NCBI RefSeq assembly: GCF_003052165.1
Contig: NZ_CP024869.1
Span: 2,948,001 to 3,012,000 of the forward strand
Direction: 5' to 3'
Length of the DNA stretch: 64,000 nucleotides
DNA from: Dietzia sp. JS16-p6b
GTDB taxonomy: Bacteria; Actinomycetota; Actinomycetes; Mycobacteriales; Mycobacteriaceae
Of the stretch, positions 1 to 64,000 are shown in pieces. Below the pieces are notes generated by a model. The model was not told where the DNA came from, made no database searches, and was given only the letters and a program-made list of their open reading frames with translations. Both the position numbers and the translations under genes were made by a program. Every line of letters starts with the position of its first letter. Positions within the stretch are counted from its first letter, which is position 1.

Positions 1-1021
1 TCAGGCCCTGCAGCGCGAGGGCGCGTCCGAGACCCTCGGCGCGGGCCAGGGCGGGCGCGGTCCCGTTGAGGGTGTCCAGCGCGGGCCGCTCGAGCGCGGT
101 GCCCCGCAGCTCGACGGGCAGGTCGCGGGTCTCGGCCGGCGGCGGGGTGAGGTTGGCGGGCCCCCCGACCTCCTGGTCGGTGACCCACTTCCAGGAGTAG
201 AAGACCTTGCGGGGGGTGTCGCCGAGACCGTAGTAGTCGTCGCGCTCGGCGATCCAGGCGAAGATGTCGTTCAGGCGGCGCTCCTGGGCGAGCGCGCCCT
301 GCTCGGCCTGCTGGGACCACCGCCAGTCGGGGTGCGTGTTGGAATCCAGCACCATGCGACCGGTGTTCTCGGGGAACAGGGTCGCGAAGTCGGTGCCGAT
401 CGCGGTGCCGTAGGACACGCCCACGTAGTCGATCTCCGCGAGCCCGAGCGATTCGCGGACGGCGTTCATGTCGCGGGCCGCGTTCTCGGTGGTGAACGAG
501 GCCATGTAGGCCGGATCGGTGCCGAAGCAGGCGTCATGCAGCGCGTTGGCGGAGGTGGGGCCGACAAAGGCGACGTCACAGGTCATCGGGTTGGAACCGT
601 AGAGGCCCCGCGGCTGGACGGCCACGAGATCATGGTTCTCGTACAGGCCGGCCGGCGCGGTGCCGTCCAGGGGCGGACTCCAGAAGTTGAGCGCGTAGTT
701 GCCGGGCCCCCCGGGGTTGCCGAACACGGCCGACCTGGCCTGCCCGGACGAGGCCTTGATCCGGGTCAGCGCGACCTCGGTCCTGGCGCCGTCGGGCTGG
801 CTGTAGTCGACGGGGACCTCGACCGTCCCGCACTCGAGACCCGCCGGCATGTACTCGGCCTCGATCCCGAGCATCTCGGTACAGTCCTGCCACTTGACCG
901 GGGCGGCGGCGGCCACTCCGGTACCAAGAAGTGCGATCGCCCCGACGACCGCGGTGGTGCCAACGAAAGTGCTAGACGGCTGCACCGATCCCCGATTCCA
1001 TGTTGTGTAGATGACTGCCAT
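1..1021 (-). CDS. Secreted alpha/beta-hydrolase, tripeptidyl-aminopeptidase-like, 3' end outside window
   Basis: A serine hydrolase of the actinobacterial tripeptidyl aminopeptidase family (SlpD/E and Hip1 relatives), probably acting on peptides or esters outside the cytoplasm. About 340 residues are visible. The frame is still open at base 1, so roughly the last third, normally carrying the TAP C-terminal domain, is missing. An N-terminal hydrophobic segment ending in VAAAAP looks like a Sec signal peptide. The oxyanion region is GNPGGPGN and the nucleophile elbow is YVGVSYGTA (G-x-S-x-G). The start is uncertain: ATG at 1021 gives the longest protein, while GTG at 985, preceded by GGGG, would place the signal peptide closer to the start. 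It is the last minus-strand gene and is separated from the haem operon by about 175 bp. The substrate cannot be deduced. Confidence 0.8.
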   Translation of the reverse strand, partial: MAVIYTTWNRGSVQPSSTFVGTTAVVGAIALLGTGVAAAAPVKWQDCTEMLGIEAEYMPAGLECGTVEVPVDYSQPDGARTEVALTRIKASSGQARSAVFGNPGGPGNYALNFWSPPLDGTAPAGLYENHDLVAVQPRGLYGSNPMTCDVAFVGPTSANALHDACFGTDPAYMASFTTENAARDMNAVRESLGLAEIDYVGVSYGTAIGTDFATLFPENTGRMVLDSNTHPDWRWSQQAEQGALAQERRLNDIFAWIAERDDYYGLGDTPRKVFYSWKWVTDQEVGGPANLTPPPAETRDLPVELRGTALERPALDTLNGTAPALARAEGLGRALALQGL

Positions 1022-1198
1022 ACGAATCGGACGCCGCGACCACTCAAGTTCACGAGCGTCACAAGCGTCCGAACCGGTCCAAATGTAGCCTGTGGTCGAC
1101 CACGCGAAGCGCCAACCCGCACCGACTCAGGGAACCGTCATCCGATCGTTACAGCCGGTGCGTCCTGCGGGACGAAACCGCTGGCAGAAGTGGATATA

Positions 1199-1441
1199 TC
1201 ACCGTCTGTTCCGGTGTCCGCGCCCGAGGACCGCGAGTGTCGTCGACACCATCGAGAGCGCGGCCGACAGCGTCGCCGCCAGCAGCAGCCAGGGCTCGGT
1301 GTAGGTCCGCATGATCACTCCCTCGACCGGGGGGTCCACCACGGGCGGCCGCACGGCCACGAGGTCGCGCGACAGCCACCACAACACCACCGCCAGAGCC
1401 GCCGCGAGGACGGCGAGCGCGGCGTGGCGCCGGGCGGTCAC
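1199..1441 (-). CDS. Small two-TM membrane protein, Rv0514-like
   Basis: An 80-residue protein with two hydrophobic helices (about residues 8-24 and 50-71) and a basic C-terminus. It overlaps the end of the preceding gene by 4 nt, so it is probably translationally coupled and is the last gene of the haem operon. In mycobacteria a similarly small protein, Rv0514, closes the hemACDB cluster; position and size fit, but this is inference from synteny rather than from a motif. No enzymatic residues are apparent. Role unknown. Confidence 0.65.
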   Translation of the reverse strand: MTARRHAALAVLAAALAVVLWWLSRDLVAVRPPVVDPPVEGVIMRTYTEPWLLLAATLSAALSMVSTTLAVLGRGHRNRR

Positions 1442-1986
1442 GTCGGATCCGCGGCGCTGCCCGGACCGGCGCCCCCGGAGCCGGTGCCGACGGAGCGGAC
1501 CGCGTCGCGGAGGGCGGCGTGCAGGGCGACCGGATCACGGGTCCAGGCCCGCACTTCGGCACCGGTGTCCAGGCGCAGGCCCACGGAGCGCCGTCGGCGC
1601 GGGACCTCCCGCAGCTCCCCGAGCGTGCGGGCGGTCTCCCATGAGGCCTCGGGGCGGCCGTCACCGGGCAGCGGGAGCACCTCCTCCACGCGGGCCAGCT
1701 CGAGCTCCTCGGTTCCCTGGATGTACACGGTCGGGGTGAGTCGGACGCGACCGTGGACGCGGGTGGCGGCGATCATCACCCCGTGGCACATCGCCGAGGC
1801 GATCGCACAGACCGTGAGCATGAGCCAGTGGACGGGCGCACCGGTGACCAGTTCGAACGCCGCGGCGCCCGCGCAGAACAGTGGCGCGGCGAAGATCCAG
1901 GCCCAACTCCACCCGTCCTCGGCGTACAGGATGGGCCCCTCGGGTTCGGACCCCGGCCGTTCGGGTTCACTCGCCGGCACGCGCAC
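1438..1986 (-). CDS. Conserved membrane protein, Rv0513-like
   Basis: A 182-residue protein with two adjacent transmembrane helices (about residues 28-47 and 52-73) followed by a cytoplasmic, Arg/Glu-rich domain. The arrangement resembles bacterial PH-like membrane proteins, but I see no decisive motif. The start overlaps the upstream gene by 20 nt, and the end overlaps the next gene by 4 nt, which indicates one transcript with the haem genes. Length and position equal mycobacterial Rv0513, downstream of hemB. Function unknown; a role in haem or envelope physiology would only be guilt by association. Confidence 0.7.
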   Translation of the reverse strand: MRVPASEPERPGSEPEGPILYAEDGWSWAWIFAAPLFCAGAAAFELVTGAPVHWLMLTVCAIASAMCHGVMIAATRVHGRVRLTPTVYIQGTEELELARVEEVLPLPGDGRPEASWETARTLGELREVPRRRRSVGLRLDTGAEVRAWTRDPVALHAALRDAVRSVGTGSGGAGPGSAADPT

Positions 1987-2566
1987 CGCCGCCGGTCGTG
2001 AACTTCATCGCCTCGGCGGTGTGCTGGCGCCACACGGCGGTCGCGGCGCACAGTCCCGCGAGAATCTGCAGCGAGATCACCAGGAAGGTGACGATCTCGC
2101 CCCGCTCCCCCGCGACCGCGACCCCGCCGAACACGCCGATCACCACCGAGACCGCGTCCACCACGAGGAATACCGCGACGATGTCCAGCATCGTCCGGGC
2201 CCAGCCCTTCCCCGCCCGCAAGCGGAAGGCCAGCCACACGGTCACCACGGCCGCGACCATCGCCAGTACGGCACCCACGCCCCGCGCGAACCCGAACAAC
2301 GCCTCGATGGAGATGTCCGCGGTCCCAGTGGTCTCGACCGCGTCGCGGAAGGCGTCACGCGTGGCCGGGGGGAGGTCACCGAAGCGCGTGGTGGCGGCAT
2401 TGAGCAGCATCCCCACGAGTGCGAAAGCGGTCGCGGCGAGCCACAGTCCCCACGCGGAGTGAACGTCGTCGGGCACCGGCCCGGCGGGGCTCTCCGGTCG
2501 ACCGTCGGCGCGCTCGGAGGGCCAGTCGGTGCGTTCGGGTGGACGCCACGGCCCGCTGCCCGTCAC
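1967..2566 (-). CDS. Four-TM membrane protein downstream of hemB
   Basis: A 199-residue integral membrane protein. The first about 35 residues are polar (Pro/Arg/Glu rich), followed by four hydrophobic segments separated by short loops, one loop carrying DLPPATRDAFRD. The start chosen is GTG at 2566, whose GTGA overlaps the hemB stop codon, a typical coupled junction; longer starts would lie inside hemB. It has no recognisable catalytic motif and no obvious counterpart in the mycobacterial operon, where Rv0513 follows hemB directly, so it looks like a lineage-specific addition to the haem operon. Confidence 0.75.
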   Translation of the reverse strand: MTGSGPWRPPERTDWPSERADGRPESPAGPVPDDVHSAWGLWLAATAFALVGMLLNAATTRFGDLPPATRDAFRDAVETTGTADISIEALFGFARGVGAVLAMVAAVVTVWLAFRLRAGKGWARTMLDIVAVFLVVDAVSVVIGVFGGVAVAGERGEIVTFLVISLQILAGLCAATAVWRQHTAEAMKFTTGGGARAGE

Positions 2567-3606
2567 CGCTGGCCCCACCCGTCGGCGAGGAGGCGTGCGG
2601 CGTGCAGCGCCCAGTAGGTCAGGACGATGTCCGCTCCGGCCCGACGGATGGAGGTCAACGACTCCATCACCGCCGGGTCGTGATCGATCCACCCCCGCTC
2701 GGCGGCGGCGGAGATCATCGCGTACTCCCCGGAGACCTGATAGGCGGCGACGGGGACGTCCGAGAGCTCGGCGGTCTGGCGCAGCACGTCGAGATAGCTC
2801 ATCGCCGGCTTGACCATGACCATGTCGGCACCCTCGTCCAGGTCCAGGCAGACCTCCCGCAGGGACTCGCGCAGGTTGGCGGGGTCCTGCTGATAGGTAC
2901 GCCGGTCACCGCGCAGCGAGGATCCGACGGCCTCACGGAACGGCCCGTAGAACGCGCTCGCGTACTTGGCGCTGTACGCCAACACGGCCACGTCGTGGAA
3001 GCCCTCGCGGTCCAGCGCCTCGCGGATGGCGATGATCTGACCGTCCATCATCCCGCTCGGCCCCACCACATGGGCTCCCGCGGCGGCCTGCGCCACGGCG
3101 AGTTCGGTGTATGCCGCCAGGGTGGCGTCGTTGTCGACGACCTGTTCGCCCCGCGGATCGGTACCCAGGACGCCGCAGTGCCCGTGGTCGGTGAACTCGT
3201 CCAGACAGGTGTCGGCCATCACCACGAGGTCGTCACCCACCTCCTCGCGGACGGTCGCCAGCGCCCGGTTGAGGATGCCGTCGGCCGCGGCGCCGCAGCT
3301 GCCGACGGCGTCCTTGTCCGCGTCGTGCGGAACCCCGAAGAGCATGATCCCGCCGAGTCCCGCCTCGGCGGCGGCGACGGCCTCGGCTCGCAGGGAGTCG
3401 ACCGTGTGCTGAACCACCCCGGGCAGGGAGGAGATGGGCTTCGGCTCCGCGATCCCGTCGGCGACGAACGCCGGAAGGACCAGCTGCCTGGGGGCGAGCG
3501 TGGTCTCGGCGACGAGCCTGCGCATCGCCGGCGTCGAGCGCAGCCGTCGCGGGCGCACCAGCGGTGCCGGGACGGATGCGGGATCGGTCTCACGCGGTGT
3601 GGTCAC
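2563..3606 (-). CDS. hemB: Delta-aminolevulinic acid dehydratase (porphobilinogen synthase)
   Basis: Condenses two 5-aminolevulinate molecules to porphobilinogen in the cytoplasm. Numbered from GTG 3606, the two Schiff-base lysines are visible: K214 in YSAKYAS and K266 in VMVKPAMSY. The metal loop reads DTCLDEFTDHGHCG: the first and third cysteines of the classical zinc triad remain but the middle one is Asp, a variant also found in mycobacterial HemB. Length (347 aa) is normal. An alternative GTG at 3636 adds ten residues. I prefer 3606 because a TACAGT -10-like box ends 7 nt upstream, suggesting an internal leaderless promoter in addition to read-through from hemD. The 3' end overlaps the next membrane gene by 4 nt. 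Confidence 0.95.
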   Translation of the reverse strand: MTTPRETDPASVPAPLVRPRRLRSTPAMRRLVAETTLAPRQLVLPAFVADGIAEPKPISSLPGVVQHTVDSLRAEAVAAAEAGLGGIMLFGVPHDADKDAVGSCGAAADGILNRALATVREEVGDDLVVMADTCLDEFTDHGHCGVLGTDPRGEQVVDNDATLAAYTELAVAQAAAGAHVVGPSGMMDGQIIAIREALDREGFHDVAVLAYSAKYASAFYGPFREAVGSSLRGDRRTYQQDPANLRESLREVCLDLDEGADMVMVKPAMSYLDVLRQTAELSDVPVAAYQVSGEYAMISAAAERGWIDHDPAVMESLTSIRRAGADIVLTYWALHAARLLADGWGQR

Positions 3607-3657
3607 GGGCTCCACTGTACGAAAGTCGCCTGTCACGCGGCGCGGCGCCGGTCGGTG

Positions 3658-5301
3658 TCAGCGCCGGCGCGCGCGACGCCGCGGGGGAGGCAGCTCGCCC
3701 GCGTCACGCAGCTGGTCGGCGTGCGCGGCGAGCGCGTCCACCAGGTCCAGCACCGACGCGTTGTCCGGCTGCACGTCCACGCGCAACCCGAACTCGGCGG
3801 CGGTCTCGGCGGTGCGCGGACCGATGCACGCGATCAGTGTCCGGGCGTGCGGCTTGCCGGCGATCCCCACCAGGTTGCGGACCGTGGAGGAGCTGGTGAA
3901 GCACACGGCGTCGAACCCGCCGCTCTTGATCATCTCGCGGATCTCCGCCGCCGGAGGGGCCGCGCGGACCGTGCGGTACGCGGTGACGTCCTCGATCTCC
4001 CAGCCGCGGCCGGTCAGCCCCTCGGCGAGGGTCTCGGTCGCGATGTCGGCGCGCGGCAACAGGACCCGGTTGACGGGGTCCAGGATGTCGTCGTACGGCG
4101 GGAAGACCTCGAGCAGACCCAGGCTGGACTGCTCGCCGGAGGGCAGAAGCTCGGGCTGGATGCCCAGCTCGCGGACCCGTTCCGCGGTGCCCTCGCCCAC
4201 GCAGGCGATCTTCACACCGGAGAACGCGCGCGCGTCGAGGCCGAACTCGCAGAACTTCTCCCACACCGCGCGGACCGCGTTGGAGGAGGTGAAGACGACC
4301 CACTGGTAGCGGCCGTCGACGAGGCCCTTGACGGCCCGCTCCATCTGGGCGGGGCTGCGGGGCGGCTCGACCGCGATGGTGGGGACCTCCACCGGCACGG
4401 CACCGTGCTCGGCGATGCGCTGGCTCATCTCGGCGGACTGAGCCTTGGTCCGGGGCACCAGCACGTTCCAGCCGAACATGGCCCGCGACTCCCACCACTG
4501 GTGGCGATGGCGTTCGCCGGCGGACTTGCCGATGGTCACCACGAGGTCGCCGTCCATCTCGCGACCGACCTCGGCCATGGTGGCCAGGGTGCCGTCGGCG
4601 GACTTCTGCGCGCAGAGCGAACCGGCGCAGGTCACGGTGACCGGGGTCCCGGCCCCCAGGCCCTGCTCGGCCAGCCCCGACGCGGCCTCGGCGAGGTGCC
4701 GGCCGGTGGTGCGCAGGACGATCGGACCGGGCGAGCTGACCAGGGAGGCCCAGTCGACCTTGCCGCGGCCGTCCGCGAACACGTAGCCGGACCCCAGGGC
4801 GATGCCCGCGAACGCGGGGACCGCGGTGGCCTCGGCGACACCCGGCACGACCTCGAACGGCACCACGGTGCGTCCGACCGCGGCGATCTCGGTGACGGTG
4901 GCGTCGGTCGTCATGGGGTCGCCGGTGACCAGCCGCACCACGTCGCGCCCCTTCTTGGCCTCGGCGACGAGCTGCTTGGCCACGGCGGCCGGTTCCCCCA
5001 GGACGGGACGCACATCCGCGGCGGTGGGAGCCGGCAGGGTCTTGAGGCGTTTGATCTCCGCCTTGTCCTCCGCGGCGACGGCGGCGTCCATCTCGGCGCG
5101 GCGGGCGTCGAGCAGTTCCTCCGGAACCGGGACGTCGCGTGCGACGAGCGCGAGCACCTCCGGGGAGACGTCGGCGTCGGCGAAGACCAGTGCGTTCCCC
5201 GCGAGGACCTCCCGGGCCCTGCAGGTGAGCATCCCCGCGTTGCCTGGGCCGCCGCCGACGAAGCGGACGGTTCCGGGGCGGGTGGTGCGTGCTCGAGTCA
5301 T
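3658..5301 (-). CDS. hemD: Bifunctional uroporphyrinogen-III methyltransferase-like/uroporphyrinogen-III synthase
   Basis: A 547-residue fusion as in mycobacterial HemD. The N-terminal half has the SAM-dependent tetrapyrrole methylase fold (VGGGPGNAGMLTCRA near the start, LVTGDPMTTDATVTE, and FEVVPGVAEATAVPAFAG). The C-terminal half, beginning around WNVLVPRTK, is uroporphyrinogen-III synthase (VVFTSSNAVRAVWEKF; VCFTSSSTVRNL), which cyclises hydroxymethylbilane to uroporphyrinogen III. The methylase motif that usually reads GDPFxFGRGGEE is degenerate here, so methylation (sirohaem/B12 branch) may be altered or lost while the synthase half serves haem. Start ATG 5301 has a GGAGAG ribosome site 7 nt upstream; ATG 5367, just after hemC, would add 22 poorly structured residues. 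It lies between hemC and hemB in the operon. Confidence 0.9.
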   Translation of the reverse strand: MTRARTTRPGTVRFVGGGPGNAGMLTCRAREVLAGNALVFADADVSPEVLALVARDVPVPEELLDARRAEMDAAVAAEDKAEIKRLKTLPAPTAADVRPVLGEPAAVAKQLVAEAKKGRDVVRLVTGDPMTTDATVTEIAAVGRTVVPFEVVPGVAEATAVPAFAGIALGSGYVFADGRGKVDWASLVSSPGPIVLRTTGRHLAEAASGLAEQGLGAGTPVTVTCAGSLCAQKSADGTLATMAEVGREMDGDLVVTIGKSAGERHRHQWWESRAMFGWNVLVPRTKAQSAEMSQRIAEHGAVPVEVPTIAVEPPRSPAQMERAVKGLVDGRYQWVVFTSSNAVRAVWEKFCEFGLDARAFSGVKIACVGEGTAERVRELGIQPELLPSGEQSSLGLLEVFPPYDDILDPVNRVLLPRADIATETLAEGLTGRGWEIEDVTAYRTVRAAPPAAEIREMIKSGGFDAVCFTSSSTVRNLVGIAGKPHARTLIACIGPRTAETAAEFGLRVDVQPDNASVLDLVDALAAHADQLRDAGELPPPRRRARRR

Positions 5302-5370
5302 TGTTCGTCTCTCCGTGGGGTGGGTGTCGCGCGCTGGCTGCGCGCGACGGGGAGGTTCAGGGGACATGGA

Positions 5371-6369
5371 TCAGGTCTCGGGAACGGTCGGTGGCGCGGT
5401 CGTCGACTCCTTCGGCACGAGCGGGGCCCGTTCCTCGGGGGACGTGTCGGTCATGAGGTCGCGTGCGCCCCGGGCGAGCAGGTCCGCCGCGAGTCGGCGG
5501 CCCAGGTCGTCGGCCGCCGCGACGGGGCCGTCGGGATGGTCGGAGGTGGTGGTGGTCCCCTCGGCGTGCAGGACCGTCGACCCGTCATGCGACGCGGCGA
5601 CGGCGTGCAGGGTGAGCACACCCCCGTCGAGCTCGGCGCGTGCCCCGACCGGCGCCGTGCACCCGGCCTCGAGTTCGGCGAGGAGACGGCGCTCGGCGGT
5701 CACCCTGATCCTCGAGGGAAGGTGGTCCAGGAGCGCGATCGCCTCGGTGGCGCCGGCGTCGTCGGCGCGGCATTCGACGGCGAGGGCGCCCTGGGCCGGG
5801 GCGGGGAGCATCTCGTCGACACCGAACCGCTGGGTGGCCCGCTCGCCCACGCCGACCCGGTCGAGCCCGGCGGCGGCCAAGACGACCGCGTCCAGGTCGC
5901 CGCTGGTCACGTACGACATGCGTGTGTCGATGTTGCCGCGCAGAGGGTGCAGGTCGAGATCCGGCCGGAGCGCGGCGAGCTGCGACCGCCGACGGGGCGC
6001 GGAGGTCCCGACGCGCGCGCCCTCGGGCAGCGTGGCCAGGGTCAGCCCGTCGCGTGCGATGAGCACGTCCGAGGGGTCAACCCGTGGTGGCACGACGATC
6101 GGCGCGAACCGGTCGTCGGGCGCCGTCGGGAGGTCCTTGTACGAGTGGACGGCGACGTCGCAGTCACCGCGCTCGAGTGCGGAGCGCAACTCCATGGTGA
6201 AGACGCCCACCCCGATGCGCTCGACCGGCGCCATCACCACGTCACCCCGGGTCCGCACGATCACCAGTTCCGCGGGGTGACCGGCGGCGATGAGGGCGTC
6301 CCGGACGTGCCCGGCCTGCGTGGTCGCGAGGGTGCTGCCCCGCGTCCCCACCTTCAGGGTCCTGCTCAT
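5371..6369 (-). CDS. hemC: Porphobilinogen deaminase (hydroxymethylbilane synthase)
   Basis: Polymerises four porphobilinogens into hydroxymethylbilane. The N-terminal signature [16 protein letters not shown] and the cofactor attachment site [13 protein letters not shown] are both present; the cysteine there carries the dipyrromethane cofactor. At 332 residues it is slightly longer than usual because of an acidic, Pro/Thr-rich C-terminal tail ending [10 protein letters not shown]. The ATG overlaps the hemA stop by 4 nt (ATGA), so hemA and hemC should be translationally coupled. Confidence 0.96.
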
Positions 6370-7736
6370 GACGCCTCCTCGTCCACGCTGGTCTCGTCCA
6401 GACGGCCCACGCTGTCGAGGTCGAACAGCGTCCGCACGACCGCCGCCAGGTTCTCGCCGTCGGGCTGGGCCGCGAGCTCCTTGAACCGGACCGTCGGCGG
6501 GTGCAGAAGCTTGTCCACGACCCGCCGGACGGTGTTGGCCACCTCGTCCCGGACCCTGTCGTCGAGGTCCGGCAACCGCGATTCCAACCGGCGCATCTCG
6601 GCGGCGACCACCTGGCCGCCGCGACCGCGGAGCTGGCCGATCAGCGGCCCGACGCCGGCCATGCGCTCGGCCTGGGTGTACGCCGCGAGTTCGGTGTCGA
6701 CGATGGTGCGGGCGGCGTCGGCGTCGGCGGCCGCGGCCGAGGTGGCCGGGTCGGCGTTCAGTTCCTCGATCCCCAACACGGTCACCCCCGGCAGGCCCGA
6801 GACGGAGGGATCGACGTCACGCGGCATTCCCAGATCGCAGATCACCAGCGGACGGCCCGGGCCGCGACGGGCGAGCGCGGTGTGCACGTCGCCCAGCGTC
6901 ACGACGGCGCCGACCGCGCCGGTACAGGTGAAGAGGATGTCCGCCGCGGCGATCCCGTCTGCGAGGTCCTCCATCGGGAACGCCGCGGCCGGGGTACCGG
7001 AATCCCGGGCGATCTCGGAGAGGCGATCGGCGCGGTCCGGCGTTCGGTTGGTGACGTCGATATGAGAGATCCCGGCACGACCCAGGTGCGCCACCGCGAG
7101 TCCGCCCATCGCGCCCGCCCCGAGCACGACCGCCCGGCGCCCGTCGAGACGACGCGACGGCGACCCGGTCGCCGCGGGAGCGGTCCCGGCGGTGTCCACC
7201 TCGGCGAGGATCTCCGCGGCGCGGTCGAGCGCCACCGACACCACCGAGGACCCGGCCGAGTCGATTCCCGTCTCGGTGTGGACTCGTTTGCCCACGTGGA
7301 GGGCCTGCTGAGCGAGTCGGTGCAAGGTCGTGCCCGCCGCGCCGATATCGGACGCGGACTGGTAGGCGGTACGGATCTGCCCGATGATCTGCTGCTCGCC
7401 CACCACCATCGAGTCCAGGCCCGACGCCACCGAGAACAGATGCTCGGCCGCCGACTCCGAGTAGCGGACGTAGAGGTGGCGGCTGAGTTCCTCGGCCGAG
7501 AGGCCCGAGTGCCGCGACAGCAGATCCACCACGTCGTCGAGCGCCGGGTGGAACGCCTCCACCGCCGCGTAGACCTCGACGCGGTTACACGTGGTGACGA
7601 TCATCGCCTCGTCGACGTGGCGGCCACTGATCAGGCTCTCGGTGAGGGCGTCGCGGTCGGCTTCCGCGACCGCGACCGACTCCAACAGGGCGACCGGGGC
7701 GCTGTGATGGGACAGACCCACCAGGAGAATGCTCAC
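6366..7736 (-). CDS. hemA: Glutamyl-tRNA reductase
   Basis: NADPH-dependent reduction of glutamyl-tRNA to glutamate-1-semialdehyde, the committed step of C5-pathway haem synthesis. Visible landmarks are the N-terminal [16 protein letters not shown], the catalytic cysteine in [11 protein letters not shown], the substrate loop [19 protein letters not shown], the nucleotide-binding VLGAGAMG and the C-terminal dimerisation helix region. The start is GTG 7736 (456 aa): a GGGGGT ribosome site sits about 5 nt upstream, and a longer start would add a non-homologous dozen residues. It is the first gene of the haem operon, with its promoter in the gap toward 8152. Inhibition by haem is expected for the family but not readable here. 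Confidence 0.95.
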
Positions 7737-8152
7737 GACCGACCCCCGGACGCGAGTGCCGTTGGCACCCATGCCAGAATGGACACCGTCGCGTCAACTC
7801 GGGGCACATCGACTCGGGACACCGTCAACCGCGGGACGACACTGAACGCACAGCCGGAACAGTGGTCCACAGTCGGTCGTCTCCTGTCGGTCTGCACGGC
7901 TGCACGCAGGACGATTCCCCGTGGGAACCCCTGCCGGGACGGCCGTGGCCTGGGCCTGCGTTCGACCCGCAACGAACTCCACCGTAACCCGCTTGGCACC
8001 CCGGGACAAAACCGTCGCCGGGCCGGATGCTATGCCCGGGTGACGCCGTGCGGCCACCATGAGCGACGCGGCCCCTCGGCCGCTCTGGCCCATGTCGCGG
8101 CACGCGCGGCCACCCCACCGCCGGGGACGCGGAGGCGACGTACGGTCAAGCG
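7737..8152. other. Divergent intergenic region hemA / HNH gene
   Basis: About 415 bp without a convincing gene; the open frames here have no ribosome site and no recognisable protein signature. It must contain the hemA promoter (minus) and that of the HNH gene (plus). A TAGCAT hexamer on the minus strand at about 8026-8031 could be a -10 for hemA, giving a leader of nearly 300 nt. A short inverted repeat GTGCC-GTT-GGCAC lies around 7759-7769 close to the hemA start. No riboswitch was recognised. Confidence 0.4.
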
Positions 8153-8560
8153 GTGCCGCCTCGCCGCAGGTCCCCCGCGACCCCGTCCTCCACCACCGCG
8201 TCCCCGTCGAGACGTGGGTCCGGGCGGGCGTCCCGCGCCAGGTACGCGAAGCGACGGCAGCGACGCCTCTCGCGCGTCGACAACGACCTCACCGCGTCGC
8301 AGTGGGCCGACCTCCTCCACGCGTGGGCCGGATGCGCCTACTGCCGTTCGCCGGGCCCGGCCCTTCAGCGCGACTGCGTCATGCCCGTGTCGCGAGGCGG
8401 TCGCTACACGCTGGAGAACGTGGTCCCCGCGTGCGCCTCCTGCAACGCGAGCAAGCACAACAGCGAGGTCACCGGGTGGCTGCGGCGCAAGAAACTCGAC
8501 GAGCGCACGTTCCTGGTCCGGCACGCGACGATCCTGCGGGCCCTGCGAGCCGACGAGTAG
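8153..8560 (+). CDS. HNH-type nuclease-fold protein with Cys in place of the first His
   Basis: A 135-residue protein: a basic Pro/Ser/Arg-rich N-terminus (about 40 residues) followed by a zinc-ribbon HNH domain, with CAYC, then RDCVMPVSRGG, then ENVVPACASCNASKHN. The two CxxC pairs should bind structural zinc. The usual catalytic His of the Asp-His pair is Cys (RDC rather than VDH), which is unusual for an active nuclease, whereas the Asn and the final His are kept. The start is GTG 8153; the N-terminal extension is uncertain. It stands alone, convergent with the glutaredoxin gene. DNA binding or nicking is plausible; the biological role is unknown. Confidence 0.75.
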   Translation: MPPRRRSPATPSSTTASPSRRGSGRASRARYAKRRQRRLSRVDNDLTASQWADLLHAWAGCAYCRSPGPALQRDCVMPVSRGGRYTLENVVPACASCNASKHNSEVTGWLRRKKLDERTFLVRHATILRALRADE

Positions 8561-8582
8561 CGCGAGCCCGGTGGGCTAGGGT

Positions 8583-8852
8583 TCAGTCCCAGCCACCAAA
8601 CGGCTCGGGGGCGGCGAGGTCGGCGCTCAGCTCGTCGTCGTCGACCTCCCAACACGAGTGCTCCGCACCGTCCACCAGGACCACGGGCAGGCGGTCCCCG
8701 TATTCCACCGCGAGCTCGGGATCGGCGGCACGGTCCACGTCCACCACCTCGAGCCGGGCGCGCGCGCGGGCGCACAGCGGCAGCAGCTGGCCGTGGACGC
8801 GGACGCAGCTTCCGCAGCCCTCGCGGGTAAGCAGGGTCACCGTGTGCACCAT
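8583..8852 (-). CDS. Glutaredoxin-like thiol-disulfide protein (Rv0508-like)
   Basis: An 89-residue thioredoxin-fold protein with the active-site CGSC at residues 13-16 after a beta strand (VTLLTREG), the cis-Pro region RLPVVLVDG and a short acidic C-terminus. Small glutaredoxin-like proteins of this type (DUF836) are encoded beside hemA in mycobacteria. Here the gene is minus-strand and separated from hemA by the plus-strand HNH gene, so it is not in the same transcript. The likely role is cytoplasmic dithiol redox exchange, perhaps with mycothiol. The start ATG lies 71 bp from the divergent phosphatase start. Confidence 0.85.
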   Translation of the reverse strand: MVHTVTLLTREGCGSCVRVHGQLLPLCARARARLEVVDVDRAADPELAVEYGDRLPVVLVDGAEHSCWEVDDDELSADLAAPEPFGGWD

Positions 8853-8923
8853 GCACTGATAGTGCCCGACCCCCTCCGGGCTCCCCTAGGATGGGGTCCC
8901 ACCCCCACTAGGAGGTCCACCCG

Positions 8924-10039
8924 GTGAACGACCACACCGACGCCGCCGTTGACTCAGACCCGGCCTCGAATCCGGACCCGGCGTCGGATTCAGACCCCAT
9001 CGTGGAGTCGGACCCGGACCCGGATGCAGGTGGCACCCGTCTCCGGCTTCCCGGGCGGGCGGACGTCACCAGTGCCATCGGCCGACTGATCTGGCGCCGT
9101 CGCAACCACCGTGACCAGCGCGTCGCCGGCGAGGCCTCGGCCAGGAACGCGGTCAAGCTCGAACCCGGGGCCGAGCCGGGCCCGCCGCTCGCCGACGCCA
9201 CCGCCGAGGATCTCGACGACCACGCCGCGACGCAGTTCGTCCCCGACCCGCAGGCGGCGGCGTTCTTCGACGTGGACAACACCCTCATCCAGGGCGCCTC
9301 GATCATCCTGCTCGCCCGCGGGTTGGCCAAGCACAAGTTCTTCACCGCGCAGGACGTGGCGTCGATGGCGTGGTCGCAGGTCAAGTTCCGGGTCTCCGGC
9401 AAGGAGAACGCCGAGGATGTGGCGGCGGGCCGCGAGAAGGCCCTGAACTTCGTCAAGGGTCACACCGTCGCAGAGCTGACCGCGCTGAGCGAGGAGGTCG
9501 TGGACACCTCGATGCTCGACCGCGTCTGGCCCGGCACCCGCTCGCTGGTCCAGATGCACCTCGACGCCGGTCAGCAGGTCTGGTTGGTCACCGCGACGCC
9601 GGTCATGCTCGCGCGGGTGATCGCGTCGCGGCTCGGACTCTCGGGTGCGCTGGGCACGGTGGCCGAGGAGGAGGACGGCGTGTACACGGGCCGGTTGGTG
9701 GGCGACATCCTGCACGGGCCCGGCAAGGCGCACGCCATCTCCACCCTCGCCGAGGCCGAGGGCTTCGACCTGTCCAAGTGTTACGCGTACTCGGACAGCT
9801 TCAACGACATGCCCATGCTCACGATGGTCGGCCACCCGGTGGCCATCAACCCTGACGGGCGGCTCCGCAAGTACGCCTCGGAGAACGGCTGGGACATCAA
9901 GGATTTCCGCACCGTGCGCAAGGCCGCCAAGAAGGCGGTCCCGGGTGTGCTCGCGGTGGGCGGGCTGGCCGGCGCGCGGGCGGCCGTCAAATCCTCGTAC
10001 GGCGTGCGCACCATCGACCAGATCCGACGGATCTTCTGA
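8924..10039 (+). CDS. HAD-IB family phosphatase (SerB1/Rv0505c-like)
   Basis: A 371-residue protein with an acidic, Asp/Ser/Pro-rich 45-residue N-terminus followed by the HAD core: motif I FFDVDNTL, motif II in LVTATP and motif III/IV AYSDSFNDMPML. The family includes phosphoserine phosphatases, but many HAD-IB members in this order sit near lipid genes, and Rv0505c is only a putative SerB. The start GTG 8924 is well supported by AGGAGG 9 nt upstream. It is convergent with the acyltransferase gene, with a 72-bp gap carrying a short tandem repeat. Substrate not assignable. Confidence 0.88.
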   Translation: MNDHTDAAVDSDPASNPDPASDSDPIVESDPDPDAGGTRLRLPGRADVTSAIGRLIWRRRNHRDQRVAGEASARNAVKLEPGAEPGPPLADATAEDLDDHAATQFVPDPQAAAFFDVDNTLIQGASIILLARGLAKHKFFTAQDVASMAWSQVKFRVSGKENAEDVAAGREKALNFVKGHTVAELTALSEEVVDTSMLDRVWPGTRSLVQMHLDAGQQVWLVTATPVMLARVIASRLGLSGALGTVAEEEDGVYTGRLVGDILHGPGKAHAISTLAEAEGFDLSKCYAYSDSFNDMPMLTMVGHPVAINPDGRLRKYASENGWDIKDFRTVRKAAKKAVPGVLAVGGLAGARAAVKSSYGVRTIDQIRRIF

Positions 10040-10050
10040 CCCGACCGCCC

Positions 10051-10084
10051 CCGAACCGCCACCAGACCCGAACCGCCAGCAGAC
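10051..10084. repeat. 17-bp tandem duplication
   Basis: Two adjacent copies (10051-10067 and 10068-10084) of CCGAACCGCCASCAGAC differing at one base, in the gap between two convergent genes. No hairpin potential is obvious. Confidence 0.7.
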
Positions 10085-10111
10085 CCCCGCCGGCGAGCGC
10101 GGCCGCGCGGC

Positions 10112-11159
10112 TCAGCCGAAGAAGACGCTCCCGCGACGTGCGAGGTTGCGGAACAGGGTGTTCTGGATGGTTTCGCGGACCTGGTCGGTGATCTCGAAGA
10201 CGATCATCGGGTCGTCGCCGGCGTCCGACCCGAGGTGGGAGGTCTCGATGGGTTCGCCGAACTCGATGGTCCACTTGGTGGGCAGCGGGATCCCACCGAG
10301 GGGGCCGAGCAGGGGGAACGTCGGTGTGATGGGCAGGTACGGGACCCCCAGCAGGCGCGCCAGCGGGGAGAACTCGCCGATCTTGGGGTAGATCTCCTCC
10401 GACCCGACGACCGAGCACGGGATGATCGGCGCGCCGGCGTCCAATGCGGTGGAGACGAACCCCCCCGCGGCCGAAGCGCTGCAGCCGGTACCGGTCCGAG
10501 AACGGCTTGCCTAGTCCCTTGTAGCCCTCGGGCCACACGGCGACCACGTGTCCGCTCTCGAGCAGACGCTCGGCGTCGGCGGCGCAGGCCAGGGTCGCCC
10601 CGGCCCGCCTCGCCAGTGGCGCGGACACGGGAAGCGTCATCGCCAGGTCGGCGGCCAGCAGCCGCAGGGCGCGTCCCGCGTGGTCGTGGACGGCGACGGT
10701 GGTCATCATGGCGTCGAGCGGGAGGACGCCGGCGTGGTTGGAGACGATCAGCCCGGCGCCCTCCGCCGGGACGTTCTCGGCGCCGATCACCTCGACCCGG
10801 AACCAGTGTTCGAACAGCGGACGCCACATCGGCAGCCACACGTTCTCGTGGAAGTGCTCGTCGAAACCGAACTCGTCGACCTCGTAGCCGCCGGTGAGCC
10901 GCGTGGCGATCAGCTCGCCGATCCCGTTGATCGTGTCGACCAACCCCGACAGCGCGCTGACGTCGCCGGTCGCCAGCATCACGTCGACACCCCGCGCGGC
11001 CTCGCGGACGGGTCCCATGACCTCGGCGTCGACGGGCAGTGCCTCGATGACCTGGCCGAGGGAGTCCCGCACCGCGGTGAGGAACCGGTCGACGATCCGG
11101 CCTATCTCGGTGGCGGCGGCATCACCGGGGGTGGTCTCACCGAGGAAACCCTCGCCCAC
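10112..11159 (-). pseudogene. PlsC-like acyltransferase (Rv0502-like) split by a 1-nt frameshift
   Basis: Two reading frames join into one lysophospholipid-acyltransferase-type protein of about 348 residues. The upstream part (GTG 11159 to about 10466) carries the catalytic IVSNHAGVLPLDAMM (H-x4-D type) and VVAVWPEGYKGLGKPFSD. The downstream part (to 10112) carries DAGAPIIPCSVVGSEE and the C-terminus TLFRNLARRGSVFFG. Continuity breaks in a run of seven G (minus strand) at 10460-10466; removing one G restores RGG-FVSTALDAGAP. Either the gene is disrupted or phase-variable, or the run is a sequencing error. Intact homologues are putative membrane acyltransferases beside the Rv0501 epimerase. 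The upstream epimerase lies 82 bp away on the same strand. Confidence 0.85.
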
Positions 11160-11241
11160 GATGCGGGAACTCCGTGAATCGCGGCGACCCTCCCCCAGCG
11201 GGGCCCACCGAGTGGCTGGCTCAGGTCGAATTCAGGGCCCC

Positions 11242-12438
11242 TCACAGCGCCTCCTCCTGGATAGCGTCGGCCTCGTGCGCGTCGGCCTCGTGCGCATCGG
11301 CCTCGTGCGGGTCGGGCAGCGCCCCGAGTGCCTCGAGCTCGCACAGGGTGGTGTCGACCCCCGAACGGAGCCGGTCGGCCACCGGGGCCGGGAGCAGGGC
11401 GGCGACCTTGGCGGTCTGGCGCTCGAGCGAGGCGCGGGTGATCAGTGGCTCCGTCCCGGAGTCCACGAGGTAGGAGTGCAGCGCCTCCTCGGTGGAGTAC
11501 CTGGGTGTGAAGCCGAACTCCCGGCGCATGCGCGTGGTGTCCACGGCGCGCCCGAAGCGCAGGTACCGCAGCTGGGAGGAACCGATGTCGCGCAGGCCCT
11601 GACTGGACAGCAGACGCACGGCGAGCTTGAACGTCTGCGGCGGCACCGGCAGCGGGACGTGCCCGGCCCGCCGGATCGCCTGGCTCAGCGTGAGGACCCC
11701 GTCTCCGGCGATGTTGAACGTCCCCGGCGCGGCACCCTGGGTGGCGTGCAGGAGCGCGTCGAGTGCGTCCTGCGGGTGCAGCAGCTGGATGCGCGGGTCG
11801 TACCCCGCCAGGACGGGGGCGATCGACGGCGCGAGCAGTTCCCCGAACACCGTGGGCTCGGGAAGGCCGAGGATCGCCGGAATCCGCAGGATGGTCACGT
11901 CGATGTCCGGCCGCTTACGGGACATGCCCCGGACGTACCCCTCGACCGCCAGGTGGTCCAGGGGGATGCCTCCGCTGGGTTGGCGGCGGGCCGCCATGTC
12001 CTCGGTGAACATGGCCGGGTCCACACCCGAGGAGCCGTAGACGGTGGTCGAGGAGATCAGCACGAACCGCTTGACGCTGGCGGCCCGGCCGCAGGCCGCG
12101 ATCACGTGCATCGAGCCCATGATGTTGGCCTCCTTGACGGCGGCGCGGCCGCCCGGGGCGAAATCGGTGTGGTGAAGCCCGGCGTGGACCACGGTGTCGA
12201 TGCCGGCGTCCCGCAGGATGCTCTGCAGACGCGGCGACTGGGGGTCGAGCCGGACGAACTCGGCGTCCCGCATCCGGCGGCGGTGCTGCGGCGACGGTTT
12301 GACCGAGTCGATCGCCAGCACGCGCTCGACGGTCTCGGTCCGGAGCAGCATCCCCACGAGGTGGGCACCGAGGTACCTGCTCCCGCCCACGACGGCGACC
12401 GCCCGGGCGGGCCGACGGGTTGGCGCTTCGGGGTTCAC
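11242..12438 (-). CDS. Extended SDR NAD-dependent epimerase/dehydratase (Rv0501/GalE2-like)
   Basis: A Rossmann-fold sugar-nucleotide epimerase-like protein (398 aa). It has VVGGSRYLGAHLVGMLL in place of the canonical TGxxGxxG, the downstream active-site region LISSTTVYGSSG and a conserved central segment with MFTED and EGYVR. The canonical catalytic YxxxK is replaced by LAVEGYVRG, as expected for this atypical subgroup. The C-terminus ends in three HEADA repeats encoded by a 15-bp tandem repeat. I choose GTG 12438: a TACAGT -10 box (12446-12451) ends 7 nt upstream, which fits a leaderless mRNA and excludes the longer GTG at 12447. The downstream neighbour is the acyltransferase, as in mycobacteria. 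Substrate unknown. Confidence 0.85.
   Translation of the reverse strand: MNPEAPTRRPARAVAVVGGSRYLGAHLVGMLLRTETVERVLAIDSVKPSPQHRRRMRDAEFVRLDPQSPRLQSILRDAGIDTVVHAGLHHTDFAPGGRAAVKEANIMGSMHVIAACGRAASVKRFVLISSTTVYGSSGVDPAMFTEDMAARRQPSGGIPLDHLAVEGYVRGMSRKRPDIDVTILRIPAILGLPEPTVFGELLAPSIAPVLAGYDPRIQLLHPQDALDALLHATQGAAPGTFNIAGDGVLTLSQAIRRAGHVPLPVPPQTFKLAVRLLSSQGLRDIGSSQLRYLRFGRAVDTTRMRREFGFTPRYSTEEALHSYLVDSGTEPLITRASLERQTAKVAALLPAPVADRLRSGVDTTLCELEALGALPDPHEADAHEADAHEADAIQEEAL
11264..11308 (-). repeat. 15-bp x3 tandem repeat encoding HEADA units
   Basis: Three 15-bp copies in frame at the 3' end of the epimerase gene, encoding HEADA-HEADA-HEADA. Copy number could vary by slippage without frameshifting. 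Confidence 0.9.
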
Positions 12439-12636
12439 CCAGACCACTGTAGCGGGGGACCCCCGCGTTCCGTTGCCCGGTCCGCGCCCCCGCCCAGCGC
12501 TCGCGACGCACCCCGCTCACGGCGCGCCACGCACCCCGCGCACGGTGGCACGCCCACCTCCGGGCGCCTCACCCCACCGGGCCCCGGACACACCGATGCC
12601 CGCCACCATCCTGGGTGACGGGCATCTGCTGCAGGT

Positions 12637-12673
12637 GTGAGTCCGGGCGCTACCGAGGCGCCGCCGGACTCAC
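12637..12673 (-). terminator. Hairpin overlapping the bS22 stop codon
   Basis: Perfect 10-bp inverted repeat (12637-12646 with 12664-12673) plus an inner 5-bp stem GGCGC/GCGCC (12646-12650 with 12658-12662). It lies exactly at the end of the bS22 gene and lacks a U-tract, as is common for actinobacterial terminators. Confidence 0.7.
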
Positions 12674-12771
12674 TTACCGAGCTTGCGACGCTGCACGCGC
12701 GTCCGGCGGAGCATCTTGCGGTGCTTCTTCTTGGACATACGCTTGCGGCGCTTCTTGATCACAGAACCCAT
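12670..12771 (-). CDS. Small ribosomal subunit protein bS22 (AURKAIP1-like, Rv0500B)
   Basis: A 33-residue extremely basic protein beginning [19 protein letters not shown] and ending RRKLGK. This is the short 30S protein found in actinobacteria and related to the COX24/AURKAIP1 C-terminal motif; it sits near the decoding region of the small subunit in mycobacterial ribosomes (established for the family). It is a single short frame with ATG at 12771. It is followed by a hairpin that overlaps its stop codon and lies 172 bp downstream of the excisionase-like regulator gene. High confidence despite the size because the sequence is highly characteristic. Confidence 0.93.
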
Positions 12772-12943
12772 AACGGGGGTCACCTACCTGTCGACTACTG
12801 GTCTGGGGCCTTGCAGCGGGCTTACTGCGTTCCGGCGTCTAAGCGGGCTCGGAAGCCGGTACGGAACCCGTCCAGACTACCCGTAGGCGGGGCCGCGGCG
12901 AAAACGGACCCGGCGCCAGATCCACCAGCGGGACGCGGGCGTC

Positions 12944-13165
12944 TCACCCGGCGGAGAAGTACGAGGTGTCCAGGTACTCGTGGACCGCCTTGGAATGCAC
13001 GCGGAACGACCGCCCCACCCGCACCGCGGGCAACTCCCCTGAGTGGACGAGCCGGTAGACCGTCATCTTGGACACGCGCATCAGCGCTGCCACCTCGGCA
13101 ACGGTGAGGAACTGGGAACCCCCCGCCGCCTGTGCGCCGCCTTCGGTCTTGTCGGTAGTCGCCAT
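12944..13165 (-). CDS. BldC/excisionase-family DNA-binding protein (Rv0500A-like)
   Basis: A 73-residue MerR-like winged helix protein: FLTVAEVAALMRVSKMTVYRLVHSGELPAVRVGRSFRVHS is the HTH_17 (excisionase/BldC) domain, with a flexible 18-residue N-terminus and a short C-terminal tail. Such proteins bind DNA cooperatively as small regulators (BldC in Streptomyces); this one is chromosomal and conserved beside proC in mycobacteria, so it is not a sign of a phage. A ribosome site AAGGG lies about 7 nt before ATG 13165. The gap to proC holds a strong terminator, so it has its own promoter in 13166-13350. Confidence 0.9.
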   Translation of the reverse strand: MATTDKTEGGAQAAGGSQFLTVAEVAALMRVSKMTVYRLVHSGELPAVRVGRSFRVHSKAVHEYLDTSYFSAG

Positions 13166-13351
13166 CTCTCAACCCTTCATGGCACGCGTCGTGCCGCAGG
13201 CTTCCCCTCCTGCGGTACTGACACGCACGTGCTGAGCATGAGCCTAGCGTGAAGGGTGTGATCAATGCGACGGGAGTGGGCAAATATCTTTGGCGACACG
13301 CCGTCCGACCGCAGCCTCACCCGCTCTGAGCAGGGCTTGTGTTAAACGCGG

Positions 13352-13390
13352 CGTCCCGCCGAGGTGGCTGACATCTCACCTGGCGGGACG
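13352..13390 (-). terminator. Terminator of proC
   Basis: Perfect 9-bp stem CGTCCCGCC/GGCGGGACG (13352-13360 with 13382-13390) continued by AGGTG/CACCT across a one-base bulge, starting 24 bp after the proC stop. Confidence 0.8.
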
Positions 13391-13413
13391 GGAGTGGCGG
13401 GCGCGTCGGCGGC

Positions 13414-14256
13414 TCAGTCGTCCCGCTCGTCGTCGTCGGCCTTCTGCGCGGCCAGGGCCAGGTCTCTCGACTTGGTCGCCGACGCCTCCACCGCGTCCGC
13501 CACGGCCGACCTCACGCCGCCGGCCTCGAGCCGCCGGATCGCCGCCGCCGTGGTACCTCCCGGGGAGCAGACCGCCGCACGCAGGTCGGCGGGGCCGTCC
13601 CCCCCGGCGGTGAGCATCGCACCGGCGCCGAGGGCGGTGCCGGTCGCGAGCCGCAGCGCGACGTCACGGGGCAGGCCCTGTTCCACCGCCGCGTCCACCA
13701 TCGCCTCGGCGAGGAGGAAGAAGTAGGCGGGGCCCGAGCCGGACACGGCCGTCACGGCGTCCATCTTGGACTCGTCGACGACGACGACGGCGCCGACGCT
13801 CTCCATGACCTTGACCACCTTCTCCAGGTGCTCGTCACGCGCGTAGCGCCCCTTACACACGGCCGAGACGCCCTGCCCCACGAGCATCGCCGTGTTGGGC
13901 ATCACCCGCACGACCGGGGACCCCGCGCTGAGCTTGTTCTCCAGCACCGATGTGGGCACACCTGCCGCCAGGGACACCACGATCGACTCGTGGACGCTGT
14001 CGGAGATGGCGTCGCCGATCCGGTCGACCACCGCGGGGACGTCACCCGGCTTGACGGCCACCACGATCACATCCGCCCCCTCGCAGCCGATGTCCAGGCT
14101 GGTCGAGAGGATGCAGTACTTCTTGGCCAGCTCCGAGGCGCGGGGCTCGACGGCCTCGATCACCACGATGTCCGACTGCTCCGTCCCCGACTTGCGGAGA
14201 CCTGCGATGAGGGCCTCGCCGATGCGTCCGCCACCGACCACTGCGATTCTCGTCAT
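13414..14256 (-). CDS. proC: Pyrroline-5-carboxylate reductase
   Basis: Final step of proline synthesis: NAD(P)H reduction of pyrroline-5-carboxylate. 280 residues with the nucleotide-binding MTRIAVVGGGRIGEALIAGL, the core VVAVKPGDV and the signature SGSGPAYFFLLAEAM near the C-terminal dimerisation helices. A charged tail ends the protein. Start ATG 14256 is preceded by GGGG. The gene is monocistronic, with hairpins on both sides (13352-13390 and 14298-14331). It keeps its mycobacterial position beside the excisionase-like gene. Confidence 0.96.
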   Translation of the reverse strand: MTRIAVVGGGRIGEALIAGLRKSGTEQSDIVVIEAVEPRASELAKKYCILSTSLDIGCEGADVIVVAVKPGDVPAVVDRIGDAISDSVHESIVVSLAAGVPTSVLENKLSAGSPVVRVMPNTAMLVGQGVSAVCKGRYARDEHLEKVVKVMESVGAVVVVDESKMDAVTAVSGSGPAYFFLLAEAMVDAAVEQGLPRDVALRLATGTALGAGAMLTAGGDGPADLRAAVCSPGGTTAAAIRRLEAGGVRSAVADAVEASATKSRDLALAAQKADDDERDD

Positions 14257-14297
14257 GTCCCCAACAGTGCCACACGTCCGCGACGGCCCTGTATGAC

Positions 14298-14331
14298 GAC
14301 TCCGCCCGCACCGTGAGGCGCGGGCGGAGTC
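14298..14331 (-). terminator. Terminator of the Ala/Pro-rich membrane gene
   Basis: Perfect 12-bp stem GACTCCGCCCGC/GCGGGCGGAGTC with a 10-nt loop, 32 bp beyond the stop codon at 14363. It also insulates proC. Confidence 0.85.
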
Positions 14332-14362
14332 GGGGCGGGGCCGGTCGGGTGCCGTGAACCGG

Positions 14363-16015
14363 TCAGGTGATCAATCTGAGCAACTGTGGCCCGCAGGTCA
14401 CTCCCAGCCCGACGATCACCGCCAGGGCGATGCTCACCGTGTCGTTGGACCTGCGCAGCACGCGGACCATGGCGACCAGGCCGACGATCACGACGAGCGC
14501 GAGGGCCATGGCCACCCACGGCAGGTCTCGCCACAGCAGGTGGAAGCCGATGAACAGCGCCGCGCCGGCGACGCCCGAGGCCAGTACCTGCGCGACCAGG
14601 ACCAGCCACTCCGTGGTCGAGGAGCGCACGGCCTGGTCGGCGTCGGCGGGGGCGTCGGCAGGAGCGTCGGCGGGGGCGTCGGCAGGAGTGTCCGGGCCGG
14701 AGTCGGTCGAGACGTCCGGCCGCGACGTCGCCGCGCCGCTCGCGGCCGCCCCTGCCGCTGCCGCGCCGGTGGCGGCGGCGCCTGTCGCGGCCGCACCCCT
14801 GGCCGCTGCTCCGCCGGCCGCGGCGTCGGTCGGGGTGTCGGCCGCGGCGTCGGCCGGGGTCTCGGCCGGGGTCTCGGGCGCTTTGTGGGGGGTCGAACCG
14901 CTGCCCGACGGAATGCCCCACGCTGACGTGTCCCCCGCCCGACCGGACGTCGTCGACGGAGCGGCCGTCGACGCCACCGAGGCCGGCGCTGCTGTGGGAC
15001 CGGACGCGGTGGGACCGGAGCCGGTGGGTGCGGTGGGCCCCGCGGCAGCCGGCGAGGGGGCAGCCGGCGAGGGGCCGGCCGGTGCGTCGGCCTTCTTCAC
15101 CGGCACGGTGGGGGCGGATCGATCCGTCGACGCGGCCGCCCCGGCGGCGGCGGTCCCCGCGACGCCTGCAGCGGCACCCGCGGCGACGCCGGGTGGGGTG
15201 TCCGAACGACCCGCCGGAGTCGGCCGGAAGGCGGGTGGCCCGGACCGCTCCCGGCTCGTGACCCCGTCCGCGGTGTCGTCCTTGGCCTTTCGCTTGCGAC
15301 CGAACAGTCCGCGCAGCCCGCCCTTCTTGCCGGGATCGGCGGAGCGATCGGAGTCGGCCGACCAGGGCGAAGGCTGAGAATGTACCGGCTGCTGGTCCGA
15401 CGCCTCCGGGGTCGCGACCTGTGGCTCGGCCTGCGGGGTCGCGGCCTGCGGGGTCGCGGCCTGCGGGGTCGACGGTGTCGAGGGCGTCTGTGACCGGGGC
15501 CCGGTCTGCGACTGTGTGGAGGCAGGGGGCTGCGCGGCGGGCTCCTGCGCACGGCGTCTGCCCGGCGCCTCGGAGGTACGCACGCCACCGGGCGCGTCCG
15601 CCTCGGGTGCTCGACGCCTGCCCGGCCGCACGTCCTGCCCGGCGGACGGTCTCGTCGTCTCGGACGCCTTCTCCCCCGCGGCGGACGGCGCCGCGGACGC
15701 CACCGCACCCGACCCCGCGTCCCCGGCGTCCTGCCCGGCACCCGCGTCGGCGTCCTGCCCGGTGGACCCCGAGGTCTGTGCCGAGGCCTGCTCGGCCTCA
15801 CGGGCGCGGCGACGCGCGGCGCGGCTGCCGAGCTCGGTGTCGTCGGTGATCCGCGGGATCTCGCCCGTGAGCTCGGAGACACTCACGCCGCTGCCGCCCT
15901 CGTCCGCCCGCCGACGCCGACGCGCCTTGGGTGCGGCCGCGTCCGACTGCTCCGCGCCCATGCGCTTGAGCAGCTCCGCCACGGTGATCTGCTGACCGTC
16001 CTGATCCTCGGCCAT
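14363..16015 (-). CDS. Ala/Pro/Thr-rich protein with C-terminal membrane domain (Rv0497-like)
   Basis: A 550-residue protein. Residues 1-80 are polar and conserved-looking (MAEDQDGQQITVAELLKRMG; ITDDTELGSRAARRRAREAE). About 80-440 is low-complexity Ala/Pro/Thr/Ser sequence with internal repeats (ATPQA copies, GAAATGAAATG, PADA copies). The last 110 residues contain four hydrophobic helices, beginning near TEWLVLVAQVLASG. Mycobacterial Rv0497 has the same layout but is shorter, so the linker has expanded here. The stop of the Ppx/GppA gene lies 1 nt before this start, so the two are co-transcribed. Probably a membrane-anchored protein with a long cytoplasmic disordered arm; function unknown. 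Confidence 0.85.
   Translation of the reverse strand: MAEDQDGQQITVAELLKRMGAEQSDAAAPKARRRRRADEGGSGVSVSELTGEIPRITDDTELGSRAARRRAREAEQASAQTSGSTGQDADAGAGQDAGDAGSGAVASAAPSAAGEKASETTRPSAGQDVRPGRRRAPEADAPGGVRTSEAPGRRRAQEPAAQPPASTQSQTGPRSQTPSTPSTPQAATPQAATPQAEPQVATPEASDQQPVHSQPSPWSADSDRSADPGKKGGLRGLFGRKRKAKDDTADGVTSRERSGPPAFRPTPAGRSDTPPGVAAGAAAGVAGTAAAGAAASTDRSAPTVPVKKADAPAGPSPAAPSPAAAGPTAPTGSGPTASGPTAAPASVASTAAPSTTSGRAGDTSAWGIPSGSGSTPHKAPETPAETPADAAADTPTDAAAGGAAARGAAATGAAATGAAAAGAAASGAATSRPDVSTDSGPDTPADAPADAPADAPADADQAVRSSTTEWLVLVAQVLASGVAGAALFIGFHLLWRDLPWVAMALALVVIVGLVAMVRVLRRSNDTVSIALAVIVGLGVTCGPQLLRLIT
14640..14700 (-). repeat. Tandem PADA-encoding repeat
   Basis: Alternating GGCGTCGGCAGGA and GGCGTCGGCGGGG units inside the membrane-protein gene, encoding APADAPADAPADAPADA. 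A second low-complexity block at about 15431-15472 repeats CCTGCGGGGTCGCGG (AATPQ units). Confidence 0.8.
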
Positions 16016-16016
16016 C

Positions 16017-16964
16017 TCAGCTCCCCTTCCCGTCGCCGCCCGCGTCCCGGTCGAGACGCTGCAGAATGAGCCCCTCCCGCAGGGCCCACGGACAGATTTT
16101 CACACTTTCCAAACCCAGAGCCCTCATCGACGCCTCCGCCACCAGTGCTCCCGCGACCACCTGATGCGACCGGTCAGAGCTGATGCCCTCCAACTCTGCC
16201 CTGTCAGCGGCCGTCATGCGAGAGATAAACGCGATCACCTGCCGCAGTCCCGAGGCGGTGAGGATCCGCTCGACCCGCGGACCCTCCGACGACGGCGCCG
16301 CACCGGTGAGCCGAGCCAACGTGCGGAACGTCTTGGACGTGGCGCAGGCCAGGTCGGGGACACCGGCCGCCCGCAGTTCCCTGGCGGGGCCCTCCAGCTC
16401 GGCGTCGATGAAGTCGCGCAGCTGGTTGATGCGCTTGCGCTCCGGCGGATCGGTCTTGAACCAGTCGTGCGTCAACCGCCCGGCACCCAGCGGCAGACTG
16501 AAGGCGTACTCGGGCAGTTCGTCCTCACCGTTCGTCAGCTCCAGTGAGCCGCCCCCGATATCGAGGTTGACGATCCGACCGGCGCTCCAGCCGAACCACC
16601 GGCGGGCCGCGAGGAAGGTCATGCGCGCCTCGTCCTCGCCGGAGAGCACGCGCAGCGCGATCCCGGTCTCCTTCTCGACCTTCTCGAGCACCGCGTCCGA
16701 GTTGGCGGCGTCGCGAACGGCAGAGGTCGCCAGGGCCATGACCTCGCGGCACTTGGTGGCCTTGGCCAGGTCAGCGGCCTCGCTGACGGCGTCGACGAGC
16801 CTGGCGACGCCGGTCTTCGAGATGTTGTTGTCCTCATCGAGGTACTCGATGAGGCGTAGACGCGTCTTGGAGTCGTTCATGGGAGTGGGATGCCCCCCGC
16901 GATGGGCGTCGACCACGAGGAAATGGACCGTGTTGCTCCCGACGTCCAGGACACCTAATCTCAC
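16017..16964 (-). CDS. Ppx/GppA family exopolyphosphatase (Rv0496-like)
   Basis: A 315-residue ASKHA-fold phosphatase: phosphate-1 loop [15 protein letters not shown] at the N-terminus, [15 protein letters not shown], catalytic [12 protein letters not shown] and the phosphate-2 loop [14 protein letters not shown]. Short members of this family degrade polyphosphate; in mycobacteria Rv0496 (Ppx1) acts on short-chain polyP. Its location beside senX3-regX3 suggests a link with phosphate stress (inference). The start is GTG 16964, 6 nt after a TAGGGT -10 box, so probably leaderless. The gene drives the downstream membrane-protein gene. Confidence 0.93.
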
Positions 16965-16997
16965 ACGCCCACCCTAAACGGTCTACGGTCGCAGGTT
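16965..16997. promoter_or_regulatory. Compact divergent promoter pair, both apparently leaderless
   Basis: Only 33 bp separate the divergent GTG starts at 16964 and 16998. The minus strand has TAGGGT (16971-16976) ending 6 nt from its GTG; the plus strand has TACGGT (16984-16989) ending 8 nt from its GTG. Each -35 must therefore lie inside the other gene's 5' coding region. Confidence 0.65.
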
Positions 16998-17846
16998 GTG
17001 ACCGCCACCGAACGCACCAGCAGCCCGGGCGCGCCCGCCGCGGAAGTCCCCCTCGACTTCCCCCGCGAGTGGTACACGTTCCCCGACCCGGCGAACGACC
17101 AGCATCTCGTGTCCGCGGACATGACGTGGCTGCTGTCCTCGTGGACGTGCGTGTTCGGCACACCGGCCTGCCACGGCATCGAGGCCGGGCAGCCCGACGC
17201 GGGCTGCTGCACACACGGCGCATTCCTGTGTGACGACGACGACCGCTCCCGCCTGACGGTGAACGTCGAGCTCCTGGGTCCCGACGACTGGCAGCACCGC
17301 GAGGCCGCGCTGGAGGCGGCGGAGGCCGAGGGCGGCGATCTCGAGCCGTGGCTGGAAGAGGACGACCTCACCGGGGACGACGGCGAGCCCGAGCCCGCTC
17401 TGCGGACGCGCCGCCTGGGCGGTCGGTGCGTGTTCTTCAACGACGTCGGATTCCCGGCCGGCTCGGGCTGCGCCCTGCACCACATGGCGGCGCGGACGGG
17501 CCGCACCCTGCCCGAGTCGAAGCCGGACGTGTGTTGGCAGTTGCCGATCCGCCGGACGCAGGAATGGGAGACCCGGGCCGACGAGGTCGAGGTCCTCCAC
17601 ACCCGTATCGCCGAGTACGACCGCCGCGGCTGGGGCCCCGGCGGGCTGGACCTGGACTGGTACTGCACCGGCTCGCCCGAGGCGCACGTCGGTGCCGAGC
17701 CGGTGTTCGTCTCGCTGCGCGACGAGCTGGTGGAACTGCTGGGGGCCGACTGCTACGAGGTGCTGGCCGCGGCGTGCCGGCGCCGCCGCCAGTTGGGGAT
17801 CGTCGCGGTGCACCCCGCGACCGAGCGGGCGGCCTCCGGGTCCTGA
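16998..17846 (+). CDS. Cys-rich conserved protein (Rv0495c-like)
   Basis: A 282-residue soluble protein with many cysteines in ordered blocks: [28 protein letters not shown], then [21 protein letters not shown] and KPDVCWQLP, then [10 protein letters not shown]. The pattern of CC, G-x-F-C and GCALH resembles metal-chelating YkgJ/DUF3109-type proteins, but I cannot confirm membership. No signal peptide, so probably cytoplasmic. The gene is conserved opposite the Ppx gene in mycobacteria. It shares a tiny divergent promoter region with that gene and converges on regX3 with a 26-bp gap. Function unknown. Confidence 0.8.
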
Positions 17847-17872
17847 TCCGGCGCGGAGGCCGGGCGCGGCGG

Positions 17873-18562
17873 TCAGCCCTCGAACTTGTAGCCCAGCCCG
17901 CGGACCGTCACCAGGTGGACCGGCTTGCCCGGATCCTGTTCGATCTTGGACCGCAGCCGCTTGACGTGGACGTCCAGCGTCTTGGTGTCGCCCACATAGT
18001 CCGACCCCCAGACGCGGTCGATGAGCTGGCCGCGGGTGAGCACTCGCCCCGAGTTGCGCAGCAGGTACTCGAGCAGGTCGAACTCCTTGAGCGGGAGGGT
18101 CACCACACTTCCGCGGACGGTCACCGTGTGTCGCTCGATGTCCAGTCGCACCGGCCCGGACTCCAGTACACCGATGTCGTCCGCCTGGTCGCCCTCCGAG
18201 TCCGCCCCACGCCTCAGGACGGCGCGGATGCGGGCGATGAGCTCACGGGCGGAGTAGGGCTTGGTCACGTAGTCGTCGGCCCCCAACTCCAGCCCGACCA
18301 CCTTGTCGATCTCGCTGTCGCGCGCGGTCACCATGATGACCGGGACGCTCGAGGTCACGCGCAACCGCTTGCACACGTCGGTTCCGGACATGCCCGGGAG
18401 CATGAGATCCAGTAATACGATGTCGGCGCCCTCCGCGTCGAAGCTCTCCAGCGCTGTCGGGCCGTCGCCGGCGATGGTGACCTCGAAGCCCTCCTTGCGC
18501 AGGAGGAACGCCAGCGGATCCGCCAGCGAGGCCTCGTCCTCTACGATCAGCACCCTGGTCAC
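17873..18562 (-). CDS. regX3: Response regulator RegX3
   Basis: OmpR/PhoB-type regulator of 229 residues. The receiver domain (1-120) has acidic pocket E8-D9, phosphoacceptor D52 in LLDLMLPG, T in VTARD and K in YVTKPYS. A short linker is followed by the winged-helix DNA-binding domain (about 130-229) with TLDVHVKRLRSKIE. In mycobacteria SenX3-RegX3 activates phosphate-uptake genes on phosphate limitation. The start overlaps the senX3 end by 4 nt, and the gene is the last of the pair. Confidence 0.96.
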   Translation of the reverse strand: MTRVLIVEDEASLADPLAFLLRKEGFEVTIAGDGPTALESFDAEGADIVLLDLMLPGMSGTDVCKRLRVTSSVPVIMVTARDSEIDKVVGLELGADDYVTKPYSARELIARIRAVLRRGADSEGDQADDIGVLESGPVRLDIERHTVTVRGSVVTLPLKEFDLLEYLLRNSGRVLTRGQLIDRVWGSDYVGDTKTLDVHVKRLRSKIEQDPGKPVHLVTVRGLGYKFEG

Positions 18563-19755
18563 GGCACCTGGTCCTCTCCTTGTCGGTCGTGCTCGGCGGG
18601 GGCCGGGGGCCCCTCGCCACCCGGCTCCACATGGGCCGGAAGTTCGAGTGTGAACGTCGACCCGGTCCCGGGTCGGCTCCAGATGCTGACGGCGCCGTTG
18701 TGGTTCTGTGCCACGTGCTTGACGATCGCCAGTCCCAGTCCGGTCCCGCCGGTGGCCCGGGACCGGGCCTTGTCCACGCGGAAGAACCGTTCGAAGACGC
18801 GGGTCTGGTGCTCGGGCGCGATGCCGATCCCCCGGTCGGTGACCCGAAGCATGACGGTGTCGCCGTCGAGTGACCGGGTGATCGAGACCGGGGTGCGTTC
18901 GGGCGAGTAGTTGACGGCGTTCGAGATGAGGTTGGTCAACGCGGTGACCAACAGGGTCCAGTCGCCCGACACCTCGAGCCCGGACGGGGCGTCGGTGATC
19001 AACTCGATCCCCGCCGCCTCCGCCGCGGCAGCCGACCGGCGCATCGCCTCGTCCACCACGGCGTCCACGTCCACCGGCTCGGGATCGCGGATCCGCTCCG
19101 CGCCCTGCAGCCGGGACAGCTCGATGAGCTCGGAGACCATCTTGCCCAGTCTGTGGGCCTCGTTCACCACGCGTCCGCCGAAGTACTCGACCGACTCCGG
19201 GTCGTCCTTGGACTCGAGCAACGCCTCGGCCAGCACCGCCATCGCCCCCACCGGGGTCTTGAGTTCATGGGACACGTTGGCCACGAAGTCGCGTCGGGCG
19301 GCCTCCATGCGGCGCTGTTCGGAGTCGTCGTCGGCGAACACCACCGCGAACTGCCCGAGGTGACCGCCGAGGATCTCGCTCCGACCGCTCACCGACGGGA
19401 TTCGACGGCGCCCCGCGGTGACCTTGGCGGGAAGGTCGAACGCCGACGGCTGGCCGGAGGCGAACGTGGCCTCGGCGGCGCTCCACACCGGGTCCACCAG
19501 GAGCCGGTCGTCCACGATCCCCAGTTCCGCGGCGCGACGGTTGTAGAGCACCACGTCCTGATGGCGGTCCACCACGGCCAGCGCGTAGGGAGCCTGGTGG
19601 TACACCGCCCGCAGGACCTCCAGCCGGCTCGGCCCCTGCTGCTCGGCCAGCCGGAGCTCACGGCGTGCGTGCAACCGGGGGACGACGAAGCCGCCGACGA
19701 TGAAGCCGACCACCGCGGCGACGATCGCGAGGGCGATCCCGAAACTGACCTGCAC
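18559..19755 (-). CDS. senX3: Sensor histidine kinase SenX3
   Basis: Membrane kinase partner of RegX3. It has one clear N-terminal transmembrane segment (SFGIALAIVAAVVGFIVGGF), a PAS-like region with VVDRHQDVVLYN, the HisKA box DFVANVSHELKTPVGAMAVL with the phosphoacceptor His, and the HATPase domain with NLISNAVNYS, VTDRGIGIAPEHQ and GTGLGLAIVKHV. The start GTG 19755 (398 aa) is chosen because TAGTAT (19763-19768) ends 7 nt upstream, a leaderless arrangement; the longer start at 19791 would lie upstream of this box. Unlike the mycobacterial kinase it appears to have a single membrane span. Confidence 0.93.
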   Translation of the reverse strand: MQVSFGIALAIVAAVVGFIVGGFVVPRLHARRELRLAEQQGPSRLEVLRAVYHQAPYALAVVDRHQDVVLYNRRAAELGIVDDRLLVDPVWSAAEATFASGQPSAFDLPAKVTAGRRRIPSVSGRSEILGGHLGQFAVVFADDDSEQRRMEAARRDFVANVSHELKTPVGAMAVLAEALLESKDDPESVEYFGGRVVNEAHRLGKMVSELIELSRLQGAERIRDPEPVDVDAVVDEAMRRSAAAAEAAGIELITDAPSGLEVSGDWTLLVTALTNLISNAVNYSPERTPVSITRSLDGDTVMLRVTDRGIGIAPEHQTRVFERFFRVDKARSRATGGTGLGLAIVKHVAQNHNGAVSIWSRPGTGSTFTLELPAHVEPGGEGPPAPAEHDRQGEDQVP

Positions 19756-19795
19756 GTGCCAGATACTACGGTGCGGCGAACCGACGACCACAACA

Positions 19796-19844
19796 GAGAA
19801 CCCCCGTCCATCCGCGGGAAGTCCGCAGGTGGACGGGGGTTCTC
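19796..19844 (-). terminator. Terminator of gpmA
   Basis: Perfect 15-bp stem (19796-19810 with 19830-19844) with a 19-nt loop, 22 bp downstream of the gpmA stop; it separates gpmA from the senX3 promoter. Confidence 0.9.
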
Positions 19845-19866
19845 CGTGTGTTCACCGGAGTGTCAC

Positions 19867-20616
19867 CTACTTCTGGGCGCCCTGGCTGGCGACTGCGGCG
19901 GCCCCCGCGGCCGCGGCCTCCGGGTCGAGATAGGTGCCACCCGGGTTGGCGACCAGACCGGAGTCGTCGAAGCGGTAGACGAGCGGGATGCCGGTGGGGA
20001 TGTTCAGGCCCGCGATGTCCTCGTCGGAGATGCCGTCGAGGTGCTTGACCAGCGCACGGAGCGAGTTGCCGTGCGCGGCGACCATCACGGTCTTGCCCTC
20101 CGCCAGCTGTGGGGCGATCTCGGCGGCGTAATACGGGATGAACCGGTCCACGACGTCCTTGAGGCACTCGGTCAGCGGCACCTCCGGCAGGTCGGCGTAG
20201 CGGGCGTCCGCCGACTGCGAGTACTCGTTGTCCGGGTCGATCGCCGGCGGCGGCGTGTCGTAGCTGCGGCGCCACAGCATGAACTGCTCGTCGCCGTACT
20301 CGTCCTTGATCTCCGCCTTGTTGAGGCCCTGGAGCCTGCCGTAGTGACGCTCGTTGAGCTTCCAGTGCCGCACCACCGGGATCCAGTGCCGGTCGCAGGC
20401 GTCGAGCGCGATGTTGGCCGTCGTGATGGCCCGGCGGAGCAGGGACGTGAACAGGACGTCCGGCAGGATGCCCTCCTCGGCGAGGAGCCTGCCTCCGCGG
20501 ACCGCCTCCTCGCGTCCGAGGTCGGTGAGGTCCACATCGACCCATCCGGTGAACTGGTTGGAGGCGTTCCACGTGGACTGACCGTGACGCAGCAGGACGA
20601 GGGTTCCGTAAGCCAT
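19867..20616 (-). CDS. gpmA: 2,3-bisphosphoglycerate-dependent phosphoglycerate mutase
   Basis: Interconverts 3- and 2-phosphoglycerate in glycolysis and gluconeogenesis. 249 residues with the phosphohistidine motif [25 protein letters not shown], the second His in [17 protein letters not shown] and a C-terminal Ala-rich tail. It precedes senX3-regX3 as in mycobacteria, although a strong terminator lies between them. It diverges from the acyl-CoA synthetase gene across 41 bp. Confidence 0.96.
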
Positions 20617-20657
20617 GCGGCCATTATGACCCGACGCACGAGGACTACGGTGCAGAC

Positions 20658-22367
20658 ATGACCACAGACGCCGGCAACACCCCCGATCGACCCGACCGGC
20701 CGTGGACCGACCACTACACCCCGGGCACCGCGCACGACCTCGCGTACGGCAGCACCACGCTGATCGATCAGTTCGACGACGCCGTGCGGGCCTACTCCGA
20801 CCGGCCCGCGACCGAGTTCTTCGGCCGCCTGACCTCCTACTCCGAGATCGGCAGCCGGGTCCGCCGCGCCGCCGAGGGGCTGCGGCGCCTCGGGGTGGGT
20901 CGCGGGGACCGGGTCGCGGTGCTGTTGCCGAACTGTCCGCAGGGGATCGTCGTGTTCTACGCCGCGCTGCGGATCGGCGCGATCGTGGTCGAGCACAACC
21001 CGCTCTACACCGCCGACGAGCTCGCGGGCCCGTTCGCCGACCACGGCGCGCGGGTGGTGGTGACCTGGAACGTCGTCGCCGGCACGGTGCGCGAGCTGGC
21101 CGACCGCCCGGGAACGGCCATCGAGCACATCATCGCCGTCGACCTGCTCGACGAACTCCCCGCGGCCAAGCGCCTGGCGCTGAAGCTCCTGCCCGTCCCG
21201 TCGCTGCGCGCCTCGCGAGCGAAGCTGTCGGTCCCCGCCCCCGGGACCCTGGATTGGCGAGATCTGGAGACCGGGCCGGAGCTGGACTTCTCCCATCCGC
21301 GGCCGCGCGCCGAGGATCCGGCGCTGATCCTCTACACCTCCGGCACCACCGGCACGCCCAAGAGGGCCACCCTCTCGCACGCCAACCTGGTGGCCAACGC
21401 CACGATGGGCGAGGCCTGGGTGCCCGGGCTCGAGCCGGGTAGGGAGCGGTTCCTGGCCTCGCTTCCGATGTTCCACGCGTACGGGGTGACGATGTGCGTG
21501 GTGTTCGGCATCGCCCAGGGCGCGCGGCTGCAACTCGTGCCGACACCCGACATGGACCTCATCATGCCGATCCTGGCCAAGGACCTGCCGACCTTCATCC
21601 CGGCAGTCCCACCGATCTACTCGAAGATCCTCGAGGAGGCCGACCGGCGGGGGATCTCGCTGCGGGGCGTGCGGCACTCGTTCTCTGGCGCGATGAGCCT
21701 GCCCGCCGACCTCATCGGCAGGTGGGAGGCCGCGACCGGGGGCCTGCTGGTGGAGGGATACGGGATGACCGAGACCTCCCCCATCACCGTCGGCAATCCC
21801 ATGTCGACGGCGAGGCGGGCCGGCAGCATCGGCATCCCCTTCCCCGACACCGATGTCCGCGTCTCCCACAAGGACGATCCCTCCGTCGACGCCTCCCCGG
21901 GCGAGCCCGGCGAGCTGCTGGTCAGGGGCCCGCAGGTCTTCCCGGGGTACTGGGGAAACCCCGAGGCCACGGCCGAGACCTTCCACGACGGATGGCTGCG
22001 CACCGGCGACGTCGTGACCCAGGATCCCGACGGTTTCCTCCACGTGGTGGACCGCATCAAGGAGATGATCGTCACCGGCGGGTTCAACGTGTACCCCTCC
22101 GAGGTCGAGGCGGTCCTGCGCAGGGCCCCGGGCGTGGCCGACTGCGCGGTGGTGGGCCGGCGCGGCCCGGACGGCGGCGAGCAGGTGGTGGCCGCGGTCG
22201 TGCTCGAACCGGGCGCCGAGCTCGACGCCCCGGCCCTCCGCGCCCACTGCAGGGCCTCGCTCACCGGGTACAAGGTCCCGCGCGAATTCGTGCAGGTGGC
22301 CGAGCTGCCCACCAACCCGATGGGCAAGGTCCTGCGCAAGAAGGTCGCGGAGCTGATCAACTCCTGA
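20658..22367 (+). CDS. Long-chain fatty acid-CoA ligase (FadD-like)
   Basis: A 569-residue ANL-superfamily adenylating enzyme, activating a fatty acid with ATP and CoA. P-loop motif [23 protein letters not shown]5-type [11 protein letters not shown], hinge LRTGDVV with the D-R-x-K region [17 protein letters not shown], and the C-terminal catalytic lysine in [13 protein letters not shown]. The P-loop Lys is followed by RAT rather than GV(M/V), within family variation. TACGGT (20646-20651) ends 6 nt before ATG 20658, so it is likely leaderless. The gene precedes the lower-GC islet; fatty-acid chain length not inferable. Confidence 0.93.
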
Positions 22368-22401
22368 ATCCGACCGCCGAACTGGCCGCATGGATACCAC
22401 C

Positions 22402-22444
22402 GTCAACGTATGGGTTGACATGCATTCCCATTCGTACGTACCGT
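22402..22444 (+). promoter_or_regulatory. Promoter with inverted-repeat operator of the toxin-antitoxin pair
   Basis: TTGACA at 22415-22420 and TACCGT at 22439-22444 with an 18-bp spacer. The inverted repeat GTCAAC-N6-GTTGAC (22402-22407/22414-22419) overlaps the -35, and the palindrome GTACGTAC (22434-22441) overlaps the -10. Both are positioned for repression by the antitoxin or complex (inference). Confidence 0.65.
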
Positions 22445-22470
22445 GTACTCACATCAGGAAGGGAATTGAC

Positions 22471-22779
22471 ATGAGCCAGTCATCTGAGACCGCGCTGCGC
22501 ACTTCGAAGTCGCAGAGGATCAATCTTCGAGCAAGCGAGCGGCAGGAAGAGATTCTGCGCCGCGCCGCGTCAGCGACCGACACCTCTATGACCGAGTTCA
22601 TCCTGGGAAGTGCCGTCGATCAGGCCGAGAAGGTTCTTGCCGATCGCAGATGGTTCACGGTGTCCCAGGAACAGTGGGACGAGTTTAACCGTCTGCTCGA
22701 CACGCCATTGGAGGACAGCTCCAAGCTCCGTCGACTAGCCGCCCGCCCATCGCCGTTCTCTGCTTCCGAGAACGAGTGA
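22471..22779 (+). CDS. DUF1778 ribbon-helix-helix antitoxin
   Basis: A 102-residue TacA/AtaR-type antitoxin: an N-terminal ribbon-helix-helix DNA-binding region (KSQRINLRASERQEEILRRAA, TSMTEFILGSAV) and a C-terminal toxin-neutralising segment (VSQEQWDEFNRLLDTPLED). It should neutralise the adjacent acetyltransferase and repress its own promoter. ATG 22471 is chosen over the upstream in-frame ATG because AGGAAGGG precedes it. It is 9 nt before the toxin gene. Base composition is clearly less GC-rich than the flanking genes, which suggests acquisition. Confidence 0.92.
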   Translation: MSQSSETALRTSKSQRINLRASERQEEILRRAASATDTSMTEFILGSAVDQAEKVLADRRWFTVSQEQWDEFNRLLDTPLEDSSKLRRLAARPSPFSASENE

Positions 22780-22788
22780 CGGCCAAGG

Positions 22789-23295
22789 ATGCCGTATTGC
22801 GCCCCACGGAAGCTATTGCGCAGCGACGTCACCGAGGGTTTCGATAGCGGTGCGGCGGAACTCGACTCGTGGTTGGACGAGTACGCGTACGTCAACCAAC
22901 GGGCCAACAACGCGGTCACTTACGTCAGTACCGACGGCGATCGGGTAGTGGGTTACTACTCGATCGTCGTCGCTGCGGTGGAACTCGCGCAGGTGCCTGA
23001 GCGACTGACCAAAGGCGGTCGCCCGGCCGAGTTGCCGTGCATACTGCTCGCTCGTCTAGCCGTTCACAGGTCCACCCACGGGCACGGGCTAGGCGCTGGC
23101 CTGCTTCAGGACGCCCTCAAGAGAGCCGCCGTAATCAGCGAGTCCATCGGTGCGGCCGCGTTGCTCATCCATGCTCGCGACGACGGTGCCCGGGAATTCT
23201 ATCTCCACAACGGCAACTTCCTGAGCTCTCCGACCGACCCGATGCATCTGTTCTTGCCGATGAAGGACATCCGCAAGGTATTCCTACCGGGCTGA
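22789..23295 (+). CDS. GNAT acetyltransferase toxin (TacT/AtaT family)
   Basis: A 168-residue GCN5-related N-acetyltransferase. Core elements: ELDSWLDEYAYVNQRAN near the N-terminus, strand VVGYYSIVVAAVEL, the acetyl-CoA loop LAVHRSTHGHGLGAGLLQDAL and the C-terminal Tyr in AREFYLHNGNF. With a DUF1778 partner, such enzymes acetylate the amino group of charged tRNAs and stop translation (family knowledge). A weak AAGG site precedes ATG 22789. Its stop abuts, with no gap, the stop of the convergent unknown gene at 23296. Confidence 0.92.
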   Translation: MPYCAPRKLLRSDVTEGFDSGAAELDSWLDEYAYVNQRANNAVTYVSTDGDRVVGYYSIVVAAVELAQVPERLTKGGRPAELPCILLARLAVHRSTHGHGLGAGLLQDALKRAAVISESIGAAALLIHARDDGAREFYLHNGNFLSSPTDPMHLFLPMKDIRKVFLPG

Positions 23296-24624
23296 CTAGT
23301 ACCCCTCACTCGCGACTCGCAACACATCCTTCGCGGACTCGAGCCACCGAAACGGTTCGATCTCCACCGCCACCGGATCCCCTGACCACAGCGAGGCGGG
23401 TTCCCAGTACCAAGCCGCAACGTTCCCCTCGACGAACGCAAACTGCTCCCCAGCTCGGTCGAGATCACCCAGAACAATATGCGCCGACGCCAAGTTGACT
23501 GGCCTGCTGATATTCCCGATGTCGTCCGATACCGCACTCAGCAATCGTATGGCTAACTCCGGATCGTCGGGGATTGAGCAGAAGGCCAGAGCGTTGCTCC
23601 ACACAGCGTTCTGCGGGTCGTTCAGCCAAGCTTTACGTGCCCGGTGCACCGCAGCAAACCTGTCCCCCGCTTGGATCGCCAGAACAATGTCCTCCAATAC
23701 CTGGTCCACGTCGGTCGATTCCGAATCGCCGTTTCGGAGTTCGCTCATCGCCGACTGGCCGAGCGCTTTCCACAGCACGGACACGGGAAACTGTCTTTCG
23801 ATCAAAACCTCAGATTTCACCCCCGAAAGAGCCGACATTTCTTGCGAATCGTTGACCCAGGCAATCTCGAGCTCGATCGATCGTGTGCACCACTCCCGAG
23901 GTGAGGTTCTGGTGAACCGCTCGTAAACCCACCTGGACACGGACTGCCCTCCGCGCAAGACCCTGTGGTCAAGCGCGGCCTCCGTCCGTTCGTACCCCTC
24001 CAGTTTCCATGCGATCAGGTGGGCTGCTGCCGCGTCTTCTACCCACCGATCAATGAGATTGCGCCCCGCGCCTTTCCGGGTCTCGTGCATGAGGTGATCG
24101 AGAGTGATCTCGCCCTCAGCAGCGCGGCAGACCGTGAGGCAATTCTCAACGTATCGGAGCCACGGCTGCATCGTCGGAGCGGAGGGGAGAGGTTCCCCGG
24201 ACCCGGACTCCCTGGCCCAGATAGCCAAGCTGAGGTCGTAGAGGAGTTGCCTCTCGACCGCTGGCGCCAGAAAACTTCTGAGGACCATGTCCGGACTTAT
24301 CCCCCGCTCCCCCAATAACCCGAGCGCCGAGGTCACGTAAACTGCCCTCCTCAGCGGGTCCCGCCACGGCGGGGTGAGAACCTTGTCGCGCACGAAGCGA
24401 AGAAGAGTGGCCGTCGGCCACGTTGCGTCTGGAGGGACGCCCACCCTCTGCAGGACGTCCTTACCCAGATCGACGTTGCCCCATTCCCATTCGAGCCGTC
24501 GACGCTCGACAGCGATGCTGCGGATCGACTCACAAGCCCCGTCACCACCGCAAAGTGCATGACCGCTCGACGAACACTCGTTAGCAAAATAGTCGAGTGC
24601 AGCAACGTGAAGCTCGGAATACAT
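23296..24624 (-). CDS. Unknown 442-residue protein in the toxin-antitoxin islet
   Basis: I do not recognise the family. The N-terminus has a possible metal site with C17, H22, C25 and C31 (EC-SSSGHALC-GGDGAC). The middle is alpha-helical and rich in Trp, Arg and Glu (VERRRLEWEWG; MQPWLRYVENCL). The last 130 residues look like short TPR-type helical hairpins (AIQAGDRFAAVHRARKAWLN; LASAHIVLGDLDRAGEQF). No transmembrane segment or signal. TACGAT (24632-24637) ends 7 nt before ATG 24624, so it may be leaderless. The gene shares the lower GC of the toxin-antitoxin genes and has no counterpart in the mycobacterial interval. A defence or phage-sensing role is conceivable but unproven. Confidence 0.75.
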   Translation of the reverse strand: MYSELHVAALDYFANECSSSGHALCGGDGACESIRSIAVERRRLEWEWGNVDLGKDVLQRVGVPPDATWPTATLLRFVRDKVLTPPWRDPLRRAVYVTSALGLLGERGISPDMVLRSFLAPAVERQLLYDLSLAIWARESGSGEPLPSAPTMQPWLRYVENCLTVCRAAEGEITLDHLMHETRKGAGRNLIDRWVEDAAAAHLIAWKLEGYERTEAALDHRVLRGGQSVSRWVYERFTRTSPREWCTRSIELEIAWVNDSQEMSALSGVKSEVLIERQFPVSVLWKALGQSAMSELRNGDSESTDVDQVLEDIVLAIQAGDRFAAVHRARKAWLNDPQNAVWSNALAFCSIPDDPELAIRLLSAVSDDIGNISRPVNLASAHIVLGDLDRAGEQFAFVEGNVAAWYWEPASLWSGDPVAVEIEPFRWLESAKDVLRVASEGY

Positions 24625-24681
24625 GATCCGAATCGTAGGTCACCCGCCAGCCGAGGTCTCCGCGATCGCAGGCGATAGGCC

Positions 24682-25251
24682 CTAATCCGGCTGCGGCAGA
24701 TCCGCGGTGAGGTGACGGAACGCGTGGAGATTGCGCAGCGGCTCACCGCGCGAGACGCGCCACTCCCACTCCCGGCGGATCGAGGTGTAAAACCCGATCT
24801 CGAGCAGGATGTTGAAGTCGTGATCCGCGGCCTCGAGCACCTGGCCCAGCACGCGGTCGAGCTCCTCCTCGGTCACCGCCACGAGCGGCATCCGGCCCAC
24901 AAGATAGATGTCACCGTTGTTGTCCAGCGTGTACGCCACCTGGTACAGGCGCCGGTTGCGCCGCAGCAGGTACTTGTAGACCTTCTCGAAGTCTTCGTCG
25001 GGCTTGCGGCAGACGAACGCCTCGATCCGCACGCTCTCCCGGTTCACCGTCAGGTGGCAGGCGGTCTTGAGGCGCTTCTCCCCCGGCAGCTGCACCACGA
25101 AGACCCGGCCGTCGGCCAACGTCGACTCGATGTCCCGCTCCACGAGGAAGTCGCGGATCAACTCCAGGGTCGGGCCGTCGACCTCGTCGGCACCGCGAGG
25201 CGCAGCCCCGCTGCCCTCGTCCATGCGCTTGTTCTCGGTGGGGTCGATCAT
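24682..25251 (-). CDS. YbjN-domain protein (Rv0487-like)
   Basis: A 189-residue acidic cytoplasmic protein with the YbjN/T3SS-chaperone-like fold: VFVVQLPGEKRLKTACHLTV, VYKYLLRRNRRLYQVAYTLDNNGDIYLVGRMPL and EEELDRVLGQVLEAADHDFN. YbjN proteins are implicated in stress physiology without a known reaction. ATG 25251 is fixed by AAGGAG 5 nt upstream; the frame is open further but that would run past the ribosome site. It is adjacent to mshA, as in mycobacteria, with a 95-bp gap. Standard host codon usage marks the end of the islet. Confidence 0.88.
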   Translation of the reverse strand: MIDPTENKRMDEGSGAAPRGADEVDGPTLELIRDFLVERDIESTLADGRVFVVQLPGEKRLKTACHLTVNRESVRIEAFVCRKPDEDFEKVYKYLLRRNRRLYQVAYTLDNNGDIYLVGRMPLVAVTEEELDRVLGQVLEAADHDFNILLEIGFYTSIRREWEWRVSRGEPLRNLHAFRHLTADLPQPD

Positions 25252-25346
25252 CGTGGCTCCTTCGGTTCGACTCCCCTGTACTCGTGAGCGGTTCGTCGCG
25301 GGGGGAGGTTCGGACGGGGCGCTCGACCGGCGGGCGCCCCGGGGTG

Positions 25347-26657
25347 TCAGGAGGCGGTGGCCGCCTCTCGCCGGGCCCGGTGAGCGGCCACCGTGCCCGC
25401 GTACGAGGCGAGAAGTCCATCGGCGGTGGAATCCCAGGAGAACCGGGAGGCGTGAACCGGGGCGGCCCGCGACATGGACAGGCGGCGCGCGTCGTCGTCG
25501 AGCAGTCCCACCAACGTGGCCGCCCACTCGCGCGGGTCGTGACCGACCACGGTGATCCCCGTGCGGCCGTGATCGACCGCCGTGGGCAGACCGCCCACAG
25601 CCGCCGCCACCACCGGCGTCCCGCAGGCCTGCGCCTCCAGTGCCACGAGGCCGAAAGACTCCGAATACGACGGCACGGCCACCACGTCGGCGGCGCGGTA
25701 CACGTCCACGAGTTCCGCGGGTGGCCGCGGCGCGAGGAAACTCACCCGGTCGGCCACGCCCAGCTCGTCGGCCAGGTCCATGAGTGAACGGGGGCGCTCC
25801 AGCCCGGACCCGCTGGGCCCGCCCACCACCATCAGACGCACGTCCCGGTGCGGCTGCTCCCGCACGATCTCGGCCAGTGCACGGACGATCACATCGGGGG
25901 CCTTGAGCGGCTGGATCCGGCCGACGAACGCGACCACCTCGGACCGCTGCCCCAGCCCCAACGCCCGGCGGGCCCGCTCTGTGCCGCGCTGCGTCCCGGG
26001 GGTGTACTGCTCGAGGTCGGCGCCCGGGGGCACCACGTCGATGTGGGCGGGGTCGGCGTCGTAGTAGCCCACGAGTTCGTCGCGCTCGCCGGTGGTGTTG
26101 ACCACGAGGCGGTGCGCGGAGTCCACGATCTGCTGCTCGCCGATGCGCCGGGACTCAGGCTCCGGGACGTCACCGTCGGCGAGGACCGCGTTCTTCACCT
26201 CCGCCAGGGTGTGCGCCGTGTGCACCAGGGGTACGCCCCAGTGCTCGGAGGCCACCAGACCGGCCTGCCCGGACAGCCAGTAGTGGGAGTGGATGAGGTC
26301 GTAGTGCCCGGGTGCATGACCGGCCTCCGCCCGCATCACACCGGCCACGAATGGGCAGAGCTGCGTGGGCAGGTCCTCCTTGCACAGGCCCTCGAACGGC
26401 CCCGCCACGATGTTGCGCACCAGCACGCCGTCGCCGGCCTGCTCGACCGGCGGCTGCGAGGAATGGGTGGCGCGGGTGAAGACCTCGACCTCCACGCCCC
26501 GGCGGGCCAGCCGACGGGCGGTCTGCAGAACGTACACGTTGAGCCCGCCCGCATCGCCCGTTCCCGGCTGCGCCAACGGCGAGGTGTGGAACGACAGGAC
26601 GGCGATGCGCCTCGGGAGGGGGGCCTCGGCGCCGGTGCGGAGATCGGAGACGGTCAC
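25347..26657 (-). CDS. mshA: D-inositol-3-phosphate glycosyltransferase (mycothiol synthesis)
   Basis: Transfers GlcNAc from UDP-GlcNAc to 1L-inositol-1-phosphate, the first step of mycothiol synthesis. GT4 family, 436 residues: [20 protein letters not shown] near the N-terminus, the [10 protein letters not shown] loop, [20 protein letters not shown], and the nucleotide-sugar E-x7-E motif in [20 protein letters not shown]. The start GTG 26657 is chosen over 26693 because a CACAAT box ends 7 nt upstream and the extra residues are unlike the family. It is followed by the YbjN gene on the same strand. Confidence 0.95.
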
Positions 26658-26738
26658 CTCACCGATTGTGCCCGCGACGACGACGCGGCGCACTCCGGCG
26701 CGAGAGGGCCCGCCCGTCGCCCCGGCGCGGATCCGCGG

Positions 26739-27659
26739 CTACAGCTCGGCGGCGAAGGCGTCGAGCTCGGCCAGGAACCGCGGCGTCTCCTCGAGGAACG
26801 GTGCGTGCGCCGACTCGGCGAACCCCACGTAGCGCGCACCAGGGATCATCTCGGCATTGGCCCGGCCGGCCGAGGGCAACACCACCCCGTCGTGCTCGCC
26901 GTGGATCACCAGCGCGGGGATGGCCAGGCCACGCAGGGTGTCGTCGTGGTCCACCCGTCGCGTGAGCAGCTTCTGCCGCACCGCGGGGGGCGTGGCCAGG
27001 GAGAGACCGAAGATCCGCTGGCGGCTCACCCCGTCGCCGGACCGCATCATGGCGGTCCCGAAGCCCGCCAGGGTGGCGATCGCGGTTCCCGGATCCTCGG
27101 CGAACCCGCCGTCGGCGACCGCCATCATGGCCGGGCCGACCGCACCGCCGGCGGAGCGTGAGACCGCGGTGACCGCTCCACACAGCACCAGCCCGGCGAC
27201 CCGGCCCTCGCCGCGTGAGGCCAGGTAGTCGGAGACCACGATCCCGCCATACGACCAGCCGAGCAGGATCGCGCCCCCGGGCCCGGCGCCCCCGGCCCCG
27301 GCGTCCTCGGCCCTGGCGTCCCCGGCCCCGGCGTCCTCGGCGGGGTCACCACCGATCCCGGCCGCGTCGAGCACCGCCTCGAGGTCGTCCGCCCACTGCT
27401 CGGAGGAGTCATACCCCGTCTCGGCCACCCCGGAGTGCCCGTGCCCGCGCAGGTCCACCGCGACCACCCGGAACCGCTCGGCCAGCGCGTCCAGCAGCTC
27501 CGGCCCCCAGCTGGCGCTCGACTGGGCCCAGCCGTGGACCAGCACCAACGGGCGGGCGGCGGGGTCGCCGAGGAGGCGGTAGGCGAGGGCGGTGCCGTCG
27601 GAGGAGACGACCGACGAGACGGCGGGGGCGGGGGCGGCTGCGGAACTCATGAGGCTCAT
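26739..27659 (-). CDS. Alpha/beta-fold hydrolase
   Basis: A 306-residue hydrolase: oxyanion LVLVHGWAQSSASW, acid-turn VAVDLRGHGHSG, nucleophile ILLGWSYGGIVV (G-x-S-x-G), acidic residue in VIHGEHDGVV and the catalytic His in FAESAHAPFLEE. An Ala/Gly/Asp insertion after GIGGDP (AEDAGAGDARAEDAGAGG) comes from a short tandem DNA repeat. The start is uncertain; ATG 27659 or ATG 27650 both fit, and longer frames enter the intergenic region. Haloperoxidase or esterase subfamilies are possible; substrate unknown. It lies 81 bp upstream of mshA and may be co-transcribed. Confidence 0.85.
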   Translation of the reverse strand: MSLMSSAAAPAPAVSSVVSSDGTALAYRLLGDPAARPLVLVHGWAQSSASWGPELLDALAERFRVVAVDLRGHGHSGVAETGYDSSEQWADDLEAVLDAAGIGGDPAEDAGAGDARAEDAGAGGAGPGGAILLGWSYGGIVVSDYLASRGEGRVAGLVLCGAVTAVSRSAGGAVGPAMMAVADGGFAEDPGTAIATLAGFGTAMMRSGDGVSRQRIFGLSLATPPAVRQKLLTRRVDHDDTLRGLAIPALVIHGEHDGVVLPSAGRANAEMIPGARYVGFAESAHAPFLEETPRFLAELDAFAAEL

Positions 27660-27884
27660 CGTGCCAGCCACAGATCCGGCTGAGCTGTCCAGATCCCGCA
27701 CATCGTCGATGGCCCGCGTGCCCCACCGAGAACTGCGCGCGCCGTCCGCATCACCGGAACTCTGCGCCCTGCCCACCCCTGCCTACGCGCATTCCGCCCG
27801 GGTACGCGGGCGCAAGGGACCACTCGGCACGCACAAGTCGGTTGAGGCCGGGCGTTCCGGCCGCACAGATCGGACCGGGGCGGT

Positions 27885-27896
27885 TACCGTGGTCCA
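27885..27896 (+). promoter_or_regulatory. -10 box for leaderless transcript
   Basis: TACCGT at 27885-27890 ends 6 nt before ATG 27897. The rest of the 27660-27896 gap between divergent genes holds no further gene that I can see. Confidence 0.6.
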
Positions 27897-28346
27897 ATGG
27901 CTACCACCACCACCAAGCTCGACTCCGACGTCGTGGTCCGCACCTTCTTCGACGCCCTCGTCTCGGGCGACGTCACCACCGCCTCCGAGCTGCTCGCCGA
28001 GGACGTGTGGTGGGCCAACATCGGGCTCCCCACCATCCGGGGCAAGCGCGATGTGGTCAAGGCGCTGTCGGCCCTGGGCGGCAGCGTGGACTTCGACGCG
28101 GAGATCCACCACCTCGCCGTGGGCGCCCCCGCCGACCCCACCACCCCCGGCTCCCCGACGATCGTGCTCACCGAACGCACCGACTACCTGGGGGTCGGGC
28201 GATTCCGCTGCGGGTTCTGGGTGTGCGGGCGACTCGAGGTCCGCGACGGCCTCGTGTGCGGCTGGCAGGACTACTTCTCCAAGTCCGACATGGCCCTCGG
28301 CGCGGTGCGCGGACTCGTCGGAATGGTCACCGGCCGGGGCCGCTGA
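27897..28346 (+). CDS. Limonene-1,2-epoxide hydrolase / SnoaL-like protein
   Basis: A 149-residue cone-shaped alpha+beta barrel protein. The segments TFFDALVSGDVTTASELLAEDVWWANIG, ERTDYLGVGRFRCGFWVCGRLEVRDGLVCGWQDYF match the LEH family (compare mycobacterial Rv2740), whose members hydrolyse epoxides of lipids or terpenes. The catalytic Asp-Arg-Asp set can be placed at ERTDY, GRLEV and GWQDYF, though Glu replaces one Asp, so activity is uncertain. Its 3' end overlaps the convergent kinase gene by 20 bp. Confidence 0.8.
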   Translation: MATTTTKLDSDVVVRTFFDALVSGDVTTASELLAEDVWWANIGLPTIRGKRDVVKALSALGGSVDFDAEIHHLAVGAPADPTTPGSPTIVLTERTDYLGVGRFRCGFWVCGRLEVRDGLVCGWQDYFSKSDMALGAVRGLVGMVTGRGR

Positions 28347-28785
28347 CCTCGTCGTCGTCCTCCGACTGCCCCGCCTCCCGCTCGCGGTGACAGGCCAGCC
28401 GCCAGACGTTCTCTCCCCCGCGCCGGCGGTACTCGAGTTCATCGAGCGCCTCCACCGCGATCGCCAGCCCCCGGCCCCGGGCGGCGAAGACGTCCGGCAT
28501 CTGCACGGCACGCAGGTCCACCCGGGCGGGGCTGCCGTCGTCGGTGAAGCGCGCCTCGAGGCGGTCCGGCGTCACCTCCAGTACGAGGTCGAGGTGCACC
28601 GGGCCGCCGTCGGCCGCGTGCTCGATGATGTTCGCCCCGATCTCCGCCACGGAGATCTCGAACCGCAACCGCACCTCCTCCTCGACCTCACCGGCCGAGA
28701 GCGTCTCCCCGATCAGATCGAGGATCCTGTCGAGCGTGCCCTCACCCGTGGTGAGGGTCAGCTCCCGACGCTGGTCAGCCGCCAT
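28327..28785 (-). CDS. RsbW-like HATPase serine kinase (partner-switching)
   Basis: A 152-residue single-domain ATPase of the HATPase_c_2 (SpoIIAB/RsbW) type: the N box SVAEIGANIIEHAADGG with E48 and N52, a DDGSP G1 box, and the ATP-lid segment FAARGRGLAIAVEALDE. Such proteins phosphorylate a STAS partner and bind a target when the STAS protein is phosphorylated. It is the last gene of the five-gene operon and overlaps the STAS gene by 11 nt. No sigma factor gene is adjacent, so the target may be the glycosyltransferase or an unlinked sigma factor. Confidence 0.88.
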   Translation of the reverse strand: MAADQRRELTLTTGEGTLDRILDLIGETLSAGEVEEEVRLRFEISVAEIGANIIEHAADGGPVHLDLVLEVTPDRLEARFTDDGSPARVDLRAVQMPDVFAARGRGLAIAVEALDELEYRRRGGENVWRLACHREREAGQSEDDDEVSGPGR

Positions 28786-29110
28786 CGAAGGCGGAGTCCG
28801 CCGACTCGTGCGCGGTCAGAACCCGGTCGAGCCGGGTGAGCTTCAACACGCTCGTGACCTGTGCGTTCGGGGCCGCGATACGAAGGTCGCCCCCGGCTTG
28901 CCTGGCGGCTTTGAGTCCGGATATCAACGCCCCGAGTCCCGAGGAGTCGATGAACTCGGTGGCGCTGAGGTCCACCACCACCCGGCGCGACCCGCCGTCG
29001 ACCAGCTCACGGAGCTGGTCGCGGAGGCCGGGGGCGGCCACCATGTTCAGTCGACCGGTCGGCTGAACCACCACTGCGGTGCCGGCCTCCCGGATGTCGT
29101 AGGCGGTCAT
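28775..29110 (-). CDS. STAS-domain anti-sigma-factor antagonist
   Basis: A 111-residue SpoIIAA/RsbV-like protein: VVVQPTGRLNMVAAPGLRDQL, VVVDLSATEFIDSSGLGALI with S56/S57 at the phosphorylation site, and a C-terminal helix LDRVLTAHES. The ATG at 29110 overlaps the glycosyltransferase stop (ATGA) and has AAGGAG 4 nt upstream. It should be phosphorylated by the downstream HATPase and dephosphorylated by the upstream PP2C phosphatase, completing a partner switch within the operon. Confidence 0.92.
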   Translation of the reverse strand: MTAYDIREAGTAVVVQPTGRLNMVAAPGLRDQLRELVDGGSRRVVVDLSATEFIDSSGLGALISGLKAARQAGGDLRIAAPNAQVTSVLKLTRLDRVLTAHESADSAFDGG

Positions 29111-31077
29111 GTCGCTCCTTCTCTGTCGGGTCCACGGTAGCGAGCGGCCCGGAAGACCACCGAGAGAATCAACAGGTCGAACACCACCCAGACGAGGTTC
29201 GCCGTGACGCCGAGGACGGAGATCGCCCCCAGGTACAGCCGCACCACCCCGATGACGGCCGCCACCACCAGGAACGCCATGACGATGAGTTGCGGCCGGA
29301 AGAGGTACCACGGCGTCGCGTCCTCCCCCTGGCGGGTCTTGGGGGTGACCGCGAAGTCGAGGGGTTTACCGAAGTAGACGTTGCGCGCGGCGGTCCAACA
29401 GGCCGCGATCCACACGGGGAAGAGGGCGAGGCTGTACTGCTGTCCCCGCCAGGTCGGGGTGCCCCGGCCGGCGATGAAGAACAGCAGCTGGCTCAGAACG
29501 AGGAACGGGATGAGTCGCGCGAAGAAGTCCACGCTCCACGCCTGGACGGGCAGCACGCCGAAGGTCAGGTAGATGACCGGGGCGGCGAAGTATGCCAGTG
29601 CCGCGAAGCCCGAGAGGTAGCTCCACATCGTGGACCAGTACATCAACCGCTGGGCCAGCGTCAGACCCCGCTGCACCAGGGGGTTCTCGCGCAGCATCAC
29701 CTGGATCGTGCCCTGTGCCCACCGCAGTCGCTGGGTGAGCATCGTCTTGGGGTCCTCGGGCGCCAGACCATAGGCCAGCACCTCGTGGTGGTAGGCGGTC
29801 CGCCATCCCGCAGCGTGCAGACGCATCGCGGTGGCCATGTCCTCGGTGACCGAGATGGTCGCCAGCGCCTGGGTGGGTTCCGCCTCGTCGGCCCGGTCGA
29901 TGTCCACGGCGCGGATCAGCGCGCGGACCGACTCGACCGCTCCCAGCGGCGACCACTCGCGGTCGGCGAGCTGGTCGAGCACCAGGTCGTCGAGCACTAT
30001 CGCGTCCGCCCCGTGCTCGTCCAGCGCGGCGATCGCCTCGAGGTCCGACCGGATCGCGCCCATGTCGGCGTCCACCACGGTGCGCGCGGCCGCGTCCACC
30101 GTCTGCTGGAACCCGTAGGTGATCTCCGCGAGAGACCCACCCGCCCTGAGTTCGGCGCGGGCGGTGCGCACGGCCCGCCGGACGGTTCCGAGCGCCTCCC
30201 CCACCTCGGGCTGGTCCGCCGGGACCGTGCGCTGTGCCCGCCTGATCACCCTGCCGGCCGTCCGCAGGGCGCGATCCACCCCGTCCTCCACGGCCTTGAC
30301 GTACCCCGTGATGCCGAGCTGCATCAGCGCCTCGCGACGGAGCACGGCGTTCGACCCGCAGAAGAACGCCGCGTTCCACCCGTCCTTGCCCTGCTGGATG
30401 GGCCCGTAGAACAGGGGTGCCTGGCTGCCCAGCGGGTCGGACTCGGGGACGTTGGTGAAGTACTGCGGGGTCTGGACCAGCGCCATACCTTCGTCAGTGA
30501 AGTACCCGAGGGTCCGGTCGAGGATCTCCGGCTCGGGGACCTGGTCCGCGTCCAGGATCAGCAGGAACTCGCCGTCCGTGTGCAGCAGTGCGTTGATGAG
30601 GTTTCCCGCCTTGGCGTGGCGTGGCTTGTCGGTCCAACTGGCCGACCGGGTGAGGTAGTCGACCCCCAGCTCCGCGGCGGCGGCCTGGAGTTCCGGACGG
30701 GCGCCGTCGTCCAGGATCCACGTGCGGTGCGGGTAGCGGATGCGCTTGGCGGCCGCCGCCGTGTCGAGCACCAGGTCGAGCGGCTCGTTGTAGGTGGTGA
30801 TGAATACGTCGACGCTCAGCCCCTCCGGCGCCGGGGGCGGCTCGGGGCGACGACGCAACCGCCACATGGTCACGGCGAAGAGGATCGAGTCGATCAGGCT
30901 GTAGGTCTCGGCCAGGACCAGCGGGACGGCGATCCACCAGGCGTCCCAGTTGACCGAGAACAACCACCGCCACACGATGTAGTTCAACCCGACGATCACG
31001 GTCACCACGATGAGCAGCCGCAGGTAGGGCGAGGGGTACTCGCTGCGCGGCACCGGCGGGGCCGGGACCGTGCTCAC
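29107..31077 (-). CDS. Cellulose-synthase-like GT2 membrane glycosyltransferase with a 145-residue insertion
   Basis: Processive beta-glycan synthase, 656 residues. Two N-terminal TM helices (about 20-38, 47-70), a GT2 core with DVFITTYNEP (90-99), LDADQ (D176, D178), catalytic TED (411-413) and QRLRW (449-453), then about six C-terminal TM helices (478-640). Between AVLRREAL and SVTEDMAT, where BcsA-type enzymes have about 15 residues, there is a helical Ala/Arg/Asp-rich insert (about 260-405). No PilZ domain follows, so c-di-GMP control as in BcsA is unlikely. The GTG at 31077 overlaps the phosphatase stop (GTGA). It probably exports a polysaccharide, possibly a beta-mannan or glucan; the product is not certain. 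Confidence 0.9.
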   Translation of the reverse strand: MSTVPAPPVPRSEYPSPYLRLLIVVTVIVGLNYIVWRWLFSVNWDAWWIAVPLVLAETYSLIDSILFAVTMWRLRRRPEPPPAPEGLSVDVFITTYNEPLDLVLDTAAAAKRIRYPHRTWILDDGARPELQAAAAELGVDYLTRSASWTDKPRHAKAGNLINALLHTDGEFLLILDADQVPEPEILDRTLGYFTDEGMALVQTPQYFTNVPESDPLGSQAPLFYGPIQQGKDGWNAAFFCGSNAVLRREALMQLGITGYVKAVEDGVDRALRTAGRVIRRAQRTVPADQPEVGEALGTVRRAVRTARAELRAGGSLAEITYGFQQTVDAAARTVVDADMGAIRSDLEAIAALDEHGADAIVLDDLVLDQLADREWSPLGAVESVRALIRAVDIDRADEAEPTQALATISVTEDMATAMRLHAAGWRTAYHHEVLAYGLAPEDPKTMLTQRLRWAQGTIQVMLRENPLVQRGLTLAQRLMYWSTMWSYLSGFAALAYFAAPVIYLTFGVLPVQAWSVDFFARLIPFLVLSQLLFFIAGRGTPTWRGQQYSLALFPVWIAACWTAARNVYFGKPLDFAVTPKTRQGEDATPWYLFRPQLIVMAFLVVAAVIGVVRLYLGAISVLGVTANLVWVVFDLLILSVVFRAARYRGPDREGAT

Positions 31078-32306
31078 GCCGCCTCTCTCCGGACGGCCAC
31101 CACGGTCACGTCGTCCAGCGGGGGCCGGCCCGCCACCAGGTCGCGGGTCGCAGCCGTGAGCTCGTCGGGAAGGGCGAAGGGTTGCACGAACTGCCACACC
31201 GCGGCGGGGTCGCTGTCCTCGTCCAACAGATCGAGCAGACCATCCGAGCAGATCACCAACACGTCGCCCGGCTCTAGCTGTGCCTCATCAGAGGCCCAGG
31301 TGGTCCCGGGGAGGATCCCGATGGGGGGCCCGCCCTCCTCCAGGGGCTCGATCCGCCCGTCGGAGCGCCGCACCAGCGCAAGGCCGTGGCCCGCATCGGT
31401 GTAGCGGATCGTCCCGCTGGGCAAGTCTATAGCGGCGAGGAGCGCCGTGACGAAGGTCGAGGTGAGCTCGCAGTCCTCGGCGAGGTGCTCGGCCGCGAGC
31501 GTGGTGACTGCCCCCGTGTCCTGCGCGCCGTCGGCGGGGCCGAACCGGTCGAGCACCCGGGAGGCCCCCCGGACCGAGGCGCGAACCGAGGAGGACAGGA
31601 TCGCGGCCCCGAGCCCCTTGCCCATCACGTCGGCGACGGTGAGCATCAGGGTGTCTCCACGACTGTAGTGGTCGAAGAAGTCTCCGCCGACGGTGAACGC
31701 CGGGAGGCAGACGGCGGCGATCCGGTAGCCCTCGAGTCCGGTGAGGGGGCGCGGGAGCAGCTGGGTCTGTATCTCCGCGGCCCGGTCCAGCTCCGCGGAC
31801 CGCTCGAGTTCCCGTTGCGCCCACTCGGCGAGCTCGGTGAACGCCTCGATCTGCTGCGGGTCGAGGTTCCGGGGCTCGAAGTCATAGACGCAGAAGGTGC
31901 CCACCGGATGACCTGTGGGGCCGTAGAGCGGATAGCCGGCGTAGAACCGGACCCCGTCCGGGCCACCGATACCGGGGATCTCGGCGAACTCCGGGTCGGC
32001 GGTGGCGTCCGGGATCACCAGCGCAGGGTCGTCAGGGCGGCGGTACGCCCGCGCGATGGTGGTCCGGCAGACCGTCTTGTCCCGGGGCACCTCCTCCACC
32101 TCGAGCCCGTGGATCGACTTCATCCACAACCGGTCGTCGTCCATCAGGGACAGGGATGCCGCGGGGACGCCGAGGACCCGGCGCGCCATGTTCGTGACCT
32201 GGTCGAACCGGCCCTCGGGCGGGGTCCCCAACAACCCCAGCCGCTCCACGTCGCGCACCCGCTCGGCCTCCACTGGTGCGGGGATGCTCCACGGCGGCGG
32301 GGTCAT
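31074..32306 (-). CDS. GAF-domain PP2C (SpoIIE/RsbU-type) serine phosphatase
   Basis: A 410-residue soluble sensor-phosphatase. GAF domain about residues 20-165 (SLSLMDDDRLWMKSIHG, FYAGYPLYGPTGHPVGTFCVYD), a coiled linker, then a SpoIIE domain (about 190-410) with metal-binding VGGDFFDHY (D209), VADVMGKG (D226), CSDGLLD and DDVTVVAV. It should dephosphorylate the STAS protein in response to a small-molecule or redox signal read by the GAF domain. ATG 32306 overlaps the GH26 stop by 4 nt (ATGA). Longer upstream starts lie inside the GH26 gene. Confidence 0.92.
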   Translation of the reverse strand: MTPPPWSIPAPVEAERVRDVERLGLLGTPPEGRFDQVTNMARRVLGVPAASLSLMDDDRLWMKSIHGLEVEEVPRDKTVCRTTIARAYRRPDDPALVIPDATADPEFAEIPGIGGPDGVRFYAGYPLYGPTGHPVGTFCVYDFEPRNLDPQQIEAFTELAEWAQRELERSAELDRAAEIQTQLLPRPLTGLEGYRIAAVCLPAFTVGGDFFDHYSRGDTLMLTVADVMGKGLGAAILSSSVRASVRGASRVLDRFGPADGAQDTGAVTTLAAEHLAEDCELTSTFVTALLAAIDLPSGTIRYTDAGHGLALVRRSDGRIEPLEEGGPPIGILPGTTWASDEAQLEPGDVLVICSDGLLDLLDEDSDPAAVWQFVQPFALPDELTAATRDLVAGRPPLDDVTVVAVRREAA

Positions 32307-33292
32307 CTCGTACGGCTCCCTCTGGTCAGGGCGTCCGCCATGGCGGCGGCGGACTCCGGGCTGCTGGCCAGGCGCCAATCGGTCTCCTTGTGGTGGTCGA
32401 ACCACACGAACGCCGTCAACTCTTCTCTCGAATCAAGGTACCCGACGAGGTCCCTGGCCCACTCGGACTTGGGCCCACCCGCCTCCGCGCTGGCCACCTC
32501 GGTGACCATCACGGGCACTCCCGGTGCGATCGTGGCCACCTCGTCCAGGGTGGGGCCGAGGATCTCGTCCGGTTCCTGCCAGGAACTCCACGCCTGGGTG
32601 GTACCCCAGTTGTAGCCGTCGACGCCCACCACGTCCACGTACTCCTCGCCCGGGAAGAGCGGGGCCACCGGGCTGCTCCCGGGGTGCGGGACGTTGACGG
32701 TCCAGACCCACCGAACGTTGTGCACCGCTTCGGCGGCGAAGAGGTCGTGCACATGCCGCCACGCTTCCACATAGGTCTGCGAAGGGGTACCGCCCCGCGG
32801 GCTCCACGGGTACCAGTCGCCGTTGGCCTCGTGGGCGAATCGCAGGTACACCGTGTCACCCCAGGCGGCCAGTTCGTCGGCCCAGCGATAGAGGTGGTCG
32901 TCGTGGACCCCCGCGGCGATCTCCTCCATCGGGAACGCCCCGCGGTCGTACACCCCGTCCGCGATCCACCGCCACGGCTCCCACGTGATGATCGGGTCCG
33001 CACCCCATTCCCGGACGGCGTCCAACTCGGCGATCGGGGGCGGGGAGGAGAAGTCGACGAACCACATCACCACACTCGGCCGGGCACCCACGGTGTCGGC
33101 GACCGCACGGAGCTCCTCCGGGGCGGCAGGTCCGCCGGGAGTGCTCACCCCGAAGCGCGGACACGCCTGCCCGGGCGCGTCGAGTGGCGCCAGAAGGGGG
33201 TCGGCGGCGACGTCGCACTGCCGCGAGGATCCACACGCCACACACATCACCGCCACCACCACCGAGACCAGGGCCATCCGCACCGCACGCAT
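32303..33292 (-). CDS. Secreted GH26 beta-mannanase-like glycoside hydrolase
   Basis: A 329-residue exported protein. The N-terminus ALVSVVVAVMCVACGSS is a signal peptide with a poor lipobox (CVAC), so a lipoprotein is possible. The catalytic acid/base sits in YLRFAHEANGDWYPW and the nucleophile Glu in VMVTEVASAEAG; VDVVGVDGYNWG also matches GH26. This family cleaves beta-mannans and mixed beta-glucans. It is the first gene of the operon with the GT2 synthase, as hydrolases often accompany exopolysaccharide synthases. It diverges from the SDR gene across 55 bp. Confidence 0.87.
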   Translation of the reverse strand: MRAVRMALVSVVVAVMCVACGSSRQCDVAADPLLAPLDAPGQACPRFGVSTPGGPAAPEELRAVADTVGARPSVVMWFVDFSSPPPIAELDAVREWGADPIITWEPWRWIADGVYDRGAFPMEEIAAGVHDDHLYRWADELAAWGDTVYLRFAHEANGDWYPWSPRGGTPSQTYVEAWRHVHDLFAAEAVHNVRWVWTVNVPHPGSSPVAPLFPGEEYVDVVGVDGYNWGTTQAWSSWQEPDEILGPTLDEVATIAPGVPVMVTEVASAEAGGPKSEWARDLVGYLDSREELTAFVWFDHHKETDWRLASSPESAAAMADALTRGSRTR

Positions 33293-33347
33293 CGTCGACC
33301 ATTGTCTCCGTCGCGCGCCACTGGGACTGCTGTTCTAGCCTGAGACC

Positions 33348-34127
33348 ATGAGTGTCGATCACCCCGCCATCCGTGAGCACCTCACCGCTCTCCCCGCCGA
33401 CACCCGCATCGCGGTGGTGACCGGCGCCTCCTCCGGGATCGGCGAGGCCACCGCACGCGAACTGGCGCGGCTGGGATTCCACGTGGTCGTCGGAGCCCGA
33501 CGACTCGACCGACTGGAGGCGCTCGCGGACGAGATCGGCGGCACCGCCATCCCCCTGGACGTCACCGATCCCGTCTCGTGCGAGGCGTTCTGCGCGGCCG
33601 TGCCCCGGTTGCACGTGCTGGTCAACAACGCCGGCGGCGCCAAGGGGACGACCACCGTCATGGACGCCGACGAGGATCAGTGGCGATGGATGTGGGAGAC
33701 CAACGTCCTGGGCACCCTGCGGCTCGTGCGCGGACTCATGCCGGTGCTCGTGGACACCGGCGACGGGCTGGTGGTGACCATCACCTCGATCGCCGCGCTC
33801 GAGTCCTACGACAAGGGCAGCGGGTACACCTCGGCCAAGCACGCGCAGGCCGTCCTGCACCGGACGCTCCGCGGGGAGCACCTGGGCGAGCCCGTGCGGT
33901 TCACCGAGATCGCGCCCGGCATGGTGGAGACCGAGTTCTCACTGGTGCGATTCGACGGCGACGACGACAAGGCCGGCGCCGTCTACGAGGGACTGACCCC
34001 CATGGTCGCCAGCGACATCGCCGAGATCGTGGGATTCGTGGCGAGCCGGCCGTCGCACGTCAACCTCGACCAGATCGTGGTCAAGCCGAGGGACCAGCAC
34101 TCCGCGATGCGGGCGCACCGGCGCTGA
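33348..34127 (+). CDS. Short-chain dehydrogenase/reductase (Rv0484c-like)
   Basis: A classical SDR, 259 residues: cofactor loop VVTGASSGIGEATAREL, LVNNAGGAKG, active-site Ser in TITSIAAL and Y-x3-K in GYTSAKHAQ. A basic residue pair after strand 2 (GARRLDR) favours NADP(H). TAGCCT (33336-33341) ends 6 nt before ATG 33348, so the mRNA should be leaderless. It matches mycobacterial Rv0484c by position near mshA and murB. Substrate unknown. Confidence 0.92.
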   Translation: MSVDHPAIREHLTALPADTRIAVVTGASSGIGEATARELARLGFHVVVGARRLDRLEALADEIGGTAIPLDVTDPVSCEAFCAAVPRLHVLVNNAGGAKGTTTVMDADEDQWRWMWETNVLGTLRLVRGLMPVLVDTGDGLVVTITSIAALESYDKGSGYTSAKHAQAVLHRTLRGEHLGEPVRFTEIAPGMVETEFSLVRFDGDDDKAGAVYEGLTPMVASDIAEIVGFVASRPSHVNLDQIVVKPRDQHSAMRAHRR

Positions 34128-34169
34128 CGACCGCGTCCCGCGCCGTATCCGGTCGTCCGGCACCGCCGG

Positions 34170-34208
34170 CCAGGCCAGGCTTACCGATGTTCGGTTAGGC
34201 TTACTGAC
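34170..34208 (+). promoter_or_regulatory. Tandem IdeR/DtxR-type iron boxes upstream of ferritin
   Basis: Two adjacent 19-bp sites, 34170-34188 and 34190-34208, match the IdeR consensus at about 12/19 and 14/19 positions; both contain the AGGCT-A core. They are 20 bp apart centre to centre, on the same DNA face. A TACTCT -10 at 34233-34238 puts them near -66 and -46, consistent with iron-dependent activation as for mycobacterial bfrB. Confidence 0.7.
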
Positions 34209-34309
34209 CTGGTAAAACACCCTCGCCGGTCCTACTCTGGGACCCCCGGGGCACACCACGCCCCCGCGAACCTCGACGCCCGTCGAGGTCCCCCGAGAGG
34301 AAGGGTTCC

Positions 34310-34849
34310 ATGATCATGGCCAAGAAGTCCTCGTTCACCGAACTGTTGTCCGCGCAGGTCGGCCACGAGTTCGCCGCGAGCCAGCAGTACATCGCGATCG
34401 CGGTGTGGGCCGACGCCAAGGACCTGCCGCAGCTCGCGGGCCGCTTCTACCAGCACAGCCTCGGAGAGCGGAACCACGCGATGATGATGGTGCAGTACAT
34501 GCTCGACCGCGACATCGAGGTGACCATCCCGGCCGTCCCCGGCCCGCAGGCCGACTTCGAGGGACCCGTCGCCGCACTGCGGTACGCACTCGAGCAGGAG
34601 AAGCAGGTCACCCGTCAGATCGAGGCCCTGTTCCAGGCCGCGCGAGCCGAGGCAGATCCGCTGGGCGAGCAGTTCATGCTGTGGTTCCTGCGTGAGCAGG
34701 TCGAGGAGGTCGCCAACATGAGCACCCTCGTGGCGATCGCCGAGCGCGCGGACAACGACTGGTTCCGGATCGAGGAGTACCTGGCCCGTGAGACCGACGC
34801 CTCCTCCAACACCGGCACCCCGCCCGCGGTCGCCGGCGGTGCCGTCTGA
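34310..34849 (+). CDS. bfrB: Ferritin (BfrB-type iron storage protein)
   Basis: Cytoplasmic 24-mer iron store, 179 residues. Ferroxidase ligands can be seen in VGHEFAASQQYIAIAVWAD and SLGERNHAMMMVQYMLDRD, with QFMLWFLREQVEEVANM in helix D. No haem-binding Met as in bacterioferritin is evident, so it is a ferritin rather than a Bfr. A Ser/Thr/Pro/Ala tail follows, as in mycobacterial BfrB. GAGGAAGGG precedes ATG 34310, although ATG 34316 is also possible. Tandem IdeR-like sites lie 100-140 bp upstream. Confidence 0.95.
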   Translation: MIMAKKSSFTELLSAQVGHEFAASQQYIAIAVWADAKDLPQLAGRFYQHSLGERNHAMMMVQYMLDRDIEVTIPAVPGPQADFEGPVAALRYALEQEKQVTRQIEALFQAARAEADPLGEQFMLWFLREQVEEVANMSTLVAIAERADNDWFRIEEYLARETDASSNTGTPPAVAGGAV

Positions 34850-34955
34850 CGGGAAGCAGAGCGCACAGCGCCGCCCCTGCCTAGGGTGAGGACCATCACA
34901 CCCATGGAGTCGGCCCTCTCGTAGCGGGCCGCGGCGCAACGACAGGGGGCCTCCG

Positions 34956-35951
34956 GTGATCGGAGTCGCGACCAGACCACCCGCACGCCCCTTCGGAGCG
35001 AGGCGGATCGCCGCTGCGGTGGCGGTGGTCGCCGTGGCGGTGCTCCTCGTGGGTTCCGCCACCACCCCCGCCCGTGCGCAGTCGCCCACCGAGGGACCAC
35101 TGCCGGTGCCCTTCGACATCTCGGCCGGGTTCCAGGCGTCGTTGGCTCCCGAGATCCCGCCTCCGGGAGCCAACGACCCGAACTGTCGACCGACCCCGCA
35201 GCGCCCGCGTCCCGTCGTCCTGGTCCACCCCACCTTCACCACGCAGGCGCTCGCCTGGCAGGCCGGCGCCCCTCTGCTGAGAAACGCCGGGTACTGCGTC
35301 TACACCTTCACCTTCGGGAACGTCACGGGCTTCCCGGCGATGCCGATCCAGGGCCTCGGCGACATCCGGGCCTCCGGCCTGGTCCTTCAGCAGGTCGTGG
35401 ACCGGGCGCTCGCCGAGACGGGCGCGGACGCCGTCGACCTCGTCGGGCACTCCCAGGGCGGCGGCATCCTGGCCGACTACTACCTGACGTTCCTCGGCGG
35501 GAGCGAGAAGGTCCACACCAAGGTGGGGATCTCGCCCTCGACCGGGACCAGACTGAGCGAGATCGTCTATCTGCGTTCCCTGGTGCCGGTCCTCGGGCCC
35601 GCCGTGTACGGGAGCCTGGAGCACTCGACGCCGGCCCTCATCCAGCAGGTCGTCGACTCGCCACTCGCCACCGAGGTCTACCCACGCGGCCCCGAGAGCA
35701 TCCCCGGAGTCCGCATGTACAGCATCGTCTCGCAGTTCGACCAGATCGTGACCCCGTTCGTCCGCCAGTTCTACTCCGGTGACGTCACCAACATCGAACT
35801 CCAGGCCGGATGTGCCGAGGACCTGTCCGAGCACGTGGCCACCCTGTACAGCGAGAGGGTGTGGTTGCACGTGCTCAACGCACTGGCCCCCGCTGAGGCC
35901 AGCCCGGTGCCGTGCTTCCACGTCGCCCCCTACGCGCCCTGGGTGCGGTGA
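34956..35951 (+). CDS. Secreted triacylglycerol lipase-like esterase
   Basis: A 331-residue exported alpha/beta hydrolase. The signal peptide has a basic N-region (PPARPFGARR), a hydrophobic core and a cleavage site near ARAQ. The mature part has VVLVHPTFTTQALAW as oxyanion region, VDLVGHSQGGGILADYY as nucleophile elbow, the acid in SQFDQIVTP and the His near LSEHVATLY. Cysteines C71, C103, C283 and C317 (numbered approximately) could form two disulfides, as in actinobacterial lipases. The start GTG 34956 has GGGGG 7 nt upstream. A TAGGGT -10 lies about 70 bp upstream. Convergent with the reductase gene. Confidence 0.9.
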   Translation: MIGVATRPPARPFGARRIAAAVAVVAVAVLLVGSATTPARAQSPTEGPLPVPFDISAGFQASLAPEIPPPGANDPNCRPTPQRPRPVVLVHPTFTTQALAWQAGAPLLRNAGYCVYTFTFGNVTGFPAMPIQGLGDIRASGLVLQQVVDRALAETGADAVDLVGHSQGGGILADYYLTFLGGSEKVHTKVGISPSTGTRLSEIVYLRSLVPVLGPAVYGSLEHSTPALIQQVVDSPLATEVYPRGPESIPGVRMYSIVSQFDQIVTPFVRQFYSGDVTNIELQAGCAEDLSEHVATLYSERVWLHVLNALAPAEASPVPCFHVAPYAPWVR

Positions 35952-35973
35952 GCCGATCCCTGCAGCCACGCGG

Positions 35974-36561
35974 TCACCCGCGGCGCGCGCGCTCGTACTC
36001 CACGTAGCCCACCCCGCTGTCGAAGCCGATCCTCCGGCGCACGACCAGTGACAACACCGGAACGGGCCCCGAGATCAACGGCCGCCCCGCGCCGATCAGG
36101 ACCGGATTGATCTTCAGTCGGAACTCGTCGATCTCGTCCACGAGAGCCCCTGCCAGCTCCCCACCTCCGCACAGCCAGATGTCGAGAGGGGAATCCTCGC
36201 TCTTGAGCCTGCGGACCAGGGTCACAGGATCCTCGTCCGAGGCCGTGAGACCCTGTTCGGCAGGCAGGTCGTCCGGCCGGTGCGTCACCACGTACTGGCG
36301 CAGATGCGGATAGCCGCTGGCCAGACCCTCGTCAACCGCCACCTGATGGGTGGTGCGACCCATCACCACCGTGTCGAACACCCGAGAGGCGGTGTCGGCC
36401 AGCCCCAGCGCCCCGCGGACGTGGCCGGGGATCGTCTCCGGGTAGTGCTCGATGAGCCAGGCCATGTGGTCTCCCTCCAGGGGGAAGAAGTCGGTTCGCC
36501 CGTCGGGGTCGGCGATGAACCCGTCGGCGGTGACGGCGACGTAGTAGATGAGCGTGCGCAC
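35974..36561 (-). CDS. Dihydrofolate reductase-like (RibD C-terminal domain) protein
   Basis: A 195-residue RibD_C/DHFR-fold protein: LIYYVAVTADGFIADPDG at the N-terminus, FDTVVMGRTTHQVA for NADPH phosphate contact, and LDIWLCGGGELAGALVDEID followed by LKINPVLIGAGRPLI. Proteins of this stand-alone type are common in actinobacteria and rarely characterised; a role in riboflavin or folate metabolism is not implied. GTG 36561 is preceded by GGAGGG at 9 nt. The ABC-F gene lies 44 bp upstream on the same strand, so the two could form one transcript. Confidence 0.88.
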   Translation of the reverse strand: MRTLIYYVAVTADGFIADPDGRTDFFPLEGDHMAWLIEHYPETIPGHVRGALGLADTASRVFDTVVMGRTTHQVAVDEGLASGYPHLRQYVVTHRPDDLPAEQGLTASDEDPVTLVRRLKSEDSPLDIWLCGGGELAGALVDEIDEFRLKINPVLIGAGRPLISGPVPVLSLVVRRRIGFDSGVGYVEYERARRG

Positions 36562-36605
36562 GGGATGGATCCCTCCGTGGTGGGTGATCGGGTGAGGTGG
36601 GCGCG

Positions 36606-38192
36606 TCAGCCGAGTCGGATCACCTCGTCCACCCCCACCCGGTCGCAGAACCCGTCATCGTGGCTCACCAGCAGCAGCGCTCCGCGCCACTGCTGCAGGG
36701 CGTCGGCGAGCACCTCCACGCCGGGGAGGTCGAGGTTGTTGGTCGGCTCGTCGAGCACCAACAGTTGCGGCACCGGCCGCGCGAACAACCGGACCGCCAG
36801 AGCCGCCCGGAGGCGCTCGCCGCCGGAGAGCTCCCCGAGGCGGCGGAACCCGGCGTCCCCGGTGAAGAGCATCCGCGCCGCGTGGGCGTGGACCTGCTCG
36901 GCCTCGGCGTCGGGGCGCACGGCATGGATCGCGTCCACCACCCGGGTCCCGGGATTCTCGATGTGCAGATCCTGCGGCAGCAGAGCCCAGGGCACGTGAG
37001 CGGCGTCGTCGTCGTCCCCGCCTGTCGGCCCGGTGCCGAACAGGCGCCGCAGCAGGGTCGTCTTGCCGCTGCCGTTCGGACCGGCCAGGCGCACCCGCGC
37101 CGGCCCGACCAGGTGAATCCGGCCGGCCACGGGATCGACGGCGTCCACCACGATCCGGCCCGTCGGCAGCGCGGGGTCGGGCATCGGGATCCGCAGGAGG
37201 TCCTCGCGGCGGACGGCTGCGTCGGCGGCGAGCATCCGCTCGCGCGCCTGCTCGACTCCGTGGTCGTGTACCGCGCGGCGCCTGCCCGCGGACTCCTGGG
37301 CGGAGCTACGGCGCGCGTTCATCAGGATCTTGGGCATCCCGCCGGCGGCCTGCACCCGGCGTCCCTGCGCGAGTCGACGGCTCGCCTTCTCCATCCCCTC
37401 GATGCGGTCCCGCTTCTCGGTGCGCCACTCGTTGCGGGCACCCGACAACGCCTGCGCGGCCGCGGATTGTTCGGCCTCGATCACCTCCCGGTACAGCGAA
37501 TACGGCCCGCCGAACACCCTGCACCGCCCGGACCGCACCTCCACCGTGGCATCGACCCGCTCGAGCAGCTCCAGGTCGTGGCTCACCACCACGGCGATCC
37601 GCCGTCCCGTCGAGACGAACCTCTCGAGCGCCGTGAACACCCTCGCCCGGGCGCGGTGGTCGAGGTTGTTGGTCGGCTCGTCCACCAGCAACACCGTCGG
37701 CTGCGCGAGGAGCCTGCCCGCGAGTGCCGCGAGCGCGCGCTCCCCGCCGGACAGCTCGACCACGGGTCTACCCAGATCGGTGGGCAGGCCGAGGTCGTCG
37801 AGCAGCGCACGGGTCCGCTCGGCCACCGACCAGTCCTCCCCGACGCGGGCGAAGTCGTCGTCGCTCCCCTCCCCGGCCTCGATCCGCGCCAGGGCGGCCA
37901 GCCGAGCGGCCACCCCCAGTTCGTCGGCGAGAGTGCGCCGTGAGGGGGCGTCGACGAGCAGCTGCGGCAGGTACGCGACGGTGGGTGGACGAGCGGCCTC
38001 GCCGTCGACGGAGATCGACCCCGCGGACGGCGAGAGTTCATCCGCGATCAGGCGCAGCAGGGTGGATTTGCCCGCGCCGTTGCGGCCGACCACGGCGGTG
38101 AGACCGGGACGCAGGGCGAGGTCGAGCCCGGAGAAGAGTGGGGTGCCGTCGGGAAACGCGTACGCGACGTCCGACAGGACGAGGCAAGACAT
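36606..38192 (-). CDS. ABC-F ribosome-associated ATPase
   Basis: A 528-residue soluble protein with two fused ABC ATPase domains and no membrane segment. Domain 1: VVGRNGAGKSTLLRL, VVELSGGERALAAL, LLVDEPTNNLDH. Domain 2: LAGPNGSGKTTLLRRL, LGELSGGERLRAAL, LVLDEPTNNLDLPG. The interdomain linker (about 245-330) is basic and helical (EWRTEKRDRIEGMEKASRRLAQGRRVQ). Members either confer resistance to ribosome-targeting antibiotics or assist translation; the short linker does not decide which. GGAG lies 5 nt before ATG 38192. A tiny GTG frame (VEVGRRTT) lies in the leader but attenuation is speculative. Confidence 0.93.
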   Translation of the reverse strand: MSCLVLSDVAYAFPDGTPLFSGLDLALRPGLTAVVGRNGAGKSTLLRLIADELSPSAGSISVDGEAARPPTVAYLPQLLVDAPSRRTLADELGVAARLAALARIEAGEGSDDDFARVGEDWSVAERTRALLDDLGLPTDLGRPVVELSGGERALAALAGRLLAQPTVLLVDEPTNNLDHRARARVFTALERFVSTGRRIAVVVSHDLELLERVDATVEVRSGRCRVFGGPYSLYREVIEAEQSAAAQALSGARNEWRTEKRDRIEGMEKASRRLAQGRRVQAAGGMPKILMNARRSSAQESAGRRRAVHDHGVEQARERMLAADAAVRREDLLRIPMPDPALPTGRIVVDAVDPVAGRIHLVGPARVRLAGPNGSGKTTLLRRLFGTGPTGGDDDDAAHVPWALLPQDLHIENPGTRVVDAIHAVRPDAEAEQVHAHAARMLFTGDAGFRRLGELSGGERLRAALAVRLFARPVPQLLVLDEPTNNLDLPGVEVLADALQQWRGALLLVSHDDGFCDRVGVDEVIRLG

Positions 38193-38346
38193 GTGTGCTC
38201 CAGGGAGGTGGCGGATGGGCCGGGTCTCACCTGGGGTCGAGCACTGTCCTGGGGTCTCCTCGTGTCTACTGCTCAGCCGGCGCCCCCCGCAGCCGGGATC
38301 TCTCCGCGGTCACGTCGTGCGCCTGCCGACTTCCACTGTGCAGATT

Positions 38347-38392
38347 ACGCCCGGGGGCCACAGGGGGCAAGGGTCCCCTCGCCCCCGGGCGT
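38347..38392. terminator. Strong hairpin in the yidC-ABC-F gap
   Basis: 12-bp perfect stem ACGCCCGGGGGC/GCCCCCGGGCGT (38347-38358 with 38381-38392) with an inner AGGGG/CCCCT stem. It probably ends the yidC transcript; it lies about 155 bp upstream of the ABC-F gene, so an attenuator is a second possibility. Confidence 0.65.
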
Positions 38393-38454
38393 CATCTGGT
38401 CGTGGCTACTGCGGATCAACCGCCGAATCGCCGCAATAGACACGACCAAAACCC

Positions 38455-38565
38455 GCGGGGCGGGGCGGAGCGCGGGGCGGGGCGGAGCGCGGGGCGGGGC
38501 GTGGGCGGGGCTCGACGCAGCGCGGGCCAGACCGCGGGGCGGGCCAGACCGCGGGGCGGGGCTAC
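38455..38565. repeat. G-rich tandem repeat after yidC
   Basis: Repeats of GCGGGGCGGGGCGGAGC-type units (three copies, 38455-38510) followed by two copies of GGGCCAGACCGCGGGGC. Many GGGG runs 1-4 nt apart on the plus strand could fold as G-quadruplexes; the yidC mRNA carries the C-rich strand. No gene here. Confidence 0.8.
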
Positions 38566-38566
38566 G

Positions 38567-39667
38567 TCACATGAACGCGCTGGGCGGGAGCCCCTCGCGG
38601 CTGGTCATCGGCAGCTCCTTCTCCAGTTTCTCCATGAAGAAGTGCGACTGCACCGCGGTCCAGATGTTGTTGGTGAGCCAGTAGATGCCGATCGCGATGG
38701 GGAAGTTGAAGAAGTACGCGCCCACGATGGGGAAGAAGGGGAACAGGTACATCATGATCTTCATCGACTGGTTCATCGACTCGGTCATGGACTCGGCGAT
38801 CGACTGGAAGTCCTGGGGCTTGCCCGCCGCGCCCTTAGAACCCGCCGCGCCCGTGGAACCCGCCGCGCCGGCCGTGGCGGGAGTCCCCGGGGTGCCTGCC
38901 GCGTCGTCGGACCTGGCGGGGTCCGCGGGCTTCTCCCCGTCGACCTCGAGGACCTCCCCGTCGACGACCGGCCCGCCCGCCTTCTCCTCGGCCTCCACCC
39001 GGGCGATCGCCTCCTGCTCGGCCGCCTTGGCCGCCTTCTGCCGCCGGAAGGAGTTCCACATGTTGACGAAGGTGGCGATGCCCGCGAGCACGAACAGCGG
39101 CACGGCCAGGACGAGGATGTCCTCGCGCACCAACCCGGGGTGCAGGGAGTCCATGACGTCCTGCGGCATCCGGATGTAGGAGGCGAGCGGCACCCCGAAG
39201 ATCTCGGCGTTGAGGAAGGAGGCGACCTGGTCGGGGCCGAACGCCCCGTTGGTCATGGTGGAGGCCTCCTCGATCGAGACGCCGCGCGGGGAGAAGTTGA
39301 GCAGCACGTAGTACAGGCCGAGGAACACGGGGATCTGCACGAGCAGCGGCAGGCACCCGGCCAGGGGGTTGACGCCGGCGTCCGCGTACAGCGCCTGCAT
39401 CTCCTTGGCCTGCTCCTGGCGGTCCTCGGGACTCTTGCGATCCTTGTACTTGCTCTGCAGCTCCTTCATCTTGGGAGCGATCTGCGCCATCTTGCGCATG
39501 GAGTACTGCTGGCGGTACATCGACCGCATGAGCAGCAGCCGCACGGTCACCACGAGCAGCAGCACCGAGCCCACCCAGGCGATCCCGGAACCAGGGTCGA
39601 ACACGAAGCTGAGCACCCAGTGCCAGAACTTCATGACGAGCGACACCGGATAGGCGAAGAGGTCCAC
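38567..39667 (-). CDS. yidC: YidC/Oxa1/Alb3 membrane protein insertase
   Basis: Inserts and folds inner-membrane proteins. A 366-residue polytopic protein: TM1 near residues 28-47 with the conserved Arg in VTVRLLLMRSMYRQQYSMRKM, the hydrophilic hairpin KMKELQSKYKDRKSPEDRQEQAKEM, the membrane motif NPLAGCLPLLVQIPVFLGLYYVL, and later segments VLAVPLFVLAGIATFV, YLFPFFPIVGAYFFNFPIAIGIYWLTNN. A low-complexity Ala/Gly/Thr/Lys insert (about 240-290) lies between TM4 and the last two helices. It is not beside rpmH/rnpA here, so it is likely a second actinobacterial paralogue. Confidence 0.93.
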   Translation of the reverse strand: MDLFAYPVSLVMKFWHWVLSFVFDPGSGIAWVGSVLLLVVTVRLLLMRSMYRQQYSMRKMAQIAPKMKELQSKYKDRKSPEDRQEQAKEMQALYADAGVNPLAGCLPLLVQIPVFLGLYYVLLNFSPRGVSIEEASTMTNGAFGPDQVASFLNAEIFGVPLASYIRMPQDVMDSLHPGLVREDILVLAVPLFVLAGIATFVNMWNSFRRQKAAKAAEQEAIARVEAEEKAGGPVVDGEVLEVDGEKPADPARSDDAAGTPGTPATAGAAGSTGAAGSKGAAGKPQDFQSIAESMTESMNQSMKIMMYLFPFFPIVGAYFFNFPIAIGIYWLTNNIWTAVQSHFFMEKLEKELPMTSREGLPPSAFM

Positions 39668-39881
39668 GGGCGAATCTCCAGATGGGACTGTGGCGCCGGA
39701 GCGGGCGCGCGGGATGGGGCGGGGCGGGCCGGGTCAACACTAGGAGGCCATACCCCAGCGTGCCAGGGTCAACCGGATCGGTGGGGGCCGGGGTGCCACG
39801 CGGCAGTGGTCACGGACAGGGTCTGGTAGCGGCGCCACGGCGAGCGGCGCAGTGGCGAGAGGCGCAGTGGCGAGAGGCGGC
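39668..39881. other. Intergenic region yidC-murB
   Basis: No gene. It contains a two-copy 15-16 bp tandem repeat (GGCGCAGTGGCGAGA, about 39845-39878) directly after the murB stop side and a minus-strand TAGTGT hexamer (39736-39741) that could serve as -10 for yidC. Confidence 0.5.
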
Positions 39882-41042
39882 TCAGATGCTGCAGCCCACC
39901 CACACCGGCTCGGGGTGCAGCTCCACGCCGAACGCCTCGATGACGCCGTCGCGGACCTCGCGCGCCAGCGCGATCACGTCCTCGGCGGTGGCCGAGCCCC
40001 TGTTGGTCAGCGCGAGCGTGTGCTTGGTGGACAGTCGGGCGGGGGACGACGACGAGGGATGCCCCTTGCCGAACCCGGCCCGCTCGATCAGCCAGCCCGC
40101 GGAGAGTTTGACCCCTCCCGCCGCCGCGAACGCGGGCATTTGCGCCGCCAGCTCGGCTCCGAGCCGGTCGGAGACCCGGGACCGCACCCCCGGGAGCCTG
40201 TCCTCGGGGACCACCGGGTTGGTGAAGAAGGACCCGGCGCTCCAGGTGTCGGCGTCGTCGTCGTCGAGCACCATGCCCTTGCCCCGGCGCAGCTCGAGCA
40301 CGGTGCGCCGCACCAGCGCGGGGTCGGTCCGCTCCCCCGCCCCGACGCCCAGCCGGCCGGCGAGTTCGGCATACCGGATCGGCTCGCTGCGACCGTCGGG
40401 GTCGAGCCGGAACTCGACCTCGAGTACCACCGCAGCCGACGAGTTCTTGAGCACGGAGGTGCGGTAGGCCAACCCCAGCGCGTCGGGCCCGACCCACTCG
40501 TCGGTACCGGTGGCGCGGTCGTACCAGCGCACGCGGTGCAGCACCTGCGCGACGTCGACGCCATAGGCCCCGACGTTCTGGACCGGGGTGGCGCCCACCG
40601 AGCCCGGGATCCCGGACAGGCACTCGAGGCCGCCGTACCCGCGGTCGACGGTGTCCGCCACCAGCTCGTCCCAGGACAGCCCGGCTCCGGCGCGGACGAT
40701 CATCCCCCCGGGGCCGTCCGTCCCCGCGTCCCGGTAGCGGACCTCGCTGTTGCGGACGGCCACCACCACCAGCTCGAGGTCCCCGTCGGCGATCACCAGG
40801 TTCGACCCGCCGCCCAGGACGAGCACCGGCACACCGGCGGCGTCGAGGGCGCCGACCGCGGCCGTGACGGCCTCCGCGGACTCGCACTCCAGCAGCGCGC
40901 GGGGACGACCGCCGATCCGCAGGGTGGTGAGATCGGCCAGGCTGGAGTCGGGGACCACCCGGAGACCGGCCACGGTGGACAGCCCGCGGATCACCTCGTC
41001 GGCGAGGTCAGCCGGGCGTCGATCGGAGGAAGGCGGGAGCAC
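39882..41042 (-). CDS. murB: UDP-N-acetylenolpyruvoylglucosamine reductase
   Basis: FAD- and NADPH-dependent step of peptidoglycan precursor synthesis. 386 residues, type I MurB: FAD-binding LTTLRIGGRPRAL and VLVLGGGSNLVIAD, ECLSGIPGSVGATPVQNVGAYG with the conserved Tyr/Gly loop, the catalytic Ser in AGSFFTNPVV and the Glu in LHPEPVWVG. The start is GTG 41042: TATCCT (minus strand, 41050-41055) ends 7 nt upstream, giving a leaderless mRNA. Longer open frames upstream are antisense to the DUF2505 gene and are not real. Divergent with that gene. Confidence 0.95.
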   Translation of the reverse strand: MLPPSSDRRPADLADEVIRGLSTVAGLRVVPDSSLADLTTLRIGGRPRALLECESAEAVTAAVGALDAAGVPVLVLGGGSNLVIADGDLELVVVAVRNSEVRYRDAGTDGPGGMIVRAGAGLSWDELVADTVDRGYGGLECLSGIPGSVGATPVQNVGAYGVDVAQVLHRVRWYDRATGTDEWVGPDALGLAYRTSVLKNSSAAVVLEVEFRLDPDGRSEPIRYAELAGRLGVGAGERTDPALVRRTVLELRRGKGMVLDDDDADTWSAGSFFTNPVVPEDRLPGVRSRVSDRLGAELAAQMPAFAAAGGVKLSAGWLIERAGFGKGHPSSSSPARLSTKHTLALTNRGSATAEDVIALAREVRDGVIEAFGVELHPEPVWVGCSI

Positions 41043-41081
41043 GCGTCCGAGGATAACCGCCCCCTTGTAGGGTTTGACCCC
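41043..41081. promoter_or_regulatory. Divergent leaderless promoters murB / DUF2505 gene
   Basis: In a 39-bp gap, TATCCT on the minus strand (41050-41055) serves murB and TAGGGT on the plus strand (41068-41073) serves the DUF2505 gene; they end 7 and 8 nt before the start codons. Confidence 0.65.
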
Positions 41082-41582
41082 ATGGCGACCCGCTTCTCCC
41101 ACTCCGCCCGCATCGACGCGCACCTCGAGACCGTGTTCGCCTCGTACGGCGACGAGGCCTTCTGGCACGACCGCCTGGCCGCCATCGGTACCCCCGAGGA
41201 CTCCCTCGACGAGTTCGTCACCACCGGGGACTCCACCACCGTGACGGTGACCCAGCACATCCCGGACGAGGACATCCCGGACGTGGCCCGCAAGGTCCTG
41301 CCCGGCCGCTTGATCATCGTGCGGACCAGCACCTACGCCGAGTTCGACGGGAACCGGTTCACCACCTCCGCCCGGGCGGAGGCCGCGGGTGGACTGGGGA
41401 TCATCGACGGTGGCTCGGAGTCGCTCTCCGAGGACGGCGTGGTGGTCGAGTCCGCATCGGGCCGGGTCAAGGTGTCCGTCCCGCTGCTGGGCGGCAAGCT
41501 CGAGAAGCTGGTCGTGTCCCACCTCACCCGGTTCTTCGACGCCGAGACCGAGCACCTCAACCGCTGGACCGCCGCGCTCTGA
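41082..41582 (+). CDS. DUF2505 family protein (Rv0481c-like)
   Basis: A 166-residue START/SRPBCC-like protein: MATRFSHSARIDAHLETVFASYGDEAFW followed by alternating strands and a C-terminal helix LVVSHLTRFFDAETEHLNRWTAAL. DUF2505 members are small actinobacterial proteins thought to bind lipophilic ligands, without a known reaction. The ATG at 41082 is supported by the leaderless promoter and by the conserved start opposite murB, as for mycobacterial Rv0481c. Longer open frames on this strand across murB are shadows. Confidence 0.88.
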   Translation: MATRFSHSARIDAHLETVFASYGDEAFWHDRLAAIGTPEDSLDEFVTTGDSTTVTVTQHIPDEDIPDVARKVLPGRLIIVRTSTYAEFDGNRFTTSARAEAAGGLGIIDGGSESLSEDGVVVESASGRVKVSVPLLGGKLEKLVVSHLTRFFDAETEHLNRWTAAL

Positions 41583-41665
41583 CCCCCCGCACCGAACCCG
41601 GGGTTCTGAGCACGCGCTGAACCGGGGTTCTGCGATCCGGGCCGGTATCGACGACAATTGGCGGA

Positions 41666-42502
41666 ATGCACCCGCGGCACGACACCCAGAGACTCCCCGC
41701 TCATGATCGACCCGGCGTCCAGAACGCCGAGACCCAGCAGTTCGCCGCTGGGCCGGGCGCCGATCGGCCCGGTCGCGGCGATACCGGCGGGAGACGTCGC
41801 GGCCCGATGATCGCCCTGATCGCCGTCGCCGCGGTGATCCTCCTGGTGGCGGGCGCGGTGGGGCTCGAGTTCGGCACCCGCAACGCGGTGGAGAACCGGA
41901 TCCAGGAGGAGGTCTCGACCGCCCTCGGCAGCCCGGCGCAGGTCGACCTGGGCGCCCGCCCGGTGCTCCTGTCCTACTTCGGGGGCGACCTCGGCACCGT
42001 CCGGATCACCACCGACGGCAGCCCGACGGCGGACGGGGGCGGACCCGCCCCCGCGATCGACATCACCGCCGAGGGAGTGCGGTCCGCCGACGACCTCACC
42101 TACGTGGACTCGCTGACCGGGACCGCGTTCGTCTCCGACCAGGCCATGTCGGCGGCCGCGCAGCAGGACTCCGCGGGTGACAGCATGCTCGGCGGCCTGA
42201 TCCAGGTGCAGGAGATCGTCTCGGATCCGGCCTCGGGCACGCTCCGCGTCTCCATCAGCGGACTCGCCGAGGCGGTCGTGACCCCCAGGTTGATCGGCGG
42301 CAATCTGGAGATGGATCCGTCCCAGGCGTCGATCCTCGGCTTCGCGCTTCCGCCCGAGCTGCTCGGTGGCACCGTCTCGATGATGGACTCCGCGCTCGCC
42401 GAGCTCCCGGAGGGCGTGCAGCTCACCGGGGTCCGGGTGGTCCCGGGGGGCATGGTGGTCGACCTCAGCGGGCGCGACGTCGTCCTGGAGTCGACCCGGT
42501 AG
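41666..42502 (+). CDS. DUF2993 membrane-anchored protein (Rv0479c-like)
   Basis: A 278-residue protein: a disordered N-terminus of 45 residues, one TM helix (MIALIAVAAVILLVAGAVGL), then an extracytoplasmic DUF2993 domain (LEFGTRNAVENRIQEEVSTALGSPAQVDLGARP ... LSGRDVVLE). Its fold resembles lipid-transfer SMP/BPI-type proteins in predictions of the family, but function is unknown. GACAAT at 41653-41658 ends 7 nt before ATG 41666. It is 20 bp upstream of the phosphoesterase gene, so the two are likely co-transcribed. Confidence 0.85.
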   Translation: MHPRHDTQRLPAHDRPGVQNAETQQFAAGPGADRPGRGDTGGRRRGPMIALIAVAAVILLVAGAVGLEFGTRNAVENRIQEEVSTALGSPAQVDLGARPVLLSYFGGDLGTVRITTDGSPTADGGGPAPAIDITAEGVRSADDLTYVDSLTGTAFVSDQAMSAAAQQDSAGDSMLGGLIQVQEIVSDPASGTLRVSISGLAEAVVTPRLIGGNLEMDPSQASILGFALPPELLGGTVSMMDSALAELPEGVQLTGVRVVPGGMVVDLSGRDVVLESTR

Positions 42503-42522
42503 CGGGCGGCACATCCGAGCCC

Positions 42523-43026
42523 GTGCGCCTGCTGATCATCGCCGACACCCACGTGCCGACGCGCGCCCGCGATCTCCCGCCCCGCCTGTGGGCGGAGGTC
42601 CACGACGCGGACGTGGTGGTGCACGCGGGTGACTGGATGGACGTGGCGCTCCTCGACGCCGTGGAGGAGAGGTCCGCGCGGTTGATCGCGTGTTGGGGCA
42701 ACAACGACGGCCCCGAACTGCGTGAGCGGCTCCCGGAGGTGGCCCGCGCGACGCTCGAGGGGGTGCGTCTGGCGGTCGTGCACGAGACCGGCCCCACGGC
42801 GGGGCGGGACAGGCGCATGAGCGGCTCCTATCCGGACACCGACGTCCTGGTGTTCGGCCACTCTCACATCCCGTGGGACACCGTGGCGCCGGGGGGACCG
42901 CGGCTGCTGAACCCGGGGTCCCCGACCGACCGTCGTCGGCAACCGTTCTGCACGTTCATGACCGCCACCCTCGCGGACGGCACGGTGGACGACGTCACGC
43001 TGCACCGACTCCCGCCGGCCCGGTAG
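42523..43026 (+). CDS. YfcE/MJ0936-type metallophosphoesterase
   Basis: A 167-residue calcineurin-like phosphoesterase with all metal ligands: IADTHVPTR (D-x-H), VVHAGDWMD (GDxxD), CWGNNDGPELR (GNND), VVHETG, and VLVFGHSHIPWD (GHxH) followed by LLNPGSPTDRR. It is short and single-domain, as for enzymes hydrolysing phosphodiesters such as cyclic nucleotides. Start GTG 42523, 20 bp after the DUF2993 gene. Physiological substrate unknown. Confidence 0.92.
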   Translation: MRLLIIADTHVPTRARDLPPRLWAEVHDADVVVHAGDWMDVALLDAVEERSARLIACWGNNDGPELRERLPEVARATLEGVRLAVVHETGPTAGRDRRMSGSYPDTDVLVFGHSHIPWDTVAPGGPRLLNPGSPTDRRRQPFCTFMTATLADGTVDDVTLHRLPPAR

Positions 43027-43099
43027 GCCCGGTGGGCCCGGTAGCCCCACCGACAGTCCCGCGAGGGCGGCGCTCGTCGGATTCTGTCACCCTGGGTGC

Positions 43100-44047
43100 A
43101 TGAGCTCCCCCACCATGCGCGCCGTGACCCAGGACTCCCTCGGCGGACCGGACGTCCTCGTCGTGTCCGACCGACCCCGCCCCGAGCCACGGACCAACGA
43201 GATCCTCGTCCGTGTCAGAGCCGCCAGCGTGAACCCCACCGACTGGAAGCACCGGGCGAACGGCGGTTTCCTCGGCGCGCCACCGTTCGTGCTGGGCTGG
43301 GACCTGTCCGGGGTCGTCGAGGAGGTCGGCATCGGGGTGGCCCGATTCGCCCCGGGCGACGAGGTGTACGGGATGCTGTCCTACCCCTTCGGACACGGCG
43401 CCCACGCCGACTACGTGACCGCTCCCGCGGCGTGGTTCGCCCCCAAGCCCGCCTCGCTCGACCACGTGCAGGCCGCCGCGCTGCCGCTGGTCTCGCTGAC
43501 CGCATGGCAGGCGCTCGTGGAGTACGCCGACATTCAGCCCGGGCAGCGGGTGCTGATCCACGCCGCGGCCGGCGGGGTGGGGCACGTGGCGGTCCAGATC
43601 GCCAAGGCACGCGGTGCGTACGTGATCGGCACCGCCAGCGCCGGCAAGCACGAGTTCCTGCGCGAGCTGGGCGTGGACGAGGCGATCGACTACCGCGAGG
43701 TGGACTTCGCCGAGGCGGTCGGCGACGTGGACGCCGTGCTGGACACTCTCGGCGGCGACACGTCCTCGCGTTCACTGCGCACCCTGCGCCCCGGCGGAAT
43801 CCTGGTGTCGATCCTCCCGGTGGGGTCGGACGATCTCCTCCGCGAGGCCGACGACCTGGGTGTGCGCGCGATCCGCATGCTCGTCGACTCCTCCCGGCAC
43901 GACCTGCTCTCCGTCACCGACCTCGTGGACCGGGGTGCGCTGCGGGCCCGCGTCTCCGACGTCTTTCCACTCGAGCAGGCGGCGGAGGCGCACCGGCGCG
44001 GGGAGACGGGCCGGACCACCGGCAAGATGGTCCTCACGCTCGACTGA
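43100..44047 (+). CDS. Zinc-independent MDR quinone oxidoreductase
   Basis: A 315-residue medium-chain dehydrogenase of the QOR class: a GroES-like N-domain with NPTDWKHRANGG and LGWDLSGVVEEVG, then the Rossmann domain with GQRVLIHAAAGGVGHVAVQIAKARGAYVIGTAS. It lacks the structural-zinc cysteine cluster and the catalytic zinc Cys/His pair, so an NADPH quinone or enone reductase is likely. Ends GKMVLTLD as typical. It converges on deoC. Confidence 0.93.
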   Translation: MSSPTMRAVTQDSLGGPDVLVVSDRPRPEPRTNEILVRVRAASVNPTDWKHRANGGFLGAPPFVLGWDLSGVVEEVGIGVARFAPGDEVYGMLSYPFGHGAHADYVTAPAAWFAPKPASLDHVQAAALPLVSLTAWQALVEYADIQPGQRVLIHAAAGGVGHVAVQIAKARGAYVIGTASAGKHEFLRELGVDEAIDYREVDFAEAVGDVDAVLDTLGGDTSSRSLRTLRPGGILVSILPVGSDDLLREADDLGVRAIRMLVDSSRHDLLSVTDLVDRGALRARVSDVFPLEQAAEAHRRGETGRTTGKMVLTLD

Positions 44048-44103
44048 GGTGGCGGCCCCGGGCGGCGGGCGGAAGTCGCCGGCCCGGGCGGCGGGCGGCG
44101 GCG

Positions 44104-44805
44104 TCAGCCCTCGGGGAACCCCTCGAGCACAGCGCGACTGCCGCTCAGCCCCAGCCGGGTGGCGCCCGCGCCGATCATGGCCCGGGCGGTGTCGGCGTCG
44201 CGGATCCCCCCCGAGGCCTTGATGCCGAGCTGGCCGCCCACCGCGCGGTGCATGGCGGCGACCGCCCGGACGCTGGCGCCACCGGCCGGGTGGAACCCGG
44301 TGGAGGTCTTGACGAGGTCCGCCCCGGCCCGCGCGACGGCGTGGCACAGCTCCTCGATCCGCCGGTCCCCCGCCTCCTCACCCAGCGCCCGGTGGATCGC
44401 GGCGGTCTCCAGGATCACCTTGATCACGGTGGGCGGGGGGACGGCGTCCCGCATCGTCAGCACGTCGGCCATCACCTCGTCGACCTCCCCGGCGATCGCC
44501 GCACCCACGTCGATCACCATGTCCACCTCGACAGCGCCCTGGTCCACCGCCAATCGGCCCTCCATGGCCTTGACCAGGGAGTGGTGCTTGCCGGACGGGA
44601 AGCCCGCCACCGTCGCCACCGTCAGGCCCTCCGCCCGCACCGGGAGCATCGCCGGGCTCACGCACACCGCCTTGACCGCCAGGTCACGGGCCTCGTCCAC
44701 GCAGGCCTGCACGTCCTCCCGGGACGCGTCCGGGGAGAGCAGCGTGTGATCGATCATCGCCGCGACGCGGTCGCGGGTCAGGTGAGTCCGTGGGGTGGCG
44801 TCCAT
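44104..44805 (-). CDS. deoC: Deoxyribose-phosphate aldolase
   Basis: Cleaves 2-deoxyribose-5-phosphate to glyceraldehyde-3-phosphate and acetaldehyde in deoxynucleoside catabolism. 233 residues with [16 protein letters not shown], the proton-relay Asp in [10 protein letters not shown], the Schiff-base Lys in [13 protein letters not shown] and the second Lys in [21 protein letters not shown] (44812-44817 as AGCCTA) ends 6 nt before ATG 44805, so the mRNA is likely leaderless. It corresponds to mycobacterial Rv0478. Divergent with purU. Confidence 0.96.
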
Positions 44806-44857
44806 ACGGTCAGCCTAGCGGGGCTCCCCGGCCCCCCTGCTGGCACAATGACCGTTC

Positions 44858-45724
44858 ATGTCACGCCGTTTCGTCCTCTCGCTGGGTTGCCCCGACCGCA
44901 TCGGCATCGTCGCCCGCATCGCCACGTTCCTCGCCGAGCTCGGCGGCACCATCGTGGAGGCGGCCTACCACGCGGACGAGAACTCCCGCTGGTTCTTCAC
45001 CCGCCAGGCCGTGGACGCGGAATCGATCGGGATGGACCTCGACGAACTGCGTCGGCGCTTCGCCCGTGTCGCGGCCGAGCTCGGGCCGGAGACGGACTGG
45101 AACATCGCCGATTCCGCCGAGCCGAAGGACATCGTCGTCCTCGTGTCCAAGGAGGGGCACTGCCTGCACGACCTCATGGGTCGGGTCGACAGTGGGGACT
45201 TCCCCGCTCGCATCCGTGCGGTGATCGGCAATCACGACACCCTCCGTGGGATGACCGAGGCCCACGGCATCCCGTTCCACCACGTGCCCTTCCCGGCGGA
45301 TCCGGCCGAACGGGCCCCCGCGTTCGCGGAGGTGGCCTCGATCGTCGACGCCGTCGACCCGCACGCGATCGTCCTGGCCCGCTTCATGCAGGTCCTGCCC
45401 GATGACCTGTGCACCCATTGGGCCGGTCGAGCGATCAACATCCATCACAGCTTTCTCCCGAGCTTCGTGGGTGCACGCCCGTACCACCAGGCTCACATCC
45501 GGGGCGTCAAGCTCATCGGGGCGACCTGCCACTACGTGACCGCCGATCTCGACGAGGGGCCCATCATCGAGCAGGACGTCATCCGCGTGGATCACGCCGC
45601 GACCGTGCAGGACATGGTCAGGCAGGGCCGCGACGCGGAGAAGTTGGTGCTGGCCCGCGGCCTGAGGTGGCACCTGGAAGATCGCGTCCTCGTGCACGAT
45701 GCGCGGACCGTCGTGTTCACCTGA
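44858..45724 (+). CDS. purU: Formyltetrahydrofolate deformylase
   Basis: Hydrolyses 10-formyl-THF to formate and THF, balancing one-carbon pools. 288 residues: an N-terminal ACT domain (SLGCPDRIGIVARIATFLAELGG) and a formyltransferase-fold hydrolase domain with AVIGNHDTLR, NIHHSFLPSFVGARPYHQA (catalytic Asn/His) and ATCHYVTADLDEGPIIEQD (Asp). CACAAT ends 8 nt before ATG 44858. Not part of the mycobacterial order at this spot. Confidence 0.96.
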   Translation: MSRRFVLSLGCPDRIGIVARIATFLAELGGTIVEAAYHADENSRWFFTRQAVDAESIGMDLDELRRRFARVAAELGPETDWNIADSAEPKDIVVLVSKEGHCLHDLMGRVDSGDFPARIRAVIGNHDTLRGMTEAHGIPFHHVPFPADPAERAPAFAEVASIVDAVDPHAIVLARFMQVLPDDLCTHWAGRAINIHHSFLPSFVGARPYHQAHIRGVKLIGATCHYVTADLDEGPIIEQDVIRVDHAATVQDMVRQGRDAEKLVLARGLRWHLEDRVLVHDARTVVFT

Positions 45725-45748
45725 CGCGGGCCCCTCCGGGCGGGGGCT

Positions 45749-46459
45749 TTAGTCGCGGGAGAATCCGTGGCGCTCGGCGAGCAGGGTCTCGGCGGCGGAC
45801 AGGAAGATCAGCCGCGCGGCCGTGCCCGCCCTGGGGAGCGTCGACCGGACCCGCTTCTCCAGTACCGCCTTGTCGATCCCGGCATCACCGAGGGCCTCCA
45901 CCAACACGGTGATCGCCTCGACCGCCCTGCCCTGCCCCTCCATGACCAGACGACCGATCTTCTCGATTCCGTCCGCGTCCACGCCGAGCACGATGAGGTC
46001 CCGCAGGAGTTCGGCGATATAGGCGTCGGAGAGCAGATGGCCGGCCGCGCCCGGTTCGGTGACCAGGCCGATCGACTCCCCCACTTCCTTCAACGTCTCG
46101 GGGATGTCGAACGACGCGACCGCCTGTGATTCCGATCGGGTGCGCCGCCGGCGGGACCCGGTGGGTCTGCGCTCGCTCCGCACACTCTCGACCTCGAGCA
46201 ACTCCGCGAGCGTGAACCCGTGCCGCTCCGCGATGAGCAGTTCCTCGATCGTGGCGAACGTGTAGCCCCGGTTGAGCAGCCGCAGGATCATCTCGAGCCG
46301 GCTGCGGTGATCGGGCCCGTACAGAGCGGTCCGGCCCTTGCGGATGGGCGGCTGGAGCAGTCCGCGCTCCTGGTAGACGCGGATGTTGCGGACGGTCGCG
46401 CCGGAGGTCTCCGCCAGCTCGTCGATGCGCTGCAGCGGCGCGGACCTCCTCGAACTCAC
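45749..46459 (-). CDS. MerR-family transcriptional regulator
   Basis: A 236-residue regulator: N-terminal MerR winged helix (LQRIDELAETSGATVRNIRVYQERGLLQPPIRKGRTALYG) with dimerisation helix, a basic Arg-rich linker (RPTGSRRRRTRSE), and a C-terminal helical effector domain (about 115-236) without cysteines suited to metal sensing. GTG 46459 overlaps the stop of the DUF2516 gene (GTGA), so the two genes are coupled. Ligand and targets unknown. Confidence 0.88.
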   Translation of the reverse strand: MSSRRSAPLQRIDELAETSGATVRNIRVYQERGLLQPPIRKGRTALYGPDHRSRLEMILRLLNRGYTFATIEELLIAERHGFTLAELLEVESVRSERRPTGSRRRRTRSESQAVASFDIPETLKEVGESIGLVTEPGAAGHLLSDAYIAELLRDLIVLGVDADGIEKIGRLVMEGQGRAVEAITVLVEALGDAGIDKAVLEKRVRSTLPRAGTAARLIFLSAAETLLAERHGFSRD

Positions 46460-46737
46460 CTGCGCCTGCCGCCGACGGCCGGTCTGACATCGGCGAAGAA
46501 GACGCCGACGGCGACCATCCCCACGATCCCGAGGATGCCGAACGGGCGGATAGCGAAGAACAGGGCGGCGGCGGCGCAGATTCCGATCCAGGCGGGTTTA
46601 GGCCACTTGCCCTCGATCGAATACGCCGACGCGGGAGGGAGGACGGCCAACACCAGGCCGACCAGGGCCCACGCCACGAGGGCGGCCTGGATGGCCACCT
46701 GGATCAGGCCCCAGGTTCCGGGCAATGCTTCAATCAC
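46456..46737 (-). CDS. DUF2516 small membrane protein (Rv0476-like)
   Basis: A 93-residue protein with three hydrophobic segments (about 10-32, 48-62, 64-80) and a basic C-terminal end. DUF2516 proteins lie beside hbhA in mycobacteria, the same context as here. TACACT (46745-46750 on the reverse strand) ends 7 nt before GTG 46737, indicating a leaderless mRNA that continues into the merR gene. Function unknown. Confidence 0.87.
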   Translation of the reverse strand: MIEALPGTWGLIQVAIQAALVAWALVGLVLAVLPPASAYSIEGKWPKPAWIGICAAAALFFAIRPFGILGIVGMVAVGVFFADVRPAVGGRRR

Positions 46738-46820
46738 GGCGCCCAGTGTAGTCGCCGCGTCCGCAACGTCCGAAGTGGATGTTCACGGCGTGGATTCGCG
46801 GTGACGCGACGACCGGACGA

Positions 46821-46886
46821 CGCCGCCCCCCGGCCCGCTCTGGTCGAGCGGGCCGGGGGGCGGCGGACCGCGGCCTCAGCCGCGGT
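46821..46886 (-). terminator. Double hairpin terminator of hbhA
   Basis: First hairpin after the stop: ACCGCGGC/GCCGCGGT with a 4-nt loop (46867-46886). Second: a perfect 20-bp GC stem (46821-46840 with 46846-46865) with loop TGGTC. One of the strongest hairpins in the window; it shields the DUF2516 promoter. Confidence 0.9.
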
Positions 46887-46889
46887 GGC

Positions 46890-48008
46890 TCAGTTGGAGC
46901 CGGAATCAGAGGACGTGCCGGCGGAGGACGACGATGAGCCGGTCGAACCCGAGGTCGAGCCCGTGGCCGAACCCGAGGTCGAGCCCGACGCCGGCTTCGA
47001 GGCAGTGCTCTTGGAGGGCGTGGTCTTCGAGGCCGTGGTCTTCGAGGGCGTGGTCTTCGAGGGCGTGCTCTTCGAGGGCGTGCTCTTGGCCGCCGACGCC
47101 GACTTGGTCGCCGAGGTCTGCTTCGACGCCGTGGTCTTGGAGGCAGTGCTCTTGGAGGCCGTCTTCTTGGCCGGGGCCTTCTTGGCGGGAGCCTTCTTCG
47201 CCGGGGCCTTCTTCGCGGTCGTCTTCTTGGCCTGGGCCGTCCTGGCCTCGACCTTCGCGGCCCCGCTCTGGACCTCGTCCGAAGCGGCGTACGCGGCGTC
47301 CTCGACCTTGTCGGCGGCCTTGTCGGCAGCGGTGCCGGTCTCCTCAGCGGCCTGACGGGCGGCCTTGGACACGCGGCCCGCGGCCTTGACCCCGATGGAG
47401 CGGGTCTGGCGGGCGACCGTACCGAGCGCGTCCTCGCCCAGCTCGACCTGCTCCTCCACGGCACCGGCGGCGCGGGCGACCTGCTCGTTGACGCGGGCCA
47501 GACCGGCCTCGAGCTGCGGGTTCTCCTCGCGCAGGCGAGCCACGACGTCCTCGCCACGGGCCGCGAGCCCGCCGTAGATGCCGGCCGCGACCTCGACGTA
47601 GGCGTCGGCGACCTTGCGCAGCTCCTCCGGGCGGAAGCGGTTCACCAGCTCCTCGACCTCGGCCGGCAGCGCCTGCACGCGGTCAGGAACCTCGTTCACG
47701 CGGTTCTGCACGTCGGCCACGCGCTCGGTCACCCGGTTCTGCACGCCGGTCACCCGCTCGTTCACCTTGGTCTGAGCCTCGGTGACGGCGTCCTCGGCGC
47801 GACGACGCAGGTCGGAGACCAGGCCGGACACGGCCTGGACCGCGAGGTCGTTGACGCCGACGTAGGCGTAGACCGGAGTACGCACCGCGGACAGCGCCTG
47901 CCCCAGCGGTCCGCTGGGTGCACCGCCCTTGGGGTTGGACTGCGACTCCGCCTGGGCGGCGGCGGCCTGGGCGGGGGTCTTCTTGGAAACGGGCTTCTTC
48001 TGGCTCAT
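46890..48008 (-). CDS. hbhA: Heparin-binding hemagglutinin-like protein
   Basis: A 372-residue HbhA homologue. Residues about 38-60 are hydrophobic (YVGVNDLAVQAVSGLV), 60-240 form a long coiled coil (KVNERVTGVQNRVTERVADVQNRV) and from 261 the tail is Lys/Ala/Pro rich (four KKAPA-type repeats), then Ser/Thr/Lys repeats (TPSK, TASK), then Gly/Ser. In mycobacteria the Lys-rich tail binds heparan sulfate and the protein also associates with lipid bodies. The tail here is much longer than in the 199-residue M. tuberculosis protein. ATG 48008 has AAGGAG 5 nt upstream. Followed by a double terminator. Confidence 0.88.
   Translation of the reverse strand: MSQKKPVSKKTPAQAAAAQAESQSNPKGGAPSGPLGQALSAVRTPVYAYVGVNDLAVQAVSGLVSDLRRRAEDAVTEAQTKVNERVTGVQNRVTERVADVQNRVNEVPDRVQALPAEVEELVNRFRPEELRKVADAYVEVAAGIYGGLAARGEDVVARLREENPQLEAGLARVNEQVARAAGAVEEQVELGEDALGTVARQTRSIGVKAAGRVSKAARQAAEETGTAADKAADKVEDAAYAASDEVQSGAAKVEARTAQAKKTTAKKAPAKKAPAKKAPAKKTASKSTASKTTASKQTSATKSASAAKSTPSKSTPSKTTPSKTTASKTTPSKSTASKPASGSTSGSATGSTSGSTGSSSSSAGTSSDSGSN
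47005..47222 (-). repeat. 15-bp tandem repeats encoding the HbhA tail
   Basis: Units like GAGGGCGTGGTCTTC (about 47010-47095, STPSK/TTPSK) and GGGGCCTTCTTGGCG (about 47165-47222, KKAPA). Repeat number is a multiple of 3 nt, so tail length can change in frame. Confidence 0.85.
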
Positions 48009-48086
48009 GTCGGCTCCTTGATCGTTGTCTGCAGGTCTTGCGGGTTCGGATGTCACGTGGCCCTGCCGGGCCGCCGTCGGACGGGC

Positions 48087-48608
48087 TCAGTGCACGTCGA
48101 CGACCTGGTCGGCGGCGATCGCGTTGTTCGACAGAAACGACTCGTAGATCTCCACGAGCACCTCCCTCTGACGCTCGGTGAGGTCGGGCGCGGTGAGGAT
48201 GGCGTCCCTCACCGGGCTCCCCTCCTTCAGTTCGAGGATTCCGGCGCGCGCGTAGAGCACCTCGGCGGACAACCTCAGACCTCGTGCGATCTGACCCAGC
48301 ACCTCGGCGGACGGCTTGCGCAGGCCCCGCTCGATCTGACTCAGATACGGATTGGAGACGCCGGCCCGCTCCGCGAGCTGCCGGATGGACACCTCGGCGG
48401 CTTCCCGCTGTGCGCGGATGAACGACCCGATGTCCTGTGACTCGGACGCACGCCTGTCGTGGTCACCCTGTGGGGCGACACCGTCGTGACGGGGGACCTC
48501 GCCTGTCGGTTTGGACCTCCGCGCGAGAGTCGCTGCGGTCGGTTCGGCCGCCTGCGCGGAGGCGGACTCAGGCTGTCGACCGCTCTCCCGGCCTCGCTTC
48601 TCGGCCAT
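48087..48608 (-). CDS. XRE-family transcriptional regulator (Rv0474-like)
   Basis: A 173-residue regulator with a disordered N-terminus (60 residues) and an XRE helix-turn-helix (IGSFIRAQREAAEVSIRQLAERAGVSNPYLSQIERGLRKPSAEVL), then a short C-terminal domain (DAILTAPDLTERQREVLVEIYESF). ATG 48608 is preferred: GAGGAGG lies 8 nt upstream, while the in-frame GTG at 48617 overlaps it. The promoter contains two inverted repeats, suggesting autoregulation. It lies just upstream of hbhA on the same strand and may control it (inference). Confidence 0.9.
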   Translation of the reverse strand: MAEKRGRESGRQPESASAQAAEPTAATLARRSKPTGEVPRHDGVAPQGDHDRRASESQDIGSFIRAQREAAEVSIRQLAERAGVSNPYLSQIERGLRKPSAEVLGQIARGLRLSAEVLYARAGILELKEGSPVRDAILTAPDLTERQREVLVEIYESFLSNNAIAADQVVDVH

Positions 48609-48638
48609 GGAGTCCACCTCCTCTCGCCGTGCATCTCA

Positions 48639-48674
48639 CGTTGTCTGCACACAACGCTAGCAACGAGTGCTAGC
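48639..48674 (-). promoter_or_regulatory. Two inverted repeats in the XRE regulator promoter
   Basis: CGTTGT-N6-ACAACG (48639-48644/48651-48656) and GCTAGCA-ACGAG-TGCTAGC (48656-48662/48668-48674) lie back to back 31-66 bp before the start. Both are perfect dyads, fitting binding by a dimeric XRE protein. Confidence 0.7.
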
Positions 48675-48772
48675 AGCAGCAAGCGGGGTGGGGCGTGTAA
48701 TGGATCACACCCCGGAGGAGCACAGCGGTCGGGGAACGAGCAGGCAGGGGACGCGCAGATCAGAAGAGCAGC

Positions 48773-50032
48773 TCAGAAGATGAGCAGGGTGAACTGGTGG
48801 ATGACCAGACCCACCAGCGCACCCACGAGCGTGCCGTTGATCCGGATGAACTGCAGGTCCTTGCCCGCGAGAAGTTCGATCTTCTCGGACGCCTCGTCCG
48901 CGTCCCAGCGCTCCACCGTCTCGGAGATGATCGACGTCACCTCACCGGAGTAGTTCACGGCCACGTACGCGGCGGTCCGGGTCATGTAGTCGTCGAGGCG
49001 GGCGCGGACCTTCTCGTCGTCGACCAGCATGTCCGCCAGTCGGCGCAGGAGGTCGTCGATCTTCACCCGGAGGGTCGACGAGGAGTCCTCGGTGGCCTCG
49101 ACGATCATCCGCTTGGCGGCCGTCCAGGCGGACGCCGCCGCACGACGGACCTCCTCGCGGTTCATCACCTCCGCCTTGAAGGTCTCGAGCTTGGCCATGG
49201 TGGCCGGATCCTGCTGGAGGTCGCGGGCGAAATCCTCGACGAACCCGATCAGGGCGAGGCGGACGGCGTGCTGCTTGTCCACCTTGATCTGCCAGGTCCA
49301 CTCGCGCAGTTCGCGGTAGGCGCGATCGGAGAGGAGCTCGTTGACGAACTGTGGCGCCCAGGTGGGCGCCTTCTCGCGGACCCAGCGGTCGATGGTCTCC
49401 GGGTGCGCCTCGACCCACTCGTGGGCCCGGTCGGCCATGAGATCGAGCAGCGGCAGGTGCCGGCCCTCGGCGAGGAGCTCGCCGAGGATCCGTCCCGCCG
49501 GCGGGCCCCACTGCGGTTCGGCGATACGCGCGACGATGGTCCGCTCGATGATCGCCGTGGCGTCCTCGTCACGGAGGACCGCCAGGACGGACCGGATCGC
49601 CTTGGCCGACTGGTCGGAGGCGATCGCACGATGGTCCTCGTCCTGGAGCCACTCGCCCGCCCGTGCGGGGATCCTCGCACTGCGGACCTTCTCGCTCACC
49701 ATCTCGGGATCGAGGAAGTTCTCGCCCACGAAGGTCCCCAGGGAGGCCCCCAGCTGGTCCTTCTTCCTGGGAATGAGAGCCGTGTGGGGGATCGGGATGC
49801 GGAGCGGGTGCCGGAACAGCGCGGTCACGGCGAACCAGTCCGCGAGCCCGCCGATCATCCCCGCCTCGGACGCCGCACGCACGTACCCGGCCCATGCCCC
49901 GGCCCCGTTGGACAACGAGTACTCGGCGAACAGGAAGATGATCCCGGCCAGGACCAGAAACCCCGTCGCGACCAGCTTCATGCGGCGGAGAGCAGACCTG
50001 CGCTCCGCATCAGTGGCCGGGTCCCCCGCCAC
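48773..50032 (-). CDS. DUF445 membrane protein (Rv0473-like)
   Basis: A 419-residue protein with an N-terminal TM helix (MKLVATGFLVLAGIIFLFAEYSL), a second hydrophobic region with the DUF445 signature EAGMIGGLADWFAVTALFRHPLRIPIPHTALIPRKKDQLGASLG, a long helical cytoplasmic or periplasmic body, and a C-terminal TM (LVGALVGLVIHQFTLLIF). The DUF445/YjiN family has no known biochemical function. The start GTG 50032 is the first available; homologues may begin slightly earlier, at a CTG in the overlap with the preceding gene. It is probably co-transcribed with the small membrane gene upstream. Confidence 0.85.
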   Translation of the reverse strand: MAGDPATDAERRSALRRMKLVATGFLVLAGIIFLFAEYSLSNGAGAWAGYVRAASEAGMIGGLADWFAVTALFRHPLRIPIPHTALIPRKKDQLGASLGTFVGENFLDPEMVSEKVRSARIPARAGEWLQDEDHRAIASDQSAKAIRSVLAVLRDEDATAIIERTIVARIAEPQWGPPAGRILGELLAEGRHLPLLDLMADRAHEWVEAHPETIDRWVREKAPTWAPQFVNELLSDRAYRELREWTWQIKVDKQHAVRLALIGFVEDFARDLQQDPATMAKLETFKAEVMNREEVRRAAASAWTAAKRMIVEATEDSSSTLRVKIDDLLRRLADMLVDDEKVRARLDDYMTRTAAYVAVNYSGEVTSIISETVERWDADEASEKIELLAGKDLQFIRINGTLVGALVGLVIHQFTLLIF

Positions 50033-50070
50033 CAGGGCGGGCCCACCCGCCGCGGTGACCGGGTCGAGCG

Positions 50071-50379
50071 TCAGTGCGCGTCCTTGCGTCCGTACTTACG
50101 GAAACCGACCATGCACACCGCGAGGCCGACGACGAAGACGACGACCGTGGCCACGACCGCCGCCACGACCAGACCGAGGGACACGTCCATGTCGTCGACG
50201 TAGAAGGCGAGCGCGGTGATGGGCAGCCCCAGCATGCTCATCGCCAGCAGCATGATGGCCGACCCGGCGTAGATCTCGGTGGAGTACAGCGGGTAGGTCG
50301 GCGCCACCTCGGTGGCGTACGTCGGGTAGTACTCCTCGACGATGGCAGCACCAGTGTGCTCGAGGGTCTGACCGGCCAT
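50071..50379 (-). CDS. Small two-TM membrane protein
   Basis: A 102-residue protein with a tyrosine-rich N-terminus (VEEYYPTYATEVAPTYPLYSTEIYAG) and two TM helices (about 39-60 and 68-92), ending in basic residues. The Tyr/Pro spacing is distinctive, but I know no family for it. GAGGA lies 7 nt before ATG 50379. It is upstream of the DUF445 gene with a 38-bp gap, and 77 bp downstream of the MetE-like gene. Confidence 0.75.
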   Translation of the reverse strand: MAGQTLEHTGAAIVEEYYPTYATEVAPTYPLYSTEIYAGSAIMLLAMSMLGLPITALAFYVDDMDVSLGLVVAAVVATVVVFVVGLAVCMVGFRKYGRKDAH

Positions 50380-50456
50380 GATGTCGTCCTCTTTCGTCTA
50401 CTACCGATCCCGGGCGCCGCGGCACGGGAGTTGCTTGTCCCGATTCTATTGGAACC

Positions 50457-52757
50457 TCAGGTCCCGGGGGCAACCGCCCGGCGGATTCGTCGCGCGGCGG
50501 TAACGAGGTTGCGCAGACTCGGTTCCAGCTGCCAGGTGTAGCGGGTCTTGAGGCCGCCGTCCGGGACCGCCCACAGTCGGTCCACCCCCACCGCCGCGAC
50601 CGCCTCGAGCAACCTCTCGTGGAGCAGGTCGATGTCGGGGACGAACCCCGATCTCGACTCGTAGACGCCCGGGGCGACCTGCCGCGTGAGGGTGTGGTCC
50701 GTGAGGGCGTCCAGGACCCAGTCGATCGACCGGGTCGCGACGATCGCCGTCACATCCGCGTCGAGCCCCTCGATCGCCTCCTTCATCACCTGCAGGGACG
50801 AGTAGCTCAGGTGGGTGTGGATCTGGGTGTCCGGACCGGCGCCTGCGGAGGCAAGGCGGAACGTGGCCACCGCCCACTCGAGATAGGCACGCCTGTCCGC
50901 CCCGCGCCGCGGCAGCAGCTCGCGGATCGCCGGCTCGTCGATCTGCACGATCGCCAACCCCGCGTCCTCCAGGTCCGCCACCTCGTCCCGGACCACCAGG
51001 GCCAACTGGGTGGCCACCTCGGACAGCGCGAGATCGGTCCGGCAGAAGGACCGGGCGAGCATCGTCACCGGTCCCGTCACCATCCCCTTGACCGGTCGGT
51101 CGGTGAGGGTCTGCGCGTACCCGGTCCACTCGACCGTCATCGGCGCGGGACGCGCCACGTCCCCGTACAGGATCGGTGGGCGCACGCAGCGGGACCCGTA
51201 GGACTGCACCCATCCGTGCCGGGTCGCCGCGAACCCGTCGAGCAGTTCCGCGAAGTACTGCACCATGTCGTTGCGCTCGACCTCACCGTGCACCAGGACG
51301 TCGAGACCGATGTCCTCCTGCAGGCGGATCACCGAGGCGATCTCGTCGCGCAGGTAGCCGCGATAACGCTCGTAGTCGATGCGACCGTCGGCCAGGTCCC
51401 GGCGGGCCCTGCGGATCTGCACGGTCTGCGGGAACGACCCGAGGGTCGCGGTGGGCAGGATCGGGAGCCCCAGACGCGCCGCCTGCAGCGGAGCCCGCTC
51501 CGGGTAGGGCATGCGGAGCTTGTCGTCGTCGTCGACCGCCGCCGTCCTGGCCCGCACGTCCGGCCTGCGCGCACTGGGCCGCTCCGGCAGCGGACGCCAC
51601 CGCGGCGTCGGGCCGTCGACCACCGCGTCGGCCAGCGACACCACCTCCGCGACCTTCTGGCGCGCGAAGGCCAGGCAGTCCCCCAGTTCCGCGGGCAGGT
51701 CCTCCTCGGCCCCGACGTCGTAGGGCACGTGGAGCAACGTGCAGGAGGTCGACACCACCAGGTCGGCGAAGGTGTCCTTGAGCCGCCTCAGATACTCGAG
51801 CACCTCGAACTTGTCCGTGCGCCAGACGTTCTGGCCGTCGACCACACCGGCGTAGAGCCGCTTGTCCGCGAGCCCCGGGACCGCCGCGAGGTCGTCGGGG
51901 GTCCGGTACCCGTGGACCAGGTCGAGACCGATCGCCTCGACCCCGGTCGACGCGAGCGCGGGCAGCGCCTCGGCCAGGTCCCCGTACTGGCCCGTGACCA
52001 GGATCCGCGGACGCGTGGGGGACGCGGACAACCGGTCATAGGCGTGACGCAGCCGCTCGACCTCGCCGGGAGTGCGTTCCATGGTCATACAGGGTTCGTC
52101 GAACTGGACGCAGGTCACGCCCGCCTCCGCCAGGACCTCCAGCAGCCTCTCGTACTGTCCGAGCACCCGGTCGAGCAGCTCGATCGGCTGGAACCCGCGT
52201 GTTGCGGTGGGGGAGGCCTTGCTCAACAGCAGCAGCGACACCGGCCCGGTGACCACCGGCCGGATGTCGATCCCCAGTTCGTGCGCGCGGGCGACCTCGG
52301 CCAGCAGCGCCCCCGGCGCCAGGCCGAGCACGGAGGAGTCCTCGAACTCGGGCTGACGGTAGTGGTACGGGGTGCCCTGGAGCGCCACCAGTTCCAGTGG
52401 AGCCACGTCCGCGCGGCCGCGCGCGAGTGCGAACTGGGTGTCCACCGGCGACAGGCCACGCACCAGGTCCGTGAAACGGTGCGGGACGGCGCCGATGAGC
52501 AGGGCGTCGTCCAGGATGTGGTCGTAGAAGGAGAAGGTGTTGCCGGGGATCTGCGTCAGCCCCGTGTCCCGGAGCTCCCGCCAGGTCGACTCCTGGATCC
52601 GGCGGCCCACGGACAGGAGTTCGGACCGTGTGCCGTCCCCGTGCCAGTATCGCTCGAGCGCCCGCTTGAGCTCCCGCCGTGGGCCGATGCGCGGGTACCC
52701 CAGCACGCTGGACGCGCGGGTGAGCGCGAGGTGTGAGCGTTCGAGCTCCCGTCTCAC
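50457..52757 (-). CDS. MetE-family protein lacking the zinc ligands
   Basis: Full-length (766 aa) relative of cobalamin-independent methionine synthase with both TIM-barrel halves: LGYPRIGPRRELKRAL at the N-terminus, LPTATLGSFPQT, LVHGEVERNDMVQYF and IVQIDEPAIRE in the C-terminal half. Homocysteine-contact motifs are retained, but at the zinc site only H649 remains. The expected Cys, Glu and Cys (E. coli C643, E665, C726) are S651 (THLSYS), V673 (AIVATRS) and G734 (VPDGGLKTR). A normal MetE reaction therefore seems impossible, so it is a degenerate or repurposed paralogue rather than the main methionine synthase. GTG 52757 lies 5 nt after the fadB2 stop, so the two are co-transcribed. Confidence 0.88.
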   Translation of the reverse strand: MRRELERSHLALTRASSVLGYPRIGPRRELKRALERYWHGDGTRSELLSVGRRIQESTWRELRDTGLTQIPGNTFSFYDHILDDALLIGAVPHRFTDLVRGLSPVDTQFALARGRADVAPLELVALQGTPYHYRQPEFEDSSVLGLAPGALLAEVARAHELGIDIRPVVTGPVSLLLLSKASPTATRGFQPIELLDRVLGQYERLLEVLAEAGVTCVQFDEPCMTMERTPGEVERLRHAYDRLSASPTRPRILVTGQYGDLAEALPALASTGVEAIGLDLVHGYRTPDDLAAVPGLADKRLYAGVVDGQNVWRTDKFEVLEYLRRLKDTFADLVVSTSCTLLHVPYDVGAEEDLPAELGDCLAFARQKVAEVVSLADAVVDGPTPRWRPLPERPSARRPDVRARTAAVDDDDKLRMPYPERAPLQAARLGLPILPTATLGSFPQTVQIRRARRDLADGRIDYERYRGYLRDEIASVIRLQEDIGLDVLVHGEVERNDMVQYFAELLDGFAATRHGWVQSYGSRCVRPPILYGDVARPAPMTVEWTGYAQTLTDRPVKGMVTGPVTMLARSFCRTDLALSEVATQLALVVRDEVADLEDAGLAIVQIDEPAIRELLPRRGADRRAYLEWAVATFRLASAGAGPDTQIHTHLSYSSLQVMKEAIEGLDADVTAIVATRSIDWVLDALTDHTLTRQVAPGVYESRSGFVPDIDLLHERLLEAVAAVGVDRLWAVPDGGLKTRYTWQLEPSLRNLVTAARRIRRAVAPGT

Positions 52758-52762
52758 GGCGG

Positions 52763-53683
52763 TCAGCGGGTGGCCCGGGCAGCTGCTCGGGGGACGTCGT
52801 AACGGTAGAAGCCGTGGCCGCTCTTCTCGCCCAGCCGTCCCGCCTCGACCATCCGCAGCAGCAGGGGCGGCGGTGCGTACAGCGGTTCACGGAACTCGGC
52901 GTACATCGACTCGGCGATCGCCTTGACCGTGTCCAGGCCCACGAGGTCGGCCAGGGAGAGCGGCCCCATCGGGTGGGCGCACCCCAGCACCATCGCCTTG
53001 TCGATGTCCTCCGGGGTGGCGAACCCGGACTCCGCCATCCTGATGGCCGAGAGCAGGTAGGGCACGAGCAGAGCGTTGACCACGGCGCCCGACCGGTCAG
53101 CGGAGTGCACCACCTGCTTGCCCAGGACCTGTTCGGCGAACGCCTCGGCGCGCTCGCGCACGGACCTGCCCGTCTCCAGCGTGCTCACCAGCTCGACCAG
53201 GGGCAGCACGGGGACGGGGTTGAAGAAGTGCATGCCGATCACGCGCCGCGGAGTGGCGGTGCAGGAGGCGAGTTTCATGATCGGGATGGACGAGGTGTTG
53301 GAGGCCAGGACCGCTTCCGGGTCGGTGACCACCTGATCGAGCTCACGGAACACCGCCGCCTTGGCCGCCTCGTCCTCGACGATCGCCTCGATCACCAGCT
53401 GACGGTCGACGAAGTCCCCGAGGTCGGTGGTGAACCGCAGCCGCAGTGCGGCCTGGTCACGCTCGCGCCGGGTGATCTTCCCGGAGGAGACCCCCCGGTC
53501 GAGGGAGGCGAGGATGCGGGACCGGCCCGCCTCGGCGAGGTCCCGGGTGGAGTCCCACACCAGCACGTCGACGTGGGCGCGCGCGCAGACCTCGGCGATC
53601 CCCGCCCCCATCCGGCCGGAGCCGACCACTCCCACGCGGGTGATCGACCCCGGCTCCGGGGCTACCTCGCGGGTGGTGGGCAT
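52763..53683 (-). CDS. fadB2: 3-hydroxybutyryl-CoA dehydrogenase
   Basis: NAD-dependent oxidation of 3-hydroxyacyl-CoA in fatty-acid breakdown. 306 residues with Rossmann motif VGVVGSGRMGAGIAEVCAR, EDEAAKAAVF, SNTSSIPI (catalytic Ser), the catalytic His in MHFFNPVPVLPLVE and the C-terminal domain NALLVPYLLSAIRMAESG and HPMGPLSLADLVGLD. An Ala replaces the usual Phe in DRSGAVVNALL. It lies downstream of aceA as in mycobacteria (Rv0468), separated from it by a terminator, and it is followed by the MetE-like gene. Confidence 0.95.
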   Translation of the reverse strand: MPTTREVAPEPGSITRVGVVGSGRMGAGIAEVCARAHVDVLVWDSTRDLAEAGRSRILASLDRGVSSGKITRRERDQAALRLRFTTDLGDFVDRQLVIEAIVEDEAAKAAVFRELDQVVTDPEAVLASNTSSIPIMKLASCTATPRRVIGMHFFNPVPVLPLVELVSTLETGRSVRERAEAFAEQVLGKQVVHSADRSGAVVNALLVPYLLSAIRMAESGFATPEDIDKAMVLGCAHPMGPLSLADLVGLDTVKAIAESMYAEFREPLYAPPPLLLRMVEAGRLGEKSGHGFYRYDVPRAAARATR

Positions 53684-53747
53684 CTACGACACGTCCTTCT
53701 CGAACCGGGTGGTCGGTCCGGGCACGGGCCCGGAGTGCACGGACACG

Positions 53748-53792
53748 ACCGGGGGCCGGGGCCGCCTCGTGGAGACGATCCCGGCCCCCGGT
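53748..53792 (-). terminator. Terminator of aceA
   Basis: 13-bp perfect stem ACCGGGGGCCGGG/CCCGGCCCCCGGT (53748-53760 with 53780-53792), 50 bp after the aceA stop. Confidence 0.85.
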
Positions 53793-53841
53793 GTGGTGGT
53801 GCCATGGTGCTGGTCGCCCTACCGGAGGGCGATCCTGGGGG

Positions 53842-55131
53842 TCAGTGGAACTGACCCTCCTCGGTGGAGCCCTTCAGCGCCGCGGTGGACGTGTTGGGGT
53901 CGACCGTGGTGGCGATGCGGTCGAAGTAGCCGGCGCCGACCTCGCGCTGGTGCTTGACGGCGGTGAAGCCACGCTCCTCGGCGGCCTTGAACTCGCGCTG
54001 CTGCAGGTCGACGAACGCGGTCATCTGGTTACGGGCGTACCCGTAGGCCAGGTCGAACATGCCGTAGTTGAGCGAGTGGAAGCCGGCCAGCGTGATGAAC
54101 TGGAACTTGAAGCCCATCGCGCCGAGCTCCTTCTGGAACTTGGCGATCGTGTCGTCGTCCAGGTTCGCCTTCCAGTTGAAGGAGGGCGAGCAGTTGTAGG
54201 CCAGGAGCTGGTCCGGGAACTCCGCCTTGACGGCCTCGGCGAACTGCTTGGCGTACTCGAGGTCCGGGGTGCCGGTCTCCATCCAGATGAGGTCGGAGAA
54301 CGGGGCGTAGGCCTTGGCGCGCTCGATGCAGGGCTCGATGCCGTTCTTGACGTTGTAGAAGCCCTCGGCGGTGCGCTCGCCGGTGATGAACGGGCGGTCA
54401 CGCTCGTCGACATCGGAGGTGATGAGCGTGGCGGCCTCGGCGTCGGTGCGCGCGATGATGACCGACGGGACGTTCGCGACGTCGGCCGCCAGACGGGCCG
54501 AGGTCAGCGTACGGATGTGCTGGTTGGTCGGGATGAGCACCTTGCCACCGAGGTGGCCGCACTTCTTCTCCGAGGCGAGCTGGTCCTCCCAGTGCACGCC
54601 CGCGGCGCCGGCCGCGATCATGGCCTTCTGCAGCTCGTAGGCGTTCAGGGCGCCACCGAAGCCGGCCTCGGCGTCGGCGACGATCGGGGCGAGCCAGTTC
54701 TCCACCGTGGTGTCACCCTCGATGCGGGCGATCTCGTCGGCGCGGAGCAGCGCGTTGTTGATCCGACGCACGACGGTCGGGACCGAGTTGGCCGGGTACA
54801 GCGACTGGTCCGGGTAGGTGTGGCCCGAGAGGTTGGCGTCGCCGGCGACCTGCCAGCCGGAGAGGTACACGGCCTCGAGGCCCGCACGGATCTGCTGCAC
54901 GGCCTGGTTGCCGGTCAGCGCGCCGAGGGAGTTGACGAAGTCCTTGTTGTTGACCTTGTCCCAGAGGATCTCCGCGCCACGGCGGGCGAGGGTGTGCTCC
55001 TCGACGACGGTGCCCTGCAGCTCCGCCACCTGCTCGGCGGTGTAGTTGCGGGTGATGCCCTTCCAGCGGGGATTGGTGTCCCAGTCCTGCTGGATCTCTG
55101 CAGCGGTACGTGCCTTGCCAACGTTCGACAT
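53842..55131 (-). CDS. aceA: Isocitrate lyase
   Basis: Splits isocitrate into glyoxylate and succinate; entry to the glyoxylate shunt for growth on acetate or fatty acids. 429 residues, matching mycobacterial Icl1: [37 protein letters not shown] with the catalytic Cys, and [12 protein letters not shown] 55131 is chosen over the longer GTG frame because AGGAAAGA precedes it and the N-terminus [14 protein letters not shown] is that of the family. It diverges from ramB, whose product controls it in corynebacteria; a RamB-like site lies between the genes. Confidence 0.96.
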
Positions 55132-55231
55132 CGCGACTCTTTCCTGTCTCGGGGGCGGAGCCGGCTTCGCACGATTGCGAGCGCGGCGTCCTGTACTTCG
55201 AAAGGATGCCACACTCATCGCAGCCCGTCTA

Positions 55232-55290
55232 CCTGCGAGTTATGCGAATCTGGCGAGTTTCCTTGCGTCGATTGCAAACTTTGCGAAGAA
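55232..55290. promoter_or_regulatory. AT-rich operator region with a RamB-like site (aceA/ramB)
   Basis: TTGCAAACTTTGCGAA at 55272-55287 matches the corynebacterial RamB motif (A/G-A-ACTTTGCAAA type). It stands in an AT-rich pocket about 40 bp before the ramB start. Related half-sites (TGCGAGTT, TGCGAATC) occur at 55231-55250. Confidence 0.65.
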
Positions 55291-55323
55291 TGTGGGGCAC
55301 ACCACCGACCGCGGGAGCCGACG

Positions 55324-56778
55324 ATGACCACCACTCACATGGGCGCACGCCTGCGACGCCTGCGGGAGGAGCAGGGGCTTACCCAGGCGGCGTTCGCCGA
55401 GACGCTGGGGCTGTCCGCCAGCTATCTCAACCAGCTCGAGAAGGACGCGCGCCCGGTCACCTCCCGGGTCCTGGCCCGGCTGTCCGAGGAGTACGGGGTC
55501 GACTCGACCTTCTTCGCCTCGGACGCCGACACCCGGCTGATCGCGGAACTGACCGAGGCCCTGTCCGACCCCCAGGTGTCCGCCGGCGTCCCCGCGGGTG
55601 AGGTGGTCGACCTGGTCCGTGCCCACCCGTCGCTGGCGCGCGCCTTCGCCGTGCTGAACCAGAGGTATCGGAACTCGGCCGACCTCCTCGCCGCCCTCAC
55701 CGAGAGTCGCAACGCCCTGTCCGACGACACGGACACCTTCGCGTTGGCCATGCCCCACGAGGAGGTGCGCGACTACTTCTACCAGCGCCAGAACTACATC
55801 GATTCCCTGGACACCGCGGCCGAGGAGCTCACCACCCGGATCCGGATGAACCGCGGCGACGTCCGCGCCGAGCTCGAGAACCGGCTCGCCGAGACCCACG
55901 GGGTCCGGGTCGCGCGCCGCGTGGACCTGCCCGACGGCCTGTGGCACCGCTACTCCGACCGCGACCGTCGGCTCGACCTGTCCGCGCACCTGACCGGGGG
56001 GCAACAGGCCTTCCGCGTGGCATCGGAGCTCGCGTTCCTCGAGCACCACGAACTGCTCGACCAGCTGGTGGCCGACGGCGCCTTCAGCTCCCCCGCCGCC
56101 GCCTCCCTGGCCCAGCGCGGGCTGGCCAACTACTTCGCCGCCGCCGTACTGATGCCCTACCAGCGCTTCCTCGACACCGCCGAGGACTTCCGCTACGACG
56201 TCGAACGCCTGATGACCTTCTATGCGACGGGCTACGAGACCGTGTGCCACCGCCTGTCGACGCTCCAGCGCCCGGGCGCCGCCGGGGTGCCCTTCAGCTT
56301 CGTGCGGGTGGACCGCGCGGGGAACATGTCCAAGCGGCAGTCGGCCTCCGGCGTCCACTTCACCACCTCGGGCGGCACGTGCCCGTTGTGGAACGTCTAC
56401 GAGACCTTCTCGTTCCCCGGCAAGATCATGCGGCAGGTCGCGGAGTTGCCCGACGGCCGCCTGCACCTGTGGGTCTCGCGGACCGTGACCACCCGGCCCA
56501 TGCGGTTCGGCCAACCCCGCAAGACCTTCGCGATCGGTCTGGGCTGCGAGGCCCGGCACGCCCACCGCACCGTCTACGCGCAGGGTCTGGACCTCGCCGA
56601 CGCCGACGCCGCCACCAAGATCGGATCCGGGTGCCGCATGTGCGAGAGACCCGCCTGCCCCCAGCGGGCCTTCCCGCCGCTCAACCGCACACTCAGGGTC
56701 GATGCGCATCGATCGTCGCTCTCGCCGTATCTGCTCGACGATCCCCACTCCCGGACGACCTCCCCTGCCCTACCCTGA
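55324..56778 (+). CDS. ramB: RamB acetate-metabolism regulator
   Basis: A 484-residue XRE-family regulator of the ScfR/RamB group: N-terminal helix-turn-helix (MGARLRRLREEQGLTQAAFAETLGLSASYLNQLEKDARPVT), a long middle domain with the IrrE-like/DUF2083 region (ELAFLEHHELLDQL, AVLMPYQRFLD), and a C-terminal cysteine cluster GSGCRMCERPACPQRAFPP, likely a metal or redox site. In Corynebacterium RamB represses acetate genes. GGGAG lies 6 nt before ATG 55324. It diverges from aceA. A disordered tail after the Cys cluster ends the protein. Confidence 0.94.
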   Translation: MTTTHMGARLRRLREEQGLTQAAFAETLGLSASYLNQLEKDARPVTSRVLARLSEEYGVDSTFFASDADTRLIAELTEALSDPQVSAGVPAGEVVDLVRAHPSLARAFAVLNQRYRNSADLLAALTESRNALSDDTDTFALAMPHEEVRDYFYQRQNYIDSLDTAAEELTTRIRMNRGDVRAELENRLAETHGVRVARRVDLPDGLWHRYSDRDRRLDLSAHLTGGQQAFRVASELAFLEHHELLDQLVADGAFSSPAAASLAQRGLANYFAAAVLMPYQRFLDTAEDFRYDVERLMTFYATGYETVCHRLSTLQRPGAAGVPFSFVRVDRAGNMSKRQSASGVHFTTSGGTCPLWNVYETFSFPGKIMRQVAELPDGRLHLWVSRTVTTRPMRFGQPRKTFAIGLGCEARHAHRTVYAQGLDLADADAATKIGSGCRMCERPACPQRAFPPLNRTLRVDAHRSSLSPYLLDDPHSRTTSPALP

Positions 56779-56783
56779 CGGCC

Positions 56784-57362
56784 ATGAGCCAGGCACACCA
56801 CACCGACAGTGACCCCGGGGACCCGGGCCGGCCCCGAATCCGCCCCGGCGGGTTCCGCGAACTCGGTCCGGTGGGCTGGGCCGTCAACCGCGTGGGAGCC
56901 CGCGTCACCGGCAGCCGCGACGTCCATCTGTTCGCCACACTCGGCCGCGCACGCCGACTGTTCCCCGCGTGGTTGGCCTACTCCGGGATGATGATGCCCT
57001 TCGGGGTCCTCGACCGCCGGACCACAGAGTTGGTCATCCTGCGCGTCGCCCACCTCCGGGACAGCGCCTACGAACGGGCCCACCACGAGCGGATCGGCGC
57101 GCGGGTGGGGCTCGACGACGACGAGATCGCCCGCACCCTGCACGATCCCCGGTCCGCCGGGTGGCCGAATCGACTGCGGGCGGTGTTGACCGCGGTGGAC
57201 GAGCTCGTGCGGACCAAGGACATCGCCGACGACACGTGGGCGGAGGTGGCCACGCACCTGACCGAGGCGGAGCTCGTGGGCCTGGTGCAGCTGGTGGCCC
57301 AGTATGACGGCTTGGCCACGACCCTCCACGCCCTGCGGATCCAGCCCGACCGCCCCCGCTGA
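56784..57362 (+). CDS. Carboxymuconolactone decarboxylase/AhpD-like protein (Rv0464c-like)
   Basis: A 192-residue CMD-fold protein: LFPAWLAYSGMMMPFGVLDRRTTELVILRVAHLRDSAYERAHHERIGARVGL. The usual AhpD CxxC is absent: the corresponding stretch reads DSAYERAHH, keeping the EH/H pair only, so a peroxidase cycle based on a dithiol is unlikely. TACCCT (56771-56776), inside the end of ramB, ends 7 nt before ATG 56784, predicting a leaderless mRNA. The position after ramB equals mycobacterial Rv0464c. Confidence 0.88.
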   Translation: MSQAHHTDSDPGDPGRPRIRPGGFRELGPVGWAVNRVGARVTGSRDVHLFATLGRARRLFPAWLAYSGMMMPFGVLDRRTTELVILRVAHLRDSAYERAHHERIGARVGLDDDEIARTLHDPRSAGWPNRLRAVLTAVDELVRTKDIADDTWAEVATHLTEAELVGLVQLVAQYDGLATTLHALRIQPDRPR

Positions 57363-57370
57363 GCCCGCCC

Positions 57371-57525
57371 TGGGTTGCGCGTCCCCTTTGCACGCCCACC
57401 CCTGGGTTGCGCGCCCCCTTCGCCCTGCGCGTCCTCTCTGCACGCCCACCCCCTTGGCTTGCGCGCCCCCTTTGCCCTGCGCGTCCTCTCTGCACGCCCA
57501 CCCCTGGGTTACGTGCCCCCTCTGG
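57371..57525. repeat. 51-bp imperfect tandem repeat
   Basis: Four units: a short copy (57371-57402), two 51-bp copies (57403-57453, 57454-57504) and a partial fourth (57505-57525). Each holds TGGGTTGCGCGCCCC and CTCTGCACGCCCACCCC. Non-coding as far as I can tell; it starts 8 bp after the CMD gene. Confidence 0.85.
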
Positions 57526-57542
57526 TCCATTCGCGCAGCACA
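57520..57542. repeat. Left copy of a gene-flanking repeat
   Basis: CTCTGGTCCATTCGCGCAGC and following bases resemble 58653-58677 (CTTTGGTCCATTTCGCCAGC) at about 20 of 24 aligned positions with two 1-nt indels. The two copies bracket the AbiEi/DUF559 gene in the same orientation. Confidence 0.6.
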
Positions 57543-57692
57543 CGTGGGCTCCCGCTGAACCGGCGAGTTCCCTCTGGGTCGTGATCGGCCGGCCCCCGCG
57601 GCCGAGGCTCGTGTGTCCACAAGCGGTGTCGGCTCCCCACAGACGAACGGGGATCGTCGAATCCACGACGGATCCGCTCGTTCGCGGCGTGC
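57526..57692. other. Gap before the AbiEi/DUF559 gene
   Basis: No gene recognised and no clear -10 box. With the tandem repeat, the full intergenic stretch 57363-57692 is 330 bp. Confidence 0.4.
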
Positions 57693-58571
57693 ATGATCAC
57701 CGGCATGACACGCCATCGCCCGGGACCGCAACATCCCGTCCTCTCCTCTGCCCGACTCAGCCGCGAGCTGACCGCCCTTCCCCGTCGCCGACGAGAGCGC
57801 GAGTACCTCAAGATCGCGGACGAGCTATGGCTGCCGGTAGCTCTCCCGCTCACCTTCGAGACCAAGTCGGTGGCGTACTCGCGCTTGTACCCGGACGGCG
57901 TCCTCACCGGCTGGTCGGCAGCGGCACTCCACGGGATCGACGCCCCGGACGACGCGGTTCCGGAGTTGTGCGTCGGCCCCAGCGGCAGAACGCGCTCGGG
58001 TCTGCGCCTTCGTCGGTACCGGGTGCCGCCATCGGCCGTGGAGCAGAAGCGGGGCGTCGCCGTCACCAGCCGTCGGTGGACCGCCTTCGACCTGGCCCGC
58101 TTCAACGACCACCTGGCCGGGGTCCTCGCGGTGGAGCACTTCTACCGACACGGATTCTCGGACCGTGAGCTACGCGACGTTGTCGACGAACACGTCGGCA
58201 CCTGGGGGGTCGCACGAGCACGACGGGTACTCGCAGATGCCGACCGTCGCAGTGAGTCACCCATGGAGACCGAGGCGAGGTTGTTCCTCAGGGACGCGGG
58301 GTTCACGAGGTTCATACCGCAGGTCGAGGTGGGGGACGACTACCGCCTCGATCTCGCTGACCCCGTTCACAAGATCGCGGTCGAGTACGACGGCTCGCAC
58401 CACGAACACCCGGCGCAGCAGTCGAAGGACCGGTTCCGTCGGAACCGCCTCCTCGCGGCCGGCTGGATCGTCATCGGCGTCGACCACAGGATTCTCCGTA
58501 CCCGGCGAGACGACCTGCTCCGGCAGGTTGAGGCGGCGTACGCGCAGCGTTCCTCCCGCTTCGTCGCCTGA
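57693..58571 (+). CDS. AbiEi-like/DUF559 endonuclease-domain protein
   Basis: A 292-residue two-part protein. The N-terminal two thirds resemble the AbiEi-type winged-helix and following domain common in actinobacterial genes (GVLTGWSAAALHGIDAPDDAVPELCV; VTSRRWTAFDLARF). The C-terminal DUF559 domain is a Vsr-like PD-(D/E)xK fold: SPMETEARLFLRDAGF, DYRLDLADPVHKIAVEYDGSHHE, RNRLLAAGWIVIGVD, with Glu, Asp and EYDG as likely metal ligands. Starts at ATG 57693 or 57705. There is no AbiEii toxin gene next to it, so it is an orphan. Similar near-direct repeats lie on both sides. Function unknown. Confidence 0.85.
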   Translation: MITGMTRHRPGPQHPVLSSARLSRELTALPRRRREREYLKIADELWLPVALPLTFETKSVAYSRLYPDGVLTGWSAAALHGIDAPDDAVPELCVGPSGRTRSGLRLRRYRVPPSAVEQKRGVAVTSRRWTAFDLARFNDHLAGVLAVEHFYRHGFSDRELRDVVDEHVGTWGVARARRVLADADRRSESPMETEARLFLRDAGFTRFIPQVEVGDDYRLDLADPVHKIAVEYDGSHHEHPAQQSKDRFRRNRLLAAGWIVIGVDHRILRTRRDDLLRQVEAAYAQRSSRFVA

Positions 58572-58652
58572 CCCCTCCGCGTCGCGCGCCCGCGCCGGAG
58601 CTTCCCGCCTCACCTGGCCCGATTCCCCGGCGGCGAGCCCAGGTGCGCGGGC

Positions 58653-58677
58653 TCTTTGGTCCATTTCGCCAGCGCAC
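58653..58677. repeat. Right copy of the gene-flanking repeat
   Basis: Counterpart of the copy at 57520-57542, 80 bp beyond the DUF559 gene stop. Confidence 0.6.
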
Positions 58678-58734
58678 CCATCCCTCTCGCGGACATTCCG
58701 AGCGCGTAGGACGAAGACGGCGCACAAGTCGGCC

Positions 58735-58850
58735 GGGCGGGGGCGGGCGCCGGGCCGAGTGGGCGCGGGCGCCGGGCCGAGTGGGCGCGGGCGCCGGGCC
58801 GGGCGGGGTGGGCGCCGGGCCGGGCGGGCGCGGGCGCGGGCGCCGGGCCT
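58735..58850. repeat. 22-bp GC tandem repeats between DUF559 and GH65 genes
   Basis: Three copies of a 22-bp unit GGGCGCCGGGCCGAGTGGGC-GC followed by degenerate GGGCGGGCGCG copies, almost entirely G and C. Part of a 317-bp gap (58572-58888) without a gene; the GGCGCCs could form hairpins and act as the GH65 terminator. Confidence 0.8.
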
Positions 58851-58888
58851 CCGCTCCCCGGTTCAGCCTCCCCGCCCCGGCGCTGCCC

Positions 58889-61390
58889 TCAGCGCTCCCC
58901 GGCGATGGTCTCGGCGCGGGTCAGGCAGGCACGCGCCCGCTCGTCCAGCTCCAACGACAGCGTCTCGCCGGCGGGGACCGTCACCGCCCGCCCCTGCACG
59001 GTGCAGTCGAAATCCGCACCGTTGAGGTTGACGATCGTGATCTCCGTGTGGGTGCACCGGACCCGCACGTGCGTTCCGCGCACGGTCAGCCGGAACGTCA
59101 ACGCGCCCCATTCGGCCGGCACCCGGGGGTCGAACGAGATGTCGCCGCGGTAGTCGCGCATCCCGCCGAACCCGCTCACGAGCGCCGACCACACCCCACC
59201 CGCCGAGGCCACGTGGATCCCGTGTGCGGCGTTGCCGTGCACGTCCGCCAGGTCCACCACGAGCGCCTTGGAGAAGTGCTCGAAGGCCTCGTCGCAGTAG
59301 CCGATCTCGGCGGCGATGATCGACTGCACGACCGCCGAGAGAGTGGAGTCACCCGTGGTGAGCGGATCGTAGTACTCGAAGTTGGCCCGCTTCTGCTCCT
59401 CGGTGAACTCGTCGCCCCGCAGGAACATCGCCAGCACCACGTCCGCCTGCTTGAGCACCTGGTGCCGGTAGATCACCAGAGGGTGGAAGTGCAGCAGCAA
59501 CGGGCGACGCGGGTGCTCGAGATCCTGGTCCCAGACCTCCTTGGCCAGGAAGTCCTGGTCCTGCGGGTGCACGCCGAGGGTCTCGTCGTAGGTGATCACC
59601 ATGTTCTCGGCGGCACGCCGCCATTCCGCGATCTCGCCGTCGTCGATCCTCAGCCGCCGGCAGATCGCCGCCCACCGGCCGTCACCCAGTTCGGCGATGC
59701 GCTTGCAGGCGACCGCCGCCGCCGCCAGGTTGAACCGCGCCATGGCGTTGGTGAACAGGTTGTTGTCCACCACGGTGGTGTACTCGTCGGGCCCGGTGAC
59801 GCCGTGGATGTTGAAACACCCGTCTTCGGCGAAGAACCCGAGGGAGACCCACATCCGGGCGGTCTCGACCAACACGTCCACACCCTCGCGGATCATGAAC
59901 TCCTCGTCACCGGTGGCCCACAGGTACTTGACCATCGCGTGCGCGATGTCGGCGTTGATGTGGTACTGCGCGGTGCCGGCCTCGTAGTAGGCGGAGGCCT
60001 CCTCGCCGTTGATCGTCCGCCACGGGTAGAGCGCGCCGTTCACGGACAGGAAGCGGGCGCGGGCGCGGGCCTTGTCGAGCATCGAGTAACGGAAGCGCAG
60101 GGCGTTCCGGGCGAAGCGCGGCATCGTGTAGGTGAGGAACGGCAGGACGTAGGTCTCGGTGTCCCAGAAGTAGTGACCCGAGTAGCCGCTCCCGGTCACG
60201 CCCTTCGCGGCGATCCCGTAGGTCTCGGCGCGCGCGGAGGCCTGGGCCAGCTGGAACAGGTTGAATCGGATGGCCTGCTGGGTCTCGGGCGGGCCGTCGA
60301 CCTCCACGTCCCCGCGGTGCCAGAAGTGGTCGTACCAGTCGCGCTGCGTGCGCTGCAGGTCCTCCACTCCGCGGTCGCGCGCCCGGGACAGGGTTCGCGC
60401 GCACCGGTCGGCGAGCTCACCGGCGGGGACCTTCTCGGAGGTGTGGTAGGCGGCCAGTTTGGTCAGCCTCAGGACGCGGCCGGGCGTGACGTGGGCGTGG
60501 TAGACGACCTTGGACGCGTCGTCATCGCTTTCCACGCTCATCGCGATCTCGTCTTCGGTCTCGACCTCGTGGTCCACGGCCACGGCGATCGACATCCCGG
60601 AGTTGGCGCAGCGGTACCCGTGCACCTGGTACCCGCGCTGGCCGGCGGAGACCACGGGCTCGAGCACCCGGTGGTCGAAGCCGTCCGACCGGCGCGGATC
60701 GAACCCCTCGGGCACGGTCTCGGCGGAGTGGTACTCGTCCTCGCCGTCCTGCCGGTTGAGGACCTGCGAGGAGATCACGACCGGCGCCGGCTCCTCGGGG
60801 AGCTCGATCTCGTAGGTCATCACCGCGAGGTGCTTCTCCACCATCGAGACCATGCGAGTGGTGCGGATGACCACCTTCTTGCCGGCCGGGGTCCGCCAGG
60901 TCAGCTCGCGGCGCAGGATCCCGTCGCGGAAGTCGATACTGCGTTCGTAGTGCTCGAGGTCGGCCTCGCTCACGCGCAGCGGCTCGTCGTCCACGTAGAC
61001 GCGGATGGTCTTGGTGTCGGGGGCCTCCACCATGGTCTGGCCCTCGCGCGCCAACCCGAAGGCGTCCTCGGCGTGCTGGATGTGCCAGGTCTCGTGGAAT
61101 CCGTTGACGTAGGTGCCGTGGGTGTGGGAGTCGCGGCCCTCCTCCGGGTTGCCGCGCATGCCCAGATACCCGTTGGCCACGGCGAACTGCGTCTCGGAGA
61201 CGCCCAGCGCAGTGGCTTTGGGGTTGGTCTCCACCCAGCGCCACGGGTCCGCGGGGTGTGTGGAGCGGTTGATCTCCGGCACCTCCAGGTGACTGCGGAG
61301 GTTGACGCCGTAGGTCGTCCGGATGTTGCCGGGGACGGACTGCCCGATCGTGTCGTGGACCGGGCCGCGTCCGGGGGGGACGGGTGTCAT
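58889..61390 (-). CDS. GH65 family disaccharide phosphorylase (trehalose/maltose/kojibiose type)
   Basis: An 833-residue inverting phosphorylase that would cleave an alpha-glucoside with phosphate to beta-glucose-1-phosphate and glucose. N-terminal beta-sandwich (ANGYLGMRGNPEEG), (alpha/alpha)6 barrel with GYSGHYFWDTETYVLPFLTY and the catalytic acid Glu in IHGVTGPDEYTTVVDNN, the phosphate-binding loop region LTTGDSTLS, and a C-terminal sandwich. ATG 61390 overlaps the stop of the beta-phosphoglucomutase gene (ATGA) and has GGAGG 7 nt upstream. The pair forms a complete catabolic unit; the exact disaccharide is not deducible. Confidence 0.93.
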   Translation of the reverse strand: MTPVPPGRGPVHDTIGQSVPGNIRTTYGVNLRSHLEVPEINRSTHPADPWRWVETNPKATALGVSETQFAVANGYLGMRGNPEEGRDSHTHGTYVNGFHETWHIQHAEDAFGLAREGQTMVEAPDTKTIRVYVDDEPLRVSEADLEHYERSIDFRDGILRRELTWRTPAGKKVVIRTTRMVSMVEKHLAVMTYEIELPEEPAPVVISSQVLNRQDGEDEYHSAETVPEGFDPRRSDGFDHRVLEPVVSAGQRGYQVHGYRCANSGMSIAVAVDHEVETEDEIAMSVESDDDASKVVYHAHVTPGRVLRLTKLAAYHTSEKVPAGELADRCARTLSRARDRGVEDLQRTQRDWYDHFWHRGDVEVDGPPETQQAIRFNLFQLAQASARAETYGIAAKGVTGSGYSGHYFWDTETYVLPFLTYTMPRFARNALRFRYSMLDKARARARFLSVNGALYPWRTINGEEASAYYEAGTAQYHINADIAHAMVKYLWATGDEEFMIREGVDVLVETARMWVSLGFFAEDGCFNIHGVTGPDEYTTVVDNNLFTNAMARFNLAAAAVACKRIAELGDGRWAAICRRLRIDDGEIAEWRRAAENMVITYDETLGVHPQDQDFLAKEVWDQDLEHPRRPLLLHFHPLVIYRHQVLKQADVVLAMFLRGDEFTEEQKRANFEYYDPLTTGDSTLSAVVQSIIAAEIGYCDEAFEHFSKALVVDLADVHGNAAHGIHVASAGGVWSALVSGFGGMRDYRGDISFDPRVPAEWGALTFRLTVRGTHVRVRCTHTEITIVNLNGADFDCTVQGRAVTVPAGETLSLELDERARACLTRAETIAGER

Positions 61391-62115
61391 GACCGTGCCT
61401 CCGTGAGCCCGGGGATGAGGTCCGCCAGGTCGTCGACGACGATGTCCGCACCCTCTCGGAGCAGTACCTCACGCCCCGCACCGCGATCCACACCGACGAC
61501 GCGCGCGAACCCGCCGGCGGCGCCGGCCTGCACGCCCGAGACGGCGTCCTCGATCACCGCGCAACGGCCCGCGGGCACGCCCAGCAGTTCTGCGGCCCGA
61601 AGGTAGGTGTCCGGGCGGGGCTTGCCGGGGATCCGATCCGCCTGGGCCATCAGGCCGTCGACGATGACCTCGAAACGGTCCAGCAATCCGGCCGCCTCGA
61701 GCACGGGGCGTGCGTTCTTGGAACTGGAGACCACGCAGGAGGCGATCCCGGCGGCGTCGAGGGCGTCGAGGTAGGCGACCGACCCCGGGTAGGGCTCGAT
61801 CCCCTCGTCGAGCAGCTCGCGGAAGACGATGTTCTTGCGCTGACCCAGGCCGTTGATCGTGTCCGCGTCGGGCGAGTCCTCGTCGTCGCCCTCGGGGAGG
61901 GTGATGCCGCGCGCGGCGAGCATCGACGCGATACCCTCCACGCGGGGTTTGCCGTCGATGTAGTGGAAGTAGTCGGAGTCCGAGTACGGGGCGATCCCGC
62001 GGTCGGCGAAGTAGGCGGTGAACATCCGCTTCCACGCCTGCATGTGCTTCTCGGCGGTCGGGGTGATGACCCCGTCGAGGTCGAAGAGCACAGCATCGAT
62101 GCCGTCATGGTCCAT
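61387..62115 (-). CDS. Beta-phosphoglucomutase, HAD family
   Basis: Converts beta-glucose-1-phosphate to glucose-6-phosphate. 242 residues with nucleophile motif AVLFDLDGVITPTAEKH, cap-domain YIDGKPRVEGIASML, motif II CVVSSSKNA, Lys in RIPGKPRPDTYL and motif IV VIEDAVSGVQAG. ATG 62115 is preferred because AGGA lies 6 nt upstream; GTG 62181 would add 22 disordered residues. Overlaps the GH65 gene by 4 nt, so the product of the phosphorylase is handed to this enzyme. Family members on the same operon with GH65 are almost always beta-PGM. Confidence 0.92.
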   Translation of the reverse strand: MDHDGIDAVLFDLDGVITPTAEKHMQAWKRMFTAYFADRGIAPYSDSDYFHYIDGKPRVEGIASMLAARGITLPEGDDEDSPDADTINGLGQRKNIVFRELLDEGIEPYPGSVAYLDALDAAGIASCVVSSSKNARPVLEAAGLLDRFEVIVDGLMAQADRIPGKPRPDTYLRAAELLGVPAGRCAVIEDAVSGVQAGAAGGFARVVGVDRGAGREVLLREGADIVVDDLADLIPGLTEARS

Positions 62116-62341
62116 GTCGAATCCTGCTTCCGGGTCGGTGGGCCGATCGGGCTCAACCGGTGACGCATCAAGGGTAGACACCCGGCCCGGGGACCGAGCC
62201 CATCACCTCCCCCCGTGCGGCCCATCTCACTGAGGCGCGGGGGTGGAGGGCGGATCACCATGCCTCCACGCGGGCGACAATGCACCGTTGTCGGGTACCC
62301 GGTGGCACTATGGTCGATGACTCTGTACTAGAAGGAGAGAG

Positions 62342-63118
62342 ATGCGACTTCGCACCCGCAATCCCCGCCGTGTCGCGATCGCCGGCCTCGCACTGGTCAC
62401 CGCGGCCGCACTGACGGCCTGCACGTCCGACGACGAAGGGAACGGCGACGCCTCGGGCGACGCCCAGACCACGACGACCGTCAACGAGTCCGCGCCCCAG
62501 GCACCTCTCGACCAGCTGGTCCTGGGCGAGGGCGAGGCCCCCGGTGGCGGTGTGGTGCAGGTGATCGAGCCGGCTCTCCTCCAGGAGGCGGTCGACAAGC
62601 TCGTCGCCGACCAGGGCAAGCAGCTCATGGAGGACCCGGCGTGCGACAGGGTCTCCCGACTGGAGACGGTCTCGAACTTCGCGACCACCGACGGCCTGAC
62701 CGCGGCGGTGCGGTACAAGCAGTCGGAGGAGGACGAGACCGAGCACCGTTTCGGGATCGGCATGGTGGGCGAGAAGCTCGACGACTTCATGGACCGCTCG
62801 CTGTACGAGGCCTGCACCTCCTCGCGGAGCACCACCAACCCGGACGTCGAGCTCGTCATGACCGTGGACGACGCCCCAGCCCTCGAGGGCGTCGAGGGCT
62901 TTCGGGTGACCAGCGACTTCATCACCACCCGGCCCGACGGCACCCGTTCGCTGAGCCGGGCCATCGCGATCCACGGCTACACCCGCGAGACCACCGTGAG
63001 CGTGGAGTACGCGGCCCGCGGCAACGACCCGGCGGCCAACCCGGTCCTGCCCTCCGCGGACGGCGCGCTGGATGCCATCTACCAGGCGCAGATGGCCAAG
63101 ATCGCGACGGCCGAGTAG
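62342..63118 (+). CDS. Putative lipoprotein of unknown function
   Basis: A 258-residue exported protein: signal peptide with lipobox ALTAC (Cys about residue 27), an acidic Thr/Asp-rich linker, and a mature domain with LVADQGKQLMEDPACDRVSRLETVSNF, YEACTSSRSTTNP and RAIAIHGYTRETTVSVEYAARG. Two cysteines in the mature part may be disulfide-bonded. The domain has the look of mycobacterial extracytoplasmic sensor or PknH-like folds, but I do not recognise it. GAAGGAGAG precedes ATG 62342, and TGTACT lies about 20 bp upstream as a possible -10. Convergent with lpd. Confidence 0.8.
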   Translation: MRLRTRNPRRVAIAGLALVTAAALTACTSDDEGNGDASGDAQTTTTVNESAPQAPLDQLVLGEGEAPGGGVVQVIEPALLQEAVDKLVADQGKQLMEDPACDRVSRLETVSNFATTDGLTAAVRYKQSEEDETEHRFGIGMVGEKLDDFMDRSLYEACTSSRSTTNPDVELVMTVDDAPALEGVEGFRVTSDFITTRPDGTRSLSRAIAIHGYTRETTVSVEYAARGNDPAANPVLPSADGALDAIYQAQMAKIATAE

Positions 63119-63124
63119 CAGGCT

Positions 63125-63215
63125 GTCGCCGGCACCTCAGCCGGCGACGGCACCCCGGTCATACGAAGAGAGCGTTCCGCGCACGTCGCCCCGGAGGCGG
63201 TGCGCGGAACGCTCT
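63125..63215. terminator. Two hairpins between the lipoprotein gene and lpd
   Basis: GTCGCCGG/CCGGCGAC (63125-63132 with 63141-63148) then a perfect 16-bp stem (63169-63184 with 63200-63215) with inner CGCC/GGCG. Placed to serve both convergent genes. Confidence 0.88.
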
Positions 63216-63259
63216 TCTCGTCGGCCCCCGGCCTGTCGCCGACAGAGCCGGGCGGCGCC

Positions 63260-64000
63260 CTACAGGTTGATCATGTGCCCGCTGACGCCCTCGATGGCCT
63301 CCTTCATGGCCTCCGACAGCGTCGGGTGGGTGTGCACGTTGCGCGCCACGTCCTCGGCGGTGAGGTCCCACATCTGGGCCAGCGTCAGCTCGGGCAGCAG
63401 CTCGGAGACGTCGGGGCCGATGAGGTGCCCGCCGAGCAGCTCACCGTGCGTCGCGTCGGCCACGATCTTGACGAACCCGACCGCGTGGCCGAGGCCCTGG
63501 GCCTTGCCGTTGGCCGAGAACGGGAACTTGCCCACCTTGACGTCGTACCCCTCGTCCCGGGCCTGCGCCTCGGTGAGCCCGAAGGAGGCCACTTGCGGCT
63601 GACAGAAGGTGGCGCGGGGCATCATCCGGTAGTCGCCCAGCGTCTGGGTCGGCGCGCCGGCCATGGTCTCCGCCGCCACGACGCCCTGCGCCTCGGCCAC
63701 GTGGGCCAGCTGCAGCTTGGCCGTGACGTCGCCGAGCGCGTAGATGCCCTCGACATTGGTCCGCATGTGGTCGTCGATCGCGATGGCGCCGCGGTCGGTG
63801 AGCTCCACGCCGGTGTTCTCGAGCCCGTAACCCTCGACGCGGGGCGCGAATCCCACGGCCATCAGCACCTTGTCCACGGTCAGCGTCTGGGCCTTGCCCT
63901 CGTCGCCGTTCTTCTCGACCTCGACCTCGACCGAGTCGCCGTTGTCGGTGACCTTGGTGGTCTTGTGGCCGGTGAGGACCTTCACCCCGAGCTTCTTGTA
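63260..64000 (-). CDS. lpd: Dihydrolipoamide dehydrogenase, 5' part outside window
   Basis: The visible C-terminal 246 residues of the E3 flavoprotein of alpha-keto-acid dehydrogenase complexes (Lpd/LpdC). NAD-domain end ([24 protein letters not shown]), FAD-contact [22 protein letters not shown], and the dimerisation domain with [18 protein letters not shown] and the catalytic [13 protein letters not shown] near the C-terminus. The frame is open to base 64000, so the FAD-binding N-terminus and the redox disulfide lie beyond. Position matches mycobacterial Rv0462. Confidence 0.95.

Follow-up and report, generated by a model that had tools for sequence, protein, structure and literature searches.

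Synthases of the BcsA family are the closest described relatives of the enzyme considered here. The PilZ domain of these enzymes reads c-di-GMP, and an F-x-V-T-x-K motif acts in the gating loop. The gating loop of BcsA is described in PMC10374906. In S. meliloti, a partner switch for the mixed-linkage glucan synthase is reported to act via a diguanylate cyclase (Baena 2019, as cited in an excerpt of PMC11619594), and c-di-GMP activates the synthase, BgsA, by binding at the C-terminus (excerpt of PMC9495663). A STAS protein also regulates polysaccharide in Vibrio fischeri (SypA/SypE) and Nostoc (HmpUVW), and the excerpts of PMC8256260 and PMC10120452 report the targets of SypA and HmpV as unknown. 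Here we report a five-gene operon of Dietzia sp. JS16-p6b, located in a window of 64,000 nt (the whole stretch of DNA that was analysed), which suggests that a BcsA-like synthase is switched on and off by a protein trio that normally controls gene-reading factors. The gene set was not described in any paper found in the open-access PMC literature, among the matches listed.

The five genes are minus-strand open reading frames joined by successive overlaps of 4, 4, 4 and 11 nt (Table 1). The overlapping starts were adopted, and the longer mechanical starts of the phosphatase (443 aa), the synthase (696 aa) and the STAS protein (178 aa) were set aside. All five products matched Pfam families above cut-off: Glyco_hydro_26 (45.8 bits) in the GH26 protein, SpoIIE (117.3 bits) and GAF (47.9 bits) in the phosphatase, Glyco_trans_2_3 (66.8 bits) and Cellulose_synt (63.2 bits) in the synthase, STAS (65.6 bits) in the STAS protein and HATPase_c_2 (51.9 bits) in the kinase. 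The initial annotation had described this layout, a synthase without PilZ but with a helical insert, and an operon without a sigma factor; the reading frames and overlaps were all found again, no Pfam PilZ match (PF07238) was obtained in the synthase, the AlphaFold model shows helices for the insert, which separates the GSNAV region from TED, and none of the five genes encodes a sigma factor. No BcsB-like partner genes were found among the neighbours scanned with Pfam. Taken jointly with the explanation developed below, the operon probably serves to make and regulate a secreted beta-glucan.

Table 1. Features of the operon, with positions in the window.
Feature	Position	Strand	Details
GH26 hydrolase, probable lipoprotein	32303..33292	-	ATG, 329 aa; N-terminus judged by eye; PF02156
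GAF + SpoIIE-type PP2C phosphatase	31074..32306	-	ATG, 410 aa; Pfam
PilZ-less BcsA-like GT2 synthase	29107..31077	-	GTG, 656 aa; DDG, DAD, TED, QRLRW motifs
GT2 slice with helical insert, residues 247-400 (helices 248-391)	29878..30339	-	AlphaFold model, BcsA comparison, alignments
GT2 gating-loop motif FAVTPK (F-x-V-T-x-K)	29338..29355	-	BcsA-type; retained without PilZ
Stand-alone STAS protein, SpoIIAA/RsbV type	28775..29110	-	ATG, 111 aa; Pfam, TIGR00377 above cut-off
STAS DSSG motif, residues 55-58, presumed phospho-acceptor serine	28937..28948	-	Homology to SpoIIAA/RsbV
SpoIIAB/RsbW-type serine kinase	28327..28785	-	ATG, 152 aa; Pfam; E48/N52/H56, DDGSP, GRGL

The synthase combines the catalytic motifs and the gating-loop motif of BcsA-type enzymes in a BcsA fold. 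The C-terminal PilZ domain is absent, and PF07238 was detected neither in the synthase nor in the genome; the same search detected it in five control synthases. The AlphaFold model has a mean pLDDT of 75.8, with values below 50 at residues 221-241, 353-362 and 395-412. Residues S376, P377, L378 and A380 of the insert are invariant in alignments of GT2 homologs, and we tentatively regard the insert as a candidate docking platform for a switch protein. Searched against solved chains, the insert sequence gave a best match of E 0.012 in a list containing fusion, de novo and helical chains. A search with the whole synthase model, a query not informative on the insert alone, returned no sigma match, and the insert as a sigma mimic is an idea only. 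Judged by eye, the insertions of proteobacterial and Nostoc homologs are shorter or placed differently.

All parts of a partner switch are present, namely a SpoIIE-type phosphatase, a STAS protein with a DSSG motif and a HATPase_c_2 kinase. The phosphatase is presumed to be the input arm; SpoIIE matches no other protein of the window's complete genome, and the Asp/Gly motifs of the phosphatase domain are invariant in 20 aligned sequences. The STAS protein is the sole stand-alone PF01740 match in the genome; DSS is invariant and the next Gly nearly invariant in 23 aligned sequences, and the DSSG serine is presumably the phospho-acceptor, by homology to SpoIIAA/RsbV. Among seven genome matches to HATPase_c_2, the operon kinase is the only stand-alone protein, the rest being histidine kinases (by eye). 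Searches for SpoIIE, stand-alone PF01740 and stand-alone HATPase_c_2 proteins found no second partner switch in the complete genome. A kinase tail that had seemed a near-invariant motif (DDDEVSGPGR) proved to be an artefact of the few rows aligning there, and a loose form occurs in two open reading frames only.

Genes for STAS and kinase accompany the synthase at 101 of 108 loci (97 of 104 distinct loci), the window included. Among the seven loci where they do not adjoin it, four belong to Arthrobacter genomes in which a separate contig carries the PP2C-STAS-kinase trio, another has STAS and kinase beside a second GT2 gene, one lies at a contig end and one holds a GT2 fragment. In these four Arthrobacter genomes the unlinked trio may have another role. 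In a sample of 394 genomes of the class, the synthase occurred in 23 and the operon-type STAS, defined by a profile built from GT2-adjoining STAS proteins with a line at 1e-30, in 21, all of them within the 23. Further STAS proteins above this line were seen in two GT2 genomes (G450, G453). Within the genus (23 genomes), the SpoIIE phosphatase was restricted to the three genomes with a full-length synthase; of the 20 negatives, 12 are at least 90% complete. A survey of 396 genomes of the phylum at E <= 1e-70 yielded two synthase matches, both already among the known ones. Recurrence of the gene set across many genera of actinobacteria makes it more than a chance association. The check proposed by the initial annotation, conserved co-occurrence of the five genes, did not refute its reading: co-occurrence is strong for synthase, STAS, kinase and phosphatase, the last three being companions of the first, whereas GH26, with a strong upstream match at 38 of 108 loci, stands outside the universal core.

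Outside Actinomycetota, 18 plasmid-borne relatives were examined, of which ten are PilZ-less and linked to the trio and eight lack the trio; the ten came from the best-ranked 18 of 472 records and the controls were mostly lower-ranked, so that the sample is non-random. PilZ is present in five of the eight controls (L165, L166, L170, L171, L174) and absent from three (L172, L173, L175). No STAS or kinase gene was found within 6-8 kb of any control (8 kb for L172, L173 and L175), and L171 and L172 gave a match to the GAF part only of the PP2C profile. The three PilZ-less controls rule out the rule that every PilZ-less synthase has the trio, and a missing PilZ domain therefore does not imply a linked switch.

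The explanation that we favour as probable is that a partner switch working without c-di-GMP controls a beta-glucan synthase post-translationally, with STAS as the likelier protein to dock on the insert. The GAF-PP2C phosphatase would sense a signal and dephosphorylate STAS at the DSSG serine, and the kinase would put the phosphate back. STAS, or less likely the kinase, would then license or block synthesis by docking on the catalytic domain at its helical insert, the switch standing in for the missing PilZ in setting synthase activity, and the GH26 protein would trim or free the polymer. We infer the direct contact of STAS or kinase with the synthase, docking at the insert, the sign of the regulation and the identity of the polymer. 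A broader reading, to which we give somewhat less than even odds, is that a PilZ-less class of the BcsA family, spread over three phyla or more (Actinomycetota, Pseudomonadota, Cyanobacteriota), has had its PilZ/c-di-GMP sensor replaced by a partner switch. This switch would dock on a catalytic-domain insertion and control the gating loop via phosphorylation of the STAS serine, so that its direct output would be a glycosyltransferase instead of a sigma factor.

The product may be a mixed-linkage (1,3;1,4)-beta-glucan, to judge by the sequence of the hydrolase. In the PDB, the GH26 protein is closest to chains of Endoglucanase H (2v3g, E 2.8e-50; best mannanase 1.8e-8), and its candidate catalytic glutamates, E155 (HEANGDW) and E265 (TEVAS), lie in motifs that both align with Endoglucanase H, so that the catalytic pair is kept. 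We take the Endoglucanase H structures to be the C. thermocellum lichenase Lic26A, and this nearest relative is therefore a hint of mixed-linkage beta-glucan. The chances are nearly even that the polymer is instead cellulose or another beta-glucan without mixed linkage: the synthase model is nearest to bacterial cellulose synthase, and most plant CesA chains outscore CslF6 (two comparisons). Against this reading stand the operon hydrolase with its Endoglucanase H affinity and GH16 genes in two proteobacterial versions of the locus, neither of which fixes the substrate.

Which switch protein would touch the synthase was approached by covariation. Insert columns covary with STAS and with the kinase above entropy-matched core columns in a phylogeny-laden set of 74 sequences (Neff 35), and the two values (0.0053 for STAS, 0.0050 for the kinase; threshold chosen by the analyst) are not separated. 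STAS and the phosphatase domain gave no signal (0.0006), though this pair should interact, which makes the test a weak one and leaves docking at the insert at somewhat less than even odds; some PP2C picks in the set may be paralogs (L064, L068). It is conceivable, if rather unlikely, that the kinase is the effector, a free kinase inhibiting the synthase by gripping the insert in the way it would grip a sigma factor, until unphosphorylated STAS removes it. SpoIIAB/RsbW offer an analogy, the covariation of the insert with the kinase is about that with STAS, and the strongest covarying pair of the synthase joins its residue 277 to kinase residue 43. Among the four core proteins, however, conservation is lowest for the kinase (mean identity 0.41, against 0.46 for PP2C and 0.63 for STAS), and the Asp of its D-x-G box is lost in 7 of 26 aligned members. 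STAS is weakly preferred as the docking partner because it evolves more slowly.

The initial annotation had allowed for a switch acting on the synthase or on a sigma factor elsewhere; conserved co-occurrence makes the synthase the best-supported target, and the sigma route has been weakened. We consider it improbable that the kinase works as anti-sigma factor on SigA, SigB or some ECF factor encoded elsewhere, with the operon or a wider regulon as output. All three switch parts are homologous to Rsb/Spo switches, and in Chlamydia control of the primary sigma factor by the Rsb network has been reported (a reference title in an excerpt of PMC11619594). Yet phmmer searches with the genome's SigA and SigB, which could miss ECF factors, found no such factor, and thus no nearby cognate sigma factor of the Rsb/Spo type, at any of the 108 loci; the complete genome contains just two region-3 sigma factors, the SigA and SigB look-alikes; the 20 genus genomes without a full-length synthase also lack the SpoIIE phosphatase; and the link to the synthase outlasts unlinking in the four Arthrobacter genomes. 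Action of STAS or an equivalent through a diguanylate cyclase, with c-di-GMP activating the synthase, has precedents in the S. meliloti switch (excerpt of PMC11619594) and the P. aeruginosa Sia system (excerpt of PMC8457831) and finds GGDEF proteins in 16 of 26 GT2 genomes tested, but is very improbable here, as GGDEF gave no match in the window's complete genome, is absent from nine other GT2 genomes (10 of 26 in total), and PilZ was found in none of the 13 GT2 genomes tested, the window's included.

Compared with the BcsA cellulose synthase, the enzyme lacks PilZ, carries ahead of TED a helical insert some 140 residues long and has STAS, kinase and PP2C as operon partners; it scores 353.1 bits against TIGR03030, the NCBI CelA equivalog, whose cut-off is 699.1. 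The GH26 protein shares the glutamate motifs of Endoglucanase H (Lic26A); it sits in a synthase operon, and its specificity is predicted. The trio resembles the Rsb/SpoIIA switch in its SpoIIE phosphatase, STAS with DSSG and HATPase kinase, but is linked to a glycan synthase in place of a SigA/SigB-like sigma factor. The initial annotation had named Vibrio Syp as the closest parallel; the S. meliloti mixed-linkage glucan synthase with its switch is nearer in parts. As in the case of BgsA, a BcsA-like synthase without PilZ would be under a partner switch, possibly with a mixed-linkage product; unlike BgsA, it is hosted by a genome without detected GGDEF. L172 and L173, two synthases from rhizobia that have a partner of the HlyD family and that we take to be BgsA, have no STAS or kinase gene within 8 kb. 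SypE unites kinase and phosphatase in one protein, according to the excerpted source, whereas here they are encoded by separate genes, which share their operon with just one BcsA-like synthase. For SypA and HmpV the targets are the missing piece in those excerpts, and here the likely target is encoded in the same operon; if the favoured reading is true, the locus represents a c-di-GMP-independent route to gate a processive beta-glucan synthase and could point to actinobacteria that make mixed-linkage glucan.

When the open reading frames of the minus-strand operon were re-read, the five genes, their order and their overlaps of 4, 4, 4 and 11 nt were as described in the initial annotation, whose domain assignments also agree with Pfam and NCBIfam matches. 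Sequence motifs are intact in the cellulose-synthase-like glycosyltransferase (GT2; DDG, DAD, TED, QRLRW, FAVTPK), the STAS protein (DSSG), the kinase (E48-x3-N52, GRGL) and the GH26 hydrolase (HEANGDW, TEVAS), as are the Asp/Gly motifs of the PP2C phosphatase in alignment. Two neighboring features are listed with the operon below.

Positions of the operon and nearby features in the window
Feature	Position	Strand	Remark
Five-gene operon	28327-33292	-	
Limonene-epoxide-hydrolase-like gene	27897-28346	+	tail-to-tail 20 nt overlap with kinase 3' end
442-aa ORF	23299-24624	-	no Pfam/NCBIfam match at E <= 0.001; in lowest-GC block region
Region of lowest-GC 2-kb block	22-24 kb		62.5% GC

A scan of genome contigs confirmed 513 relatives, the best 80 of which were combined with 28 from genome searches (the window's own included) into a set of 108 loci, 104 of them distinct; L003, from genome G007 of the window's genus, is the same DNA as L022. 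The co-occurrence of all five genes, proposed as a check in the initial annotation, was borne out for STAS and kinase, which both accompany GT2 in 101 of the 108 loci (97 of the 104 distinct ones) in profile searches, but not for the hydrolase, with a strong upstream GH26 match in only 38. GH26-like matches that are weaker or otherwise placed lie downstream in 29 further loci. Phosphatase, STAS and kinase (the trio) are all present in 97 loci; the phosphatase was not found in six, some of which are short, and in L005, L064 and L068 the gene order is changed with the genes still near. Among the seven loci missing STAS and kinase, four (L061, L071, L084, L093) come from Arthrobacter genomes that carry the trio on a separate contig, with no GT2 found in the surrounding 12 kb; in the genome of L082, STAS and kinase accompany a second GT2, L113 is cut off by the end of its contig, and the GT2 of L122 is a fragment. 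The genes almost certainly constitute one functional module. A whole GH26-type operon, with a GT2 71% identical to that of the window, is also present in a record labelled Kitasatospora arboriphila (L034), reflecting either transfer or a mislabelled assembly.

Among 394 genomes sampled evenly across the class, 23 contain GT2 (E <= 1e-60); operon-type STAS (E <= 1e-30) occurs in 21, each of them one of the 23 (Fisher p = 7e-33, although the genomes are related, with GT2 in 9 of 138 genera). Both counts apparently refer to the same 394 genomes, as the handles agree among those listed, which leave out most of the negatives. The two GT2 genomes without STAS over the line are G167, an 80% complete genome whose GT2 lies on a 3.3-kb contig and whose best STAS match is at 3.3e-24, and G397 (GT2 only a fragment, no STAS at 1e-10). 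The STAS profile came from operon members, and two GT2 genomes (G450, G453) hold further STAS proteins over the line. Of 23 genomes from the window's genus, three encode a full-length GT2, and these alone also have a SpoIIE phosphatase; 12 of the 20 GT2-negative genomes are at least 90% complete.

The complete genome containing the window (one contig, 3.72 Mb) gave no GGDEF and no PilZ match in a whole-genome domain search. GGDEF is absent from 10 and present in 16 of the 26 GT2 genomes tested (G167 and G397 lie outside the 26), and none of the 13 tested for PilZ, the ten without GGDEF among them, has a match. The window's genome encodes one SpoIIE match, three PF01740 STAS domains (the two besides the window STAS lie in proteins resembling a glutaminase and a SulP transporter) and seven HATPase_c_2 matches, of which the window kinase alone is stand-alone and the rest read as histidine kinases. 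Region 3 is found in two of its sigma factors, which look like SigA and SigB. Neither had a phmmer match in any of the 108 loci, where the flanks covered reached 9 kb at most in the set of 80 and were 1.5 kb in most of the rest; ECF factors could escape this search.

In the mechanism that seems most likely, the phosphatase arm would act as input, STAS as a switch reset by the kinase, and the synthase as output. The phosphatase carries a GAF domain in the window and, judged by eye, begins with a response-regulator-like segment in Arthrobacter-type loci. Mean identity across 73 loci and the window is 0.63 for STAS, 0.46 for the phosphatase domain and 0.41 for the kinase; such slower evolution would be expected if STAS had an extra fixed partner. 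Columns of the insert, a helical segment within the GT2 catalytic domain, covary strongly with STAS in 0.0053 and with the kinase in 0.0050 of pairs (STAS with kinase, 0.0054), compared with 0.0020 and 0.0024 for entropy-matched core columns, where 0 and 1 of 2000 resamples reach the insert value. This covariation among 74 related sequences is only suggestive. On balance, the switch probably acts on the synthase after translation; the insert is a tentative candidate for the docking site, a reading slightly weakened by the lack of a comparable signal between STAS and the phosphatase domain (0.0006). The Asp of the D-x-G box is lost in 7 of 26 aligned kinases (L057, L059, L064, L068, L073, L097, L100; Micrococcaceae-type, N-box and GRGL kept); ATP binding may be altered or lost in these proteins. 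SpoIIAA and RsbV carry Asp in G-x-L-D, whereas the operon STAS has Asn at this position (G-R-L-N-M, in at least 90% of 23 aligned rows).

A tblastn search against plasmids returned 472 records, and 18 matches were opened. In ten of these, a synthase measuring about 600-670 aa has the trio within about 8 kb and lacks a PilZ match; the sources are Sphingobium, Pseudooceanicola, Paracoccus (two), Rhodobacteraceae, Salmonella, Vibrio, Pantoea, Nostoc and Chimaeribacter. By eye, the trio-linked synthases have extra catalytic-domain segments, in Proteobacteria at the place of the window's insert and in Nostoc elsewhere. For the other eight, neither STAS nor kinase was found in the 6-8 kb covered. 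PilZ is present in five of these (L165, L166, L170, L171, L174), two of which adjoin diguanylate cyclase genes, and absent from three: the rhizobial L172 and L173, which have an HlyD-family partner, and L175 from Agrobacterium. The linked switch is therefore characteristic of one lineage of PilZ-less synthases rather than of all. The Salmonella, Pantoea and Chimaeribacter plasmid loci (L163, L164, L167) carry OpgC, a globin and three DUF3131 genes in addition to synthase and trio; no paper combining DUF3131 and glycosyltransferase was found in a literature search.

In a search of solved structures, the GH26 hydrolase matched Endoglucanase H (2.8e-50), which we take to be the C. thermocellum lichenase, far better than the best mannanase (1.8e-8), and both catalytic Glu motifs line up with it. 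Excerpts of one study report that lichenase specifically cleaves the mixed-linkage glucan of S. meliloti (PMC9495663). The GH26 likeness is an indirect hint at mixed-linkage glucan; the GT2 product is very probably a beta-glucan, with about an even chance that it is mixed-linkage glucan. In four loci (L055 and L088, Nocardioides and Clavibacter; L091 and L071, Nocardioides and Arthrobacter), OpgC_C follows a GH26-profile-matching region in the downstream gene, with Pfam's own GH26 reached in L071 only. This is reminiscent of the proteobacterial loci, in which OpgC is a gene of its own; an OpgC or acyltransferase annotation is present in seven of nine of them (the Vibrio locus is without annotation). 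A gene of the Nostoc locus matches the GH26 profile at 2.2e-35 (Pfam score 19.2, just below the cut-off of 20.2), and GH16 occurs in the Sphingobium and one Paracoccus locus.

Partner switches controlling polysaccharide are already known. According to the excerpted sources, a phosphorylated STAS protein of S. meliloti works via a diguanylate cyclase (PMC11619594), the targets of SypA (Vibrio fischeri) and HmpV (Nostoc) are unknown (PMC8256260, PMC10120452), and an Anabaena glycosyltransferase has an N-terminal STAS domain (PMC8256260). No description of the present gene set was found among the papers listed in literature searches. It consists of known parts with a probably new output.
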